From Oscillatoriaceae cyanobacterium M7585_C2015_266 (GTDB lineage Bacteria; Cyanobacteriota; Cyanobacteriia; Cyanobacteriales; Oscillatoriaceae), in NCBI GenBank assembly GCA_015295835.1, contig DVEG01000004.1, positions 62,001-126,000 of the forward strand: 64,000 bases of DNA, read 5' to 3'. This document shows positions 1 through 64,000 of this stretch, one piece after another. The translations under genes were made by a program, and so were the position numbers. The notes beneath the pieces were generated by a model. It did no database searches and was not told where the DNA came from. It saw only the letters and a list, made by a program, of their open reading frames with translations. How positions within the stretch are numbered: the stretch's first letter is position 1; every line of letters begins with the position of its first letter.

Positions 1-1403
1 GCGTTAAGTAAGGCTCTTACTTCTCTGACTATTGTTTGTAGTATGGTTTGTAAATCTAAAGTGCTACGTATTTGGTCACTGATTTCTTTGACTACTCGTG
101 TTAGGTGTAATGTTTGCTGGAGCTGTTGTGTGCGTTCTTGAACTTGACGTTCTAAATTGCTATTGAGTGTCTGTATTTCTTGGTATAATATATACTGTTC
201 GATAGCCATTGAAAAGTGATTGCTAAGAGCTGTAGCTAGGGAAATATCTTCACTCTGCCATTCCCTGGCTTGATTACGTTTGATTTCTCGCCACGCCTGG
301 AATGATTGTCGGGGCATTACTTGTTTGACGTTGGTGTCGAAATATCCCGCCCACAATTTCTCGGTGTTTATTGGCTCACGAAAAATGGTAAGAGTGCCGA
401 AAAATTGTTGGCGATAGTGCAGGGGTACAATTAAGACTCCGCGAATTGAGGTTCTCTGGAAAGCAGGAATTAAAATTTGAAAGTTAGGATCTTTGTATAA
501 GTCAGCGATCGCCCACAAGCTATTATTATTATTACTATGCAGCCATTCTTGCCATAGGGGATGTTCCTCTAGAGGTTTATCTGCTTTTCCGTCTATCTGT
601 GTAGGTTGTGTGCCATAAGTAAATAGTTTCCTGGTTTTTCCTCCTTGTTGTATCCAGAGTCTGCCGCCACTACCGGCGAGAGCTTCAACTGTGGCTTTGA
701 GAGCTTCTTCTAGTTGAATAGTTGGCTGAGAATGCAGTAGGGTTGCTACGCGATTTATATTTGTTTCTTGTGCTCGTTGGCAACAAACCGAACTGAGTAA
801 ATTTGATTGGGCGATTGCGATCGCTACTTGATCTGCAATTTGTTGTACTACTTGCAAATCTTGTTCAAATATAAACTGTGGTTGTGAGTGATGGGAAACC
901 AGCAATCCCCATAGCTCTTCGCCGTTTAGCAGTGGCACTACTAGGGAAGATTGTACCCCCATTGCTTTTAAATATGCTGCATGACATGGGTTAACTGTTC
1001 GGTAGCGGATTTCTTCTCCTGGCAGTGGTTCACCTGTGTGCGATCGCTTTAGGTATGAGAATCCTATTTGCTCTGATGCCACATCTACTATTGATCTTAC
1101 TCCCATTTGGCGATACATTTCCCGCGCTTCTAAGGGAATATCGTCTGCTGGGAAGTGCAGCCCCAACATCGACGGTAGCCGATTCCCTTGAATTGATTCT
1201 GCAATCACCTCCCCACTGCCATCGGCATCGAACCGATAAACCATGACTCGAGCTGTATTTAAAAATGACCTTACTTCTACCGCCGCTGCTGCCAATATCT
1301 CTTTTAAGTCTAGAGATTGGCGAATTCGGCTAGTCATTCTATGTAGTAACACTTCTTTGTCCAAGATTTGTCTTTGAGTCTGTTTGTCATCAGCTAAATT
1401 CAT
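1..1403 (-). CDS. Multi-GAF sensor protein with phytochrome-like GAF domain (partial, 3' end off window)
   Basis: The reading frame starts at an ATG at 1403 and stays open to the left edge (467 codons seen), so the C-terminus, probably a histidine kinase or other output domain, is missing. A first GAF domain (about residues 20-190) carries a DDIP motif (87-90) and a Cys140-His141 pair in the context NPCHAAYLKAMG. In phytochrome-type GAF domains this is where the linear tetrapyrrole attaches. A second GAF domain follows (about 215-390), then a coiled-coil linker rich in Gln and Glu, then the start of a third GAF (from about 433). Bilin binding is inferred from the Cys-His and DIP motifs. The output domain is unknown. 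The upstream region is AT-rich with no other gene. Confidence 0.8.
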   Translation of the reverse strand, partial: MNLADDKQTQRQILDKEVLLHRMTSRIRQSLDLKEILAAAAVEVRSFLNTARVMVYRFDADGSGEVIAESIQGNRLPSMLGLHFPADDIPLEAREMYRQMGVRSIVDVASEQIGFSYLKRSHTGEPLPGEEIRYRTVNPCHAAYLKAMGVQSSLVVPLLNGEELWGLLVSHHSQPQFIFEQDLQVVQQIADQVAIAIAQSNLLSSVCCQRAQETNINRVATLLHSQPTIQLEEALKATVEALAGSGGRLWIQQGGKTRKLFTYGTQPTQIDGKADKPLEEHPLWQEWLHSNNNNSLWAIADLYKDPNFQILIPAFQRTSIRGVLIVPLHYRQQFFGTLTIFREPINTEKLWAGYFDTNVKQVMPRQSFQAWREIKRNQAREWQSEDISLATALSNHFSMAIEQYILYQEIQTLNSNLERQVQERTQQLQQTLHLTRVVKEISDQIRSTLDLQTILQTIVREVRALLN

Positions 1404-1621
1404 TCCCTTTGTCCAAAAGCTTATATTTTTGTAAATTTTAGAGTATTTTTAAATTCTAGACGCACACCTGAAATCTTTATATCTTATAACTTTCTTTACA
1501 TAACTATAAGAAATTTATAGTGTAACTGGCAAGCTCTTAATATTAATTTTTGTTTAAATTTTAAATCTTTATTTATTTTTTATAAAAAATGCAAAAATAT
1601 AAAATATTTTTTAAACGGAAA

Positions 1622-2074
1622 TTACTTTAAGCCTTGACGTATTTGCCGACGGATGTCCATAAGAATTTTACCGAGGTGATTTTGGCCAGTTCCATCAGCA
1701 CCACAACCCCAAAAGTAATCGGTAGGGGAATTTTCCACAATAATTTCATCTTGGGTAGAGAGGAGAATAGCTTGAATATCTAGGTGAGAGAGAAATTTCA
1801 GAAGCACTGCCGAGCGCATAACTGAAAGTTTGACAGCTTCCCAGTCTGGACGATATTGACGAGTGCGATCGCGTCCTAGAAAAGCTGCTTCCTGAGCCGT
1901 TTTAGCTGCTCGAATTATTGGTATAATAGCGGCATCTGCTGTACCAACAAATTTTTGTGCTTGATAATAATGCTCAACTGTAGGCCAATAATAACCATCC
2001 AAATAAATTCCGTGAGGAGAAAAATTAGAAAAGCAACCATAGGGAGCATCAACCTTATAAAAATAAATCGTCAT
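1622..2074 (-). CDS. NADAR (YbiA-like) family protein
   Basis: A 150-residue protein matching the NADAR/YbiA family from end to end. It opens with the typical FSNFSPHGIYLDG stretch and a WPTVEHYYQAQKF motif (about 30-42), and has a WGCGADGTGQNHLGKILM motif near the C-terminus. Characterised relatives are N-glycosidases acting on early riboflavin-pathway intermediates, and the family also occurs in ADP-ribose and NAD-linked contexts. The conserved Trp, Glu and Gly residues are present, so it is probably active. It stands alone, with long AT-rich spacers on both sides. The exact substrate here is not shown by the sequence. Confidence 0.88.
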   Translation of the reverse strand: MTIYFYKVDAPYGCFSNFSPHGIYLDGYYWPTVEHYYQAQKFVGTADAAIIPIIRAAKTAQEAAFLGRDRTRQYRPDWEAVKLSVMRSAVLLKFLSHLDIQAILLSTQDEIIVENSPTDYFWGCGADGTGQNHLGKILMDIRRQIRQGLK

Positions 2075-2431
2075 TTCAAATATTTAAAAATTAATACAAT
2101 CCTTTATCCCTGCTAGTTCCTTTACCTTAACTTTTAATCCTCCATATTTTTTTAGATTTCAGTATACAGCATTTTGAACGCCTGCAATACAGGTATTTAA
2201 AAATCTTTACTTAAAACGAGCTTAAAAATTACTATATGCTTTTATACTTTAAAGCTTATATACTGTTCTAGCTTCTATTTGCCAAGGGAAACTCTAAAAA
2301 CTGCAAAGCTCTAGTAAATACGCTTATTTCTGCTGTAGCGCATTTTTGTTGTTAAATTTCTTAAAAATTTATCATTTTCAGGGAATAGGTAATTTATATT
2401 TACCGATTCCCAATAATTTCCCAATAGTTAA
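2075..2431. other. AT-rich intergenic region, no gene seen
   Basis: A 357-bp spacer between two leftward genes. It is strongly AT-rich, with many stops in all frames. I see no RNA gene, clear terminator hairpin or repeat. It probably holds the promoter of the NADAR gene's downstream neighbour or simply decayed sequence. Confidence 0.5.
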
Positions 2432-3559
2432 TTAACCCATACCGGGGATAAGTTTGCTGCTGAGGCGTTTAATAGCGCGTTCAGCTACTTGAGAATAGCG
2501 AATTTCTCCGCAGAGAATTTGAACCATGCGATTAGTGGCGCCGGGTAAATTAACACCGACTTTATAAGCAATACCGGGAACACGATAAAATAAACCAGCC
2601 AGTCGTTGTGCCCAAGCCATATCAACGCCCCATTCTTCTTTTATTGTTTGGGTGTATTTTTCGAGAGCGTCGCTACTACCATCTAGTGCTTGATTGATTG
2701 CTTCAGCAGCTTTTAAACCGCTAAAGATAGAAGGGCGAAGACCCTCTGCAGTAAAAGGATCAACTATGCCGGCATTTTCCCCAGCTAGGAGAGCATTTTC
2801 AGTATGTAATTTGCGATCGCCATCCCACAAACAGAGAGAATACTCATACAATTGACTTTGAGAAAGCTCCAAACCAGACTGACTAGCATAGTCAGTCAAA
2901 ATCTTTTTTAAATCTTTAGGTTCTTTTCCGACAAAATAGGTAATACCTAAAGAATAACCATTAGGTTTAGGAAACTTCCAAATATAGCCATTTTTTAGAG
3001 TACCGAACTCAAAATGAACAGTAGAATTATCAGGTACAGATGTTTCCACCTCCAGAGCAACTGCCATACGGCGCTTAGGTTCTTGTAAACCTAACATTTT
3101 TGACATTTCTCCATTAGCACCATCAGCAGCTATAAGATAGCGAGCCAAAAAAGTTTCGCCATTATTAGTATTAACTTGCCAGCGCTCGCCTTTAAACTCT
3201 ACTCCTATTACTTCTGTTTTATCTTGGAGAGTAGCCCCTTGTTTTTGAGCTTGCTGAATCAAAAAATGGTCGAACACATCCCGTTGCACTACTGAAATTG
3301 AATCTGAGGGAGAAAGTTCTACTTCTACAGCATCACCCATTTTCCAAGTCAAGCGTGCTTTAGTAATTTTTTGAGAAAGTGCTGGTGTAAGAGTGAAATC
3401 AAACCATTGAGCGATCGCTGGTGACACACCTCCATTACAAGGCTTATACCGTGGCAGAGATTCCTTTTCCAGCACTAGAACTGATTTTCCCTGCTTAGCC
3501 AGATGATAAGCTGCTGTTCCGCCGGCTGCCCCCGCACCTACTATGATACAATCAAACAT
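2432..3559 (-). CDS. Geranylgeranyl reductase family FAD-dependent oxidoreductase
   Basis: A 375-residue flavoenzyme. The N-terminus has the Rossmann dinucleotide motif GAGAAGG (residues 8-14) followed by an E at the end of the second strand (VLVLEKE). PRYKPCNGGVSP (about 37-48) is characteristic of geranylgeranyl reductases of the ChlP/GGR type, and GENAGIVDPFTAEGL is the second FAD-binding motif. It is shorter than cyanobacterial ChlP (about 405 residues) and diverges from it. It may therefore be a paralogue acting on another isoprenoid, or a GGR-family enzyme of unknown substrate. It is a single gene, with a promoter region of about 190 bp facing frr. Confidence 0.85.
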   Translation of the reverse strand: MFDCIIVGAGAAGGTAAYHLAKQGKSVLVLEKESLPRYKPCNGGVSPAIAQWFDFTLTPALSQKITKARLTWKMGDAVEVELSPSDSISVVQRDVFDHFLIQQAQKQGATLQDKTEVIGVEFKGERWQVNTNNGETFLARYLIAADGANGEMSKMLGLQEPKRRMAVALEVETSVPDNSTVHFEFGTLKNGYIWKFPKPNGYSLGITYFVGKEPKDLKKILTDYASQSGLELSQSQLYEYSLCLWDGDRKLHTENALLAGENAGIVDPFTAEGLRPSIFSGLKAAEAINQALDGSSDALEKYTQTIKEEWGVDMAWAQRLAGLFYRVPGIAYKVGVNLPGATNRMVQILCGEIRYSQVAERAIKRLSSKLIPGMG

Positions 3560-3697
3560 GTTATTTCTTTTTTTTGTGTTTTTGTGGTTTTTCTTTCTCC
3601 TGGATATTCTATTATTCTCTTATTTTTCCAGGATATTTTTATTATAATCGACCTTTCCACTTAGACAACACCTGATTTTGTAATAGCTCTTGAAATC

Positions 3698-3736
3698 AAA
3701 GGAAGAAGAATTAAATTTTTATTCTCTTCTTCCTTT
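3698..3736 (-). terminator. Hairpin after frr
   Basis: A perfect 12-bp inverted repeat (AAAGGAAGAAGA / TCTTCTTCCTTT) with a 15-nt AT-rich loop begins 10 nt beyond the frr stop codon. On the leftward strand the stem ends in TTT. It probably ends the pyrH-frr transcript, though the T-tract is short. Confidence 0.6.
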
Positions 3737-3745
3737 TAGTATTTT

Positions 3746-5084
<1,339 letters not shown>

Positions 5085-5141
5085 CTATTAAGTTTAACCA
5101 ATAACCAATAAGTGAGAAATACATTACTTAAGTAAGATAGT

Positions 5142-5171
5142 AGGCAGAAGTGAGAATACTCCTGCCTTTTT
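5142..5171. terminator. Short hairpin between thioredoxin-like gene and pyrH
   Basis: AGGCAG / CTGCCT (5142-5147 and 5162-5167) form a 6-bp stem. It is followed by TTTTTT on the plus strand and preceded by the matching A-run, and it lies just downstream of the leftward gene ending at 5180. It plausibly separates that gene from pyrH. Confidence 0.5.
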
Positions 5172-5179
5172 TACCTAGG

Positions 5180-5719
5180 TTATTGTCGCCACTTAATGGT
5201 ACAGCCTACGGGTTCAGTGGAAGCAGTTGTTATAGGTTTGCCGTCGAGAAGTTGAGCAAGCGCCTGACGTAGATAAGGCACCTGCACAGATTGTTCATCA
5301 TCGGGATTATCATCAATTTGCCCCCGGTAGCAGATTACACCATTTTTATCTAGCAAAAACGCCTCCGGTGTTTTTTGAACTCCGAAGCATTGAGCCACAT
5401 CCTGAGTTACATCACGGATATAGGGGAAATTGAGCTGATGGTAAGAGGCGAAAGCCTTCATGTTTTCAAAACTCTCATTGGAATCTTGGGTAGCGTCATT
5501 AGGATTTATACCGATGAGAGTAAAGCCTCGAGCTTGAAAACAGGCTTGGATTTGTTTAAGGCGTTCGATATATAACCCGACATAAGGGCAGTTATTGGAC
5601 ATAAAAATAACGCCCACTGCTTGAAAATTTTCCAAATATCGAGCTAAATGGTGAACTTGATCATCAACTCCAGGCAGTTCAAAATCCGGGGCATAGCTGC
5701 CAATGCATGCTACCATCAT
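5180..5719 (-). CDS. Thioredoxin-like / AhpC-TSA fold protein
   Basis: A 179-residue single-domain redoxin, family unnamed. I prefer the ATG at 5719, which has an AAAGG ribosome-binding site 5 nt upstream; a TTG at 5743 is also open. The fold is recognisable from APDFELPGVDDQVHHL at the N-terminus, the active-site region FMSNNCPYVGLYIERL, and the cis-Pro loop KTPEAFLLD. The active site has a single N-terminal Cys (CPYV), with no CxxC partner. This is typical of the cyanobacterial thioredoxin family with an NHCPYV-like signature. It lies 27 nt downstream of speB and is probably co-transcribed with it. The substrate is unknown. Confidence 0.82.
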   Translation of the reverse strand: MMVACIGSYAPDFELPGVDDQVHHLARYLENFQAVGVIFMSNNCPYVGLYIERLKQIQACFQARGFTLIGINPNDATQDSNESFENMKAFASYHQLNFPYIRDVTQDVAQCFGVQKTPEAFLLDKNGVICYRGQIDDNPDDEQSVQVPYLRQALAQLLDGKPITTASTEPVGCTIKWRQ

Positions 5720-5746
5720 GTTTACCTTTTCCACATTAATCAATCT

Positions 5747-6465
5747 TTACCAGCCTCGAGCGCTCGCTTGATATCCGATTAATTTATAAACCAATTTTGC
5801 TGCAGTAAATTCTGAAACCACCGAATCGATAAGCGGTGCCAATTCCATGACATCACAGCCGATTACTTCATGAGCCAAGAAAACTCGCCGCAGAAAAGTC
5901 GTCAGACTGTACCAATTCAAACCTCCAGGCTCAGGAGTTCCCACTCCGGGCAGGAGGGTGGGATCAAGTCCATCGAGGTCGATAGTAAAAAATACTCGTT
6001 TGGTTTGGATTTTGGCAAGTGCCTGCTCCATCCAATTTGGATTGGTGACAATCTCCCGTGCTAAAATCACAGGCAGTTGTTTTTGTTTAATCAAGTCAGC
6101 TTCTTCTTTACAAATGCTACGGATGCCGATTTGTAAAGTAGGCAATCCCATATCAACAATACGGCGCATCACACAGGCGTGGTTATAGATAGAACCCTGA
6201 TATTCATAGCGCAAGTCACCGTGAGCATCGATTTGAACTACAGTAAACGGCTCATTGGCATAAGCCAGTCGGTAAGCTTCGACAACACCGGCGGTGATGC
6301 TGTGTTCTCCGCCTAGGGCGATAACAAATTTACCGTCTTGGATGAGTTTGTAGACTGTTTTGGTTGTCACCTGGAGCATTTCTTCCGGCGAGACTTTTTG
6401 GCGATTACGAGTATCAGCGATCGCCTCATTTGTATAAATCCCTACTTCTTGACATATTTCCCGTT
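5747..6465 (-). CDS. speB: Agmatinase/arginase-family ureohydrolase, 3' exon
   Basis: The C-terminal 239 codons of a ureohydrolase. Metal-binding motifs are all present: GGEHSIT, DAHGD, and DLDGLDP (the DxDxxDP signature), so the dinuclear manganese site is complete. The frame is open upstream of the first ATG (6379), reading REICQEVGIYTNEAIADT back to 6465, where a group II intron ends. Joined to the exon at 7106-7298 it gives a continuous 303-residue protein reading ELEREICQ across the junction. This is the normal family length. Likely role: hydrolysis of agmatine or a related guanidino compound to a polyamine precursor plus urea. Function requires splicing. Confidence 0.88.
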
Positions 6466-7105
6466 GTTAAACTAAGCGCCTCCCTCACGGGAACCGCTCG
6501 TTTTCAGAACCGGACATGATGCTTTCGCCTCATCCGGCTCCTCAGTTAATGGGCCATTATTATATTAGTCTTTTACTTTCCCATTAACCGGGTGGACGTC
6601 AGCATATCCTTTAGCTTTCCCAAAGGCCTTGGCTTCTTCCACCATCCCCCCCCTCCGCATTCTGCTATTTTTAGCAGAGATTTCGTCTTGGTTGACTACC
6701 TACAATATCAACCGATTGTAGGAAACACCGAGGGGTTACTTCGTTCCTAGTGATGATTTGTTTAGAGTTTTAGGGGGGTATTATCCGCCGGGTTTATGGG
6801 CAGTGCCAGATGGTCTGAATTAGAGCAGCCATCTCCCATTACCATTGCCATTTTGGCCACAGCCTATCAGCCTAATTTGGCTGTTTGACGATAACGACGG
6901 TTGCAGCGTACCTTTCTTGCGTCCCCATGACTCCTTGCTCGATGGATACCAGATTAGGCTTCCAGCATTGCCATCTTTCTACCCCGCTTCACGGATTGAT
7001 GACCAATCGCTACCGTGGGAGTAGTGCTGTCAGGTGGGCACTGCACCGGGTGGACTTACCTTTTTGGGTTCACCACCATCATCACTTAGGCTTAACGAAT
7101 CGCAC
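6466..7105 (-). mobile_element. ORF-less group II intron inserted in speB
   Basis: A 640-bp insertion on the leftward strand. The 5' end is GTGCG (7105-7101), the group II consensus. Domain V is a 34-nt hairpin at 6540-6507 (GAGCCG...CGGTTC with a GAAA loop). Domain VI follows, with an unpaired A at 6473, eight nt from the 3' end, which is AC (6467-6466). A stretch reading CTAATTC inside domain I (6823-6817) is perfectly complementary to the last seven exon bases GAATTAG (7112-7106), as expected for an EBS1-IBS1 pair. No reverse-transcriptase ORF is present, so maturase help, if needed, must come in trans. Removing it restores the speB frame exactly. Confidence 0.92.
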
Positions 7106-7298
7106 CTAATTCTTCGTCATAACATTCCAGCTGATCAGAGGCTTCTAAAATCGCCGCTGGTCCATTTTCGCATCCTCGCCGATAGGTGGTGGTGACTTCA
7201 TAAGGTATGGGTAAGATAACGACACGTGCGGCTTCATAAGCAACTTGGATTTCAGCACCAAGAAATGGCCGCATAGCAACAGCAGTTGAAACTGACAT
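7106..7298 (-). CDS. speB: Agmatinase/arginase-family ureohydrolase, 5' exon
   Basis: The N-terminal 64 codons plus one base of the split ureohydrolase gene. It starts at the ATG at 7298 (MSVSTAVAMRPFLGAE) and contains the family's ILPIPYEVTTTYRRGCENGP segment and QLECYDEEL just before the junction. Read without splicing it would end four codons into the intron. The last bases, GAATTAG, are the predicted intron-binding site. The gene's promoter lies in the 140-bp divergent spacer shared with the alpha/beta hydrolase at 7442. Confidence 0.87.
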
Positions 7299-7441
7299 AG
7301 TAGAAAAAGTAGAGTTGCAACTTCAGATCGTTACATAGTTTGGAGGGCAGTTGCAAACACCAGCGATCGCTGCCAATATTCTGTTTTTTGTTACAAAATG
7401 TTAAATAAACGGTCTACAGACTAAACTAAACTAAAAATCTT

Positions 7442-8377
7442 ATGTCTCTCACTGCTTTTACTCCACCAGCCCCCTCACCTACCAGTGAAGGCAAAACCGA
7501 GACTTGGATGTGGCGAGGCTTCCCCATTTGTTATCACGTTCAAGGAGCGTATGGGGCTGCTGTTTTATTTGTACACGGATTTGGGGCATCCTGGGGTCAT
7601 TGGCGCAAAAACATTCCCGCCTTAGCAACTCACTGTCGTTGTTATGCGATCGATTTAATAGGCTTTGGAGGTTCTGCCAAACCATCCCCTAATAAACAAA
7701 TTTCTTACACCTTTGAAACTTGGGGACAACAAATTGCCGATTTCTGTCGACAAGTCATCGGCAGCCCAGTGTTTCTAGTTGGCAACTCTATCGGCTGTAT
7801 TGCTGCTATGCAAGCAGCTGTTGACAATCCCGATATTGCTGCCGGTGTAGTCTTAATCAATTGTTCCCTGCGATTGCTACACGAACGCAAGCTTGCGAAT
7901 ATGTCTCTAGCACGGCGTATCGGTGCGCCCTTATTGCAAAATTTACTTGCGATCAAGTGGATTGGCTCTTTTTTCTTTAAACAAATTGCTCAGCCTAATG
8001 CTGTCCGCAAAATTCTATTACAAGCATATAAACGTACTGAAGCTGTAACTGATGAATTAATTGATATGATCATGGCACCAGCCCTTGAGCCGGGAGCTAC
8101 TGATGTATTTATAGCTTTTACCCGTTATTCTCAAGGGCCACTGCCGGAGGATTTGTTACCGCTTTTGTCTTGCCCTGCCCTCATGATCTGGGGTGCAGAA
8201 GATCCTTGGGAGCCAATTGCTTTAGGTAAAGAGTTAGCCAAATTTCCTGCCGTGCAAAAGTTTATTCCTCTGGAAGGTGTAGGACACTGTCCTCAAGATG
8301 AAGCACCGGAATTGGTAAATCCTATTTTATTAGAGTGGATTTTAGGGTTTACAGAAAAAACTACTCACGCTGACTGA
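7442..8377 (+). CDS. Alpha/beta hydrolase
   Basis: A 311-residue alpha/beta hydrolase. The oxyanion-hole motif FVHGFGAS (43-50) and the nucleophile elbow GNSIG (Ser116) are visible, and a C-terminal WGAEDPWEP carries the acid. GVGHCPQDEAPELVN carries the catalytic His. It resembles the cyanobacterial and plastid hydrolases related to pheophytinase and haloalkane-dehalogenase-like enzymes, but the substrate cannot be read from sequence. It is transcribed divergently from speB. Confidence 0.85.
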   Translation: MSLTAFTPPAPSPTSEGKTETWMWRGFPICYHVQGAYGAAVLFVHGFGASWGHWRKNIPALATHCRCYAIDLIGFGGSAKPSPNKQISYTFETWGQQIADFCRQVIGSPVFLVGNSIGCIAAMQAAVDNPDIAAGVVLINCSLRLLHERKLANMSLARRIGAPLLQNLLAIKWIGSFFFKQIAQPNAVRKILLQAYKRTEAVTDELIDMIMAPALEPGATDVFIAFTRYSQGPLPEDLLPLLSCPALMIWGAEDPWEPIALGKELAKFPAVQKFIPLEGVGHCPQDEAPELVNPILLEWILGFTEKTTHAD

Positions 8378-8444
8378 ATCTAACAATAGAACTTTTTCAA
8401 ACAAGTTGCGTCATAGGGGGAGACAAGCAGGGAGGATTTTTTAA

Positions 8445-9296
8445 ATGTCTCGAATGCCTTCTAAAACAATTATAAGAGGAATTAGTTTATCCCTAGGCAT
8501 AGCCTTAATAGTAGGAAGTGCTGCACCTGGCTATGCCTTAGGGCTGAAAGATGTCTTAAGAAGAAAAGCAGAGCAATTGCTGATACCGAAACGCAACCAA
8601 ACTAGAAACAGCGATCGCATTGCCAACGAATCCAGACCCTCATCTCCTAGCCAGACAAAAAGCGAAAAAACACCAGAAACCAAAACCGATGAGCAACCCA
8701 CTGCGGCTCGACCTCGGTTTACATGTGAATTTGTTAACGGTCAATACACAGTCATGTATCACCCGGAGGGACAGGAAACCATGTCCTATCCCTGGGCTAC
8801 TCCAACTGCATTAGGGGGTGGTTGGTCGCCAGAAGCTCGCTGCAACGAAATCAGTCGTCGTTTAGAGCGGTATCGTCCAGATGGGATGATAGAGCTGAAA
8901 ACAGCAGTAGAAAATAATCATAACATTATTTGCGTGACGACGCAAGCAGTTGAAGCATGTAGGATAGTGCTGACAGTGCCTCCAGGACAAGATCCAGTAG
9001 CTACACGCGATCGCATTTTCCAAAATCTTATAGTAGCAGACAGCGGGCAACAAACAGAGGCCGTCAACACCTTCATGCCAGGTAGCCAAGAAAACCAAGT
9101 ATTAGAACAAATTTTAGGTAGCAATGCTGCCAGCATCTTCGGTGGAAGAAGGCAGCAGCCACAACAAAGAATAGCTGGCGGAATTGATCTACGGCCATTT
9201 CTTGCCCCTTCTGACGGTGGTACTGGCACTTTTTTGCGCAGCAATAGATCTTTGCCGAATTCCAGCCCCAGGTTAAACCCTGAGCGATTCCGTTAA
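8445..9296 (+). CDS. COP23-domain secreted protein
   Basis: A 283-residue protein with an N-terminal signal peptide (hydrophobic stretch 13-31, cleavage near GYALG). A low-complexity Ser/Thr/Lys linker follows, then a COP23-type domain (about 85-200). The domain features are RFTCEFVNGQYTVMYHPEG, the GGWSPEARCNEISRRLERY motif and NIICVTTQAVEACRIVLTV. Cys residues are paired as in that family, named after a circadian-oscillating protein of Cyanothece. The C-terminal tail is rich in Gln, Arg, Ser and Pro. It probably acts in the periplasm or outer membrane; biochemical function is unknown. A strong ribosome-binding site (GGGAGGA region) precedes the ATG. Confidence 0.82.
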   Translation: MSRMPSKTIIRGISLSLGIALIVGSAAPGYALGLKDVLRRKAEQLLIPKRNQTRNSDRIANESRPSSPSQTKSEKTPETKTDEQPTAARPRFTCEFVNGQYTVMYHPEGQETMSYPWATPTALGGGWSPEARCNEISRRLERYRPDGMIELKTAVENNHNIICVTTQAVEACRIVLTVPPGQDPVATRDRIFQNLIVADSGQQTEAVNTFMPGSQENQVLEQILGSNAASIFGGRRQQPQQRIAGGIDLRPFLAPSDGGTGTFLRSNRSLPNSSPRLNPERFR

Positions 9297-9301
9297 ACTT
9301 T

Positions 9302-9340
9302 TTTGAAAAACCGGGTTTCTTCGAAAAAACCCGGTTTCTT
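9302..9340. terminator. Bidirectional terminator hairpin
   Basis: AAACCGGGTTT and AAACCCGGTTT arms around CTTCGA form a GC-core hairpin flanked by A- and T-runs on both strands. It lies between the convergent COP23 and LCP genes and can serve both. Confidence 0.85.
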
Positions 9341-9398
9341 ATCATTTATTATTAATTATTAATTAATTAAATTAATTAAATTAATTATCTTTATTATT

Positions 9399-10805
9399 CT
9401 ACCAATTTTCAGAAGGCTTTAAGGGTTTAAACGAGTGTGGTTGATTAACCCAATCATACCCTAACTGAATAGTCACATCGGATTGCAGCGAACCCGTGCT
9501 TTCCACCCTTACTTCTCCAAAACCGAGAACCTCACGCATTGTTTTAGCAATTTCTATATCTCCCTGTTGAGCTATAATGCGAGTTACTTTCAGCGGTTCG
9601 CTCCAGGGTTTGGAGATGAAAGTATTACGGTAACCAGCTTCTTTGAGGTTATTGATAAATTGCTCAACAGCCTTTTCCGAACCGGTACTGTCTTGAATTG
9701 CCACTCTGACGTTGCTGGGGTCAATTCCTTCCTCTGCCCAATAGTTTTCGCCAAAATCAAAATGGCGAGCTACCATTGCATCGATACTATTATAGTCAGG
9801 TAGCCAAAAACTGGATTTATATTCTTTGGGGTCGCTGAATTGACCTGGGAGCATCAGCATTTGTACATTAGAGCGGTGAATTTCGGAGGCAAAACCGACC
9901 AGAGCGACTAATTCTTCTATACTCAAATTGGTATCGATGTGTTCTTGGATAACGGAGAGGATTTTGGGAATGCGAAGCACGATGGCAGGATTTAATGTTT
10001 GTTCGATCAAAGCTCTGATCAGCATTTGTTGCCGTTGAATCCTACCGATATCTCCCAATTCATCGTAGCGAAAGCGTAAAAACTGCTGGGCTTGATTGCC
10101 GTTGAGTTTTTGCTTGCCAGCTTTGAGATTGATATATAAGTGCTGTGAGTCGTCTTTATATTTCATGTCCTTGGGGACGTAGATAGTGACACCTCCCAAG
10201 GCATCGACTAATTTTTCAATAGCTTGAACATTGATGCGGACGTAGCGATCAATACCGACGCCTCCTAGGAGCTGGCTGACAGCTTTGGCACTGAGGGCTG
10301 GTCCTCCTTTGTAGTTGGCTTCGTTAATTTTGGTGGTGCCGATTCCTTCGACAAAGGTACGGGTATCTCTGGGGATGGAAAGAACAGTAAGTTGTTTGCT
10401 ATCTGGGTTAAAGCGTACGAGGAGTATAGTATCAGCAAGACCGTCGAGGGAGTTGACGAGGGCGTGATACCCTAAGTTGTTTTGGGGATAGTCGTCTAAA
10501 TCTGATGTTAGTACTTTGGTGCCTATAATTAGGATATTGACGGGGCGAGTCAGTTCTGGCAATTTCATGCTCATGGAGGTGGAGATGCGCTCGCCGCGTC
10601 CAAATATTGCTGCTTCTTCGGCAGTCAATCGGCTTTGCATCAGCGGGGTGCTAGCGAGAGATACTGCAAGTAAAGCGCCTGCTGTTGCTGATAGCATTGC
10701 TATACCTGTCAAGCCCAAACCCAGCCATAGCCACTGTTGTCGGTTTGTTTGATTTAACTTGTGGGTTTTTGGCAGGCTTTTATGGGGTAAGTTCTGAGTT
10801 GGCAC
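9399..10805 (-). CDS. LytR-CpsA-Psr (LCP) family protein with C-terminal LytR_C domain
   Basis: A 468-residue envelope protein. One N-terminal membrane segment (about 25-50) anchors it. The LCP catalytic domain (about 90-250) has ADTILLVRFNP, SIPRDTRTF with the phosphate-binding Arg, and FLRFRYDELGDIGRIQRQQ. A LytR_C domain follows (about 365-455). LCP enzymes transfer glycopolymers from polyprenyl-phosphate carriers to peptidoglycan or related acceptors. It stands alone, convergent with the COP23 gene. It fits the surface-polysaccharide theme of the 17-25 kb cluster, though not linked to it. Confidence 0.93.
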   Translation of the reverse strand: MPTQNLPHKSLPKTHKLNQTNRQQWLWLGLGLTGIAMLSATAGALLAVSLASTPLMQSRLTAEEAAIFGRGERISTSMSMKLPELTRPVNILIIGTKVLTSDLDDYPQNNLGYHALVNSLDGLADTILLVRFNPDSKQLTVLSIPRDTRTFVEGIGTTKINEANYKGGPALSAKAVSQLLGGVGIDRYVRINVQAIEKLVDALGGVTIYVPKDMKYKDDSQHLYINLKAGKQKLNGNQAQQFLRFRYDELGDIGRIQRQQMLIRALIEQTLNPAIVLRIPKILSVIQEHIDTNLSIEELVALVGFASEIHRSNVQMLMLPGQFSDPKEYKSSFWLPDYNSIDAMVARHFDFGENYWAEEGIDPSNVRVAIQDSTGSEKAVEQFINNLKEAGYRNTFISKPWSEPLKVTRIIAQQGDIEIAKTMREVLGFGEVRVESTGSLQSDVTIQLGYDWVNQPHSFKPLKPSENW

Positions 10806-10903
10806 GCTTATTCCTCACACACAAAAAAGTTTTCGGACAGAAGCCAGGATGGCAGGGTGGGTGAAAAAGTTATCGAGTTAAAAAGTAGGTTTAGAGGTAA
10901 TTT

Positions 10904-11266
10904 TTAGGGAATGCGCTCGCCAATACGACTAAACCAAGGCAGCCAAAGAGGTTGTCGCTTCCAGATACGAAACATCAGTGCCAGGCTTACCAAAAAATAG
11001 GTAGAAGTCAGCACGCTACTGATTATTAACGAAGGTAGTTTCAGGAATTCAGAAAAATTACCTCCTGTTTCTAGCAAAAGGGTTGCCAAAAGCCAAGTGA
11101 GGGCCAAGCTAACAGCTAAGCGAGAGGCTGCTATTTCTTGGCGGCTACCCTGACGTCGATAAAGTGTCCATAGGGCAGGGAAAAAGCCTATTATTGGGAT
11201 TAAATACAGATATAGGTTTAAATGCTTGATGTCTAGGTTGTCAAATGGATCGTCGTTTTTTTTCAT
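10904..11266 (-). CDS. Small integral membrane protein, function unknown
   Basis: A 120-residue protein with three predicted membrane helices (about 17-33, 48-65, 78-100). A charged N-terminal head (KKNDDPFDNLD) and a basic YRRQGSRQE loop after helix one suggest a defined topology. I recognise it only as a conserved cyanobacterial hypothetical. It sits 33 nt downstream of the subtilase gene on the same strand and is probably co-transcribed with it. Confidence 0.7.
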   Translation of the reverse strand: MKKNDDPFDNLDIKHLNLYLYLIPIIGFFPALWTLYRRQGSRQEIAASRLAVSLALTWLLATLLLETGGNFSEFLKLPSLIISSVLTSTYFLVSLALMFRIWKRQPLWLPWFSRIGERIP

Positions 11267-11299
11267 TGCCGTTGTTAAGAAGTTAAGAAATAATCTGCA

Positions 11300-12940
11300 C
11301 TAGCGAGCCGGTACAGTCCACCAAGCAAGGGCGTAGGGTTGAGTTGGTTGATTAACTTGTTGCCGGAACTGTACGCGTATTTTATAGCGTGCGGTTTGGG
11401 GGATGGGGAAAAATATATGTTCGATGCTATCAACGGCACTAATGGAGGAGGAAATACTGGCGGCGGGGTTATCGTCTTCGACGCGCATCAGGTAAAGGTC
11501 AAGATTATTTAAGCCGCGATCGCGAAATTCCTCTCCTATATCGTATTCGCCGTTGTTATTTTTATCTTCCAGTTCTACCAAACGATCCCAAGCCAGAGTG
11601 ACAGCGACAAACCCACCCTGTTGTAGGGGTTTTTCCAGGATATACTCTTGAAAAGAAGGGTTAGAAGCTTCCTTATAGTTAGGGCTACTGACGCTGCGGT
11701 AATCCCAGCCTATGGGAGGCACTAAAGCAGTCGGACTCCACTGTCCTGCACTAAATTGTTGATAGGCACGAAAGGCGTTGAGGTGACCTGTTCCAGAGTG
11801 AACTTGCAGGGGGATACTGGGATCGTGGTAGGCGTCTGAGGAGAGCCAATCGCGGCCCTCTTTGTCCACGACGGTACGGGTCATGCCTAGGCGCAAGCCG
11901 TCGCCGTTGTCTTTAATTTTTTCGGCGGAGTTGAGTAAGACTACTTTCATTACTTCGTGACGACGGGCGTCGAGGCTCCAGTTAGGGGCGCGTGAGCGTA
12001 ACTGGCGATCGCCGTATTCTTGTAGCAATGCTACGGTAGCGGTGACATGAGGGGTAGCAAAGCTAGTGCCGGTGGCACGGGTTAGGTTACCGTTGAGGTT
12101 AAGCAGTTGTATCTCTCTACCGGGAGCCACCAAACCTATAGCCCGTCTTCCGCCGATGTTACCTTCTATGCCAGTCAGATGGCTAGCAAATCCGTAAAAG
12201 CTACTGCCGAGGTTATTAACGTCTACCCTAGCATACACTCCCCCTTCCAAAGTGCTAAAGGCAACGTTTATGCCGTTATAGTTATCGGTAGGGATGGGGA
12301 TGCCGCCTTTGCCTTGATTGCCTGCGATCACATACAAAACGTCGTGAACGCGAGCTGACCAATCTACGCACTGGGTAAGCAAGGCGTTGCCGTCTAAAAT
12401 TGGGTTAGGGCGGGGATCAAGGGAAAGGGGTTCTCCAAAACTGAAGTTAATTGCCCGTACGTCACCTCCATTTTGCAAGGCTACATGTTGGGTTGCTAAA
12501 CATTCCTGAGCCTGTCGGTTTTTTCCGTGGTTATTGGCTACTGCTGAGGCGTACAGTCTCGCTGCCGGGGCTACTCCTCGCATGGCTTTATTATTGCCAA
12601 TCATGACAGCAGCAACCTGTTGGGCGTGGGCATCGACGTTGGTATTGGGTTTGGCTGGGTTATTGCGCTGGAATACGCGGGTGACGGCAATCCCTTTGCC
12701 GTGCGAAACTGCTTTGTCTACGCCAAACTGCCCTGGTCTGCCTATTTCTACCTGCCCAAGCGCGATTTTGCGTCCCAGCAGGTTGTATGGCGGCTTGTGT
12801 AAGCGGAGGGCATCAATCCCTGCTTCTGCAATCGAACTGGTTTGTGCTAGTGCTGGTAATGTTGCGCTCGCTATCCCCATGCCGATAAGCCACGCCAGTT
12901 TTTTTGGCGCTTTTGCTGATTCAATTCTCAATTCTCCCAT
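11300..12940 (-). CDS. Subtilisin-like serine protease (S8 family), secreted
   Basis: A 546-residue exported protease. A signal peptide (14-33, cleavage after LAQ) precedes the peptidase domain. Recognisable elements are His105 in NVDAHAQQVAAVMIG, the oxyanion Asn208 in VIAGNQG, and the nucleophile Ser293 in GTSFATPHV. In place of the usual catalytic Asp motif (DTG or DSG) the sequence reads GQVEIGRPG, with Glu65 at the expected spot. A C-terminal beta-sandwich-like region (about 420-540) includes the acidic loop DKNNNGEYDIGEEF, which may bind calcium. It is followed closely by a small membrane protein gene. Confidence 0.85.
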   Translation of the reverse strand: MGELRIESAKAPKKLAWLIGMGIASATLPALAQTSSIAEAGIDALRLHKPPYNLLGRKIALGQVEIGRPGQFGVDKAVSHGKGIAVTRVFQRNNPAKPNTNVDAHAQQVAAVMIGNNKAMRGVAPAARLYASAVANNHGKNRQAQECLATQHVALQNGGDVRAINFSFGEPLSLDPRPNPILDGNALLTQCVDWSARVHDVLYVIAGNQGKGGIPIPTDNYNGINVAFSTLEGGVYARVDVNNLGSSFYGFASHLTGIEGNIGGRRAIGLVAPGREIQLLNLNGNLTRATGTSFATPHVTATVALLQEYGDRQLRSRAPNWSLDARRHEVMKVVLLNSAEKIKDNGDGLRLGMTRTVVDKEGRDWLSSDAYHDPSIPLQVHSGTGHLNAFRAYQQFSAGQWSPTALVPPIGWDYRSVSSPNYKEASNPSFQEYILEKPLQQGGFVAVTLAWDRLVELEDKNNNGEYDIGEEFRDRGLNNLDLYLMRVEDDNPAASISSSISAVDSIEHIFFPIPQTARYKIRVQFRQQVNQPTQPYALAWWTVPAR

Positions 12941-13134
12941 ACTCGCTACCTTATTTTTATTTTGCAGTAAAAATAATTGATCTCACAATTGATTTTTCTT
13001 TGTTTTCCTAAACGCCTTGAGCTTGAAAATACAATTTCTAAATAAACTGACTTGACGGCTGGCAGATTATGTGAGTTGAATATAAATATTTTGTTAAAAT
13101 CTTTACAGAAAAAGACGCAGGAGAACCGCCTACC

Positions 13135-13842
13135 ATGACCAAAACAGAATCTAAAAAACCTATTGTCATTGCTCCATCGATATTATCAGCCGACTTTAGC
13201 CGTCTGGGAGAAGAAGTTAGGGCGGTGGATGAGGCGGGTGCCGATTGGATACATGTCGATGTCATGGATGGTCGCTTTGTACCTAACATTACCATCGGGC
13301 CACTGGTTGTAGAGGCAATTCGCCCCGTTACTCAAAAACCTCTGGATGTCCACCTGATGATTGTGGAGCCGGAAAAGTACGTTGAGGATTTCGCTAAGGC
13401 TGGCGCTGATATTATTTCTGTCCACGCTGAACATAATGCCTCGCCGCACCTGCACCGCACCCTCTGTCAGATTAAGGAACTAGGAAAACAAGCAGGGGTG
13501 GTTCTCAACCCCTCTAGTCCTCTGGAGTTAATTGAGTATGTCTTGGAAATCTGCGATTTGGTGCTGATTATGAGCGTTAACCCCGGTTTCGGTGGGCAAA
13601 GCTTTATCCCAGCTGTGGTGCCAAAAATTCGCAAGTTGCGTCAAATGTGTGATGAACGGGGTCTCGATCCCTGGATTGAGGTAGATGGCGGCTTGAAGGC
13701 AGATAATACTTGGCAGGTTTTGGAGGCTGGCGCTAATGCAATTGTAGCTGGCTCGGCGGTTTATAAGGCTAAGGATTATGCTTTTGCGATCGCAAGCATT
13801 CGCAATAGCAAGCGTCCAGTTCCTGAATTGGCTCGGATTTGA
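13135..13842 (+). CDS. rpe: Ribulose-phosphate 3-epimerase
   Basis: Interconverts ribulose 5-phosphate and xylulose 5-phosphate in the Calvin and pentose-phosphate cycles. It is a 235-residue TIM barrel with all family signatures: [12 protein letters not shown], the metal-binding [29 protein letters not shown] and [10 protein letters not shown]. Metal ligands His, Asp, His, Asp are intact. It stands alone on the plus strand after the divergent subtilase. The start is well supported by GGAG-like sequence upstream and by family alignment. Confidence 0.97.
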
Positions 13843-13880
13843 TTTTGTGAGCCCGGATTAGGATATTTGGGGTGTAAAAA

Positions 13881-13920
13881 GAAAAGGCAAGAGAAGTTTT
13901 TGGCGGTTCTTTTGCCTTTT
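13881..13920. terminator. Bidirectional terminator between rpe and DsbA-like gene
   Basis: Arms AAAAGGCAAGAGAA (13882-13895) and TTCTTTTGCCTTTT (13907-13920) pair with one G-U and end in T-runs on both strands. They lie between two convergent genes. Confidence 0.8.
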
Positions 13921-13925
13921 ATTAT

Positions 13926-14777
13926 CTAATTTTTTAGGGATTGGATGACTCGTTCTAGTGCTTTTTCCATCTGGGTTAGTTCGACAGCACCGCTTATTGA
14001 TTGATCGTTGAGGAAAAAGAAGGGTGTTCCTTCTATGCCAATGCTCTCAGCTAGTTGTAGATCTTTTTGAATGGCAATAGAAGCAGCATTGCTTTGGCGA
14101 TCGCTATTGAATTTTGCTATGTCCAATTTCAGATTTTTAGCTATCTCTTCGTACAGCTCTTCACCCAATTTGTTTTGCTGTGCAAACAGTGCCTCTTGAT
14201 ATTCCCAGAATTTCCCCTGCTGATGCGCTGCCCACGCCGCTTTAGCTGCTGGCAATGCTTGGGGATGAATACTAATTAATGGCAAGTGTTTATAAGTTAA
14301 TGTTACTTTATCTTTGTGTTTATTCATAAACTGTTTTACCGTTTCCTGAGCCTTCGCACAGAAAGGGCATTGAAAGTCTGAAAATTCTAGCAATACTATT
14401 TTTTTATCCGCTGCTCCTGTAACAGGAGAATCACCAATTATTTCGGCAGGATTGGTTCTCATTTTTTGCAGGAATGCTTGAGCTGCCTGTTGTATTTTCT
14501 CCTGTCTTTCCTGTTGGTATGCTTGTACTGACTCTATAATTACTTGCGGGTTTTCGCGAATTATTTGCAAAACTTGTTCTTTTAAGTCTGCTGGAGTTTC
14601 TTTTCCTGCTTGATTAGCTGATGTGCAGGAGTTTGTCAGTATGCTAATTGCTAGAAATCCAGCTAGCCAAAATAAATGTATTTTTTTCCACTTAGCCCTG
14701 GCTGTTGACAAAAAACCTGTAATAATTTTGCCAAATCCGCTCTTTAATATTCTCATTTCGATTTTCCATGGGTTCAA
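13926..14777 (-). CDS. DsbA-like thioredoxin-fold protein
   Basis: A 283-residue exported thiol-disulfide protein. After a basic N-terminus comes a hydrophobic segment (about 33-50) ending in TNSC, possibly a weak lipobox. The thioredoxin fold has the active-site CPFC (FSDFQCPFCAKAQ) and the large helical insertion typical of DsbA/BdbD, then the cis-Pro loop GIEGTPFFFLN. It probably catalyses or reshuffles disulfides in the periplasm. An alternative start at Met8 (14756) would shorten the basic tail. It is convergent with rpe. Confidence 0.85.
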   Translation of the reverse strand: MNPWKIEMRILKSGFGKIITGFLSTARAKWKKIHLFWLAGFLAISILTNSCTSANQAGKETPADLKEQVLQIIRENPQVIIESVQAYQQERQEKIQQAAQAFLQKMRTNPAEIIGDSPVTGAADKKIVLLEFSDFQCPFCAKAQETVKQFMNKHKDKVTLTYKHLPLISIHPQALPAAKAAWAAHQQGKFWEYQEALFAQQNKLGEELYEEIAKNLKLDIAKFNSDRQSNAASIAIQKDLQLAESIGIEGTPFFFLNDQSISGAVELTQMEKALERVIQSLKN

Positions 14778-14893
14778 TTTTTTAAGTAAAAATACTTAGA
14801 CTCCAACCTAAAGGACCTAAAGGAAAGATAAATCCTGTTTTTTGGATTAGCAATCAAACGGAAAACGTGCTCTCCTTCCCTTGTCATTTGCTA

Positions 14894-14930
14894 CCGCCGC
14901 GCGGGAACTAATTAGCTCTCGGTGCGGCGG
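14894..14930. repeat. GC-rich inverted repeat
   Basis: CCGCCGC (14894-14900) and GCGGCGG (14924-14930) enclose a second near-palindrome centred on ACTAATTAG. It stands out in otherwise AT-rich DNA between the DsbA-like and repeat-protein genes. There is no T-run, so it is not a standard terminator. It could be an mRNA 3'-end stabiliser or a remnant of a small mobile repeat. Confidence 0.55.
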
Positions 14931-14953
14931 AGTATTTGAGGAAAGCATTTGTT

Positions 14954-15355
14954 TTAATCTAAGAACCCCATAAGGCTCTCAGGATCATCAATATCATTAG
15001 AAGCTACAGGGCGATTCCCTGGCAGCATCTGTTGTATTTTGAGTGTGCTGGCAAAAATCGGGCGATTTCCAGATACGCTTATAGTATCACGAATCTGGAG
15101 ATTGCTAGCAAAAATCGGACGAATGCCAGCAACAGAAATGGTTTCGCGAACTTGCAGGTGACTGGCGGAAATCGGGCGATTACCTGCGATCGCAATTATC
15201 TCTCTAATCTCTAGATTGTCTGAGGCAATCGGGCGGTTTTCAGGTAGGGGGGCACGCTGATATAGCTCGATCGATCCATTTTTGCTATTCTTGGCAGCGT
15301 TTGCCTCTTCGGCTTTCGGCGCATCAGCAACTGGAATTTCTTTGTTTTTCTTCAT
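14954..15355 (-). CDS. Repeat protein with NRPI/ASxLxI repeats, function unknown
   Basis: A 133-residue protein. I chose the ATG at 15355, which follows GAGGGTGAG; a longer frame starts at 15394. After a charged Lys/Glu/Ala-rich head, about 90 residues are built from roughly 20-residue tandem repeats. Each has the form GNRPIxASxLxIRxTISVx, five copies in all, the last ending NRPVASNDIDD. An acidic tail (DDPESLMGFLD) follows. The regular alternation suggests short beta-hairpin or beta-solenoid units. There is no signal peptide or membrane segment. I do not recognise a function. It stands alone. Confidence 0.72.
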   Translation of the reverse strand: MKKNKEIPVADAPKAEEANAAKNSKNGSIELYQRAPLPENRPIASDNLEIREIIAIAGNRPISASHLQVRETISVAGIRPIFASNLQIRDTISVSGNRPIFASTLKIQQMLPGNRPVASNDIDDPESLMGFLD

Positions 15356-15615
15356 TCTCTCACCCTCTTTAGTAAATTTTGGCTCTGCAATCACAATCCC
15401 TCAGTAAATTTCAGAAATCTTAGATATCTTTAACTATTTTAACAATCCTACAGATATATTAGCAAGTCTGTCAAGATTTATTAAAATTTATTAAAATCCT
15501 TCTAAAAACTAATGCTATTCATGCCCGTAGGGAGCACAAGCCGCAACAAGCACCTCAAATATTTGCTAATGTATTTTTTATTTGATTTGTATTAGATTTA
15601 TGTTTTGATCTGATT

Positions 15616-17616
15616 ATGGTGCAATTTAGTCTACAAGCTCCTTTCAAACCCACTGGTGATCAACCACAAGCGATCGCTCAACTCATTCAAGGAATCCAAG
15701 CCGGTTATCGTTATCAAACCCTTTTGGGAGCCACCGGCACTGGCAAAACCTTCTCAATAGCTGCCGTTATCGAGAAAGTCGGCAAACCCACCCTCGTTCT
15801 TGCCCACAACAAAACACTTGCCGCTCAATTATGCAATGAATTGCGTGAATTCTTCCCCAACAATGCCGTCGAATATTTCATCAGTTATTATGACTATTAC
15901 CAACCAGAAGCATATATTCCCGTAACCGATACCTATATAGAAAAAACCGCCAGCATCAATGACGAAATAGACATGCTCCGGCACTCAGCTACGCGCTCAC
16001 TCTTTGAACGACGCGATGTGATTGTCGTAGCCTCAATTAGTTGTATTTACGGCTTAGGAATTCCCTCAGAATATCTAAAAGCTTCCATTCCATTACGCGT
16101 TGGCGAAGAAATCAACCAACGGCAATTATTGCGAGAACTTGTCTCTATCCAATATTCTCGAAATGACACAGACTTAGGAAGAGGTCGTTTTCGACTCAAA
16201 GGCGACGTATTAGAAATAGGTCCTGCTTATGAAGACAGAATTATCCGAGTAGAATTTTTTGGAGATGAAATAGAAGCAATTCGCTATATCGACCCCGTAA
16301 ATGGCAAAATTCTACAAAGCGTAGATGCGCTGAATATTTATCCCGCCCGTCACTTCGTCACCCCAGAAGAGCAGCTAAAAAAAGCTATCATAGCGATCAA
16401 ACAAGAATTAGAAGAACGTTTGCAAGAATTAAAACGCGAAGGAAAATTACTAGAAGCGCAGCGATTAGAACAACGCACCCTCTACGATTTAGAAATGCTG
16501 CAGGAAGTAGGTTATTGCAACGGTATAGAAAACTATTCTCGTCACCTAACAGGGCGCAAAGCTGGCGAACCTCCCGAATGTTTGATTGATTATTTTCCTA
16601 AAGATTGGTTGTTAGTTATCGATGAATCTCACGTTACAGTGCCACAAATACGAGGCATGTATAACGGTGATAAAGCGCGGAAAAAAGTATTAATAGAACA
16701 TGGATTTCGTCTGCCAAGTGCTGCTGATAACAGACCTCTCAAAGCTGAGGAATTCTGGGAAAAGGTTAATCAGTGTATTTTTATTTCGGCAACTCCTGGA
16801 GATTGGGAAATAGAAGTATCAGAAGGGCGTGTTGTCGAGCAGATTATTCGTCCAACAGGTATTGTTGATCCGGAAATTTTTGTGCGCCCAACAGAGGGGC
16901 AAATTGATGATTTGTTGGCAGAGATAAAAGAGCGAGTAGCTCGAAACGAGCGCGTGTTAGTAACGACGCTTACAAAGCGGATGGCGGAAGATTTGACCGA
17001 ATATTTGCAAGAGCGATTAATTAGGGTACGTTATCTGCACTCAGATATTGATTCAATTGAAAGAATTGAGATATTGCAAGATTTGCGCGAAGGAAATTTT
17101 GATGTGCTAATTGGAGTGAATTTACTGCGAGAAGGATTGGATTTGCCAGAGGTATCACTGGTGGCGATTTTAGATGCTGATAAAGAAGGTTTTTTGCGAG
17201 CAGAGCGAGCGCTCATCCAAACTATCGGGCGTGCAGCACGACATGTGCGAGGGCAGGCTATTTTATATGCCGATAATCTTACTGAAAGTATGATGAAAGC
17301 AATTCAGGAAACCGAACGGCGACGGAATATTCAGCTAGCATACAATCGCCTTCATGGGATTACGCCCCAGTCAGTGATGAAAAAATCTAGCAATGCAATT
17401 TTATCTTTTTTGGATATCTCACGGCGCTTAAACGCTAAAAATTTTAATGTTGAGCCTGAAGAATTAGACGAGCTTTCACTAGAGGATATTCCAGAGTTAA
17501 TCGCTCAGCTAGAAGTGCGGATGAAAGAAGCAGCTAAAAAGTTAGAGTTTGAAGAAGCAGCAAAATACCGCGATCGCATTAAATATTTGCGTGATAAATT
17601 AGTCGGCTCCTCTTGA
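15616..17616 (+). CDS. uvrB: Excinuclease ABC subunit B
   Basis: UvrB, the damage-verifying helicase-like subunit of nucleotide excision repair (666 residues, normal length). Walker A is GATGTGKT (38-45). The beta-hairpin region [12 protein letters not shown] follows. DESHVTVPQ is the Walker B box, and [19 protein letters not shown] is helicase motif VI. The C-terminal UVR domain ([21 protein letters not shown]) contacts UvrC. It stands alone, preceded by a 260-bp AT-rich spacer. Confidence 0.98.
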
Positions 17617-17661
17617 CAAGCTATGACTGGAATGCTACCCTAACCATCTTCTTATTGCACT

Positions 17662-17723
17662 AAAAAAAAACCACCCGAATTGGCTCGGGTGGAAACTTAA
17701 CTTTGCACAACCAAAGGGAGACT
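17662..17723 (-). ncRNA. Candidate small RNA with strong intrinsic terminator (possibly IsaR1-like)
   Basis: In the 377-bp spacer after uvrB, a GC-rich hairpin (17671-17692, arms CCACCCGA/TCGGGTGG) is followed on the minus strand by nine Ts. No minus-strand protein gene lies upstream for it to terminate. Just upstream on that strand is an unstructured stretch beginning AGTCTCCCTTTGGTTG (17723), preceded by an A/T-rich -10-like TAAAAA. Together they give a free-standing RNA of about 62 nt. Size and layout (5' single-stranded pyrimidine-rich stretch, then terminator) resemble the iron-stress sRNA IsaR1. That identity is recalled from memory and unproven. Confidence 0.6.
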
Positions 17724-17993
17724 GATTTTTACACTTTTAAATATACTTAAACGCAATTATAAGTAGTTTAGTGATTGTTGTTATATACTGTAACAATATT
17801 TATTAAGTTTTGTAAAGATAAAAAGATAAGTTTTTTGGATAGTACAGTTAAGTAATCCTAAACTGTTGAGACAAAAAGTTAAAAATATTGAAAAAAGTGC
17901 AAGCGGTGGTAGAGAGTGGCTACAATCGCGATCGAAGTAAAAGCCTTACAGAAGAGCCAGCTACCATGCCCTGCCCATTCCCGCTTTCCGCCT

Positions 17994-19133
17994 ATGACGA
18001 GCGCCCCTATAAAAATACCCCTTGTTGACTTAACTTGCCAACACCAGCCAATACAAACACAACTAGAAACAGCAATCCAGGCAGTCATCCAGCGGGGAGA
18101 CTTTGTTTTAGGAAAAGCTTTAGCTGAATTTGAGGCAGCATTTGCTTCGGCATGCGCTTCAGAGTACGGAGTAGGGGTAGGCTGTGGAACCGAAGCCATA
18201 GCCCTAGCTCTATCTGCAGCAGGCATCGGTTCTGGCGACGAAGTAATTCTACCTGCAAATACATTTGTCGCTACCTTAATCGGAGTAATACGTGCCGGAG
18301 CAACCCCGGTATTAGTCGATTGCGAGGAAGAAACTGCTCTTTGTGACTTGGCTGCCGTAGAAAAAGCGATCACATCAAAAACACGGGCAATAATACCCGT
18401 ACACCTCTACGGGCAAATGGTTTCTCCACGTCTATTAATAGACTTAGCTGAGCGCTATAACCTCGTTATTATTGAAGATGCCGCCCAAGCTCACCTTGCC
18501 GAAAGAGAAGGAGCGATTGCAGGTTCATTCGGCACTGCCGCCGCCTTCAGCTTTTATCCCAGCAAAAATCTCGGCGGTTTCGGAGATGGGGGCATGGTAG
18601 TTACTCGTAATCCAGATATCGCTAGAAAAGTACGATCATTGCGCAATTATGGCGCCCCTCAGAAATACCTGCACGCCGATTTAGGCACTAACAGTCGCCT
18701 TGATACTATACAAGCTGCCATTCTCAATGTCAAACTCCCCTATTTACAAGAATGGAATCGACAGCGCCAACAAGCAGCTAAAATTTACGATACTTTGCTC
18801 GCGCCCCTGCGCTCCTTTGGCATTATCCCTATTCAAAATTATAGCGGCAAAGGTCATGTTTATCACCTCTATGTTATCCGTATCACTAACGACTGCCCTG
18901 TCAACCGCCAAACCCTACAGGAAAAACTCAGGCAACAGGGCATCGAAACCGGTATTCACTACCCCCTCCCCTGCCACCTTCAGCCCGCTTATCGATATTT
19001 AGGTTACCAAAAAGGCGACTTTCCCCGCGCTGAAACTCTCAGTCAGCAGATTCTCTCTTTGCCCATGTATCCTGGATTAACCCCCGCACAGGTTGAGTGC
19101 GTCGTTTCAGCTATTGCAGCGATTATCAGTTGA
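17994..19133 (+). CDS. DegT/DnrJ/EryC1/StrS family sugar aminotransferase
   Basis: A PLP-dependent aminotransferase of the nucleotide-sugar class, 379 residues from the ATG at 17994 (MTSAPIKIPLVDL). A GTG at 17916 would add 26 unconserved residues. Visible motifs are the GCGTEAIALAL cofactor loop, VHLYGQM, EDAAQAHLAE with the PLP-binding Asp, and SFYPSKNLGGFGDGG with the Schiff-base Lys. It probably makes an amino sugar for surface polysaccharide. It lies 111 bp upstream of the exosortase and polysaccharide export genes on the same strand. Confidence 0.92.
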   Translation: MTSAPIKIPLVDLTCQHQPIQTQLETAIQAVIQRGDFVLGKALAEFEAAFASACASEYGVGVGCGTEAIALALSAAGIGSGDEVILPANTFVATLIGVIRAGATPVLVDCEEETALCDLAAVEKAITSKTRAIIPVHLYGQMVSPRLLIDLAERYNLVIIEDAAQAHLAEREGAIAGSFGTAAAFSFYPSKNLGGFGDGGMVVTRNPDIARKVRSLRNYGAPQKYLHADLGTNSRLDTIQAAILNVKLPYLQEWNRQRQQAAKIYDTLLAPLRSFGIIPIQNYSGKGHVYHLYVIRITNDCPVNRQTLQEKLRQQGIETGIHYPLPCHLQPAYRYLGYQKGDFPRAETLSQQILSLPMYPGLTPAQVECVVSAIAAIIS

Positions 19134-19244
19134 TTTTCCTTTTTACAGTCTAAATTTAAAATAATCTTTTCAGGTGCTGTCTACTACTATCCACTATCCA
19201 CAACTGATGACAATCTCATCATCTTCATTTTCTCAGTTTAATCC

Positions 19245-20195
19245 ATGCAAATATTTCGTAAATTTTTCCATATTGTCGAGCGCAATCTTTTTGCAGCCAG
19301 TATTATTTTACTGTTAACTATTCTCTATGCACCGCTAATAGTACATTGGTATTGCGGTTGGTTAAAAATTTATAAAATTAGTCTCGAACACGAATATTTT
19401 AGTCACGGGCTGATAGGGCTGCCTTTTTCTGCCTACATTAGCTGGCTAAACCGCTCTAAATGGCACAGCTTGCCCGATAATTTTCATCCTTTGGGATGCT
19501 TACTACTGGGCTTGGGAGGGGCTTTCTATATCAGCGGCTTGCCGGATTTAGTTAATTTGTCTTTTCCTTTTATCCTAACTGGTATTATCCTCTATTTGAA
19601 AGGCATTGCCGGATTGAAACAACAGGGTTTTTCTCTGTTGTTTATTTTTTTGGCTACTCCTACGGAAATTCCTTATCTGATTGCTCCTTATACTTTGCCT
19701 CTCCAAAGTTTTATTGCTGCCTGTGCTGGGTTTATACTTACACAGTTTGGTTTGGATGTTACTGTTGTACAAATTAATTTGTATGTCGGGGGTAAAATTG
19801 TAGAAGTAGCACCACACTGTGCTGGCTTGAAAATGTTATTTACTTGCTTATATGTGGCGTTAATGTTGCTATATTGGAGAGGAAATTGGCGATCGCATTC
19901 TCTGGTTGTCATGTTTTTAACCAGTACTGTTGTCATTAGCATCGCGGCTAATATCCTCCGCAATACTCTACTGACTTTATTTTACGGCACCAGTCAAGAA
20001 AAGGCGTTTCAATGGCTACACGAAGGATGGGGAGGCGATTTTTATTCAGCTTTGATGTTGGGATTGTTGGTGTTGCTGATTGATTGGCTGGAAAAGCTGA
20101 AAGATTTTTTTTCTCAAGAAGAAGAAAGTTTACATCTTCCTCGAAGAGAAGCAGAGCTTAGGGATTCCGCCAATTCAAACAGAGAAGAATTCTAA
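19245..20195 (+). CDS. Cyanoexosortase B
   Basis: A polytopic membrane transpeptidase-like enzyme of the exosortase family (316 residues, about eight membrane helices). The catalytic residues are recognisable: Cys192 in VAPHCAGLKML, Arg239 in ANILRN and His259 in FQWLHEGWGG. Exosortases process and anchor proteins carrying a PEP-CTERM-type C-terminal signal, usually alongside exopolysaccharide genes. The order cyanoexosortase, associated protein, SLBB export protein and chain-length/kinase protein is the usual cyanobacterial type B arrangement. No PEP-CTERM substrate protein was recognised inside the window. Confidence 0.9.
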   Translation: MQIFRKFFHIVERNLFAASIILLLTILYAPLIVHWYCGWLKIYKISLEHEYFSHGLIGLPFSAYISWLNRSKWHSLPDNFHPLGCLLLGLGGAFYISGLPDLVNLSFPFILTGIILYLKGIAGLKQQGFSLLFIFLATPTEIPYLIAPYTLPLQSFIAACAGFILTQFGLDVTVVQINLYVGGKIVEVAPHCAGLKMLFTCLYVALMLLYWRGNWRSHSLVVMFLTSTVVISIAANILRNTLLTLFYGTSQEKAFQWLHEGWGGDFYSALMLGLLVLLIDWLEKLKDFFSQEEESLHLPRREAELRDSANSNREEF

Positions 20196-20209
20196 TTTTA
20201 TCATCTCTT

Positions 20210-20980
20210 ATGCTTTTTGGGATAAAATTTCAATACAGAAAGCGAGCGCTCAAAATTATTTTACTACTATTTCTGCTCAATTTATGCATTTTCGGCGCCC
20301 TTCCTAGCTACCTAAGCGGTAAGTGGCGTTGGGCATCTCCCCCAGAAGTAACAGCACTGCCCCTACTCAGAAAAATGCAAGAAACGGGCTTGACTTTCCA
20401 TGGCTGGGAAACTGTCGAAAAATATATTTTGCTCATAGGCGGACATAATTGGTTAGCCCTCGAACTTCAGCGTTCACCTACTATTAAAAATAATCATAAT
20501 CAAAAAACAACTAGCATAAATAAGGCAATGGTTATGTTGATGCCGCAAAATGATCATACCGATCAACCACAAGTTGAGTGGACGGATATCAACGGTTTAC
20601 AACAGTGGAAAATTGATTCTTTCCGTAGAATTGAGTTTACAGCAGCCGTTTCTCCAAAACAACCCACCGTGACAGTAAAAGCTAATTTTTTTCGCAGCTG
20701 GAATCAACAGCAAACTTATGCGGTATTACAGTGGTATGCTACTCCAGAAGGAGGTAATCCTTCTCCGAGTTGGTGGTTTTGGGCAGATCGTAGGGCACAG
20801 TTGTCTAACCGCCGTGTTCCTTGGGTTGCTGTTAATATTGTTATTCCTATTGAACCCCTGGGCGATATTGAAAAACTGCGCTCGCTAGCAGAATCTTTGG
20901 GCCAAACTGTACAACTAGCTTTAATGGACGGCCCATTTAAAAAAATTAACAAACTTGAAAAATCTACAATTTACAATTAA
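20210..20980 (+). CDS. Cyanoexosortase B system-associated protein
   Basis: A 256-residue protein starting 14 nt after the exosortase. One N-terminal membrane segment (about 15-32) is followed by a soluble domain. WKIDSFRRIEF and WWFWADRRAQL segments and a closing VAVNIVIPIEPLGDIE strand are conserved in the partner protein of cyanoexosortase B. Its position directly after the exosortase supports the call. Its molecular role (assembly factor or co-sorting protein) is not known. It forms an operon with the two genes on either side. Confidence 0.85.
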   Translation: MLFGIKFQYRKRALKIILLLFLLNLCIFGALPSYLSGKWRWASPPEVTALPLLRKMQETGLTFHGWETVEKYILLIGGHNWLALELQRSPTIKNNHNQKTTSINKAMVMLMPQNDHTDQPQVEWTDINGLQQWKIDSFRRIEFTAAVSPKQPTVTVKANFFRSWNQQQTYAVLQWYATPEGGNPSPSWWFWADRRAQLSNRRVPWVAVNIVIPIEPLGDIEKLRSLAESLGQTVQLALMDGPFKKINKLEKSTIYN

Positions 20981-20998
20981 AATAATTGGATATAGCAA

Positions 20999-23077
20999 AT
21001 GTTTAAACAGCTTCCATACTTACAGCTTAGTGTAGGCACGCTACTGTTGGCAAATCTGGCAGTAGTCGAACAGTTTGGAAAAACCCTCGCTTTTATCCCA
21101 AATAATAAAGTAGCACCACCACAGCAGCTTTTAGCACAGTCTGCCGGAAATTTTAGCGATTACCGACTGGGAGCGGGAGATCAAATCTTCATACAAGTGC
21201 AACGCCACCCAGAGTTAACTGTTAACAGCGCTATTACCCCGGAAGGAACAATTGTTATTCCAGGCATCGGCAAAGTATTTGTGCAAGGGCTGACAATTGC
21301 ACAAGCAGAAGCAGCGATCGCTCTTCGTCTCAACCAATTCTACGTCAACCCCATTGTATCAGTTACCCTATTAGCCCAGCGCCCGCTAGCAGTGACTATT
21401 ACCGGAGAAGTTGCTCGTCCCGGTTTTTATCCCCTGCAGCCTAATATATCACTTTCCGAAGCCTTATTAATAGCAGGCGGCGTTACCCCAGCAAGCAATC
21501 TGGCATCTGTAAAAGTACGCCGCACCCTCGCCACAGGAGAAGTTACAACGCAAACTATAGATTTACTCACACCTATAAAATCCGCAACCCCCCTGCCTTC
21601 TTTTACTTTATCCGATGGCGACGTGATTATTGTGCCCAAACAAGATATTTCCCAGGCACGTAACGATGAAAGTGCTGCTATTGCGCGCTCAAAATTAGCA
21701 GCTCAAGTGCCAGTAAGTGTGACAGTGACAGGAGAAGTTTCTAGACCAGGATTATATCCGCTGCCGCCAACAAATGCAAGAATTTCCGACGCTTTGTTGG
21801 CAGCCGGTGGAGTCACTCAGTTGAGCGACTTGCGCTCAGTGCGAGTGCGCCGGATTACAGAAGAAGGTAAAACAACTGAACAAACTTTTGATCTATTGAC
21901 GCCGCTGCAAAAAGGGGATGGGCTACCAGAATTACGTTTAGCTAATGGCGATACGATTATTGTACCAAAACAGGATATTCGTTCAGCACAGAATTATAAT
22001 AGTGCGATCGCCGAAAAATCTCAACTAACAGCACGAGTACCCATTGCCGTCACCGTCACCGGAGAAGTGGCCAAACCAGGTTTACACATTCTTCCTGCCG
22101 GCTCCACCAGAATTTCTGACGCTTTACTAATAGCCGGGGGCATCACCGCAGCCAGTGACATAGCAGCAGTACGAGTGCGACGTATCTTAGCAGATAATTC
22201 AGTTATCGAACAAACCCTTAACTTGCTCAAACCCCTGCAAACAGGAGAGCCGCTTCCTGATTTTCGTCTGGCAGAAGGAGATACCCTCATCGTGCCAAAA
22301 CGAGCCCTCGGTATCAGTAATGATAGCGTTAGCGCACTGGCAGCAAATTCAACTTTCGGCTCTCAAGCACCCGTTCAAGTTACAATCACTGGAGAAGTTA
22401 CTAAACCAGGCTTTTATTCCCTCCCCCCAGCCGCAAAAATTTCAGATGCTATTTTAATAGCAGGCGGTACGACTCTCCGCGCCGATTTACGAGCAGTAAG
22501 AGTACGCCGCGCTCTGGGAGATGGGCGTTTCAGTGAAGAAATTATTGACTTGTTTACTCCTTTGCAAAACTCACAACCAATCCCTGACTTGCGCTTGGCT
22601 ACTGGAGATGCGGTAGTTGTTTCTACTCTACCACCCGGAGAAGATCTCGCTTACGATCGCCAATTAGTAGCTCGCTCCACTTTAGCTAAGCCTACTATTT
22701 CTGTGCGAATTTTGAGTTATGCTGGAGGAAACTCAGGCACTCTTGAACTTCCAAATGGTAGTACATTTGCTGACGCTCTAAGAGGCATTCCTCTAGATAC
22801 CGCTAATCTTAGGAAAATTGCCCTGATTCGATTCGATCCTGAACAAGGTAAGGCAGTAACTCTCCACCTCGACGGCAAACAGGCAATTATGGGCAATCCT
22901 TCTCAAAATCCTTTGCTTCAAGATAATGACGCGATCGTTATCGGGCGCAATCTTGTCGCTCGAATTACTTATGCTCTTAATACTTTTACTCAGCCTTTCC
23001 GAGATATTCTTGGCTTCCTGCTCTTCTTTCAGTCTCTACAAAATAGCGCTAGGGATTTATTCGGACCAGGTCGTTAA
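20999..23077 (+). CDS. Polysaccharide export protein (OPX/Wza-like) with multiple SLBB domains
   Basis: A 692-residue outer-membrane export protein. After a signal-like N-terminus (to about residue 45) comes the Poly_export domain (YRLGAGDQIFIQVQRHPEL, ITPEGTIVIPGIG). Four near-identical SLBB repeats of about 110-115 residues follow. Each opens with a VTxTGEVxxPGxY/H motif, continues with ISDALLxAGGxT and VRVRR, and ends with GDxIIVPK. A diverged fifth SLBB lies near 560-660, and a hydrophobic C-terminal stretch follows. It exports the polysaccharide whose synthesis and length control come from neighbouring genes. The repeats imply a long periplasmic tube or linker. Confidence 0.92.
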   Translation: MFKQLPYLQLSVGTLLLANLAVVEQFGKTLAFIPNNKVAPPQQLLAQSAGNFSDYRLGAGDQIFIQVQRHPELTVNSAITPEGTIVIPGIGKVFVQGLTIAQAEAAIALRLNQFYVNPIVSVTLLAQRPLAVTITGEVARPGFYPLQPNISLSEALLIAGGVTPASNLASVKVRRTLATGEVTTQTIDLLTPIKSATPLPSFTLSDGDVIIVPKQDISQARNDESAAIARSKLAAQVPVSVTVTGEVSRPGLYPLPPTNARISDALLAAGGVTQLSDLRSVRVRRITEEGKTTEQTFDLLTPLQKGDGLPELRLANGDTIIVPKQDIRSAQNYNSAIAEKSQLTARVPIAVTVTGEVAKPGLHILPAGSTRISDALLIAGGITAASDIAAVRVRRILADNSVIEQTLNLLKPLQTGEPLPDFRLAEGDTLIVPKRALGISNDSVSALAANSTFGSQAPVQVTITGEVTKPGFYSLPPAAKISDAILIAGGTTLRADLRAVRVRRALGDGRFSEEIIDLFTPLQNSQPIPDLRLATGDAVVVSTLPPGEDLAYDRQLVARSTLAKPTISVRILSYAGGNSGTLELPNGSTFADALRGIPLDTANLRKIALIRFDPEQGKAVTLHLDGKQAIMGNPSQNPLLQDNDAIVIGRNLVARITYALNTFTQPFRDILGFLLFFQSLQNSARDLFGPGR

Positions 23078-23117
23078 TAAAAAAAGTAAAAATTTAAAAA
23101 ATAAAACGGAGCAGGTT

Positions 23118-25316
23118 ATGACAAAACCTCTAGTTAAACGCTATATAATAGCTGTAGGCAAATATAAATGGTTTGGATTGGCAACTTTTGCAATCACCTG
23201 CGCAGCAACAGGAATTTATATTACAATAAGACCAGAGCCAAAAGATAGATTTGTTGCCGAGGGTTTTTTGTTACCAAATAGTCCTTTGGTGACATTTTCC
23301 AAAACAGGTAATGAGACGCAAGAAAAAGGCTCTGCGATTACGGAAGATTTTTTGCGGTCTTCAGAAATTATAAAAGCAGTAGCGGCAGAAGTGAAGGAAG
23401 AGCCGAAAAATATTAACGAAAATCTTCGTATTGAAATGCCACAACAGGGAAAACCCCCCTTAATTAAACTGCAATATAGAGCGTCGGATGAGACAAAAGC
23501 AAAAGTCACAGCTACGGCGCTGCTAAAGGCAATGGTGAATTATAGCAAAATGCTAAATAGCTTGCGGGTGAGAGCAATTATTGAGGAAATTAATAAACGA
23601 TTACCTCAAGTCGAAGCAGAACTCAAAGCAGCCGAACAAGAATTAGAGCAATTCGAGCGCATAGAAGGGGCTGCCCTAAGTATGGTAAAAATCCAGGCAC
23701 TGCCTAACGCTATTGCTGAAAGCCAAAACTTACAACGGCAGTTGCGAATGCAAATAGAAGGTTTAGATGCTCAAATCCGCAGTTTGTCGGCACGGCTAGG
23801 AATGACACCAGAACAAGCTTATATCGCTACAGCTCTTAGCGCCGATCCGATTATTGCCGACTTACGAGCGCAGATTTATCAAAACGAGACGCAAATGCAA
23901 ATTTTGAGTCAGGAGCTGCGCCAAAATCACCCGACAATGGTGGAATTGAATAATAAACTGCAAGCACTAGATTTGTTGATGCAACAGCGAGCGGCTGAGG
24001 TGATTGGCAGAAATAGGAGAGCAGAAATGGTACTTAGCAGTTCGCAAATCCGCCAAAATAGTAATTTAGATCTAATACGCCAACAACAAGCTAATTACTT
24101 GATGACTTTGCATACGGAGCGAGAGAAGCTGTATCAACAATTGCAGATGTCGGCACGGGCAGAACAAGAACTTAGGCGCGAGTATGCTAGTATTCCTAAT
24201 AAACAACTTGAACGCAATCGTCTAGAAAAGCAGGTAGAGCTGAAAAAAGCTCTTTATAATAATATACAGACAGCCCTGGGAGATGCAAAAGCGGCAGAGG
24301 CAGAAATTGTCAGTAATATTAGTATTGCGCCGCAACCAATACAAGTATGGAATGAAAAGAAACCTAATCCAAAGGCAAAGCTGGTGTTGGCGGCTGGAAT
24401 TGTGGCTGGGTTGGGAATTGGCGGCGTTGTGATTTTCTTGTTGTCTTTGCTGGAAGGAAAGTTTTATACTCTCGAAGAGGTACGAACGGCTCTACAGGAA
24501 CGGGATTTACCGCTGCTTGGGGTTTTGCCGCTAGCTTGTTTTGAGCCGGAGCGAAAGGATATGCTAGCGCTCGCTGCTAGAGATACGGCTTATTTGCATG
24601 TGTGCGAAAAATTAAGAACGGCTCTACGTAGAGCTGGAAGAAAACCGCTGAAAGTTTTGTTGCTGACAAGTACGAGTGCGCGTGAAGGTAAGACTTTTGT
24701 GGCTTATAATTTAGCAATTGCCTCTGCATTGGCAAGCAAGCGAACACTGCTGATAGAAGCGGATTTGCGCTCGCCAACCCAGGTGAAGTGTTTGAAAGTA
24801 GCAGTCGCTCCCGAAAATGCAAGCGAACCTTTGCGTTACTATGGGCAACTTAATAACTGCATTCGCTTAGTTCCGGAAATAGAAAACTTGTATGTCGTAG
24901 CCTCACCAGGTCCTTTGCAACAGCCCGGTGCGATTTTGGAATCAAGCGAAATGCAACGTCTATTAGATGAGGCACGGGGGCGTTTTGACTTTGTAATTGT
25001 GGATACGCCACCGCTGAATGTTGGCAATGAAGCTTTAATCTTGGAAAAGAATAGCGACGGGATAGTTATAGTGACGCGCCCATTATACACGCAACCGGGA
25101 ATGTTAGCAGAATATATTGATCCGCTTCTGGAAAACGAAGAGGTGAAAATATTGGGAGCAATAGTCAACGGCGCTGACATCCCCCTGGAAGTTTATAGCT
25201 CTTCTACTGTAACGGAGCCAACAGATTACATACCGCCAGAGCCATCAGAGCCACCGCCACCTGTCAAACCTTTGCAATCACCTCAGCCGGAAACCCAATC
25301 TGGCAGGAAATTTTAG
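23118..25316 (+). CDS. Wzc-like polysaccharide co-polymerase / BY-kinase
   Basis: A 732-residue inner-membrane chain-length determinant fused to a tyrosine-kinase-type ATPase. I chose the ATG at 23118 (MTKPLVKRY), which has GGAGCAGG upstream; the frame extends to 22926 inside the previous gene. The N-terminal Wzz domain has membrane helices near 25-45 and 440-465, with long coiled-coil between (about 170-400). The kinase domain has Walker A with Lys525 (SAREGKT), Walker A' (LLIEADLR) and Walker B (FVIVDTPP). The C-terminal tail has only two Tyr rather than a long Tyr cluster and is Pro-rich. It regulates polymer length and export. Confidence 0.92.
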   Translation: MTKPLVKRYIIAVGKYKWFGLATFAITCAATGIYITIRPEPKDRFVAEGFLLPNSPLVTFSKTGNETQEKGSAITEDFLRSSEIIKAVAAEVKEEPKNINENLRIEMPQQGKPPLIKLQYRASDETKAKVTATALLKAMVNYSKMLNSLRVRAIIEEINKRLPQVEAELKAAEQELEQFERIEGAALSMVKIQALPNAIAESQNLQRQLRMQIEGLDAQIRSLSARLGMTPEQAYIATALSADPIIADLRAQIYQNETQMQILSQELRQNHPTMVELNNKLQALDLLMQQRAAEVIGRNRRAEMVLSSSQIRQNSNLDLIRQQQANYLMTLHTEREKLYQQLQMSARAEQELRREYASIPNKQLERNRLEKQVELKKALYNNIQTALGDAKAAEAEIVSNISIAPQPIQVWNEKKPNPKAKLVLAAGIVAGLGIGGVVIFLLSLLEGKFYTLEEVRTALQERDLPLLGVLPLACFEPERKDMLALAARDTAYLHVCEKLRTALRRAGRKPLKVLLLTSTSAREGKTFVAYNLAIASALASKRTLLIEADLRSPTQVKCLKVAVAPENASEPLRYYGQLNNCIRLVPEIENLYVVASPGPLQQPGAILESSEMQRLLDEARGRFDFVIVDTPPLNVGNEALILEKNSDGIVIVTRPLYTQPGMLAEYIDPLLENEEVKILGAIVNGADIPLEVYSSSTVTEPTDYIPPEPSEPPPPVKPLQSPQPETQSGRKF

Positions 25317-25363
25317 AAAATGCCGGGATTGGTTTATGCCAGGAGTGATTTGTTTTATCCTGT

Positions 25364-26059
25364 TTATCCTGTAGGCTCGTCAAATATACCCATTATTGGT
25401 GCTAGGATAGCGCCAAAAACAAAGCCGCCAGCATGAGCCCAATAGGCAATGCCACCTGTCATGCCAATATCAGCGATACCAAGGCTAGCCACACCGTTAA
25501 AGGCTTGCTGTATAAACCAAAAACCGAGAAAGAAGAAAGCAGGAATACGAGCTATGGTGCTAAAAAATCCAAGGGGAATTAAGGTGATGATTTCTGCGTT
25601 AGGAAAACGTAAGATATAGGCTCCCATTACGCCTGCGATCGCACCAGAAGCTCCTAGAGATGGAATAGCAGAATATGGGGAAAAATACCAGTGTGTTAAC
25701 GCTGCCAGTACGCCACAGGTTATGTAAAATATGATATATTTGATGTGACCGAGACAGTCTTCAACGTTATTGCCAAAAATCCACAGAAACAGCATATTGC
25801 CGGCTACATGTAAGATACTGCCGTGCAAAAATTGCGAGGTAATTAAAGTCATCCATTCTGGAAACGGTGAGGCAACTGCTTGCCCTTGAAGGCTTGCTGT
25901 TAGTTCTCTGGGAACGACTGCCCAAATCCTGAAAAATTGCTCTATTTGCCACGGTTGCAAACTCATTTGGTATAGAAATATGATTATATTAACAAAAATC
26001 AGCCCGTAAGTGACATAGGGTGTGATTCTTGTTGGATTGTTATCGCGTAAGGGAACCAC
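25364..26059 (-). CDS. Rhomboid family intramembrane serine protease
   Basis: A 231-residue rhomboid with six membrane helices. The catalytic dyad is intact: Ser138 in GASGAIAGVMG and His209 in YWAHAGGFVFG. The L1-loop region and GNMLFLWIFGNNVED (helix 2, HN..N-type) are typical. Rhomboids cleave membrane proteins within or near their transmembrane segments. No substrate is indicated by neighbours. It is convergent with the polysaccharide cluster and lies downstream of the petJ terminator on the minus strand. Confidence 0.93.
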   Translation of the reverse strand: MVPLRDNNPTRITPYVTYGLIFVNIIIFLYQMSLQPWQIEQFFRIWAVVPRELTASLQGQAVASPFPEWMTLITSQFLHGSILHVAGNMLFLWIFGNNVEDCLGHIKYIIFYITCGVLAALTHWYFSPYSAIPSLGASGAIAGVMGAYILRFPNAEIITLIPLGFFSTIARIPAFFFLGFWFIQQAFNGVASLGIADIGMTGGIAYWAHAGGFVFGAILAPIMGIFDEPTG

Positions 26060-26091
26060 AGATGTTTTTCCTCAATATTATTATATTTTAC

Positions 26092-26120
26092 AAAAAATCC
26101 CCCAGTCAAACCAGGGGATT
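26092..26120 (-). terminator. Intrinsic terminator after petJ
   Basis: Read leftward, AATCCCC and GGGGATT arms with a 12-nt loop are followed by TTTTTT. It lies about 75 nt downstream of the petJ stop and before the rhomboid gene. Confidence 0.85.
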
Positions 26121-26197
26121 ATAAGTTTCATGAAAAAATAGTCAACTTGTCAATAGAATTTCAAAAGCTTGCAAGGGGATTGCGGGGGCAAAAACAT

Positions 26198-26530
26198 TTA
26201 CCAACCTTTCTCAGCTTGTTCGAGAACGTAAGCGGCAACATCTTCGATTTGCTTATCAGTCAGACGACCATTAAAAGCTGGCATGGCGTTTTTGCCGTTT
26301 TTCACTTGATAGATAATTTTTTCTAGAGAGTTCATTCCGTATTTCTCTAGAGCATCTTTTTTGAGAGTCTTGTTAGCCATAACAACATTACCGCCGCCCA
26401 TGTGGCAGGCTGCGCAGTTGGCATTAAAAACCTTGGCACCGCTGGCAGTATCTCCAGCCAAAGCTGGAGATGCGAAGAAAAAGGTGATAGCGGCGCTCGC
26501 TAACAGAACAACAGATAATAACTTCTTCAA
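26198..26530 (-). CDS. petJ: Cytochrome c6
   Basis: A soluble lumenal c-type cytochrome that carries electrons from cytochrome b6f to photosystem I. The likely start is a TTG at 26530, giving [19 protein letters not shown], a classic signal peptide cleaved after ALA. GAGGAG lies 8 nt upstream. No ATG or GTG fits, and the longer frame to 26659 adds unconserved residues. The heme motif CAACH and the axial Met in NAMPAF are present; the mature protein is about 85 residues. It is the last gene of the psbV-psbV2-petJ group and has its own terminator. Confidence 0.93.
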
Positions 26531-26648
26531 AGTAGTGCTCCTCTTCTCAACACAGAAAAAATCCACAGACTTTATTTTATCTTGCTTTTTGACACCGTTC
26601 GCCAAGCTGTATAAATGGCGACCGTGGTGCGGTTTTGGCCCTACCTGT

Positions 26649-27161
26649 TTACTGATCAAACTTTTCCGTGCCCCATCCTGGAGCCGTTTGGGCTGCTCGT
26701 AACAAGAAAGCTGCCAGGTTTTCCACCTCTTTTTGCTTTAGCCAGCTTGCGGGCACTTCCCGGCACCAAAAACTTGGTTCACTACCGTCGTAAACCATTG
26801 GCTTGCGCATATACGCCACCAAGCTATTAATATTGTCGCGCGGTGGCGTTGCTCCGGCGAGATCGCTCAGGGAAAGAGAAACTCTGGGATCGGGTAAAGT
26901 TGTTCCCCCGACGTGACAGTTGATGCAGTTTTGCTCGAAAAAGCGCTTGCCGCGAGACAATTCTTGAGCAGTAAATTGTTTTACATGTCCCTGCCCGTCT
27001 AAAGGGAGTTCTACGGGTTCTTTGACGCGCAAATATCGGAGAACATAGGGATCTATATCGGCAGCTTCAACCGCTGCATTGGGAAGGATAAACCACAATC
27101 CTGCCACTAAAATAGCTAGTAAAAATGAAACTAAGAAACCTCTAGGGAACATCGGAAGCAT
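26649..27161 (-). CDS. psbV2: Cytochrome c550-like protein PsbV2
   Basis: A 170-residue c-type cytochrome related to PsbV. A hydrophobic signal peptide (about 7-34) is followed by [19 protein letters not shown] and a CINCH heme-binding motif. Then comes the PsbV-like [23 protein letters not shown] block and the YDGSEPS segment. The C-terminal region has [12 protein letters not shown], where PsbV would have its His axial ligand region, so the sixth ligand differs from PsbV. PsbV2 occurs in some cyanobacteria between psbV and petJ, exactly as here. Its physiological role is not settled. Confidence 0.9.
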
Positions 27162-27317
27162 AAAAAAACATCAAGTGTGGCAACAGATTGGGGTAGTGGT
27201 AGCAGCTTTCCGGGCGCTCGCCCCGGTGTGCTTTTTGTAAACATGTTCTAGAGGCGGTATTTAGCCATCCTACTAAGAATCAGCTGCGCCTAGAAAGCTG
27301 CCAGTGGGTAATTTTGA

Positions 27318-27809
27318 TTATCGGAAGGATTTGCCGCCGCCCCACTGTTGGCCAACTACTTTCGGCTGCAGGAGAATGTAACCAGCGATCGCAAACAAGT
27401 CGTCGTCACTGAGATTTCTCATTTCCGGGAAAATGTCAGCACTTGCCTTACTAGGATGTAATTCAGAAATATCCTCAAACCCGTCGTAGGTTGTTGGATG
27501 TTTCATGTAATCAACCAAAGCTTCAATATTGTCGCGTCGTGGGGTTGCTCCTGCAAGGGCATCTGGTCCCAGTCCTATATTATAGTCTGTTTTGGTGACG
27601 CCCCCGGCATGACATTGGGCACAGACGCTGTTGAATAGGCGCTTACCTTTTTCGATTTGCTGCAAACTCAGCACTACGGTTTCTCCCTTCTCATTCAGGG
27701 GAAGTGTGCGAGTTTCTTTGTCCAGTTCTACCGCAGTAGCGCTACCGACAATGAGATGAAAGACGAAAAATACAGTGGCCACAGTCAGCCAGATGCATCT
27801 TTTCAGCAT
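27318..27809 (-). CDS. psbV: Photosystem II cytochrome c550
   Basis: The extrinsic lumenal cytochrome that stabilises the Mn4CaO5 cluster of photosystem II. The ATG at 27809 (MLKRCIWL) gives a 163-residue precursor with a normal signal peptide cleaved after ATA, just before VELDKETRTLPLN. An upstream in-frame start at 27875 would add an atypical tail. Heme motif CAQCH, the conserved NIGLGPDALAGATPRRDN block and the C-terminal DIFPEMRNLSDDDLFAIAGYI are all present. It heads the psbV-psbV2-petJ set. The 290-bp upstream region should hold its promoter. Confidence 0.96.
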   Translation of the reverse strand: MLKRCIWLTVATVFFVFHLIVGSATAVELDKETRTLPLNEKGETVVLSLQQIEKGKRLFNSVCAQCHAGGVTKTDYNIGLGPDALAGATPRRDNIEALVDYMKHPTTYDGFEDISELHPSKASADIFPEMRNLSDDDLFAIAGYILLQPKVVGQQWGGGKSFR

Positions 27810-28101
27810 GGTTTTCCTTGTAACAATTGGGCGATAGTTTTGCAAGCTCAACACAGCTAAGCTCAGGGCGCTCAATCCCTGTTCTTTTTACTTCGAGGCA
27901 AACAAAAAAGAAACAAATTATATTTGACTAGACTTTATCAGCGGCAGAACATCTCGGCAAGGTATGAGCTCAAGATTTTCCCCCAAAACCACCTCCCTAG
28001 TTTTTAGTTATTAGAGTTTTAGTTTTCGGTGGGCGAGGCTGGAAAATGTCGGCCCCTTTTCCGCCTTTTGTTTGTTACAGTGTATTATTTAATTTATTTG
28101 C

Positions 28102-29028
28102 TCAATTTGGTTTGCCTGTGCTTATTGAGAGAGCTTCTGGCCATTGCATCAGGTGAGTCATCGCTCGCTGGGGCTGGTGCAGGCGAATGAGCATAGCTAA
28201 AGTTTTCTTTAGCTGGGTGCGGGGCACAATCGCGTCTACAAAGCCGTGTTTGAGTAAGTCTTCGGCACTTTGGAAATCTTCGGGTAATTTTTCCCGCAGA
28301 GTTTGTTCGATTACCCGACGACCTGCAAAGCCGATGGTGGCTTTTGGTTCGGCAATAATGATGTCGCCCAACATAGCAAAACTGGCAGTAACGCCGCCGG
28401 TAGTGGGATCGGTCAAAACCGGGATGTAAAGTAGTCGGGCGTCTCGGTGCCGCTCCAAGGCTCCGGAAATTTTAGCCATCTGCATCAGACTGAGCATTCC
28501 TTCTTGCATACGAGCACCCCCAGAAGCGCAGACAATAATTACGGGCAAACGTTCACGGGTTGCTCGCTCGATCAGGCGGGTGAGTTTCTCTCCGACAACG
28601 GATCCCATGCTGCCGCCCATAAAACGGAAGTCCATAACACCAAGGGCCACCCATTGGCCTTCGATTTGGCCGATTCCGGTTTGTACGCCGTCTGGCAGGT
28701 TGGTTTTTTCCTGGTATTCACGCAGACGGGCGCTGTAGGATTTGCGATCGCTAAATTTCAGCGGATCCGTTGGGCGCAAGTTCTCATCCATTGGTTTCCA
28801 AGTGTTTGCGTCTATCAACTGGCGAATCCGCTCATCGCTATACACTCGGTTGTGATGTCCGCATTCTAGACATACCATTTGGTTGGCTCTTAAATCCTTA
28901 GTGTATGTGAGTACCCCACACGCCTCACATTTATTCCATAACCCCTCAGCAATCTCCCTTTCCTGCCCCCTAGAATTACTCGCTCCAGATTTCCGCCGAT
29001 TTGCAAACCAATCAAATAAAGAAGACAT
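28102..29028 (-). CDS. accD: Acetyl-CoA carboxylase carboxyltransferase subunit beta
   Basis: The beta half of the carboxyltransferase that makes malonyl-CoA for fatty-acid synthesis (308 residues). The N-terminal zinc ribbon has Cys34, Cys37, Cys53 and Cys56 (CEAC...CLEC). The crotonase-type domain carries [32 protein letters not shown] and [15 protein letters not shown]. It pairs with AccA encoded elsewhere. It stands alone. Confidence 0.97.
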
Positions 29029-29176
29029 GTAAACTTTCTTTTCCTCTATAAAGACGATCGCGCTGCCCGCAATTTGCAGGTTTTATCTTTAAATTTTCTA
29101 TCCTATCTGTATTCAGTGCAAGAAGTACTTGTATAAGGATCAAGATTTGATTTTTGGTTTTTCTGTTGGCTTCATC

Positions 29177-29989
29177 CTATGAATTAAAAGGGAAAAATAG
29201 CCGCAGGTAGGTGTTTAAAATGGCTTCGCCCCAAATAGCGGCGAGCGCCGCTCCCAGGGCTAAAAATGGACCAAAAGGCATAGGCTGACGACGCTGTAGC
29301 CAACCAAGAGCGATCGCTCCTCCTCCGACAAAGGCACCCAAGGCACAAGCGATAAACCAAGCGACAAGCAAATATTTCCAACCCAACCAAGCCCCCATCA
29401 TCGCTGCCAGTTTAGCATCCCCCGCCCCCATTGCCGTGCGCCCGAAAGCGAGAGAGCCGACTAGAGCAATAATATCTAATAGCCATATTCCCACCACAGC
29501 GCCGACAACACCCTCAATCAAGTTTGGCGCCAGATTTCCCGACAAAAAACCCATCCCCACCTGAAACCCCAACCCAGCGACTAAACCCGACTGAGTCAGG
29601 GGATTTGGTAGCGTCATCGTGTCTACATCAATTAGAGACAGAGCCAAAAGCCAACTCAAAAAAGCCCAGTATCCAACCGTTTTCCATTCCCAGCCAAACT
29701 TCCAGAAAATCAACAAAAATAATATCCCGGTTGCTGCTTCTACCAACGGATAGCGGGGAGAAATCGGATTGCGGCAGTAGCGGCATCGCCCCCGCAACCA
29801 TAACCAGCCAAATACCGGCACGTTTTCCTGGGGTTTGAGCTGGTGCAAACATTTGGGACAACGGGAAGGAGGCCACAGAATCGACAGCCCTGCGGGCACT
29901 CGGTAAACAACTACATTTAGAAAGCTGCCGATTGCTGACCCCAATATAAATACAATCGAGCTGACTGCTAGAGCGATTAGCGTATCCAT
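29177..29989 (-). CDS. pilD: Prepilin peptidase (type IV leader peptidase)
   Basis: A bifunctional aspartic protease and N-methyltransferase that processes type IV pilins. It is a 270-residue membrane protein beginning with GSAIGSFLNVVVYRVP. The cytoplasmic loop has four zinc-binding Cys (44, 47, 69, 72; CPKC and CRYC). Catalytic Asps are seen in LIDVDTMTLPN and GAGDAKLAAMMG. It would serve pilus-based motility or DNA uptake. No other pil gene is nearby, as is usual in cyanobacteria. Confidence 0.95.
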   Translation of the reverse strand: MDTLIALAVSSIVFILGSAIGSFLNVVVYRVPAGLSILWPPSRCPKCLHQLKPQENVPVFGWLWLRGRCRYCRNPISPRYPLVEAATGILFLLIFWKFGWEWKTVGYWAFLSWLLALSLIDVDTMTLPNPLTQSGLVAGLGFQVGMGFLSGNLAPNLIEGVVGAVVGIWLLDIIALVGSLAFGRTAMGAGDAKLAAMMGAWLGWKYLLVAWFIACALGAFVGGGAIALGWLQRRQPMPFGPFLALGAALAAIWGEAILNTYLRLFFPFNS

Positions 29990-30098
29990 TTAAGTATTTG
30001 CTATTTGTTTATTTGTAAGTATTTTGCAGCTAATCCCTCACAGCTCGAAACATTTGTAATAGTGATTATATAAGTGAGAATAGATAACACCGTCTGAC

Positions 30099-30362
30099 CT
30101 AATATATATCTGCTTCCATCTGCTCAAGAGGAACAAAACGTTCCCCAGGCAGCAAGACAGGCTTGCGAGAGAAAAGCAGCACGCCTCTCTGGCTGACTTC
30201 ATGAATCGCGACACCGATAGGGCGACGCTCGAAGAAATCAGGATGAACTTCCTGATATATCCGAAAGATTCGCCGCGCTGCTTGGAGCAAAGCAGGATCG
30301 AGCAATTTGGGAATCCCTATGTTATCCGTACTAGGTTTTGCCCGTTGCGGTGAAGCATACAC
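30099..30362 (-). CDS. Small conserved hypothetical protein
   Basis: An 87-residue protein without signal peptide or membrane segment. It contains LLDPALLQAARRIFRIYQEVHPDFFERRP and GVAIHEVSQRGVLLFSRKPVLLPGERF, and is rich in Arg and Pro. It has normal codon use for the window and a start in a 70-bp spacer before the Uma2 remnant. I recognise no function. It may be a real small gene with regulatory or scaffold role, but the evidence is only the intact, well-composed frame. Confidence 0.55.
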   Translation of the reverse strand: MYASPQRAKPSTDNIGIPKLLDPALLQAARRIFRIYQEVHPDFFERRPIGVAIHEVSQRGVLLFSRKPVLLPGERFVPLEQMEADIY

Positions 30363-30435
30363 TACGCTTACTCCTATTTTTTCTGCGTGAGTTTAGTGCA
30401 TCTTCTGAAAACTATAGCAAGCAATACCCTCTGTT

Positions 30436-30767
30436 GTGGGGGTGTTGTCCTTTTTTTGGGCAAACACCAGACATCAATCAATTATCATAGGCTCTCAGCG
30501 TTTAACAGGAAATATACCCAAAAGTGATTTAGTGCTAGAAGTGGATATTACCCACAGTGATATTAACAAAAATCGCTTTTATGCTGCCTTGGTTCTGAGT
30601 TCTGGCGCTACAATGAGGATCGCAAGTAGCGTATCTTTGAGCTAAAACAGGGTGTTTACCAACAGTGGGACATCTCACCTAAATTCCCGTGGGTGCAAAA
30701 GAGCCATCTTTATGAGTTCCTAAAGCAAACCTATGACACACTAAGGACGTTTGCCTATGGTAACTAA
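30436..30767 (+). pseudogene. Decayed Uma2-family (DUF820) endonuclease-like gene
   Basis: Two frames together match the C-terminal half of the Uma2/DUF820 family common in cyanobacteria. The first has DLVLEVDITHSDINKNRFYAA, after which the match moves to another frame at about 30590-30600. The second continues SEFWRYNEDRK, then an in-frame TAG, then RIFELKQGVYQQW and FPWVQKSHLYEFLKQ to a TAA at 30767. One frameshift, one nonsense codon and a missing N-terminal half mean it is not functional. Up to about 30890 an extra open segment (LLLQMLGYTSDRILP) may be a second remnant. Confidence 0.75.
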
Positions 30768-30941
30768 GCCGAGAGCGTGCGCTTGCTGTTACAGATGTTA
30801 GGCTATACCAGCGATCGCATCCTGCCCTTGATAAAACCCATAGCAGCAGCCTTTATTGAACAATTTAACCAATGGTGAATTACATGGTGAGTGACAGCCT
30901 ACTGCTGCACCTAGTTGCAGTCCCCGAAGCGGAGTTTTTGA

Positions 30942-31013
<72 letters not shown>

Positions 31014-31074
31014 TTACATTTATAATAAAAATAACACAGCTATCCTATTAGTGCAACCCCTGCAATGCAAAATT

Positions 31075-31806
31075 TTAATCTGCTTGGGGATACTCCTCCC
31101 ACAGTTTCGTAATTTGCCGCAGGCTCTGGTAGTTACCGCAGCCCAATATCAAGTGATCAAGCAGCGGAAGAGCCAAAATTTGCGCAGCCGCAAGCAATTG
31201 TCGGGTAAGTTGGATATCTTCAGAACTGGGTTCCACATTTCCTGATGGGTGATTGTGGGCAATGATCGCTCGAGTAGCTCCAGAGCGAATCACTTCCCTA
31301 AAGATCTCTCGCGGATGAACGAGGGTTTCTGTAGCAGTACCTATCGTTATTACCTGCGTTCCCAGCAAGCGATTTTTAACATCTAGCAACAAAACGGCAA
31401 AACGTTCCTGTGACTGCCACATCAATTCGTGACTGAGGGCAGCAGCGGCGGCGGCGGGAGAGTCGATTTCTTTTCTCTCTGGCGGGCGCGATTGAAAGAC
31501 GCGCTTACCCAATTCTACAGCAGCTATAATAGTTGTGGCTTTAGCGGGACCAATTCCGTGGATTTGGGTTAATTCTTGAACGCTGATATCCCGCAATATT
31601 TCTAACGGATCACGTTGATGTTCGCTTAATTTTTGCAAGAGGTATTGCCCTAATCCGACGGCGGAAAGTTTTCCATGACCTTGACCGGTTCCGAGCAAGA
31701 TTGCGAGCAGTTCTGCTGTGGCCAATTTGCTGGCACCGTAGGCTATCATTCGCTCACGCGGGCGTTCGCTCAAGGGTATATCTGTGACTCTGATACTGTA
31801 AGTCAT
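31075..31806 (-). CDS. radC: RadC family protein (JAB/MPN domain)
   Basis: A 243-residue RadC/YeeS family protein. The N-terminal helix-hairpin-helix region ([24 protein letters not shown]) precedes a JAB domain. The domain has the metal motif [14 protein letters not shown] and the LLDHLILG segment. Despite its name, a repair role is not established for the family. It is often found near mobile or defence loci, and here it lies just upstream of the Dnd-type locus, divergently transcribed from it. Confidence 0.93.
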
Positions 31807-32009
31807 GGATGCACCGACGGAAATTTCAGCTAATGATTTTTTTTGTTATGCCTTATAGGAAGTCTCATATACGCGCTTACTCAATATTTTTTTAAAATTG
31901 CTGTCGGCTAGCGCTGGTTTTGGGGCAGTAAACTGTTGGCACGACATCCTAAACTAGAGGATAGTGGCAAATTTCGGCTAATTAGCCTATAGCGAGGGGC
32001 AACTACCCC

Positions 32010-33401
32010 ATGAGTATATCTGCTGAAATCGGCAAACCTTCGGGAATTCCTGCGTTTCCTCCTGGCTTACAACTGCGGCAGTATCAACAGCAAGCAGTAT
32101 TGAGTTGGTTTGCCAATAAGGGGCGTGGTACGCTGAAAATGGCAACCGGCAGTGGTAAGACGATTACGGCTTTAGCGATCGCAACTGAACTCTATAAAAA
32201 AATTCGTTTGCAAGCTCTCTTAGTTGTTTGTCCTTTTCGCCACTTAGTGATTCAATGGGCACGGGAATGCGAATTTTTTGGTTTACAACCAATTTTAGCC
32301 TTTGAAAATGTCCGCAATTGGTATGGATTGCTTTCTACTCAGTTATATAACGTTCGTTCTGGGCTACAACCTTTTCTCTGTGTTATCACAACGAATTCTA
32401 CTTTAATTACAGAAGTATTTCAATCACAATTGAAGTATTTTCCTTCAAAAACTCTAATAGTTGGAGATGAAGCACACAATCTGGGTGCGCCGCGTTTGGA
32501 GGAAAGTTTGCCGCGCAATATTGGCTTGCGTCTAGCTCTCTCGGCAACCCCTGAAAGGTATTTTGACGAGCAGGGAACTGAGTCTCTTTTAAATTATTTT
32601 GGTTCGGTACTACAACCGGAGCTTACTTTAGCAGATGCTCTTCGCTTGGGAGCATTAGTGCGTTATGTTTACTATCCGATTTTAGTTTCTTTGACAGAGG
32701 AAGAAACTCGCGCTTATGCTCGTTTGACAACTAGGATAGGCTGGGCGCTAAGGCGCGAAGAAGACATCGAGGAAGATAATAATGATTTACTTACGGCTTT
32801 GCTAATGAAGCGAGCGCGTTTGATTGCTTCTGCTGCTAATAAACTTACTGCGCTGCGGCATTTAATGATAAATCGCCGACACGAAACGCACACTTTATTC
32901 TACTGCGGTGACGGCTCGGTAGAAGAGGCAGCAGCAGATAATCGACAATTAGCTGCTGTTTCCAGAATTTTAGGAGTAGAATTGGGCTATCGAGTGAATA
33001 CTTATACTGCTGAAACTCCACTAGCAGAGCGGGAACGTTTACGTTGTCAATTTGAAAGTGGAGAATTACAGGGTTTGGTAGCTATTCGCTGTCTCGATGA
33101 AGGAGTAGATATTCCAGCAATTCGCACTGCTGTAATTTTAGCAAGTAGCAGCAATCCTCGCCAATTTATTCAACGTCGGGGAAGGATTCTGCGCCCTCAT
33201 CCTGGTAAAGAAAGGGCAACTTTATACGACATGATTGTTATGCCTCCTGATTTGGGGCGAGAAACGTTGCAGGTAGAGCGTAATTTTTTAAGAAAAGAGT
33301 TGCGGCGGTTTTTAGAGTTTGCCGATTTGGCTGACAATGCCGGTGAAGCCAGGATGACGTTATTGCAGCTTCAGAAAAAATACGGATTGTTGGAGCTTTG
33401 A
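32010..33401 (+). CDS. Helicase-type restriction protein of a DNA phosphorothioation (Dnd) system
   Basis: A 463-residue superfamily-2 helicase. It opens with the Q-like LRQYQQQAVLSWF. Walker A is MATGSGKT (44-51), motif II is DEAH at 153-156, motif III is ALSATPERYF, and motif VI is QFIQRRGRILRPHPG. It matches what I know as the Dnd-system restriction enzyme family (DEAD/DEAH type) found beside phosphorothioation genes in cyanobacteria. There is no separate nuclease domain visible, so cleavage may need partners. It is followed in the same direction by a small protein, an SMC-like ATPase and Dnd-associated protein 4. Likely role: defence against unmodified DNA. Confidence 0.8.
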   Translation: MSISAEIGKPSGIPAFPPGLQLRQYQQQAVLSWFANKGRGTLKMATGSGKTITALAIATELYKKIRLQALLVVCPFRHLVIQWARECEFFGLQPILAFENVRNWYGLLSTQLYNVRSGLQPFLCVITTNSTLITEVFQSQLKYFPSKTLIVGDEAHNLGAPRLEESLPRNIGLRLALSATPERYFDEQGTESLLNYFGSVLQPELTLADALRLGALVRYVYYPILVSLTEEETRAYARLTTRIGWALRREEDIEEDNNDLLTALLMKRARLIASAANKLTALRHLMINRRHETHTLFYCGDGSVEEAAADNRQLAAVSRILGVELGYRVNTYTAETPLAERERLRCQFESGELQGLVAIRCLDEGVDIPAIRTAVILASSSNPRQFIQRRGRILRPHPGKERATLYDMIVMPPDLGRETLQVERNFLRKELRRFLEFADLADNAGEARMTLLQLQKKYGLLEL

Positions 33402-33592
33402 AAAAGTCTCAGTTATGCTATTTATAAAGCGATCGCAGTCTTTTTCAAAATGCTTCCCCCTCCCCTTTTTCAAAAAGTAAATTTTTGTAAAAATCTAAAT
33501 TAAAAAGCTTAGGTGGTGGTAAGATTCATAACATGTGAGAAAAGTAAGTCTGCTCAGTAATTAAAATATATTTTATCAGGGTAGCAGAAAAA

Positions 33593-33765
33593 TGAACCAA
33601 GAATCGATTATACAAGACGTACAGGAACCAATTACCAGCGCTCCGCCAGAAATACGCCAGATTGTAGAGCGGGTATTGCAGGCAGAAAAAGATAAACTAT
33701 ATATGAAAAATCCCCGCTACATAAACGACGATATTTTAAGAATTATAAAGGAAGTTATAAAATGA
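33593..33765 (+). CDS. DNA-modification-system-associated small protein (start codon out of frame)
   Basis: A frame open from 33586 to the TGA at 33765 encodes about 55 residues. The stretches APPEIRQIVERVLQAEKD and NPRYINDDILRIIKEVIK match a small protein family that accompanies Dnd-type modification genes. Its stop overlaps the ATG of the next gene (ATGA), indicating coupling. The natural ATG at 33593 is one base out of frame. The only in-frame candidates are a TTG well inside or the late Met, so there is either a one-base frameshift near the start or an unusual start codon. The coordinates begin at that ATG. Confidence 0.55.
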
Positions 33766-35834
33766 AACTGAAGTCAATACAATTGTATAATTTTTGCCAG
33801 TTTTACGGAAAAACACCAGAGATATTTTTTGCGGAAGGAGAAAAATGCAATACTACAATAATTCACGGCAACAATGGGGCAGGGAAAACAACGCTAATGA
33901 ATGCCTTTACTTGGGTGCTGTATGAGAAATTTAGTGCGGCGTTTGCGGCAGAAGAGCAGCTGGTAAATAAAAGAGCGCTCGCAGAAGCAGAATCAGGAAA
34001 ACCAATAGTATGCTGGGTGGAAGTAGGATTTGAACATGACAGCAAGCGCTATCAAGTGAAGCGATTGTGTCGAGCCTATCGCAGCGAAAACGGAGTAATC
34101 GAACACGGCAAAAGCGAATTATACATGCAGGTAGCTGGTGATGACGGGCGTTGGTTTCCTCCACGGCAACCCCCAGAAGATATTATCGGGCGAATATTAC
34201 CAGAGAGTTTACATCAATACTTTTTTTTTGATGGAGAACGCATCGAAAAAATTGTGCGCTCAAATAATAAAGCAGAAATTGCCGAAGCGACAAAAGAATT
34301 GCTGGGAGTGGAGGTATTGAATCGGGCAATCAGACATTTGGGGGAAGCAAAGAAATCTTTAGAAACAGAATTGAGAGGAATTGGTGATGTAGAAACTAAA
34401 AAGCTTTTGAGCGAGAAGCAAAATAAAGAACTAGAAAGAGAAAAAATAATCACTCGACAAAACGAGATAGAAGAGGAGCTAAAAAAAATAGTCGAATTAA
34501 AAAAAACCGTTAACAGTAGGTTATTAGAACTTAGTGGAGCTGAAGAATTACAGCGTCGGCGCAACGAACTTGAAACACAGAAAGAGTCTTTACAAGAGCA
34601 ACTGAAACAGGAGAATACAGCCTTAAAAAAAGCGATATCAAGCCGAGGATATGCGGTTTTACTGCCGGAGATAGTGGCAGAATTCCGCTCCATTATAGAA
34701 GATTTGCGAAGAAAAGGAGAATTGCCAGTGGGTATAAAACAGCAATTTGTAAAAGACTTGTTAGAGCAGAGACAGTGTATTTGCGGCGCTGAATTACTTG
34801 AAGGCACGAAGGCTTACAAATTAGTGCAAGCATGGATGGAAAAAGCGGGTATGGCAGATATAGAAGAAGCTGCTTTCCAAATGAACGCTCAGGTGAATGA
34901 AATCGACGATAAAATTAAGCAATTTTGGGAAGAAGTAGATCGGGCATCAACTAATATCAATAATTGGAGAAAAGAGATTTCGCAAATAGAGACGCAATTA
35001 GACGAGATTAAGAAAAAATTAAGAATTTATCCTGACGAGGATATCCAGCAATTGCAAAAGCGCCTAGATGAAATTGAGCAGAAGATAAACGAATTGCATC
35101 GAGAAAAGGGAGCAAACGAACAGAAGATAAACAATTTTAGTGCAGAAATTGAGAAATTGAGCAAACAAATCGAAAAGCAAAAGATGAATGAACAAAGACA
35201 AGTGATCGCGCAAAGACGCATTGCAGCTGCACAAAAGGCAATCGACTGTTTAACAGAAGTAAAAGCCCGCCTTGACAAGCAGTTTCGCAGGCAATTAGAA
35301 AAACGAGTGCAAGAAATATTCAGTCAAATTTCATTCACGCCTTATGTACCAAAACTGAGCGAAAAGTACGAACTGACTTTAGTTGAAAATACATCGGGGC
35401 GTGAGGAAATTGTAGCTGCTTCTACAGGGGAAAATCAAATACTAAGTTTGTCATTTATTGGGGGCATAATCGACAGTGTGCGGGAGTGGAGTAAAAAAAA
35501 TAAATTAATGGGACCTGATACTAGCACATTTCCGATCGTGATGGATTCTCCCTTTGGCAGTTTAGATGAAATTTATCGCCGTCAAATTGCCCGCATTATC
35601 CCTAAGTTGGCAAATCAACTGGTGGTTTTGGTGACGAAAACACAGTGGCGGGGAGAAGTAGAAGAAGAAATGATGAAGTATATAGGGCGGGAATATGTTC
35701 TCGTTTATAATTCTCCTAAACCCGACTGTGAAGAAGATACAATTGAGTTGGCAGGAATGCACTATCCATTGGTGCGCCGTAGCCCAGATGAATTTGAATA
35801 TACTGAGGTTGTAGAGGTGGATTATGGCTTTTAG
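33762..35834 (+). CDS. SMC/Rad50-type ATPase, DndD-like
   Basis: A 690-residue ATPase of the SMC/Rad50 class. Walker A is GNNGAGKTT (36-44). FFFDGERIEKIV follows, as in DndD proteins. Two long coiled-coil arms (about 190-300 and 380-500) flank a short CICG hook near residue 337. The ABC signature is in STGENQILSLSFIGGI, and Walker B is FPIVMDSPFGSLDE. In Dnd systems DndD supplies ATPase and nicking functions for sulfur incorporation. Here it may instead belong to the restriction side, since dndB, dndC and dndE are absent from the window. Its start overlaps the small gene upstream by four bases. Confidence 0.8.
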   Translation: MKLKSIQLYNFCQFYGKTPEIFFAEGEKCNTTIIHGNNGAGKTTLMNAFTWVLYEKFSAAFAAEEQLVNKRALAEAESGKPIVCWVEVGFEHDSKRYQVKRLCRAYRSENGVIEHGKSELYMQVAGDDGRWFPPRQPPEDIIGRILPESLHQYFFFDGERIEKIVRSNNKAEIAEATKELLGVEVLNRAIRHLGEAKKSLETELRGIGDVETKKLLSEKQNKELEREKIITRQNEIEEELKKIVELKKTVNSRLLELSGAEELQRRRNELETQKESLQEQLKQENTALKKAISSRGYAVLLPEIVAEFRSIIEDLRRKGELPVGIKQQFVKDLLEQRQCICGAELLEGTKAYKLVQAWMEKAGMADIEEAAFQMNAQVNEIDDKIKQFWEEVDRASTNINNWRKEISQIETQLDEIKKKLRIYPDEDIQQLQKRLDEIEQKINELHREKGANEQKINNFSAEIEKLSKQIEKQKMNEQRQVIAQRRIAAAQKAIDCLTEVKARLDKQFRRQLEKRVQEIFSQISFTPYVPKLSEKYELTLVENTSGREEIVAASTGENQILSLSFIGGIIDSVREWSKKNKLMGPDTSTFPIVMDSPFGSLDEIYRRQIARIIPKLANQLVVLVTKTQWRGEVEEEMMKYIGREYVLVYNSPKPDCEEDTIELAGMHYPLVRRSPDEFEYTEVVEVDYGF

Positions 35835-35893
35835 TTTATCCTTGTGCCATGCAACGGATACTTGAGTAGCTTACAGGAAGGAAATACAAAAAA

Positions 35894-36355
35894 ATGGGTG
35901 CTACAAGAATAAAAATTGCCAAAGATAAAGCTGATTTGGTAAAAGATTTAACAAAAGAAGCCAATGGTCCTTTTCATACTTATGCAGACGCGATCGCATT
36001 TGCTGCTGCTTTGGGTGCAAAGCGGAAAAAGCGACTAACGTTAAATCAAATTTCTAAAGAACCAGGACCTATTGATTTAGATATTTTTATATCGAGAGGG
36101 TACGATTTGGAAATAAAATTAATTGCGCTCGCTGAAACTAAAGAACCTAAAATGATTTCTCAAAATGATGAAGAAGCTGAGAAAGAACGCATTCAGATTT
36201 TTGAAGAATATGCCAATGGAGGCTTAGAGATATTGAAAGAAAAACTTCGCGGCTTTCCAGACTATACGGAGGGGCTGCTTTTGATATTATTTTCTGAGCG
36301 AGATAAACAAGAGCAGCCTGAAGAAGAATTTGATCTCAGTCGGTTTTTGACTTAA
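35894..36355 (+). CDS. Dnd system-associated protein 4
   Basis: A 153-residue protein starting with RIKIAKDKADLVKDLT. It then reads GPFHTYADAIAFAAALGAKRK and EPGPIDLDIFISRGYDLEIKLIALAE, and ends with RIQIFEEYANGGLEILKEKL. These blocks correspond to the family known as Dnd system-associated protein 4, found only beside DNA phosphorothioation genes. Function is unknown, though it may be a DNA-binding or regulatory component. It is the last gene of this locus, 59 nt after the ATPase. Confidence 0.82.
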   Translation: MGATRIKIAKDKADLVKDLTKEANGPFHTYADAIAFAAALGAKRKKRLTLNQISKEPGPIDLDIFISRGYDLEIKLIALAETKEPKMISQNDEEAEKERIQIFEEYANGGLEILKEKLRGFPDYTEGLLLILFSERDKQEQPEEEFDLSRFLT

Positions 36356-36513
36356 TGGGCTGAATTTGAGCCGGGATTGAGATATTGGCTCTACCTGAGA
36401 ATACTATCTTTTTTCTCAAGCCATTGCTATCCTGTATCGGTAAAAGTAAATTATTGTAAATTTTACTTGACTTTTACTAGAGAAGTTTGATATTATTTTT
36501 CCAAGGTTTTAAT

Positions 36514-36644
36514 AACCGCTACAGGTTATAACAAAACACCTGCCAGCGGTTGTCGCCAAGACTAAGACCACAGTCCGGAGACTAGCAGGGTCATTATAAC
36601 ACTCTCCAAGTCGCCCCGGATGAAAGGAAAAGATCTTAGGGCGA
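36514..36644 (+). promoter_or_regulatory. Structured 5' leader, possible riboswitch or attenuator
   Basis: The 340-bp spacer after the Dnd locus can fold into a branched RNA. Outer stem: 36525-36531 with 36594-36600 (GTTATAA/TTATAAC). Second stem: 36539-36543 with 36585-36589 (CCTGC/GCAGG). It encloses hairpins at 36546-36556 and 36560-36575. A competing stem pairs AACCGCT (36514-36520) with AGCGGTT (36545-36551). A separate hairpin, TCGCCC/GGGCGA (36611-36616 with 36639-36644), lies just before the ribosome-binding site of the next gene. Two exclusive folds suggest a switch. I do not recognise the class. Confidence 0.5.
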
Positions 36645-36695
36645 TTACCTTATTTTATTGGTAAGTATTGGTAAATAAAGTAGGAGGGTGCTATT

Positions 36696-37133
36696 ATGTC
36701 CCGTAGACGGCGCTACAGTGGAAAAAGTCAAAGCTTAATAGCTGCAAGACTTGTCCAACCGAGGAGAGAGTGGGTTTACTATACTAATCGCATCAGGCGG
36801 GAAGTAGCCAGGCTGATGCGAATGCCGCTGGAAGACATATATGACGTTCGTTTGAAGGAACATCAACTTTGGGTGTCATACAGGGGAGCAGACGGGAAGA
36901 CATGTAGTACATTTTTCAGCTATCGCCGCTTGCCACTTTGGCAGGAATTGGTAGTAAGTAAAATTTGTGCTTGTCGAAACCGCCGGGAGTTAGCTAGGTT
37001 TTCAGTAGCGATGCGCTGGGAGTATAGGAATTTCTGTTATCCAATAGCGATGAGAGAAATTATCGATGAGACACTAGATAACCAAGGTTGTGAATTAGAC
37101 TGGGCGGCATCGGCAGGAGAAGCTGCTTGTTAG
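36696..37133 (+). CDS. Basic hypothetical protein
   Basis: A 145-residue, Arg-rich protein (MSRRRRYSGKSQ at the N-terminus, many Arg through the middle) with a weakly acidic C-terminus (LDNQGCELDWAASAGEAAC). An excellent ribosome-binding site, AGGAGGG, lies 8 nt before the ATG. There are no membrane segments or signal peptide. The basic nature suggests nucleic-acid binding, which is inference. I do not recognise the family. It follows a structured leader and is convergent with prfA. Confidence 0.65.
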   Translation: MSRRRRYSGKSQSLIAARLVQPRREWVYYTNRIRREVARLMRMPLEDIYDVRLKEHQLWVSYRGADGKTCSTFFSYRRLPLWQELVVSKICACRNRRELARFSVAMRWEYRNFCYPIAMREIIDETLDNQGCELDWAASAGEAAC

Positions 37134-37245
37134 CTATGGGGAATGAGTTGACAGAATTTGTTGCTACTAAAAAAATACAGCGATCGCAGGCTGTAGGAGC
37201 GATCGCAGTATATCAATACCAAAAGTTGCGGAGAACAGCCAAGAC

Positions 37246-38361
<1,116 letters not shown>

Positions 38362-38519
38362 TTAGCTCTTGCTCAGTCAAAATAATTAGGGCAGATTTAG
38401 CGCGGTCTTCCTGCGGATTTGAGATTGGCGTAGAATTAAAAATATTAAAGGTATTTCCAATCTAAAACCCCTGTGCCTGCAAAATCCTTGCATCCAAAAT
38501 CGACGAGCCAAGAGCTATG

Positions 38520-38816
38520 CTACTTTTTCTTTTTCTTGTCGCTCTTTTTGCTTTCTGTTTTTTTGGCAGGATTGCTTTCCGTTTTGGCAGCGGTTTGAGA
38601 TTTGTTAACTGCTACGTTGCTGTATTTGCGCATAAAGCGTTCCACACGCCCTTCTGTATCGATGATTTTCTGAGTACCCGTGTAATAGGGGTGGTTACCA
38701 GACCACACGTCAACGTGCAGTTCTGGCTTGGTGGAACCAACGGTCATTATAATTTCCCCGTTGCAGTAGACTTTGGCCTCAGGATACCATTTGGGATGAA
38801 TGTCAGGTTTAGGCAT
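38520..38816 (-). CDS. rpmE: 50S ribosomal protein L31
   Basis: 98 residues. The L31 core (IHPKWYPEAKVYCNGEII, GNHPYYTGTQKIIDTEGRVERF) is followed by a Lys-rich tail. Only one of the four zinc-binding Cys is present, so this is the zinc-free form of L31. The tail, ending SDKKKKK, is longer than usual. Confidence 0.95.
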   Translation of the reverse strand: MPKPDIHPKWYPEAKVYCNGEIIMTVGSTKPELHVDVWSGNHPYYTGTQKIIDTEGRVERFMRKYSNVAVNKSQTAAKTESNPAKKTESKKSDKKKKK

Positions 38817-38934
38817 TGTTTTTGACTCTAGAAATTCAGTGAGTTTTTTATATTGTAACTTTTATTGTCTAGTAGTAAGCAATTAGCGATCGGCGAAAAT
38901 GCCAATCGCTAAAGCTGAAAAGCAGGCGGCTGCT

Positions 38935-39348
38935 TTAGCGCTTAGAGTATTGTGGTGCTTTGCGGGCTTTTCGCAAACCGTATTTCTTACGTTCTTTGGC
39001 TCGGGGATCGCGAGTGAGGTAGCCTTCAGTTTTTAAGGGTTGACGGTTGTCTGGATCTAACTGACAGAGAGCACGAGCAACTCCCAAGCGAATAGATTCT
39101 GCTTGTCCGGTTAAACCGCCACCGTGAACGTTGACGAGGATATCGTATTCGTTTTCTAAACCTAGGGTTTCTAAGGGAGCTTTGACAGAGGAAAGATAAC
39201 CAGGATTGTTTTGCAAGTAAAGGTTTCCGGGGCGTCCGTTAATGATTAGGTTGCCGTTGCCAGGAACTAAACGCACTCGTGCGACGGCTGTTTTGCGGCG
39301 TCCGGTGCCCCTGTACATGACTCGATTGCTCTGTTCTGCTGTTTGCAT
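38935..39348 (-). CDS. rpsI: 30S ribosomal protein S9
   Basis: 137 residues. It contains [40 protein letters not shown] and the C-terminal [11 protein letters not shown] that reaches the P-site tRNA. Its ATG overlaps the rplM stop by one base, so translation is coupled. Confidence 0.98.
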
Positions 39349-39809
39349 TAAGTATTTCCTCCTGGAATTGTTTGCAATTTTAATTCTTGGGGTTTTTGAG
39401 CTTGATGTGGGTGGTTGGGGCCACTGTAGACTTTGAGTTTGGTAAATATTTGTCTGCCTAAGCTGTTTTTAGGCAGCATTCCTTTGACTGCGTGTTCGAT
39501 TATCCGTTCTGGCAGGCGAGCTTGCAGTTGGGAAAATGTTTCGGTTTTTAAGCCGCCAGGTCTACCAGAATTTCGGCGGTAAAGTTTTTGGCTACGTTTT
39601 TTGCCAGTGACGTTGATTTTTTCGGCGTTGATGACGATTACAAAGTCACCTGTATCCATGTGGGGGGTAAAGATGGGTTTGTTTTTCCCCCGCAGGATGG
39701 AGGCAACTTGACTTGCTAGCCGTCCTAGGCGTTGGTCGGCGGCGTCGACTACGTACCATTTTCGCTCGATGCTGTTTTGAGGAGGGAGAAATGTTTTGTT
39801 GGTTGTCAT
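39348..39809 (-). CDS. rplM: 50S ribosomal protein L13
   Basis: 153 residues. It begins with [20 protein letters not shown] and contains the family motifs [12 protein letters not shown] and [18 protein letters not shown]. It forms the usual rplM-rpsI pair and lies 13 nt after truA. Confidence 0.98.
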
Positions 39810-39822
39810 TTGTCTGTTGTCC

Positions 39823-40680
39823 TTAGTCTTTTGCTAGTGAGTGGTTATAGAATTGAGGACTGAAGAGGAATCTGGGCATGGTGTTGAGCCAGATTTCTGG
39901 TGGGAAGGGGGTTTCTGGGTAGCCTACTCGCAACAGGCACAAGCCACAGGCTGGGGCTGCGTATTTGACTTGTTCGCGGCGTTCGTTTCTCCAGAGCTCG
40001 TGAAAGTCTAAGAGCGATCGCTCTTTTCGACCGACTTGAACTAATAGTCCTACTATTAGCCGCATCATGCCGTATAGAAACCCATTAGCTTGGATTTCGA
40101 TTTCAACAAATGGCCCCTGGCGGCGACACTCGGCTGCCTGCACTTCTACCCAAGAATGTTTTCGTTGGGAGCCTGCGCGGTGAAAGGCGGCAAGATGATG
40201 ATGACCGATCAGGGGGTCAAGTGCTTTTTGAATTAAGGATTCATCTAAAGGTGCATAATAATAATGCCAAGTGAAGGGCCTGACGAACAAGTTGGGTTCA
40301 GGGGCGTTATATAGGGTATAGCGGTAGCGGCGCCAGGAAGCGGAGAAGCGAGCGTGCCAGTTGAAATCGACTTCTGCCGAGGCGATCGCTATAATATCTT
40401 TTGGCAGTCTAGTATTAAGAACTACTGCCCACTTTTCGGCGGGGATTGAGCTGTCTGTGTCAAAGTGAATTACTTGACCCGCTGCGTGGACGCCAGTATC
40501 AGTACGACCTGCGGCGTATACGGTGACAGGGTGTTTGAGGATAGATTGTAGGACTTTTTCTATTTCCTCTTGTACTGTCCGCTGTTTTGTTTGCCGCTGC
40601 CACCCGTTAAAGTGAGTGCCTACATATTGGATGACAAGGGCAATTCGTTTTTTTGGCCTTGTCTTCAGTCCTGGCTCCAT
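39823..40680 (-). CDS. truA: tRNA pseudouridine synthase A
   Basis: Modifies U38-40 in tRNA anticodon arms. It is 285 residues with the catalytic Asp in [19 protein letters not shown], plus RRYRYTLYN and [11 protein letters not shown]. Its place between rplQ and rplM is standard in cyanobacteria. The C-terminal extension ([17 protein letters not shown]) is slightly longer than in enterobacterial TruA. Confidence 0.97.
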
Positions 40681-40755
40681 TTTTGTTTATTTGCTGTATT
40701 GGCTCTGAACGCCTGACTTTATGGCAAAAGAGAAAAAGTCGGCGCTCGCACTCCC

Positions 40756-41106
40756 CTATACCAGCTCTATAATCGCCATTTCGCTATTATCTCCCCGACG
40801 AGGCAGAGTACGTAAGATGCGGGTGTAGCCGCCATTACGATTACCGTAGCGACTGCCTACTTGTTCAAACAGAGCGTGTACTAATTTTTTATCGTAAAGG
40901 TAGCCTAGTGCTCGCCGCCGAGCTGCCAGACTGCCATTTTTTGCAAGGGTAATAATCCAGTCTACTTGTGAGCGGACGGCGCGAGCCCTTGCTTTAGTAG
41001 TAGTAATCCTACCATGACGGATGAGTTCGGTTGTAAGCGCTCGCAGCAGAGCCTTGCGTTGATCTGCTGGCTTGCTAAGTTTAGGAACGCGACAACGGTG
41101 ACGCAT
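40756..41106 (-). CDS. rplQ: 50S ribosomal protein L17
   Basis: 116 residues starting [20 protein letters not shown], with [18 protein letters not shown]. It has the normal bacterial length and follows rpoA by 122 nt. Confidence 0.98.
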
Positions 41107-41228
41107 AATCTACTAGAAAATATAAACTATAAAACAACAAAAAATCCCTGACTGACAATAAATTAATTTGCGAGGGCGAGCCGCCGACAGACTTTATTTT
41201 TGATTGTCTTTTAGCGATTCCCTCTTAC

Positions 41229-42176
41229 TCAATTAGTTTTTGCAGGTCTTTCCTGCGGCAGCGTGATTCCCAGGCGTTTTTGCAAAGCTTCAATAACTTC
41301 TTCCGCCGATTTTTGCCCAAAGTTTTTAATTTCCAAGAGCTCTTCTTGAGTGTAGTCGAGCAAGTCTGCTACCGAGTTTATTTGTGCTCGTTTCAGACAG
41401 TTATAGGCACGAACTGAGAGCTGCAATTCTTCGATCGGAATCTGACTGATAGGATCTACCGAATCGTAGTCCGACTTGTCGATAGCCTGCAAATTGATAT
41501 CTTTGAGGGGGCTAAACAAGTCTACTAGAATATGTGCCGCTTGACTGAGAGCCTCTTGGGGCGAAATGCTGCCATTCGTCCAGATTTCTAAAATCAAGCG
41601 ATCTTTCTCCATCGATCCTCCTATGCGGGCATCTTCAACAGTGTAGTTGACTTTCCGCACCGGCATAAATTTAGCGTCGATTTGGAGAAAATCTATAGCA
41701 GTGGTATCGTCACGACTTTTTTCTGCCGAACGATAACCCCTTCCTTTTTCAATGCGAAATTCCATTTCTAGGGTTGCCCCTTCTGAAAGTGTCGCCACAT
41801 ATTGGTTGGGATCTACCACTTCAACTTCAGAAGGCAGTTCAAACTGTCCCGATGTAACGGTTGTCGAACCTTTAGCCAGTAATCGACCAATTTGCACTTG
41901 AGAGGAGTGGCTTCTAAAAACAATTTCTTTCATGTTCAAGAGGATTTCCAACACATCCTCCCGCACTCCTGGGATAGTTGCAAATTCATGATTAACTCCT
42001 GCAATACGCACTGCTGTTACTGCTGCTCCTTCCAGGTTTGACAACAGCACTCGTCGCAGGGCATTACCGACTGTAGTTCCTTGCCCCCGCTCCAGGGGTT
42101 CTATAATAAATTTGCCGAACTGACTTTGGTCTTTTTCGGTACGTGATTCTACACAATCTATTTGAAACTGCGCCAC
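41229..42176 (-). CDS. rpoA: DNA-directed RNA polymerase subunit alpha
   Basis: RNA polymerase assembly subunit. The GTG at 42176 is chosen (MAQFQIDCVESRTEKDQS, 315 residues) because GGGAGG lies 8 nt upstream and cyanobacterial RpoA starts here. An ATG at 42299 would overlap rpsK and add a non-homologous tail. The N-terminal dimerisation domain (LERGQGTTVGNALRRVLL) and C-terminal helix-hairpin-helix domain (LLEIKNFGQKSAEEVIEAL) are complete. A short GC hairpin (AGGCC ATGCA GGCCT) sits just upstream of the ribosome-binding site. Confidence 0.97.
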   Translation of the reverse strand: MAQFQIDCVESRTEKDQSQFGKFIIEPLERGQGTTVGNALRRVLLSNLEGAAVTAVRIAGVNHEFATIPGVREDVLEILLNMKEIVFRSHSSQVQIGRLLAKGSTTVTSGQFELPSEVEVVDPNQYVATLSEGATLEMEFRIEKGRGYRSAEKSRDDTTAIDFLQIDAKFMPVRKVNYTVEDARIGGSMEKDRLILEIWTNGSISPQEALSQAAHILVDLFSPLKDINLQAIDKSDYDSVDPISQIPIEELQLSVRAYNCLKRAQINSVADLLDYTQEELLEIKNFGQKSAEEVIEALQKRLGITLPQERPAKTN

Positions 42177-42264
42177 GGAGTGACCTCCCTTCTCCTCAAT
42201 GCTTGGAAGGCCTGCATGGCCTCCCTCAGTGAATGCTTTTTGATAATCAGTTTCCTGATTGTTT

Positions 42265-42660
42265 TTAAACGCGCCTACGCTTCGGAGGGCGACAGCCATT
42301 ATGAGGAATTGGGGTGATATCTCGAATTAAGGTAATTTCTAGTCCAGCCCCTTGCAGGGCACGGATTGCCGTTTCCCGGCCTGCTCCCGGCCCGCTGACC
42401 ATTACTTCGATTTGGCGCATTCCCTGATCGCTAGCTTTGCGGGCTGCGTTTTCTGCTGCGGTTTGAGCGGCAAAGGGGGTACCTTTTTTAGCTCCTTTGA
42501 AACCGCTAGAGCCGGCTGAAGCCCAGGAGATTACTTCTCCATTGGGATCTGTAATCGTTACAATTGTGTTATTAAATGTAGACTGGATGTAGGCTATCCC
42601 ACTAGGTACATTTCGTTTTTGCTTGCGTGTCCCGGCTTTTTTTGCTGTTTGTCGCGCCAT
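42265..42660 (-). CDS. rpsK: 30S ribosomal protein S11
   Basis: 131 residues. It contains [42 protein letters not shown] and the C-terminal [18 protein letters not shown]. It lies 48 nt after rpsM and is part of the alpha operon block. Confidence 0.98.
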
Positions 42661-42708
42661 ATAGTTTGTTGATTAAGATTTTGAGTAACTCGATGGGGTT
42701 TAGGAAAT

Positions 42709-43092
42709 TTATTTCTTGGCAACTGCTTTCTTCTTGCCTGCAACAGTGCGGCGTGCTCCCCGACGGGTACGGGCGTTGGTGCGGGTTCGCTGACCGCGAA
42801 CTGGTAAACCTAGACGGTGCCGACGTCCCCGGTAGGTGCCAATATCCATCAGGCGCTTGATGTTCATGGCTTCCAAGCGCCGCAAGTCTCCTTCGACTTG
42901 ATAGTTGTTTTCTACTGCTTCTCGCAAGGCTGCCACTTCGGCATCGCTTAAATCTTTGACGCGGGTATCTGGGTTAATTCCTGTAGCAGCTAGAATTTCT
43001 TTGGCCCGCGATAGTCCTATTCCATAAATGTAGGTCAGACCGATCTCGACGCGCTTGTCGCGAGGAAGGTCTACCCCGGCAATTCGTGCCAC
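42709..43092 (-). CDS. rpsM: 30S ribosomal protein S13
   Basis: 127 residues starting [19 protein letters not shown], with [34 protein letters not shown] and a Lys-rich end. It follows rpmJ. Confidence 0.98.
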
Positions 43093-43188
43093 GTTTTTCC
43101 CCCCTAATGTTGTTCTGTTGCTAGAATTGATCTATTACATCTGGATTGACAGATATCCGACAGAATCCATCTGTAAGAAGTGGGCGAG

Positions 43189-43302
43189 CTAACCTTGACG
43201 TTGCTTGTGTTTTGGGTTAGAACAAATTACCATCACACGTCCGCGTCTGCGGATGACACGGCACTTTTCGCAAATTTTTTTGACTGATGCTCGTACTTTC
43301 AT
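43189..43302 (-). CDS. rpmJ: 50S ribosomal protein L36
   Basis: A 37-residue gene too short for routine ORF lists. The product starts [14 protein letters not shown] and ends NPKHKQRQG. The zinc-binding Cys, Cys, Cys, His set of L36 is complete. It lies between infA and rpsM, the normal position. Confidence 0.96.
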
Positions 43303-43356
43303 GGTTTTTTGTCAGCGCTACAAACCTTATATTATATCAATTTCTGTGGAAAGTGC

Positions 43357-43389
43357 AAAAAACCCAATCGCCCTTTGGCGGGCTTTTTT
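43357..43389 (-). terminator. Hairpin between infA and rpmJ
   Basis: Arms CCCGCC and GGC..GGG with an inner bulge are flanked by A6 and T6 runs, 20-50 nt after the infA stop. It may partly end infA transcripts and set lower or separate levels for rpmJ onward. Confidence 0.6.
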
Positions 43390-43408
43390 GAGTTTTTGTT
43401 TGCTAAAT

Positions 43409-43633
43409 CTATTTTTTGCGAAGTCGGTAAGTAATTCTACCTTTGGTCAGATCATAGGGTGTGAGTTCGACTTTTACGCGATCGCCCGGCAGAATCTTAA
43501 TATAATTCCGCCGGATCTTGCCAGAAATGTGAGCCAAGACGTTAAAGCCGTTGTCCAGATCGACACGAAACATTGCGTTGGGCAGAGATTCGGTGACTGT
43601 GCCCTCCATCTCGATTAAGTCTTGCTTAGCCAA
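43409..43633 (-). CDS. infA: Translation initiation factor IF-1
   Basis: 74 residues, OB fold: [41 protein letters not shown] and [10 protein letters not shown] 447-bp spacer with a structured leader element precedes it, so infA probably begins its own transcript inside the operon. Confidence 0.98.
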
Positions 43634-43849
43634 TTTGTTTATCCCTCAACTCTACTTTTCCCCAAAGCTACGATATTAAGTTTTTGACACATCATACATG
43701 GGCAAAAAACTGCTCTGGGGTAATTAATTTTAACATATCTTAGGAAAAGCTTTCCCCAAAGCAGTCTCTGATTTTAGTAAGTGGTTGTTTCGCTCGGGTT
43801 TTCCCAGCCACAGACTAGCAGGGTTTTTTAGGCGAGTGAGGGCTGAGGA

Positions 43850-44010
43850 TTGACACTTTCACCGACATTAGTTGGGGGAGTCTTGCCTAGTTGGTTGCCC
43901 AACTAACAAATACTTTTATCAAGTTACCCCTACTCTGAATCTGAAAGCTTGTTTCCTAGCATTCAGCCTACTTTATGCTCTCAACGTTACCGTGCGGGTT
44001 TTTCACCTCT
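43850..44010 (-). promoter_or_regulatory. Structured leader element, copy A (upstream of infA)
   Basis: Leftward-read element of about 160 nt with three blocks shared with copy B upstream of secY. Block 1 is GTGAAAAACCCGCA.GGTAA (44006-43986). Block 2 is a hairpin, GGCTGAATGCT...AGCTTTCAGA (43974-43940). Block 3 is AATGTCGGTGA.AG.GTCAA (43870-43850). Between blocks 2 and 3 the arms GGGG/CCCC and CTTG/CAAG enclose a very stable AGTTGG GCAA CCAACT hairpin. It ends 216 nt before the infA start. The rest of the 43634-44080 spacer has no gene. Confidence 0.65.
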
Positions 44011-44080
44011 ATAATGTGTGAATCTATTATACACCTACTAAATTTGTTAAGGGCTTTTCCTTACCGCGGAGCGAGCAAGC

Positions 44081-44638
44081 TTATGCTTGGTGGATGACTT
44101 CTTTGAGTTCTGCCGTAACTTCATCAATAGACAAACTACCATTAATCGGCACCAGAAGTTGGCGCTCGCGGTAATAGTCAATCACCGGAGCGGTTTGAGA
44201 GCGATAAACTTCCAGGCGGTGGCGGATGGTTGCTTCTTGGTCATCAGGTCGTCCTCGGTGTAACATACGGTTAACGAGAATTTCATCGGGAACGTCCAGG
44301 AAGATGACCAATTCGCAGTTATGGTCGATTTCGTGAAGGAGGTCATCTAAAAAGGCTGCCTGCTTGACATTGCGGGGGAAGCCGTCGAGTATCCAGCCAT
44401 TTTGAGCGTCGGGTTGCCCGAGGCGATCGCGCATCATATCGAGGATCAACTGATCTGGTACCAAATCTCCTCGCTGCATATATTCTTGCGCTTTCAAGCC
44501 CAACGGAGTTTTTTGAGCGACGCTGGAGCGCAACATGTCACCAGTGGCAATGTGCGGAATATTAAACGTATCTCGCAACCTTTGAGCCTGGGTGCCTTTG
44601 CCTGCTCCTGGAGGCCCCAAGAAAATCAATCGCTTCAC
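44081..44638 (-). CDS. adk: Adenylate kinase
   Basis: Equilibrates AMP, ADP and ATP. It is 185 residues, the short form lacking the large lid. P-loop is GPPGAGKGTQ at the N-terminus; other motifs are HIATGDMLRSSV, DGFPRN and RPDDQEATIRHRLEVY. Its ATG overlaps the last base of the secY stop codon. It is the usual secY-adk pair. Confidence 0.97.
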   Translation of the reverse strand: MKRLIFLGPPGAGKGTQAQRLRDTFNIPHIATGDMLRSSVAQKTPLGLKAQEYMQRGDLVPDQLILDMMRDRLGQPDAQNGWILDGFPRNVKQAAFLDDLLHEIDHNCELVIFLDVPDEILVNRMLHRGRPDDQEATIRHRLEVYRSQTAPVIDYYRERQLLVPINGSLSIDEVTAELKEVIHQA

Positions 44639-45951
44639 TACTGTTTCACCATTCCTTCATATCTTTGCGAGATCACGTAAGTTTGTATTTGCTTAGCCGT
44701 ATCGATCGCCACCCCTACCAGAATCAGTAGCGAGGTTGCACCGAGTCCTTGAAAAGTAGGAATTCTCGTAGCACTTTCTACAAGCGTCGGCACGATTGCC
44801 ACCAAACCGAGAAAAATTGCTCCCAAAAAAGTCAGGCGATTCAACACCCGCTCCACATATTCACTTGTTGCCTTTCCTGGACGAATTCCCGGTATACTTG
44901 CCCCCATTTTTTTCAAATTCTGAGCCATATCTACCGGGTTAACTATCAACGAAGCATAGAAATAGCTGAAAAACAGAATCAAAGTCAGGTAAAACGCCTC
45001 ATATAGAAAAGGAACACTTCCTTTCGGACTTAGATACTGAGCTATTTTAATCAACTGCTCGTTACGGGTAAAATTTGCCAGAGAATAGGGCAAAATCAGA
45101 ACTGCCGATGCAAAAATAATCGGCATTACTCCCCCTTGATTTAAGCGCAGGGGTAGATAGCTTTTAGCTTCTCGGTATAAACGGCGGCCTACTTGTCTAC
45201 GAGCGGAAATTATCGGAATGCGACGTGTGCCTTCTTGAACGAAGACGATGCCGACGATCATCACTAAGAAAACCGCCAACAAAATAATAGCCCGTCCTAC
45301 TGTTTCCCTTCCTCCGGTTTGAGCGTATTCTATTGTTTGACTGAGCGAGCGCGGCAGTACTGCCACAATATTCAGAAATATCAACAAAGAAGGGCCATTC
45401 CCTATACCTCGCTCAGTAATCAGCTCTGAAACCCACATAACAAACATAGAGCCAGCGCTGAGGGCCAGAGTTGTTTCGGCAATGAATATAGGTCCTGGCG
45501 ACACTGCCGTTCCCGAATTCATTATCCACAGGGAAATGCCAATACTTTGGACAACTGCCCATCCCAAAGCCACATAGCGAGTAATCTGAGAAATTTTCCG
45601 GCGCCCTGCTTCGCCTTCATTTTTCTGCAAATCCTCCAAAGCCGGGATAGCTGCTGTCATCAACTGTAAAATGATCGAAGCATTAATATACGGTAAGATT
45701 CCCAGGGCAAAAATTCCCAGGGTGCGAATTCCCCCTCCGGAGAAAAAGTCCAAAAAACCAATTAATGGACTATTCTTAATATTTTCTGCAAATGCGGCCC
45801 GCTCTACTCCTGGTACTGGTAAAAAAATGCCCAGGCGCACCAGGATCAGCAGGCCAAGGGTGACAAGCAGCCGACTTCTCAAGCCTGCTGCTTGCGCCAT
45901 CTGCATAAAAGTTTCTTGAGCAGTTGGAGCTTTATCTCGACTTACGACCAT
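44638..45951 (-). CDS. secY: Protein translocase subunit SecY
   Basis: The channel subunit of the Sec translocon (437 residues, ten membrane helices). Family features include the N-terminal LGLLILVRLGIFLPVPGV, the plug region, GGVMPIIFASAVL and the cytoplasmic RPGKATSEYVERVLNRLT loop. It is preceded directly by leader element copy B (19 nt away) and overlaps adk. Confidence 0.97.
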   Translation of the reverse strand: MVVSRDKAPTAQETFMQMAQAAGLRSRLLVTLGLLILVRLGIFLPVPGVERAAFAENIKNSPLIGFLDFFSGGGIRTLGIFALGILPYINASIILQLMTAAIPALEDLQKNEGEAGRRKISQITRYVALGWAVVQSIGISLWIMNSGTAVSPGPIFIAETTLALSAGSMFVMWVSELITERGIGNGPSLLIFLNIVAVLPRSLSQTIEYAQTGGRETVGRAIILLAVFLVMIVGIVFVQEGTRRIPIISARRQVGRRLYREAKSYLPLRLNQGGVMPIIFASAVLILPYSLANFTRNEQLIKIAQYLSPKGSVPFLYEAFYLTLILFFSYFYASLIVNPVDMAQNLKKMGASIPGIRPGKATSEYVERVLNRLTFLGAIFLGLVAIVPTLVESATRIPTFQGLGATSLLILVGVAIDTAKQIQTYVISQRYEGMVKQ

Positions 45952-45970
45952 GCAGGCGTACCTCTACTTT

Positions 45971-46130
45971 TTGACGCTCTCACCGACATTATTTGGGGCG
46001 TTTTTACGCATTTAAGTTAACCTAACTCTTAAAGGCGTTTGCTTTGTTTAACGCCTCTACTCTGAAAGCTAGTTTTCTAGCATTCAGCCTACTTTTGTTT
46101 GTTTTACCTTGCGGGTTTTTCACCGCTTTT
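45971..46130 (-). promoter_or_regulatory. Structured leader element, copy B (upstream of secY)
   Basis: A second copy of the element. Block 1 is 46123-46104, block 2 is 46095-46061 (an 11-bp hairpin, CTGAATGCTAG AAAA CTAGCTTTCAG), block 3 is 45992-45971. Where copy A has GGGG/CCCC, this copy has GGCGTT/AACGCC: different bases but the same pairing. It ends 19 nt before secY. Farther upstream in the 323-bp rplO-secY spacer is a hairpin, CCCCGTAC/GTGCGGGG. No ORF is present. Confidence 0.67.
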
Positions 46131-46274
46131 GAATATCTTATATTACTATGCGACTAAAGTAAGGTCGCCATCGAGCTTTTCCTCCCCGCACTTTCAGTAC
46201 GGGGTTACCAAACCAATCCCTGGTGTAATGGCAACGGCCTTGGGCACTTTCTGAACTGACCAACGATACTAAGA

Positions 46275-46733
46275 CTAAGAATTCTTAGCAGTTACGACTT
46301 CACAACTTCCACCTGCGGCTTCGATTTTGGAGCGAGCCGAAGCAGTAAAGGCAGCGGCTTTTACCTTCAAAGCCACGTTCAATTCGCCATCTCCTAAGAT
46401 TTTAAGTTCGCCTTTGTTAGCTGTGATAATTCCTGCCTCCATTAGGGATTCGAGGGTCACTTCCGTATTAGGGGGAAGTGATGCCAGGGCTTTAACATTA
46501 ATAGTAGTGTATCGTTTGCGATTAATAACCGTAAAGTGTTTTAATTTAGGCAAACGCCGATAAAGAGGCATTTGACCGCCTTCAAAACCGGGGCGGGGAC
46601 CGCGGCCAGAGCGGGATTTTTGGCCGCGCATACCTTTACCGGCACTTGCACCTTGACCGGCGGAAATACCCCGTCCTAGTCGGCGGGGGCGTTTTTTAGA
46701 ACCCTTTTGTGGAGCAAGTTCGTGTAATCTCAT
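46275..46733 (-). CDS. rplO: 50S ribosomal protein L15
   Basis: 152 residues from the ATG at 46733 ([20 protein letters not shown]). An in-frame start at 46931 lies inside rpsE and is rejected. It contains [39 protein letters not shown] and the C-terminal [10 protein letters not shown]. Confidence 0.97.
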
Positions 46734-46836
46734 TTTTTTATCCTTTAGTTTTTGTGCGCAGTCCTTTATAGCAAGTCGTCTATTTTTTATCAGTTTGAGG
46801 CAAACGACTGACAAATGACTGATAAAAACTGAAAGA

Positions 46837-47391
46837 CTAGCTGTAGAGGGTTTCAACGGCAATGCCTCGATCTTTGGCGACTTCAGAAAATGTCCGCAGG
46901 GAGGAAAGAGCGTGGATAGCGGCTCTGGCATTATTGAGAGGATTATTTGAGCCGAGCTGTTTAGCTAGGACATTGCGCACTCCTGCTAATTCTAAAACAG
47001 TCCGCACGGCTCCCCCAGCAATTACACCAGTACCTGGTGCTGCTGGTCGCATGATTACTTTTGCACCAGTGGCAGTGCCATTGGTGGGGTGAGGAATAGA
47101 ATTATTCTTGGTAAGAGGAACTTCAATTAAATGCTTTTTGCCGTCAACGACTCCTTTTTTAACGGCGTTGATTACGTCGCTAGCTTTGCCAACGCCGACG
47201 CCGACTTGTCCGCGTTCGTTGCCGACTACGACGATAGCGCGGAAGCTGAGTTTTTTACCGCCTTTGACTACTTTTGTCACGCGGCGAATTTGTACGACTC
47301 GCTCTTGCCAGTCAGCTTCTTTTTCTCGATTGCGACTGCTTTTTTTCCGACTTTTTTGTTGTTGCTGTTGTTGTTGTTGTTGTTCTGCCAT
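46837..47391 (-). CDS. rpsE: 30S ribosomal protein S5 with N-terminal polyglutamine tract
   Basis: 184 residues with the S5 double-stranded RNA-binding fold: [36 protein letters not shown], and [13 protein letters not shown] at the end. The N-terminus reads MAE, nine Gln, then KSRKK, encoded by (CAA)5-CAG-(CAA)3. Most cyanobacterial S5 proteins have a short Lys/Arg/Gly-rich head instead, so the tract looks like a triplet expansion. Confidence 0.97.
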
Positions 47392-47471
47392 AGTTTTGAT
47401 GCGCGCTGCTTTTTGCTAAAAAGCTAGTTTTATCGGCTTGTCAGTTATTAGCTGTTTGTTAGTCTTGGTTT

Positions 47472-47834
47472 CTAGAATTCAAGCCCTGCTTCGCGGGCAG
47501 CGTCTGCCAGTGCTTTGATGCGACCGTGATAAAGGTTACCACCGCGATCGAAAACAACTTTTGTGATGCCCGCACTCCTACAACGTTGAGCAATCAATTT
47601 GCCGACTGCTACTGAGGCGGTACAATTAGCGCCGGATTTTAATTCTGACTTCAGCGTTGGCTCTACAGTTGAAGCAGCGACTAGAGTGTGATGTTTGGTG
47701 TCGTCGATGACTTGCGCGTAAATGTGTTGGTTGGAGCGGAACACCGCTAAGCGAGGGCGTTCTGGGGTGCCAAAGATTTGGCGGCGAATTCGCTTATGGC
47801 GGCGTTGAACAGATTCTCTACGAGTTAGCTTCAT
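47472..47834 (-). CDS. rplR: 50S ribosomal protein L18
   Basis: 120 residues, containing [34 protein letters not shown] and [19 protein letters not shown]. It binds 5S rRNA. It overlaps the rplF stop by four bases (ATGA). Confidence 0.98.
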
Positions 47835-48379
47835 TTCTTACCTTTGCCTCCTGCCTTACCTACTTTGCGTCTGACTACTTCGCCGGCATAACGAATACCT
47901 TTACCCTTATAGACTTCCGGGGGGCGGACGGCGCGAATTTGGGCGGCGGTATTGCCGACTATTTCTTTATCGATGCCGCTGATAATTACGTTGGTGTTGT
48001 TTTCGACTGCTATTTGGATGCCTTCGGGGGGTTGAATTTCTACTGGCTTGCTGTAGCCGACGTTGAGGATGAGGTTACGCCCTTGAACCTGTGCTCGATA
48101 GCCGACGCCTTGGATTTCCAATCGTTTCTGAAAGCCTGTAGATACGCCCTCGATCATGTTGGCAACTAATGTGCGACAAAGCCCGTGAAGTTCGCGTGCG
48201 ATGCGAGATTCGTCCTGTCGCTTGACGTTGATGGTTCCGTTTTGCTGTTCGACCCTGATGCGATCGGGGAGGATGCGTGAGAGTTCGCCTTTTGGCCCTT
48301 TGACCTTCACTAACTGCCCGTCGATGGTGACTGTGACTTTATTGGGTATGGTTATAGGGCGCTTGCCGATGCGAGACAT
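47831..48379 (-). CDS. rplF: 50S ribosomal protein L6
   Basis: 182 residues: [39 protein letters not shown] and the C-terminal [15 protein letters not shown]. The spacer after it (48380-48481) holds an imperfect inverted repeat built from TAATGGGTAAT/ATTACC-type units. Confidence 0.98.
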
Positions 48380-48481
48380 GGGTGTAAGTCTCCTGTTTTG
48401 GTTACTAATTTGATCTCAAGTAATGGGTAATTGGTAAAAAGTCAGCATTTTGATTGCTGATTACCTATTACCTGTTGCCCA

Positions 48482-48883
48482 TTACCATACATAACAAAGT
48501 ACTTCCCCACCTATGCCATTTCGTCGAGCTTCGCGATCGGTCATAATGCCCGACGAGGTGGAAATAATGGCAATACCGATGCCCCCCAAGACTCGTGGTA
48601 ATTCTTTTCTATTGGAATACACTCGTAAGCCAGGTCTGCTGACTCGCTTAAGATTGGTAATTATCGGTTTGCGGTTTTTGCCTTTGTATTTTAAGGAAAT
48701 AACTAACTGCCGCTTTGGGCCTTCGCCAATTTCTTCACATTCGCTAATAAAGCCTTCGTCTTTGAGGACTTTGGCGATACTGCGAGTGATTTTAGTGGAT
48801 GGCACTTGAGTCGTCGGGTGCCTCGCTAGGTTGGCATTGCGGATGCGGGTTAGCATGTCTGCAATTGTGTCGTTAGCCGCCAT
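48482..48883 (-). CDS. rpsH: 30S ribosomal protein S8
   Basis: 133 residues starting [20 protein letters not shown] and ending [15 protein letters not shown], with the conserved [14 protein letters not shown]. It binds 16S helix 21 and in many bacteria represses its own operon. Confidence 0.98.
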
Positions 48884-48906
48884 CTTTCCCTCCTAATAAA
48901 ACTGTC

Positions 48907-49452
48907 TTAGATATTGCGGAAGGGCATACCCATTTCTTTGAGCAAGGCGCGGCCCTCTTCGTCTGTTTTTGCTGTTGTAATAATTGAAATGTCCATGCCA
49001 CGGATTTGGTCTATGCTATCGTATTCTACTTCTGGGAAAATTAGTTGTTCTTTAATTCCTAAAGTATAGTTGCCGCGACCGTCAAAGCTTTTGGGATTGA
49101 CGCCGCGAAAGTCGCGAATGCGGGGAAGGGCTAGGTTAATTAATCGATCCAAAAAGGAATACATGCGTTGGGAGCGGAGTGTTACCATAATGCCAACGGG
49201 CATACCTTTGCGTATTTTGAAGCCTGCGATCGCTTTTTTAGCGCGAGTCACGACTGGTTTTTGTCCTGTGATAATTGCTATTTCCTTCAAGGACGATTCT
49301 AATGCTTTAGCGTTTTGAGCTGCATCTCCCAAGCCTCTGTTTATGGTAATTTTTACTAGCTTGGGTACTTGATGGATGTTCTTATAATTGAACTGTGCCA
49401 TCAATTTAGGCACTATTGTCTCTTCATAAAATAATTTAAGTCTTTCTGCCAT
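48907..49452 (-). CDS. rplE: 50S ribosomal protein L5
   Basis: 181 residues from the ATG at 49452 ([18 protein letters not shown]). AGGAAG lies 8 nt upstream; the GTG three codons earlier has no spacing for it. It contains [33 protein letters not shown] and [17 protein letters not shown]. Confidence 0.97.
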
Positions 49453-49564
49453 AATTTTCACTTCCTTTTTTCCCTGGGCTTGGTCAGGGATAATTTTTCT
49501 TAGCAGACTATCGATTCGAGGTAGATTTAACTTTTTTTATTACTGCTGCTCACTCACTCTTACC

Positions 49565-49924
49565 TTAATCGATAATTTCGCCTGTTTTCTTGAGCATACG
49601 TACTTTACGGCCTTCAGGGGTAAAGGTGTAGCAAATACGGCTTGCTACTTTTTGCTTAGACGAATAAAGCATCACCTTAGAGCTGTGGATAGGCGCTTCA
49701 AAATTAATAATTCTTCCCGATTCGCCTTCTTGCTGTGGTTTAACGTGTTTAGTTCTGATGTTAACTCCTTTCACCACCACCATACTTTTCTTTGGCAGGG
49801 TGCGGATAATTTCGCCTACTTTACCTTTTTCCGCCCCTGCTATCACCTGGACGGTGTCACCTTTTTTTACATGCATTTTATAGCGAACTGGGCGATTTTT
49901 TTTATTAGATTTTTTTTTCGCCAT
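49565..49924 (-). CDS. rplX: 50S ribosomal protein L24
   Basis: 119 residues: [20 protein letters not shown] (KOW motif), [16 protein letters not shown] and [12 protein letters not shown]. It initiates 50S assembly. It begins 2 nt after the rplN stop. Confidence 0.97.
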
Positions 49925-49926
49925 TA

Positions 49927-50292
49927 TTATAGTACCTCCGGCGCAAGAGAAACAATTTTGGTGAAATTTTTGTCGCGCAATTCACGAGCGATCGGTCCGA
50001 ACACTCGTGTACCTTTTGGGTTGCCATCGGGGTTGATAATCACAGCGGCGTTATCGTCGAAGCGAATAGTCATACCACTTTCGCGGCGGAGACCTTTGCG
50101 GGTGCGGACGATGACTGCGCGTACAATATCAGATTTTTTTACAGCCATATTAGGAATAGCATCTTTGACGACGGCGATGATGACGTCGCCGACGTTAGCG
50201 TAGCGTCGGTTGCTACCCAGTACGCGGATGCACATTAATTTACGAGCGCCGCTATTGTCGGCTACATTAAGGTATGTTTCTTGCTGAATCAC
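49927..50292 (-). CDS. rplN: 50S ribosomal protein L14
   Basis: 121 residues from the GTG at 50292 ([20 protein letters not shown]). GGGAG lies 7 nt upstream. An ATG at 50343 adds residues absent from L14. It contains the signature [22 protein letters not shown] and [20 protein letters not shown]. Confidence 0.97.
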
Positions 50293-50369
50293 AGTTTTTC
50301 TCCCTATTAGCTGAAAAGCGGTTATTAAGTCTGCTATTAGCAATTAGCCAATAGCTTGAAAACACTTTC

Positions 50370-50621
50370 CTAGGATTGAGATTTTCTGCTGAGGATTTCA
50401 ACTACTTTCCAGCGTTTAGTGCGGCTGAGGGGGCGAGTTTCTTGAATGCGGACGCGATCGCCCTCTTTGCACTTATTTTCTTCGTCGTGAGCCTTATATT
50501 TTTTAGTACGCACTACAATTTTGCCGTATTTTGGGTGAGGTGCTCGGTTTTCTACTGCCACCACTACAGTTTTATCCATCTTATCACTGACTACCAAGCC
50601 AACTCGTTCTTTTACTGCCAT
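50370..50621 (-). CDS. rpsQ: 30S ribosomal protein S17
   Basis: 83 residues starting [18 protein letters not shown], with [19 protein letters not shown] and [17 protein letters not shown]. It is 6 nt after rpmC. Confidence 0.98.
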
Positions 50622-50627
50622 TTTTCC

Positions 50628-50855
50628 CTACTCCTTTTGTGTTGACTTTTTCTCTGCTGCTAGCTGACGTTCTCTTTCGACGGTCAAAAGTTGAGCCAAT
50701 CGGTGACGGGCGTGTTTAAATTCATGAGTTTTTTCTAATCGGCGAGTAGCTTTTTGCAAACGTAATTCAAACAGTTGCCGCTTCACCGCTATTATTTGCT
50801 CTTCTAATTCCGAATCGCTCAATTCTCTTACTTCTTGAATTTTAGGAAAAGCCAT
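50628..50855 (-). CDS. rpmC: 50S ribosomal protein L29
   Basis: 75 residues, helical hairpin. It begins MAFPKIQEVRELSDSELEEQ and includes LFELRLQKATRRLEKTHEF. It starts 3 nt after the rplP stop. Confidence 0.97.
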   Translation of the reverse strand: MAFPKIQEVRELSDSELEEQIIAVKRQLFELRLQKATRRLEKTHEFKHARHRLAQLLTVERERQLAAEKKSTQKE

Positions 50856-50858
50856 AAT

Positions 50859-51278
50859 CTACAACTGCTCCTCTTGACGCGAGATGAACTTAGTTTTAAT
50901 TGGCAATTTGTAAGCTGCCAGACGCAGAGCTTCGCGCGCTATTTCTTCCGTGACACCGCCAATTTCAAACAGAACGCGACCTGGTTTGACCACAGCAACC
51001 CAAAATTCTGGAGAACCTTTACCGGAACCCATGCGGGTTTCGGCTGGGCGCATTGTAACGGGCTTATCTGGGAAAATACGAATCCAGATTTTGCCCCCCC
51101 TGCGGATATAGCGGGTCATGGCGCGACGACTTGCCTCTATTTGACGGGCGGTAATCCAAGAAGGTTCTAGGGCTTGCAGGGCGTATTCGCCGAAGTTAAT
51201 CGTGTTGCCGCGGGTGGCGATACCGCTCATCCTTCCGCGCTGCTGCTTGCGAAATTTAGTTCTTTTTGGACTTAACAT
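50859..51278 (-). CDS. rplP: 50S ribosomal protein L16
   Basis: 139 residues: [39 protein letters not shown], and [20 protein letters not shown]. It contacts tRNA near the peptidyl transferase centre. Confidence 0.98.
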
Positions 51279-51364
51279 AGTTTGCTAATAGGGAATAGAT
51301 AAGGGGGATTGGGCTAAAGGCTAATTGCTAATGGCGACATGATTACCACCAACTGACGACCAAA

Positions 51365-52108
51365 TTATCCTTCATTCGATGAGCGATCTTCAAATTGCTG
51401 ACGGCGTCGCTGCTGACGGCGGCGGGGCTGGGCAGCAGCAGCATTAGTGGACGACGCGAGTTCTTGCTGCCCGGGAATAATTTCGCCTTTGAATATCCAC
51501 ACTTTAACGCCGAGGATGCCGTAAATTGTTTTAGCGGTACAGTAGGCATAATCAATATCTGCCCGTAAGGTATGCAGTGGCACTCTGCCTTCGCGAGTCC
51601 ATTCGGTACGGGCGATTTCTGCTCCGTTGAGTCTGCCGCTGACTTGAACTTTGATGCCTTCGACGCCTGCTTTTTGGGCTCTTTGAATTGCTTGTCGTAC
51701 GACGCGCCGGAAGGAAACCCGTCGTTCCAACTGCTGAGCGATATATTCTGCAATTAGGGTTGCGTCGGCATCGACGCGGGCGACTTCTACGACATTGATA
51801 CGGATTTGGCGATTGCCGGTGCCGAGCATTTCTTGCAAGCCTGTTCGCAAGGATTCTATACCTGTGCCGCCTCTGCCGACGACAACGCCTGGACGAGCGG
51901 TGCGGACTTCTAAGTCGATTTGATCGGCTTTGCGCTCAATTCTTACTTGGGAAATCCCGGCATTATTGAGGGTTTTTTGAATGTACTTGCGAATTTTGTA
52001 ATCTTCTTGCAAGATTTCTGGGTAGCGCTTCGGGTCTGCGAACCAACGGGATTGATGTTCTTGGGTAATCCCTAAACGAAAACCTACTGGATGAATTTTT
52101 TGTCCCAT
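51365..52108 (-). CDS. rpsC: 30S ribosomal protein S3
   Basis: 247 residues: [20 protein letters not shown], a KH domain with [15 protein letters not shown], and [13 protein letters not shown]. The C-terminal tail ([20 protein letters not shown]) is Gln/Arg-rich. Confidence 0.98.
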
Positions 52109-52183
52109 AATAATTTTAGATTTTAGATTTTGGCTTTTAGATTTTAGATTTTGGCTTTTGCATGAGTTCTAAAATCTAACGGG

Positions 52184-52552
52184 TTATTTTTTTTCTTTTT
52201 CTTCTTGGGGAGCAACTGCTACGGTTATGTGACAAGTGGGCTTACGAATTTGGTAAGCTCGACCTTGTGCTCTTGGACGAAATCTTTTCAGACATGGTCC
52301 TTGATCGGCGTAGGCTTTTGAGACGATGAGGGTAGATGGTTCGATTCCTAAATTGTGTTCGGCATTAGCGACTGCTGAGCGCAGTACTTTGAGTACGGGT
52401 TCGCAGGCGCGGTAGGGCATGAATTCGAGAATAATTAGAGCTTCGCGATAGGAACGCCCGCGAATTTGATCGAGTACTCGCCGCACTTTGTAAGGGGACA
52501 TGCGGATGTAGCGCGCGATCGCTTTGGCTTCTTTTTCTGTATTTACAGCCAT
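52184..52552 (-). CDS. rplV: 50S ribosomal protein L22
   Basis: 122 residues: [39 protein letters not shown] and [20 protein letters not shown], whose loop lines the exit tunnel. The 75-bp spacer to rpsC holds a 22-bp direct repeat of TTTTAGATTTTGGC-type sequence. Confidence 0.98.
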
Positions 52553-52624
52553 ATATTTCTCCAGAGTTTTTAGTTACTGGGCATCATTTTTTAGCCGAAA
52601 AAATAACCCCTAACCAACGACAAA

Positions 52625-52909
52625 TTATTTTTTCGCCACCACCTTCTTATCACTTTTTGAATGGCCTCGAAATGTGCGAGTAGGTACAAATTCTCCTAAT
52701 TTGTGCCCTACCATTTGGTCGGTTATGTAGATAGGTACATGTTGACGTCCGTTGTGTACTGCGATCGTATGTCCTACCATTATCGGTATAATTGTCGAAG
52801 CGCGTGACCAAGTTTTGATCACTTGCTTTTCGCCTTTACTGTTCAATTTTTCTATTTTCCTGAGTAGGCTATCAGCGACAAATGGTCCTTTTTTAAGAGA
52901 ACGCCCCAT
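52625..52909 (-). CDS. rpsS: 30S ribosomal protein S19
   Basis: 94 residues: [40 protein letters not shown] and [20 protein letters not shown]. It lies between rplB and rplV, the normal order. Confidence 0.98.
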
Positions 52910-52973
52910 ATTCCAATTTTTGCTCTTGATTTTTGATTATTAATGTCTAAACAAAAGAAATGTCTAAACAAAA

Positions 52974-53027
52974 GATTTTAGATTTTAGATTATTTATTGC
53001 ACAGACTAATCTCTAAAATCTAAAATC
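52974..53027. repeat. Long A/T-rich hairpin between rplB and rpsS
   Basis: Arm 52974-52992 pairs with 53007-53027 (GATTTTAGATTTTAGA core) over 19 bp with a two-base bulge. Beside it is a direct repeat of TGTCTAAACAAAAG (52945 and 52961). Similar TTTTAGATTTT units recur after rpsC. The hairpin could act as an RNA stabiliser or processing site, but it may only be a simple-sequence repeat. Confidence 0.6.
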
Positions 53028-53034
53028 AAAAACT

Positions 53035-53898
53035 CTACAACTCTCTACCGCCGCGTCCACGTTTAGAGGCTTTGCGACGACGGCGCACAATTAAAGCGTT
53101 GCTAGCTTTGTTGTGCTTGCGAGTCTTGACGCCGAGAGCTGGTTTGCCCCAAGGCGTGAGTGGTCCAGGTCTGCCAATAGGTGCTTTGCCTTCTCCGCCG
53201 CCGTGGGGGTGGTCTACTGGGTTCATGACGCTGCCTCGCACTTGAGGTCGGCGACCTTTCCAGCGGTTGCGTCCAGCTTTACCGATGCTGATATTTCTAG
53301 CGTCAACATTTCCTACTTGCCCGATGGTGGCGTAGCACTCACGGCGGATCATGCGTACTTCGCCGGAGGGGAGTTTAAGGGTGACGAAGTTGCCTTCTTT
53401 TGCCACTACTTGCGCGCTGGTTCCTGCGGCCCTGACTATCTGGCCGCCTCGTCCAGGGCTCAGTTCTACGTTGTGGACGTTGGTGCCGAGAGGAATATTG
53501 CCAAGAGGCATGGCATTGCCTATTTCAATTGGCGCATCTGGGCCAGCGGTAATTACAGTGCCAACTTTCAATCCCAGTGGATGTAGGATATACCGCTTTT
53601 CTCCGTCTTGATAGTGGAGCAGGGCAATGCGAGCGTTGCGGTTGGGGTCGTATTCGATCGCTGCTACTTTAGCGGGAATATTGTGCTTATCGCGGCGGAA
53701 GTCTATGATCCGATATAAACGCTTGTGACCCCCTCCCCGGTGGCGGCAGGTAATCACCCCACGATTATTGCGACCTTTAGCGCGATGTTTTGCCCGCGTT
53801 AGTGATGGTTCTGGTTTACTCTTTGTAATCTCGGAGAAATCCGAGACGGTGCGCTGGCGGGTACCTGGTGTATATGGTCGATAAATTCGGATTCCCAT
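53035..53898 (-). CDS. rplB: 50S ribosomal protein L2
   Basis: 287 residues: [40 protein letters not shown] and the peptidyl-transferase-centre segment [21 protein letters not shown]. The conserved His in that segment is present. Confidence 0.98.
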
Positions 53899-53922
53899 AG
53901 CTAACTTTTCACTTTTTTTTAC

Positions 53923-54225
53923 TCAAACTTCAGGGAACAAAGTGATAGAATCCCCTTTTGCCAATGTCACGATCGCCCGCTTGTATAAAGGCTTATACCC
54001 TACAAACCTGCCTACGCGACGTTTTTTGCGTGGTGGGCGCTGTGTGTTTACTTTCAGTACTTTGACATTAAACAAGTACTCGATCGCTGCTTTTATTTCT
54101 GGCTTTGTCGCTTTTGGAACTACTTCAAAAGTATATTTATTTTGCTCCATCAACAGCGTTGCTTTTTCCGTGACTATTGGGCGACGTATCAAATCTGCCA
54201 GCTCGCGCTTATTATATTCAGTCAC
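53923..54225 (-). CDS. rplW: 50S ribosomal protein L23
   Basis: 100 residues from the GTG at 54225 ([20 protein letters not shown]). GGAGG lies 6 nt upstream. The longer frame to 54270 lies within rplD and is rejected. [20 protein letters not shown] and [10 protein letters not shown]-type [14 protein letters not shown] are visible. It overlaps the rplD stop by eight bases. Confidence 0.97.
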
Positions 54226-54850
54226 TGTACACCTCCTGAATTTTTGCCAATGCTGAAGTTGTGGCGACAATCTTATCGGCTTTTAGCACATCAACAACAT
54301 TTAAATTTGTTGCTGGTATTAACTTAACGTTAGGAATATTTCGCGCCGACAAATAAACGTTTTCATTTTTTTCGCTGTAGATGAGCAAAATTTTTGCTTT
54401 CGGATCGACGCCCCAGCGGGCGATCGCGCTGACTAATTCTTTTGTTTTCGGTCGAGGAAAATTATTAGTAAACTCCTCAACTACCACCAAATCTTCTGCG
54501 CGACTCATAAAAGCAGTTCGCAGTGCCAGACGCCGCTCTTTGCGGTTCATTTTAGTTTCATAGTCTCTTGGTTTCGGACCAAATACAACACCGCCGCCGC
54601 GCCACAGAGGCGAGCGAATCGAGCCGGCGCGAGCTCTACCGGTTCCTTTTTGACGCCAGGGTTTGCGCCCGCCGCCCCTTACTTCACCGCGAGTTTTAGT
54701 ACAAGCAGTTCCTCTTCTGGCATTAGCCAATTGTCTAGTTACAGCTCTGTGTACTATATGCGCTGCGGTTTCTTCTTTCGCCACTTTCAGTTCGATAGTC
54801 GTTTGACCGACTTCTTCCCCTTGCCAATTTCGTACTGCGCAGTTAACCAT
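54218..54850 (-). CDS. rplD: 50S ribosomal protein L4
   Basis: 210 residues: [39 protein letters not shown] and [15 protein letters not shown]. In proteobacteria L4 represses the S10 operon through its leader. Here the equivalent leader would be element C upstream of rplC. Confidence 0.98.
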
Positions 54851-54944
54851 ATCCCTTGTTCTTTCTTATTCTTATTCTGTTTTTTGTTTGTTGTTTCCAG
54901 TGGGTCATTTATCAAAAGCCTTTGATCAGAAGTGACTATAATGA

Positions 54945-55580
54945 CTATTGACCTACTTTTTTAGCTGGTACGATATTGACTAAAGCACCAGGTTTACCGG
55001 GAACTGCGCCTTTAACCAGCAAGAGGTTACGTTCAACATCTACGCGAACTATAGTTAATTTACGGATAGTTACTTGTTTGCCGCCGAGACGCCCTGCCAT
55101 TCGTTTTCCTGGAAAGACGCGACCCGGAGTCGTCCCTGCGCCTATGGAGCCAGGCAAGCGGTGGTTTTTGGAACCGTGAGCCATTGGTCCCCGTTTGAAG
55201 TGGTGTCGTTTTTGATAGCCTGCAAATCCTCTACCGATACTGGTGCCGATCGCGTCTACGAGTTCACCTGGATTAAAAATATCTACTTTGATTTGTTGTC
55301 CCAATTGATATTCGCTGGGCTTATCTAAGCGATATTCGCGCAGGTACCGCACTGGTGGTGTGTTAGACTTGGCCAAGTGCCCCAGCAAGGGTTTGTTCAG
55401 GGCTTTTGGCTTTACTTCGCCGTAGCCTACTTGGATAGCATTGTATCCATCGGTTTCTTTGGTTTTTATCTGCGTTACTGCGCATGGCCCCGCTTGAATG
55501 ACGGTTACGGGTACTGCTCTCCCCTGTTCGTCAAACACTTGAGTCATGCCCAGCTTTGTGCCCATAATACCTACAGCCAC
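54945..55580 (-). CDS. rplC: 50S ribosomal protein L3
   Basis: 211 residues from the GTG at 55580 ([20 protein letters not shown]). GGGAGG lies 7 nt upstream. An ATG at 55637 would add a non-homologous tail. The [20 protein letters not shown] and [20 protein letters not shown] segments are typical. It is the first gene of the ribosomal operon, because rpsJ sits elsewhere in cyanobacteria. Confidence 0.97.
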
Positions 55581-55837
55581 GGGTTGGCCTCCCTTTTTAC
55601 GCACTACTATATGAACGGATTGCTTTTTTGCAACCAAACAGGCTGCTCTTGCAATCCTTCTGCAATAGTCGATTCTCTTCTAGCCTCCCCCTTTTAGGAG
55701 TCAATGCGCTAGATCTAGATAGCTTTGCCGAAATTTAAATCAGCCTTATTAAAGCTGTTTTCTGCCGAGTCTTTCCTCAGCTAGAGAAAAATCCCCCGCG
55801 GACTTAAGCAGAATTCTGCTCAGTATCCTTTTCCCAT

Positions 55838-55927
55838 AGCGTTCCGAGAGGTATTAATTAACTTTGCCTCACCGTTACCGCTACTTTCTCTCCTGTTTTG
55901 AAGCGCTAAAGCACTCAGCCTTAACAG
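55838..55927 (-). promoter_or_regulatory. Structured leader element, related copy C (upstream of rplC)
   Basis: In the 779-bp rplC-ndhN spacer, leftward RNA carries a hairpin with outer CCTGTT/AACAGG arms (55927-55892). Inside are GGCTGAGTGCT and AGCGCTTCA, resembling block 2 of copies A and B. It is followed by GTAGCGGTAAC (55884-55874), nearly identical to GTAGGGGTAAC after block 2 of copy A. Then GAGG/CCTC and GCG/CGC arms enclose an AT-rich loop. Blocks 1 and 3 are not clearly present. It lies 258 nt before the rplC start. The rest of the spacer has no gene. Confidence 0.5.
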
Positions 55928-56359
55928 GATTGACTGTGGGTACTCCTCACATGTTGGCGGCTTTGCTTCATCCTTCCTAAAAGAAGCGGATGAAAGGTTT
56001 TATTTTTGCCGACAATCTCCTATATTACACTACCTACTTTTCTTTGTCTAGTTATTTTTCAATTTTTTTTCGGCGCTCTAGAAAATGGCCATTTGCTGAG
56101 AATGTGGAACAATTGTGGCCATCAATAAGGCGTTGAATTTGCGATCGCAAATTTTCCTGTTTTCCTAGATTTCCCTTTCAAACTATAGCCGGCGCTTTGA
56201 GAAAGAAAAAACAATTTTTCTAATTAGTATTATTTAACTTCCCGGCTATCTATCGTACCAAAGCTTCCATATTCACAACCACTCGATACAAGTCCTCATC
56301 TCGCGATAAAATTCACAGCAGCAGTAAATAAAACCATAAAAAAGGTCAACAGTACAGTT

Positions 56360-56836
56360 ATGGCACTAATCGCAACCGGGAGCAAGCTGATTCGGGATCT
56401 AGAAAAAAACGGCGCGCTGGCAATATATGCACCCTTAGAAGGTGGTTATGAAGGGCGCTACCAGCGGCGTATCCGAGCAGCAGGATATACTACATATAAC
56501 CTCACTGCTCGCGGGCTGGGCGATTTAGCAGCCTATCTGACTGGGGTTCACGGGGTACGCCCTCCTCACCTAGGCAAGAAAAGTCTCGGTTCTGGTGCTG
56601 CAGTTGGTTATGTATACTATATACCGCCGATTGTTACCTTAGAGTTAGAACACCTACCGCCAAAGTCAAAAGGGTTAGTGCTGTGGATGCTAGAAGGATT
56701 CGTCTTATCAAGCCAAGAAATAGAATATTTAACGACGCTGCCGCAAGTCGAGCCGCGCCTAAAAGTCGTAGTGGAAATGGGAGGTGAGCGCGTTTTTAGT
56801 TGGAAGCCCCTCAAAGATACCTTAGTTGCGGCTTAA
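56360..56836 (+). CDS. ndhN: NAD(P)H-quinone oxidoreductase subunit N
   Basis: A 158-residue subunit of the cyanobacterial NDH-1 complex in the thylakoid membrane. It begins MALIATGSKLIRDLEKNGAL and contains YEGRYQRRIRAAGYTTYNLTARGLGD, GVRPPHLGKKSLGSGAAVG and VLWMLEGFVLSSQE. It is divergent from rplC, its usual neighbour in cyanobacteria. Confidence 0.95.
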   Translation: MALIATGSKLIRDLEKNGALAIYAPLEGGYEGRYQRRIRAAGYTTYNLTARGLGDLAAYLTGVHGVRPPHLGKKSLGSGAAVGYVYYIPPIVTLELEHLPPKSKGLVLWMLEGFVLSSQEIEYLTTLPQVEPRLKVVVEMGGERVFSWKPLKDTLVAA

Positions 56837-56985
56837 TATAAATAAAGGGAAAAAGGGAGAGAGTAAGGGAAAGGCAGAGCAGAAAAAGTAAAAAAATTAA
56901 AAACTCGACGCCCCCCATAGCTCTTGCCCCAACCCCCAGGCTCATTTAATCACGATTAGAAATTTTTACAAAAGAAAAAACATTT

Positions 56986-57592
56986 ATGCTAGAAAAGCGC
57001 GACTATACATTAATCATTGACAAAAGCGGCAGTATGTCTACCCAGGATCAGCCTGGGGGGAAAACTCGTTGGGAAGCGGCAAAAGAATCTACCTTCGCAT
57101 TAGCAAAAAAAATGTAAACAGTTCGCTCCTGACGGAATAACTGTTTATGTTTTTGCGGGGCGTTTCAAACGCTATAATAAAGTAACAGCCAGCGAAGTTG
57201 CGCAGATATTTGAAGAAAACGAACCTTCTGGTGGCACTAATTTAGCGGCGGTACTGGAGGATGCTACGAATAATTACTTTCAGCGCAAGGCAGCAGGGTA
57301 AACTAAGCCAAATGGAGAGACGATTTTAGTAATTACTGACGGGGAGCCAGATGCTCGTCGAGCAGTGATGCGGGTGATTATTTAGGCATCGCGCAAGATG
57401 GATATAGATGAAGAATTGGCTATTTCAATAATCCAAGTAGGGAAGGATCAGACGGCAACTCGGTTTCTGAAAGCGTTAGATGATGAGCTACAAAGTGCTG
57501 GGGCAAAGTTTGGCATTGTGGATACAGTTAGGATTGAGGATATGGAGGATATGAGTTTGACGGAAGTGCTAATGAAGGCGATTGGTGATTAG
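56986..57592 (+). pseudogene. Decayed von Willebrand factor A domain gene
   Basis: Sequence across two frames matches small cyanobacterial VWA proteins. It starts at an ATG (MLEKRDYTLIIDKSGSMST), with an intact DKSGSMS metal site. Three defects are seen. There is a one-base frameshift in an A8 run at about 57105-57112. A TAA at about 57300 stands where a Gln codon is expected (FQRKAAG then TKPNGETIL). A TAG at about 57384 precedes ASRKMDIDEELAISIIQ. The C-terminus (DDMEDMSLTEVL-like) is otherwise well kept, so decay is recent. It sits between ndhN and ldpA. Confidence 0.82.
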
Positions 57593-57668
57593 TTTTGAAA
57601 GATTACGTGTCTAGTAAAGGGGACGATAAAAGCAGTATTTTTTATTAGTTTATTAGTTATTAGTTAAT

Positions 57669-57695
57669 AAAAAGCAGCGCGCGCTGCTTTTTTTG
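57669..57695. terminator. Perfect palindromic hairpin with T-run
   Basis: AAAAAGCAGCGC followed at once by GCGCTGCTTTTT, then TT. It lies 77 nt after the end of the VWA pseudogene and can terminate in either direction. The rest of the 57593-57910 spacer shows no gene. Confidence 0.8.
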
Positions 57696-57910
57696 TATTT
57701 AGGGAAGAGTTTTTTAGCTTATTAATGGGTACACTAAATATAGAGGTTTAACTGAGAAAGTAGCCTAAATATGTAGGAAGGATTGGTGGGTACCCAAACG
57801 AGAGCACGGGAATTGCTTGTCTGACAAGATTTGCCAACCAAAAACATGGTGCTGGAAAAAATTTTTTCTTATACCTGTCAAATTGACTAAGAGCGGATTA
57901 GCATAGAGGC

Positions 57911-59062
57911 GTGAGAGATCTGTTGTATCCCCTGAAGTCCTTAAAAGAGGGCCATTGGTTCAAACTCATCTGCGGGGCTAGCTACCAGCACCTGCCAGCA
58001 GTTCGGAATTTGACACTGGCTTATACGTTAGCCGGGGCGGACTGCATAGATGTGGCAGCGGACCCTGCGGTAATTGCGGCTGCAAAAGAAGCAATAGAGA
58101 AAGCGGGAGAACTGGCAGAGCTAGCTAAAGAAAGGGGGTACGGAATATGTAGGCGCCCGTGGTTGATGGTCAGCTTGAATGATGGGGAAGATCCCCACTT
58201 TCGCAAAGCAGAATTAAATCCCACTGCTTGCCCACGGGACTGCCCCCGTCCTTGCGAGAGTATTTGTCCAGCAAGTGCAATAGTTTTCGGAGGGAGGGGA
58301 GACGGATTTTCAGGAGTAATAGAGCAACGCTGCTACGGTTGTGGTCGATGCGTACCGGTTTGTCCGATTAAGCAGGTGGTGACGCGCTCTTATGTATGCA
58401 CGCCGGCGGTGGTTGCGCCGGTAATATTGGCAGAAGGTGCAGATGCGATCGAAATTCACACCCAAGTAGGGCATTTGGAGGATTTCAAGCGACTGTGGGG
58501 TGCGCTCGCGCCCCAGATAGACCATTTAAAACTTTTAGCCATTAGCTGTCCCGATGGCAAAGACCTAATCGAGTACCTCTGGGCTTTGTACGAGCTGATA
58601 TCTCCTCTGCCTTGCCCCCTAATTTGGCAAACGGACGGGCGTCCAATGAGCGGCGATATTGGCGACGGCACTACTAGAGCTGCAATTAAACTCGGAGAGA
58701 AAGTGCTTTCGGCTAAACTGCCAGGATATGTGCAGATAGCTGGCGGCACCAACGGATACACTGTGGCCAAGCTGGAAGCCTGCGGATTGCTCAACAGAGC
58801 GCGGGAAAGTGGAAAAAGGGAAGAATTTCAATTGTTGTCTTTGTCTTCTTATTCTCCTTCCTACATTGCTGGCATTGCATATGGCAGTTACGCTCGCGTT
58901 TTGCTGGCGCCGGTTTTAGAGCGGCTGGAACTTTTTGCATCCTCGCGGCAGCAGCCTTGTCGCTTGGAGGAGTTCCCCACTCTGTTATGGGAAGCAGTTA
59001 GATTAGCTTATTCCCTAGTTTCTCAACTCAAAATGCCCATAGAATTGCAGCAGACAACTTAA
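57911..59062 (+). CDS. ldpA: Iron-sulfur protein LdpA (light-dependent period)
   Basis: A 383-residue redox protein that in Synechococcus links light and redox state to circadian clock period. The start is a GTG at 57911 (MRDLLYPLKSLKEGHWFKLI). An aldolase-like part (AYTLAGADCIDVAADPAV) precedes two cysteine clusters. CPRDCPRPCESICPA and CYGCGRCVPVCP give binding sites for two 4Fe-4S clusters. Later motifs include GHLEDFKRLWGAL and QIAGGTNGYTVAKL. It has the usual cyanobacterial linkage with ndhN upstream and the R3H ATPase downstream. Confidence 0.94.
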   Translation: MRDLLYPLKSLKEGHWFKLICGASYQHLPAVRNLTLAYTLAGADCIDVAADPAVIAAAKEAIEKAGELAELAKERGYGICRRPWLMVSLNDGEDPHFRKAELNPTACPRDCPRPCESICPASAIVFGGRGDGFSGVIEQRCYGCGRCVPVCPIKQVVTRSYVCTPAVVAPVILAEGADAIEIHTQVGHLEDFKRLWGALAPQIDHLKLLAISCPDGKDLIEYLWALYELISPLPCPLIWQTDGRPMSGDIGDGTTRAAIKLGEKVLSAKLPGYVQIAGGTNGYTVAKLEACGLLNRARESGKREEFQLLSLSSYSPSYIAGIAYGSYARVLLAPVLERLELFASSRQQPCRLEEFPTLLWEAVRLAYSLVSQLKMPIELQQTT

Positions 59063-59192
59063 GAGGAGAGCAAATGATGCCCGAAAAACAGCGATTTTCC
59101 TGAAAAAAAACCCGCCAAAAACGCCTACACAAGTGCGGCTAGGCAAAAAAGTCCCACAGTTTTGACGTCTAAACTTTCGACGCAAATCATCT

Positions 59193-61025
59193 ATGGTGAA
59201 ACCGAACGTTATTCAAGCCGCTGACACGCAGGTTCTATCCGAATCGCCGGTTGTTATGGAAAACGTCGATTTAGGAAGGATGCAGATTACAGATGATCTC
59301 AATAAGTTGCTAGACGTTCTCCCGGAAGCGATTCGCGTACCATTAGAACAGCATCCGCAACTGAGCAGTCTGATAGAAGTGGTGATGGATCTGGGGCGTT
59401 TGCCGGAAGCGCGCTTTCCCGGTAGTTCAGAATATCTTTGCCAGACGCCAGTTTCGCGAGCTGATCTGAATTATTGCATTGAGCGAGTCGGACACTTTAG
59501 CGGTGATAATCGGGCGGGAATTGAACAAACCCTGCACCGAATTAGTGCTATTCGTAATCGCGCCGGTGAGATTATTGGTTTAACCTGCCGCGTCGGGCGG
59601 GCAGTTTTCGGGACAATTGGCATGATCCGGGATTTGATAGAAACGGGTCGGTCGATTCTGATGCTGGGGCGTCCGGGAGTGGGTAAAACAACCGCGCTAC
59701 GGGAAATCGCTCGAGTACTGGCAGATGAGCTGCATAAGCGGGTGGTGATTATTGATACTTCTAATGAGATTGCTGGCGACGGTGATATTCCCCACCCGGC
59801 GATCGGAAGAGCACGCCGTATGCAAGTTGCTCGTCCAGAACTGCAGCATCAGGTAATGATCGAGGCGGTGGAAAACCACATGCCGGAAGTGATCGTGATT
59901 GATGAAATTGGTACGGAATTAGAAGCTTTGGCGGCTCGTACCATTGCCGAGCGGGGTGTGCAGCTCGTCGGCACTGCTCATGGTAACCAGATTGAAAACT
60001 TGATTAAAAATCCCACTCTTTCTGATCTTATAGGTGGTATTCAAGCAGTAACTCTGGGAGATGAAGAAGCCCGTCGCCGAGGTTGTCAGAAGACTGTACT
60101 GGAGCGAAAAGCGCCGCCAACTTTTGAGATTGCGGTGGAGATGCTTGAGCGGCAGCGCTGGGTAGTACACGAACAAGTGGCGGAAACGGTGGATAACTTG
60201 CTGCGCGGACGTCGGCCAAATCCTCAAATCAGGACGGTGAGCGAGACGGGAAAGGTGACGATTACTCGCGAACTGTCGGGTTCTTCCTCGCTGGTAACTC
60301 CTTCGTCAAATAACCCGCTGCGCCCGACGGGATGGCGGGCTACTGGCCAAATGCAGCCCCTCCCTGCTCAAGAGGGGGGTGAGCCTGTGTCTCAGAAGCG
60401 CTCTCAGGAGCGGGATTTTGAGCAGTTGCTGAATGAGTCTTTGCACCAAACGACAAGTTTTGCTTGCTCTGTAAGTGAGGAGGTGGGAGGTAAAAGAAGT
60501 GTGTGCCCTAATGGGGAAGATGGACCGCTGCGCGTTTATCCCTATGCTGTCAGCCGTCATCAACTGGAACAGGTGATCCGGGTACTGAATTTGCCTGTGG
60601 TGCTGACTAAGGATATGGATGAGGCAGATGTTGTGCTGGCTTTGCGATCGCATGTCAAGAACCAATCGAAGTTGCGTCTGGTTGCGAAAGGGCGACACCT
60701 GCCTATCCACACTATTAAATCCAGCAGTATTCCTCAAATTACCCGGGCACTCCAACGAATGCTGGATATGGATGATACCGCAGGAACTGATATCCCGGAT
60801 TTGAGCTTGTTTGCTCAAAGCGGCAGTGAAGACGAAATTGAGGCTCTCGAAGAAGCTCGTCTTGCTGTTGAGCAAATAGTCATCCCTAAGGGACAACCGG
60901 TAGAACTTCTCCCCCGCTCAGCTAAAGTGCGTAAGATGCAGCACGAACTCGTTGAACACTACCGCCTCAAGTCTTGCAGTTTTGGCGATGAGCCTAACCG
61001 CCGTCTGCGGATTTATCCCGCCTAA
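59193..61025 (+). CDS. R3H-domain AAA ATPase (Ycf45-like)
   Basis: A 610-residue ATPase related to plastid Ycf45 and to stage III sporulation protein AA-type ATPases. Walker A is GRPGVGKTT (159-167), Walker B is VIVIDEIGTELEA, and RGVQLVGTAHGNQIENLIKN follows. The C-terminal part (about 370-610) has a variable linker, then a domain with LRVYPYAVSRHQLEQVIRVL. It closes with an R3H nucleic-acid-binding motif (about residues 570-605, KMQHELVEHYRLKS). Function is unknown. It follows ldpA by 130 nt and a terminator follows it. Confidence 0.9.
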   Translation: MVKPNVIQAADTQVLSESPVVMENVDLGRMQITDDLNKLLDVLPEAIRVPLEQHPQLSSLIEVVMDLGRLPEARFPGSSEYLCQTPVSRADLNYCIERVGHFSGDNRAGIEQTLHRISAIRNRAGEIIGLTCRVGRAVFGTIGMIRDLIETGRSILMLGRPGVGKTTALREIARVLADELHKRVVIIDTSNEIAGDGDIPHPAIGRARRMQVARPELQHQVMIEAVENHMPEVIVIDEIGTELEALAARTIAERGVQLVGTAHGNQIENLIKNPTLSDLIGGIQAVTLGDEEARRRGCQKTVLERKAPPTFEIAVEMLERQRWVVHEQVAETVDNLLRGRRPNPQIRTVSETGKVTITRELSGSSSLVTPSSNNPLRPTGWRATGQMQPLPAQEGGEPVSQKRSQERDFEQLLNESLHQTTSFACSVSEEVGGKRSVCPNGEDGPLRVYPYAVSRHQLEQVIRVLNLPVVLTKDMDEADVVLALRSHVKNQSKLRLVAKGRHLPIHTIKSSSIPQITRALQRMLDMDDTAGTDIPDLSLFAQSGSEDEIEALEEARLAVEQIVIPKGQPVELLPRSAKVRKMQHELVEHYRLKSCSFGDEPNRRLRIYPA

Positions 61026-61033
61026 GGTATAAT

Positions 61034-61074
61034 GGGGCAAAAGGGGATTATACTACCCTAATGCCCCTTTTTTT
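61034..61074 (+). terminator. Intrinsic terminator after the R3H ATPase gene
   Basis: GGGGCA (61034-61039) pairs with TGCCCC (61062-61067), with an inner AGGG/CCCT pairing, followed by seven Ts. It starts 9 nt after the stop codon. Confidence 0.9.
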
Positions 61075-61747
61075 AGATAATGAGAAATTTCTGAAATTAT
61101 TGAAATCTTCTCTTGGTAAATACTCGATAATGCTTCTACAGCCTTGTCTGTAATAATAATGCTACATACATCTGAGAAAATTTCTGATGTTTTCTGTTTA
61201 GGTGAAATTATAATATTAATTAATTTTAGGAATTTACTGCTAAGTTTAAGTTAATTATAATTATAGTACTTGTCAAGCAATTAAAAAAATTCACTTTTTT
61301 TTACAAAAAGGGTTGTTGTGTTAACATTTATTAATAAAGAGGTGCTGTTAGAAAATTATGGAGGCGATCGCTTACTATCTTAAGCAGTGCAACAGTTTAG
61401 GTATTTTGACATGCGTGCAGTGAGTGATCGCTATATAAAAACTTACACAGCCTTAAAAAAGGTAAAATTGTATACAAAAAGAAAGCCAAGACAAAAAGCG
61501 CTTGCCCTGTATAGCTATTTTAACATTTTTGCCACCTAATTAAAAGAAATTAAAAGAAATTAAAGGTGGGTGGTAATCGTCAATACCCATATGCAAAGGG
61601 GCATAATAGATAAAAGAAAAACTCAAAACAGAAAGACAGACGTCTAAAATTACCAATAGAGGAAATAAGTAAAATTAGTCAAGGTGCAGTTGGCCTTTTG
61701 GTTTTTACAGCTAAAGTCTAGTAGTTTAACATTTTGGAGGTGCAAAT
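61075..61747. other. Long AT-rich intergenic region
   Basis: About 670 bp with no convincing gene. It is AT-rich with short stops in all frames. AAAAGAAATT-type units repeat about three times near 61540-61565. The promoter of the small ORF and kinase at its right end is expected here, but no clear -35/-10 pair stands out. No tRNA or terminator beyond that of the previous gene. Confidence 0.5.
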
Positions 61748-61861
61748 ATGCCAACTAATCAAAAAGCCCTTCCAGAAGAAAAAAGCTTGAGAGCCAGCTT
61801 TTATGAGCAGAGCTGGAAAGGGAAAAGGGATTACCTTCTGGATAGACGGCATTATTTTTGA
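61748..61861 (+). CDS. Small ORF with strong ribosome-binding site
   Basis: A 37-codon ORF (begins MPTNQKALPEEKSL, ends RRHYF), basic and without a membrane segment. Its support is a near-perfect GGAGG 8 nt before the ATG. It ends 43 nt before the histidine kinase start, so it may be a leader peptide or small co-expressed protein. I recognise no family, and it could also be a truncated remnant. Confidence 0.4.
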   Translation: MPTNQKALPEEKSLRASFYEQSWKGKRDYLLDRRHYF

Positions 61862-61904
61862 AATTAGGGATTCACTAGGGCGTAGCAGCACTTGACGCCA
61901 GCAC

Positions 61905-64000
61905 ATGGAAGAGTCTGTATCCGACTCACAATCAAAAATGCTAAACCCTCTAGAGTACATTAGCGACGCATTCTTTACCCTCGACTTAGAAGGGCGCTTC
62001 ACCTATTTAAACCCCGCTGCAGAGCTGCTTTGGCAACGCTCTAGGGAGGAATTAATAGGCAAGTATATCTGGCAAGAGTTACCAGAACTCATGCATTCGG
62101 AGCTGGAGGGGGCACTTCGCCGCTCGGCAAATGAAAAAGTGGCAGTCGATTGTCAGGTTTTTTACACGCCGAGGGAGAGCTGGCTATCAGTGCGAACCTA
62201 TGCTTGTGCAGAGGGGCTGGCGGTTTACTTGCAAAAAATAAGCGATCGCAACCATGTAGGACAACGAGCGAAACAAGCCGATGCCACAGAAAAAATTGCC
62301 CTCCAACACTTGTCAACCTTAGCTGCTAAAGTAGGAATAGCACTGGCGCAAGGAGGGCCATTATCCGAAGTTCTGGAACGTTGCGCCCAAGCCGTAGTCG
62401 AACACTTACCAGCTGCCGGCGCCTGCATCTGGACTTACAATGTAGCTACTAATCAAATCAAACTTGAAGCAACTTGCGGTTGCCCGACACCAAAAGAAAA
62501 TGCACCGGCAGAAACTGCGCTAATTAGTTTTATAGCAAGCAACAAAGAGCCACTCAGTGGACAGTTGGGAACTATCAATAATCAAATAAAAGCTAAACAC
62601 AACCACCTGCTGTCGTCTCGGAAAAATTCAACACCTGCAACTGAACAAATAATTAGAAAGGGTTATTTTGCAGGCTATCCCCTAATTGTCGAGGAGCAAC
62701 TGGTGGGAGTGCTGGGGGTATATAGCGAGAAATCTTTGACAGAGGAAGAGGGCAAATTTTTGCAATGGTTGGCCCATAGTATAGCGATCGCAATTGATCG
62801 CTATCGCGCTAGAGAAGCCCTGCTCAAACGCCGAGGCAACTTGCTTTTCCGCCTTGCTAACCAAATCCGGAACTCTCTCGATCTCAACACTATTCTCGAA
62901 ACCGCTGTTCACGAAATCCGCAACTTACTCCAAATTGATCGCTGTCACTTCCTTTGGTATCTGCCCCACCCAGAAAACCCCAGCTTAATGATCACCCATG
63001 AATCCCGTGCTGCCGAGCTCCCCAGTTTAATAAGTGACTGCCCACCCGCTCATGTTGAATTTTTGGCTGCCAAAATCGAAAAAATGGAGATCCTGCGCAT
63101 CGATGATGTGGATAACGATGCCAACGTGGAAAAGCAAGCGCGCAATCTACTCAAAAGTCTAGGCATGACTTCGCAACTACTCTTGCCCTTGGAAACGCGA
63201 TCAGGACAACTTGGCGCGGTGGTGTGCAGTCACTGTAGTGGCCCACGGCCCTGGAGCGATAGCGAGATAGAGTTACTGCAGGCTGTGGTCAACCAACTAG
63301 CGATCGCAATTGATCAAGCCGAACTTTACGCCCAAACCCATGCCGCTGCTCTTGCTGCTCAAACTCAAGCACAGCAACTTTCTGAAGCTCTGCACAATCT
63401 CAAGCAAACTCAAGCTCAACTGGTTCAGAGCGAAAAAATGTCCAGCCTTGGTCAAATGGTCGCTGGTGTCGCCCACGAAATCAATAACCCAGTTAACTTC
63501 ATCTACGGCAACATCACTTACGCCAAAAACTACATCCAAGAAATCCTCGATCTTCTCGCTCTCTACCAACAATACTGTCCCACAGACGTGCCCGTTATCC
63601 AAGAGCGACTTAAAGATATTGACCTAGATTTTATCATAGAAGACTTGCCCAAAATACTCTCCTCAATGGAAATGGGCGCTGAGCGCATTCGCCAGATTGT
63701 ATTAAGTTTGCGCAATTTCTCCCGCCTCGACGAAGCCGAAAAGAAATCTGTAGACATCCACGAGGGCATTAATAACACTTTGCTGATTCTGCACAATCGC
63801 TTAAAACCAAAAGGCAATCATCCTGGCATTGAAGTTATCAAAGAGTATGGCGATATCCCCCTTGTCGAGTGCTATCCAGGTCAACTTAACCAAGTATTTA
63901 TGAATATACTTTCCAACGCGATCGACGCTCTTGAGAATAGCAGCCCTCCACGCCAGATATTTATTCGCACCGAGCTTTTAGAGAAAGTCGAACCCTCGTC
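61905..64000 (+). CDS. PAS-GAF-GAF sensor histidine kinase (partial, 3' end off window)
   Basis: From the ATG at 61905 the frame is open to the right edge (698 codons). An in-frame TGA lies just upstream. A PAS domain (about 15-110, FFTLDLEGRFTYLNPAAELL) is followed by two GAF domains (about 150-300 and 310-480). The dimerisation/H-box is VAGVAHEINNPVNF with His524. The start of the ATPase domain follows (LSNAIDALENSS, the N-box). It is a hybrid or simple sensor kinase. No response regulator is seen before the edge. The signal is unknown; the GAFs lack an evident bilin Cys-His pair. Confidence 0.92.
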   Translation, partial: MEESVSDSQSKMLNPLEYISDAFFTLDLEGRFTYLNPAAELLWQRSREELIGKYIWQELPELMHSELEGALRRSANEKVAVDCQVFYTPRESWLSVRTYACAEGLAVYLQKISDRNHVGQRAKQADATEKIALQHLSTLAAKVGIALAQGGPLSEVLERCAQAVVEHLPAAGACIWTYNVATNQIKLEATCGCPTPKENAPAETALISFIASNKEPLSGQLGTINNQIKAKHNHLLSSRKNSTPATEQIIRKGYFAGYPLIVEEQLVGVLGVYSEKSLTEEEGKFLQWLAHSIAIAIDRYRAREALLKRRGNLLFRLANQIRNSLDLNTILETAVHEIRNLLQIDRCHFLWYLPHPENPSLMITHESRAAELPSLISDCPPAHVEFLAAKIEKMEILRIDDVDNDANVEKQARNLLKSLGMTSQLLLPLETRSGQLGAVVCSHCSGPRPWSDSEIELLQAVVNQLAIAIDQAELYAQTHAAALAAQTQAQQLSEALHNLKQTQAQLVQSEKMSSLGQMVAGVAHEINNPVNFIYGNITYAKNYIQEILDLLALYQQYCPTDVPVIQERLKDIDLDFIIEDLPKILSSMEMGAERIRQIVLSLRNFSRLDEAEKKSVDIHEGINNTLLILHNRLKPKGNHPGIEVIKEYGDIPLVECYPGQLNQVFMNILSNAIDALENSSPPRQIFIRTELLEKVEPS

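Follow-up and report, generated by a model that had tools for sequence, protein, structure and literature searches.

Group II introns without an open reading frame (ORF) are documented in cyanobacteria (PMC2882425, PMC4649490). An earlier note on the DNA analysed here had called such introns rare in bacterial housekeeping genes, which holds for bacteria in general and less for cyanobacteria. In Trichodesmium, 17 introns splice in vivo, and 10 of these have no ORF (PMC4649490). Help in trans by intron-encoded proteins (IEPs) was reported for both Trichodesmium and T. elongatus (PMC4649490, PMC2882425); for Trichodesmium, it was demonstrated by expression in E. coli, according to the passage of PMC2882425 that cites Meng et al. 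(2005). In organelles, mobile introns became immobile and host-serving, with general maturases, and bacterial intermediates of this process are scarce. The chloroplast protein MatK is such a maturase, which is devoid of reverse transcriptase (RT) and serves several introns (PMC4424553). A review from 2015 considered O.i.I2 as the only known bacterial intron with a degenerate IEP whose frame was kept open (PMC4424553). According to a survey from 2022, about 30% of the representative bacterial IEPs are interrupted or short (PMC8919778), so that defects in an IEP are nothing unusual in themselves. It is less usual that selection preserves the open frame of such an IEP when it is the only intron protein present and an ORF-less client accompanies it.

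The locus presented here belongs to the kind of intron known in cyanobacteria. It is unusual through the RT-dead state of its sole partner protein, the location of its sister intron in rbcX, and the loss of the elements IA and IB from its own domain I.

The group II intron in speB

The element located at 6466-7105 (minus strand) of the window (the whole stretch of 64,000 nucleotides that was analysed) is indeed a group II intron, degenerate and ORF-less, of 640 nt (GTGCG...TTTAAC) which splits speB. The features that the earlier note had read from the sequence were all recovered, namely the GTGCG 5' end, a 34-nt domain V (DV), a domain VI (DVI) with a bulged A eight nt from the AC 3' end, the 7-base match between CTAATTC and GAATTAG, and a continuous 303-residue protein upon removal of 640 bp. 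The covariance-model search proposed there gave matches above the gathering thresholds, with 51.9 bits at 6466-6542 for Rfam model RF00029 (DV-DVI, threshold 40) and 56.6 bits for the plastid DV model RF04357 (threshold 53). DV occupies 6507-6540 (-) and displays a UG bulge as well as a single G.A mismatch in its distal stem, while DVI is located at 6469-6503 (-) with the branch-point A at 6473. The basal helix of domain I was deduced from alignment, with UUCGUU as 5' strand at 7094-7099 (-) and AACGAA at 6740-6745 as its partner. The predicted fold of the intron RNA is strong (z = -5.5), and a scan of the entire intron (6466-7105) did not reveal any ORF.

Exon 1 of speB (7106-7298, minus strand) starts with an ATG at 7298 and comprises codons 1-64 plus 1 nt, while exon 2 (5747-6465, minus strand) includes the stop codon. 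The part encoded by exon 2 alone was assigned to the agmatinase family TIGR01230 with 222.9 bits against a cut-off of 174.3. When joined, both exons give 912 nt and 303 amino acids, and the junction CYDEEL|EREIC is gap-free in an alignment with 14 uninterrupted relatives. A match was obtained in 56 of the 60 relatives searched, all of them from outside the genus; the close homologues among these are single open frames with nothing inserted at the point of the junction. Within exon 2, an internal ATG is present at 6379 with the motif GGAAG just upstream, from which a truncated product of 210 amino acids could be made from unspliced RNA.

A sister intron in rbcX and the deletion in domain I

The genome (3.98 Mb, 35 contigs, 98.48% complete) was searched for related introns with an encoded maturase, as the earlier note had suggested, and one was found. 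Two DV/DVI matches above threshold were obtained, the speB intron and one on contig C29 (L005, 5500-7457). The latter is a sister intron of 1,958 nt that carries a protein in domain IV and shares 86% identity with the speB intron across nt 17-533 (domains I to III) and 82% across the final 89 nt. The match between the two breaks between nt 533 and 552 of the speB intron, which leaves the scar of an ORF deletion in domain IV at 6554-6572 (-).

The sister intron interrupts rbcX after 7 nt, with a predicted exon junction at ATGGATA|TAAAACAA. Joining ATGGATA to TAAAACAAATC restores the beginning of RbcX (MDIKQIAKDTAKHL...), and the corresponding DNA of a relative (L090) reads ATGGATATAAAACAAATCGCC without interruption, i.e. 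an empty rbcX site. An intergenic position between rbcL and rbcX had been considered for this intron and was dropped, as the joined flanks place it inside rbcX. Both full introns of the genome are therefore located in protein-coding genes. RbcX itself is under constraint (.113/.088/.419 changes by codon position).

Each of the two introns can pair with its own exon. In speB, IBS1 (GAATTAG, 7106-7112, minus strand) pairs with EBS1 (CTAATTC, 6817-6823, minus strand) in 7 of 7 Watson-Crick positions. This EBS1 stands in the same alignment register as that of the rbcX intron, which pairs with its own exon in 8 of 8 positions, and each EBS1 pairs only with its own exon and not with that of the sister. 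For EBS2-IBS2 of speB, the candidate TCGTCA/TGACGA (6/6) is off the position seen in the sister and near chance level. The intron alignment gave no placement for EBS3-IBS3.

Close to its 5' end, the speB intron passes from CCTAA (nt 20) straight to GTGATG (nt 21), and 62 nt are missing in comparison to the sister and four relatives (scar at 7085-7086, minus strand). The missing segment holds two hairpins at the place of IA and IB in domain I, which we take to be these elements by their position and by general group II anatomy. Both hairpins are present in all other complete copies examined. The closing helix of the first one covaries (AAGCC/GGCTT, TAACC/GGTTA, CAACC/GGTTG, GGCTA/TAGCC, GGGTA/TACCC and CTGGA/TCCAG), and the speB intron has retained just the AAGCC strand. 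Among 391 genomes of the order, the shortened form was found only here. The earlier note mentioned neither this deletion nor the G.A mismatch of DV nor the sister intron. Structural completeness differs among known group II introns, so an incomplete domain I that lacks IA and IB marks a degenerate member of the group rather than a non-member. The loss nevertheless makes unaided self-splicing of the speB intron doubtful. The alpha-alpha' contact, placed in IB, has been reported as necessary for group II splicing in vitro, which also counts against self-splicing.

The remaining structure of the speB intron is well preserved. From 155 consensus pairs compared with the rbcX intron, 128 are identical, 13 have both partners changed and 5 only one. 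When the partners were slid by 1-3 nt as a control, 0-1 double changes remained versus 13. By comparison with genome G006, two or more of these double changes can be placed on the speB branch.

A third copy of about 300 nt is present on a 3.5-kb contig (C26, L006:2273-2560, minus strand). It is a relic in which the 5' end reads ATGCG instead of GTGCG (the first G being lost) and domains I to IV are mostly deleted. Related introns were also observed in G004, a relative of the same family, where several DV/DVI matches occur with one GIIM protein. There, rpoC1 is interrupted by an ORF-less intron of the same family (L084:2150-3100) with CTGCG as 5' end, and the predicted spliced protein is longer by about 8 residues, with STYICVNRD in place of Y. 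A further group II intron with no evident IEP lies downstream of an intact thiC (L079:2870-3780).

The protein of the rbcX intron and the proposed splicing of speB

One RVT_1 and one GIIM match were obtained in the genome, both within the rbcX intron, and no second domain X was found in the 98.48% that is covered. The protein of the rbcX intron consists of 369 amino acids and its GIIM domain scored 72.3 bits. In the alignment with intact relatives, YADD has become YDNS, about 25 residues are gone between motifs 3 and 4, and the N-terminal motifs (fingers) are lost. The HNH endonuclease is absent, and the thumb and domain X are conserved. The N-terminus displays a frameshift, with one surplus A in the A6 run near L005 6327, and a good start codon is lacking upstream. 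On the branch leading to this protein, changes at codon positions 1 and 2 amount to 0.30 in the RT part versus 0.17 in thumb and domain X (p = 0.0009); the RT part is thus relaxed, yet still below its own third positions. Neutral simulation predicted 7.8 stop codons for the 232 changes, while none was observed, and none of 3,000 runs remained free of stops. The lengths of the 12 indels are all divisible by three, which is partly built in, as an alignment of open frames shows only in-frame gaps.

The AlphaFold model of the protein has a pLDDT of about 90 in thumb and domain X and below 50 in the fingers. Among solved structures, it is best matched by 8fli and 6me0, both of them maturases of group II ribonucleoproteins and presumably from T. 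elongatus. Its nearest sequences are those of cyanobacterial IEPs and of PDB 6me0, which makes it a candidate for the CL type by proximity rather than by a class tree. Taken together, sequence and model suggest that the protein resembles a maturase-only, MatK-like protein, the frame of which is under selection.

The speB intron is probably an immobile, ORF-deleted sister of the rbcX intron that is spliced in trans by this RT-dead maturase. Intron removal from the speB and rbcX transcripts would be required for obtaining both full proteins. The speB intron RNA would contribute its catalytic core and the pairing to its own exon, having given up IA/IB and its coding capacity. The 369-residue protein would bind its own intron and the related one in speB, and aid the folding and branching of both, most likely by stabilising the former in cis and the latter in trans. 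In another group II ribonucleoprotein, contacts of the thumb and the DNA-binding domain on D6 are needed for branching (PMC10733145). With the loss of reverse transcription and endonuclease, neither intron would be mobile by the usual route. The earlier note had left the choice between a trans-acting maturase and self-splicing. Its statement that the intron has no RT of its own stands, and the trans-acting maturase is favoured here, since exactly one candidate exists, the RT-dead protein of the rbcX intron, and since IA and IB are lost. That such a protein may be enough for help in trans is what we infer.

Alternatively, the absence of 62 nt from domain I and the mismatch in DV could have abolished splicing, in which case speB would be a recent pseudogene or encode an N-truncated protein starting from the ATG at 6379. 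The unclear EBS2 and the GGAAG motif preceding this ATG are in line with such a scenario. However, translation from this ATG would leave out the N-terminal third of the enzyme, the open frames of both exons align residue by residue, and the intron structure shows compensatory changes. The rates of change also speak against it. In exon 2, these are.094/.014/.367 by codon position on the branch of this genome, whereas the speB intron has changed by 0.05-0.10 since its split from the sister. At intron rates, three or fewer second-position changes would have a probability of 0.006 to 1e-6 in the absence of selection, so the second positions of exon 2 evolved too slowly for a pseudogene of the age of the intron. 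Exon 1 (.077/.067/.333 on the same branch) is too short to judge selection after the insertion. The constraint on exon 2 supports the splicing of speB without proving it, and a loss of splicing is considered unlikely. That polyamine metabolism relies here on RNA splicing may be taken as a fair inference.

It is still less probable that splicing is performed by a maturase encoded outside the assembled sequence or by an unrelated host factor, the protein of the rbcX intron being then a decaying relic. The incomplete assembly in 35 contigs, the frameshifted N-terminus and the frequency of interrupted or short IEPs in bacteria (PMC8919778) would leave space for it, but no second domain X was detected and 369 codons have stayed open against the neutral expectation. 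Protein-free self-splicing of the speB intron, for which the C. tetani intron C.te.I1 is a precedent as an ORF-less intron with no related protein gene (PMC4424553) and which would be served by the catalytic DV/DVI, the branch-point A, EBS1-IBS1 and the strong fold, is just as improbable in view of the deleted IA and IB, which all other complete copies examined possess, and of the G.A mismatch in DV.

Splicing in trans by the RT-dead maturase can be extended, more tentatively, to a closed system dedicated to splicing only, in which a selected MatK-like protein without RT would serve both the rbcX intron and, in trans, the speB intron devoid of IA/IB.

Comparison with known systems

A genome with two introns and one RT-dead protein would offer a small and testable example of the intermediates between mobile and host-serving introns. 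If true, it would show how much of domain I is dispensable once a protein helps. The gene of a RuBisCO chaperone would be placed behind splicing, and RuBisCO assembly and polyamine metabolism would each have a gene that depends on an immobile maturase, in a chloroplast-like manner.

A close likeness is to the cyanobacterial group IIB introns TeI3 of T. elongatus, where the ORF was lost by deletion in domain IV and a related IEP serves the ORF-less copies (PMC2882425). The driver IEPs of T. elongatus are active RTs, and its introns are mobile and many (28) (PMC2882425), whereas the present genome combines a single ORF-less copy, from which part of domain I is deleted, with a single IEP that is RT-dead. 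Introns within protein-coding genes are shared with Trichodesmium erythraeum (PMC4649490), which differs in having many introns; an RT-dead sole IEP is not reported in the parts of PMC4649490 consulted. The degenerate IEP with an open frame and the insertion in a protein gene are reminiscent of O.i.I2 in radC of Oceanobacillus iheyensis (PMC4424553), which belongs to the ML class and for which an ORF-less client intron is not mentioned in that review. Chloroplast MatK, encoded in the trnK intron, has likewise lost RT motifs and kept domain X, with ORF-less introns located elsewhere (PMC4424553), but it is organellar and acts on many clients among group IIA introns, while the protein described here would have a single client and has cyanobacterial IEPs as relatives. 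There are precedents for help in trans to ORF-less introns of cyanobacterial genes; the delivery of such help by an RT-dead protein that is the sole intron protein of the genome would be, as far as found, new.
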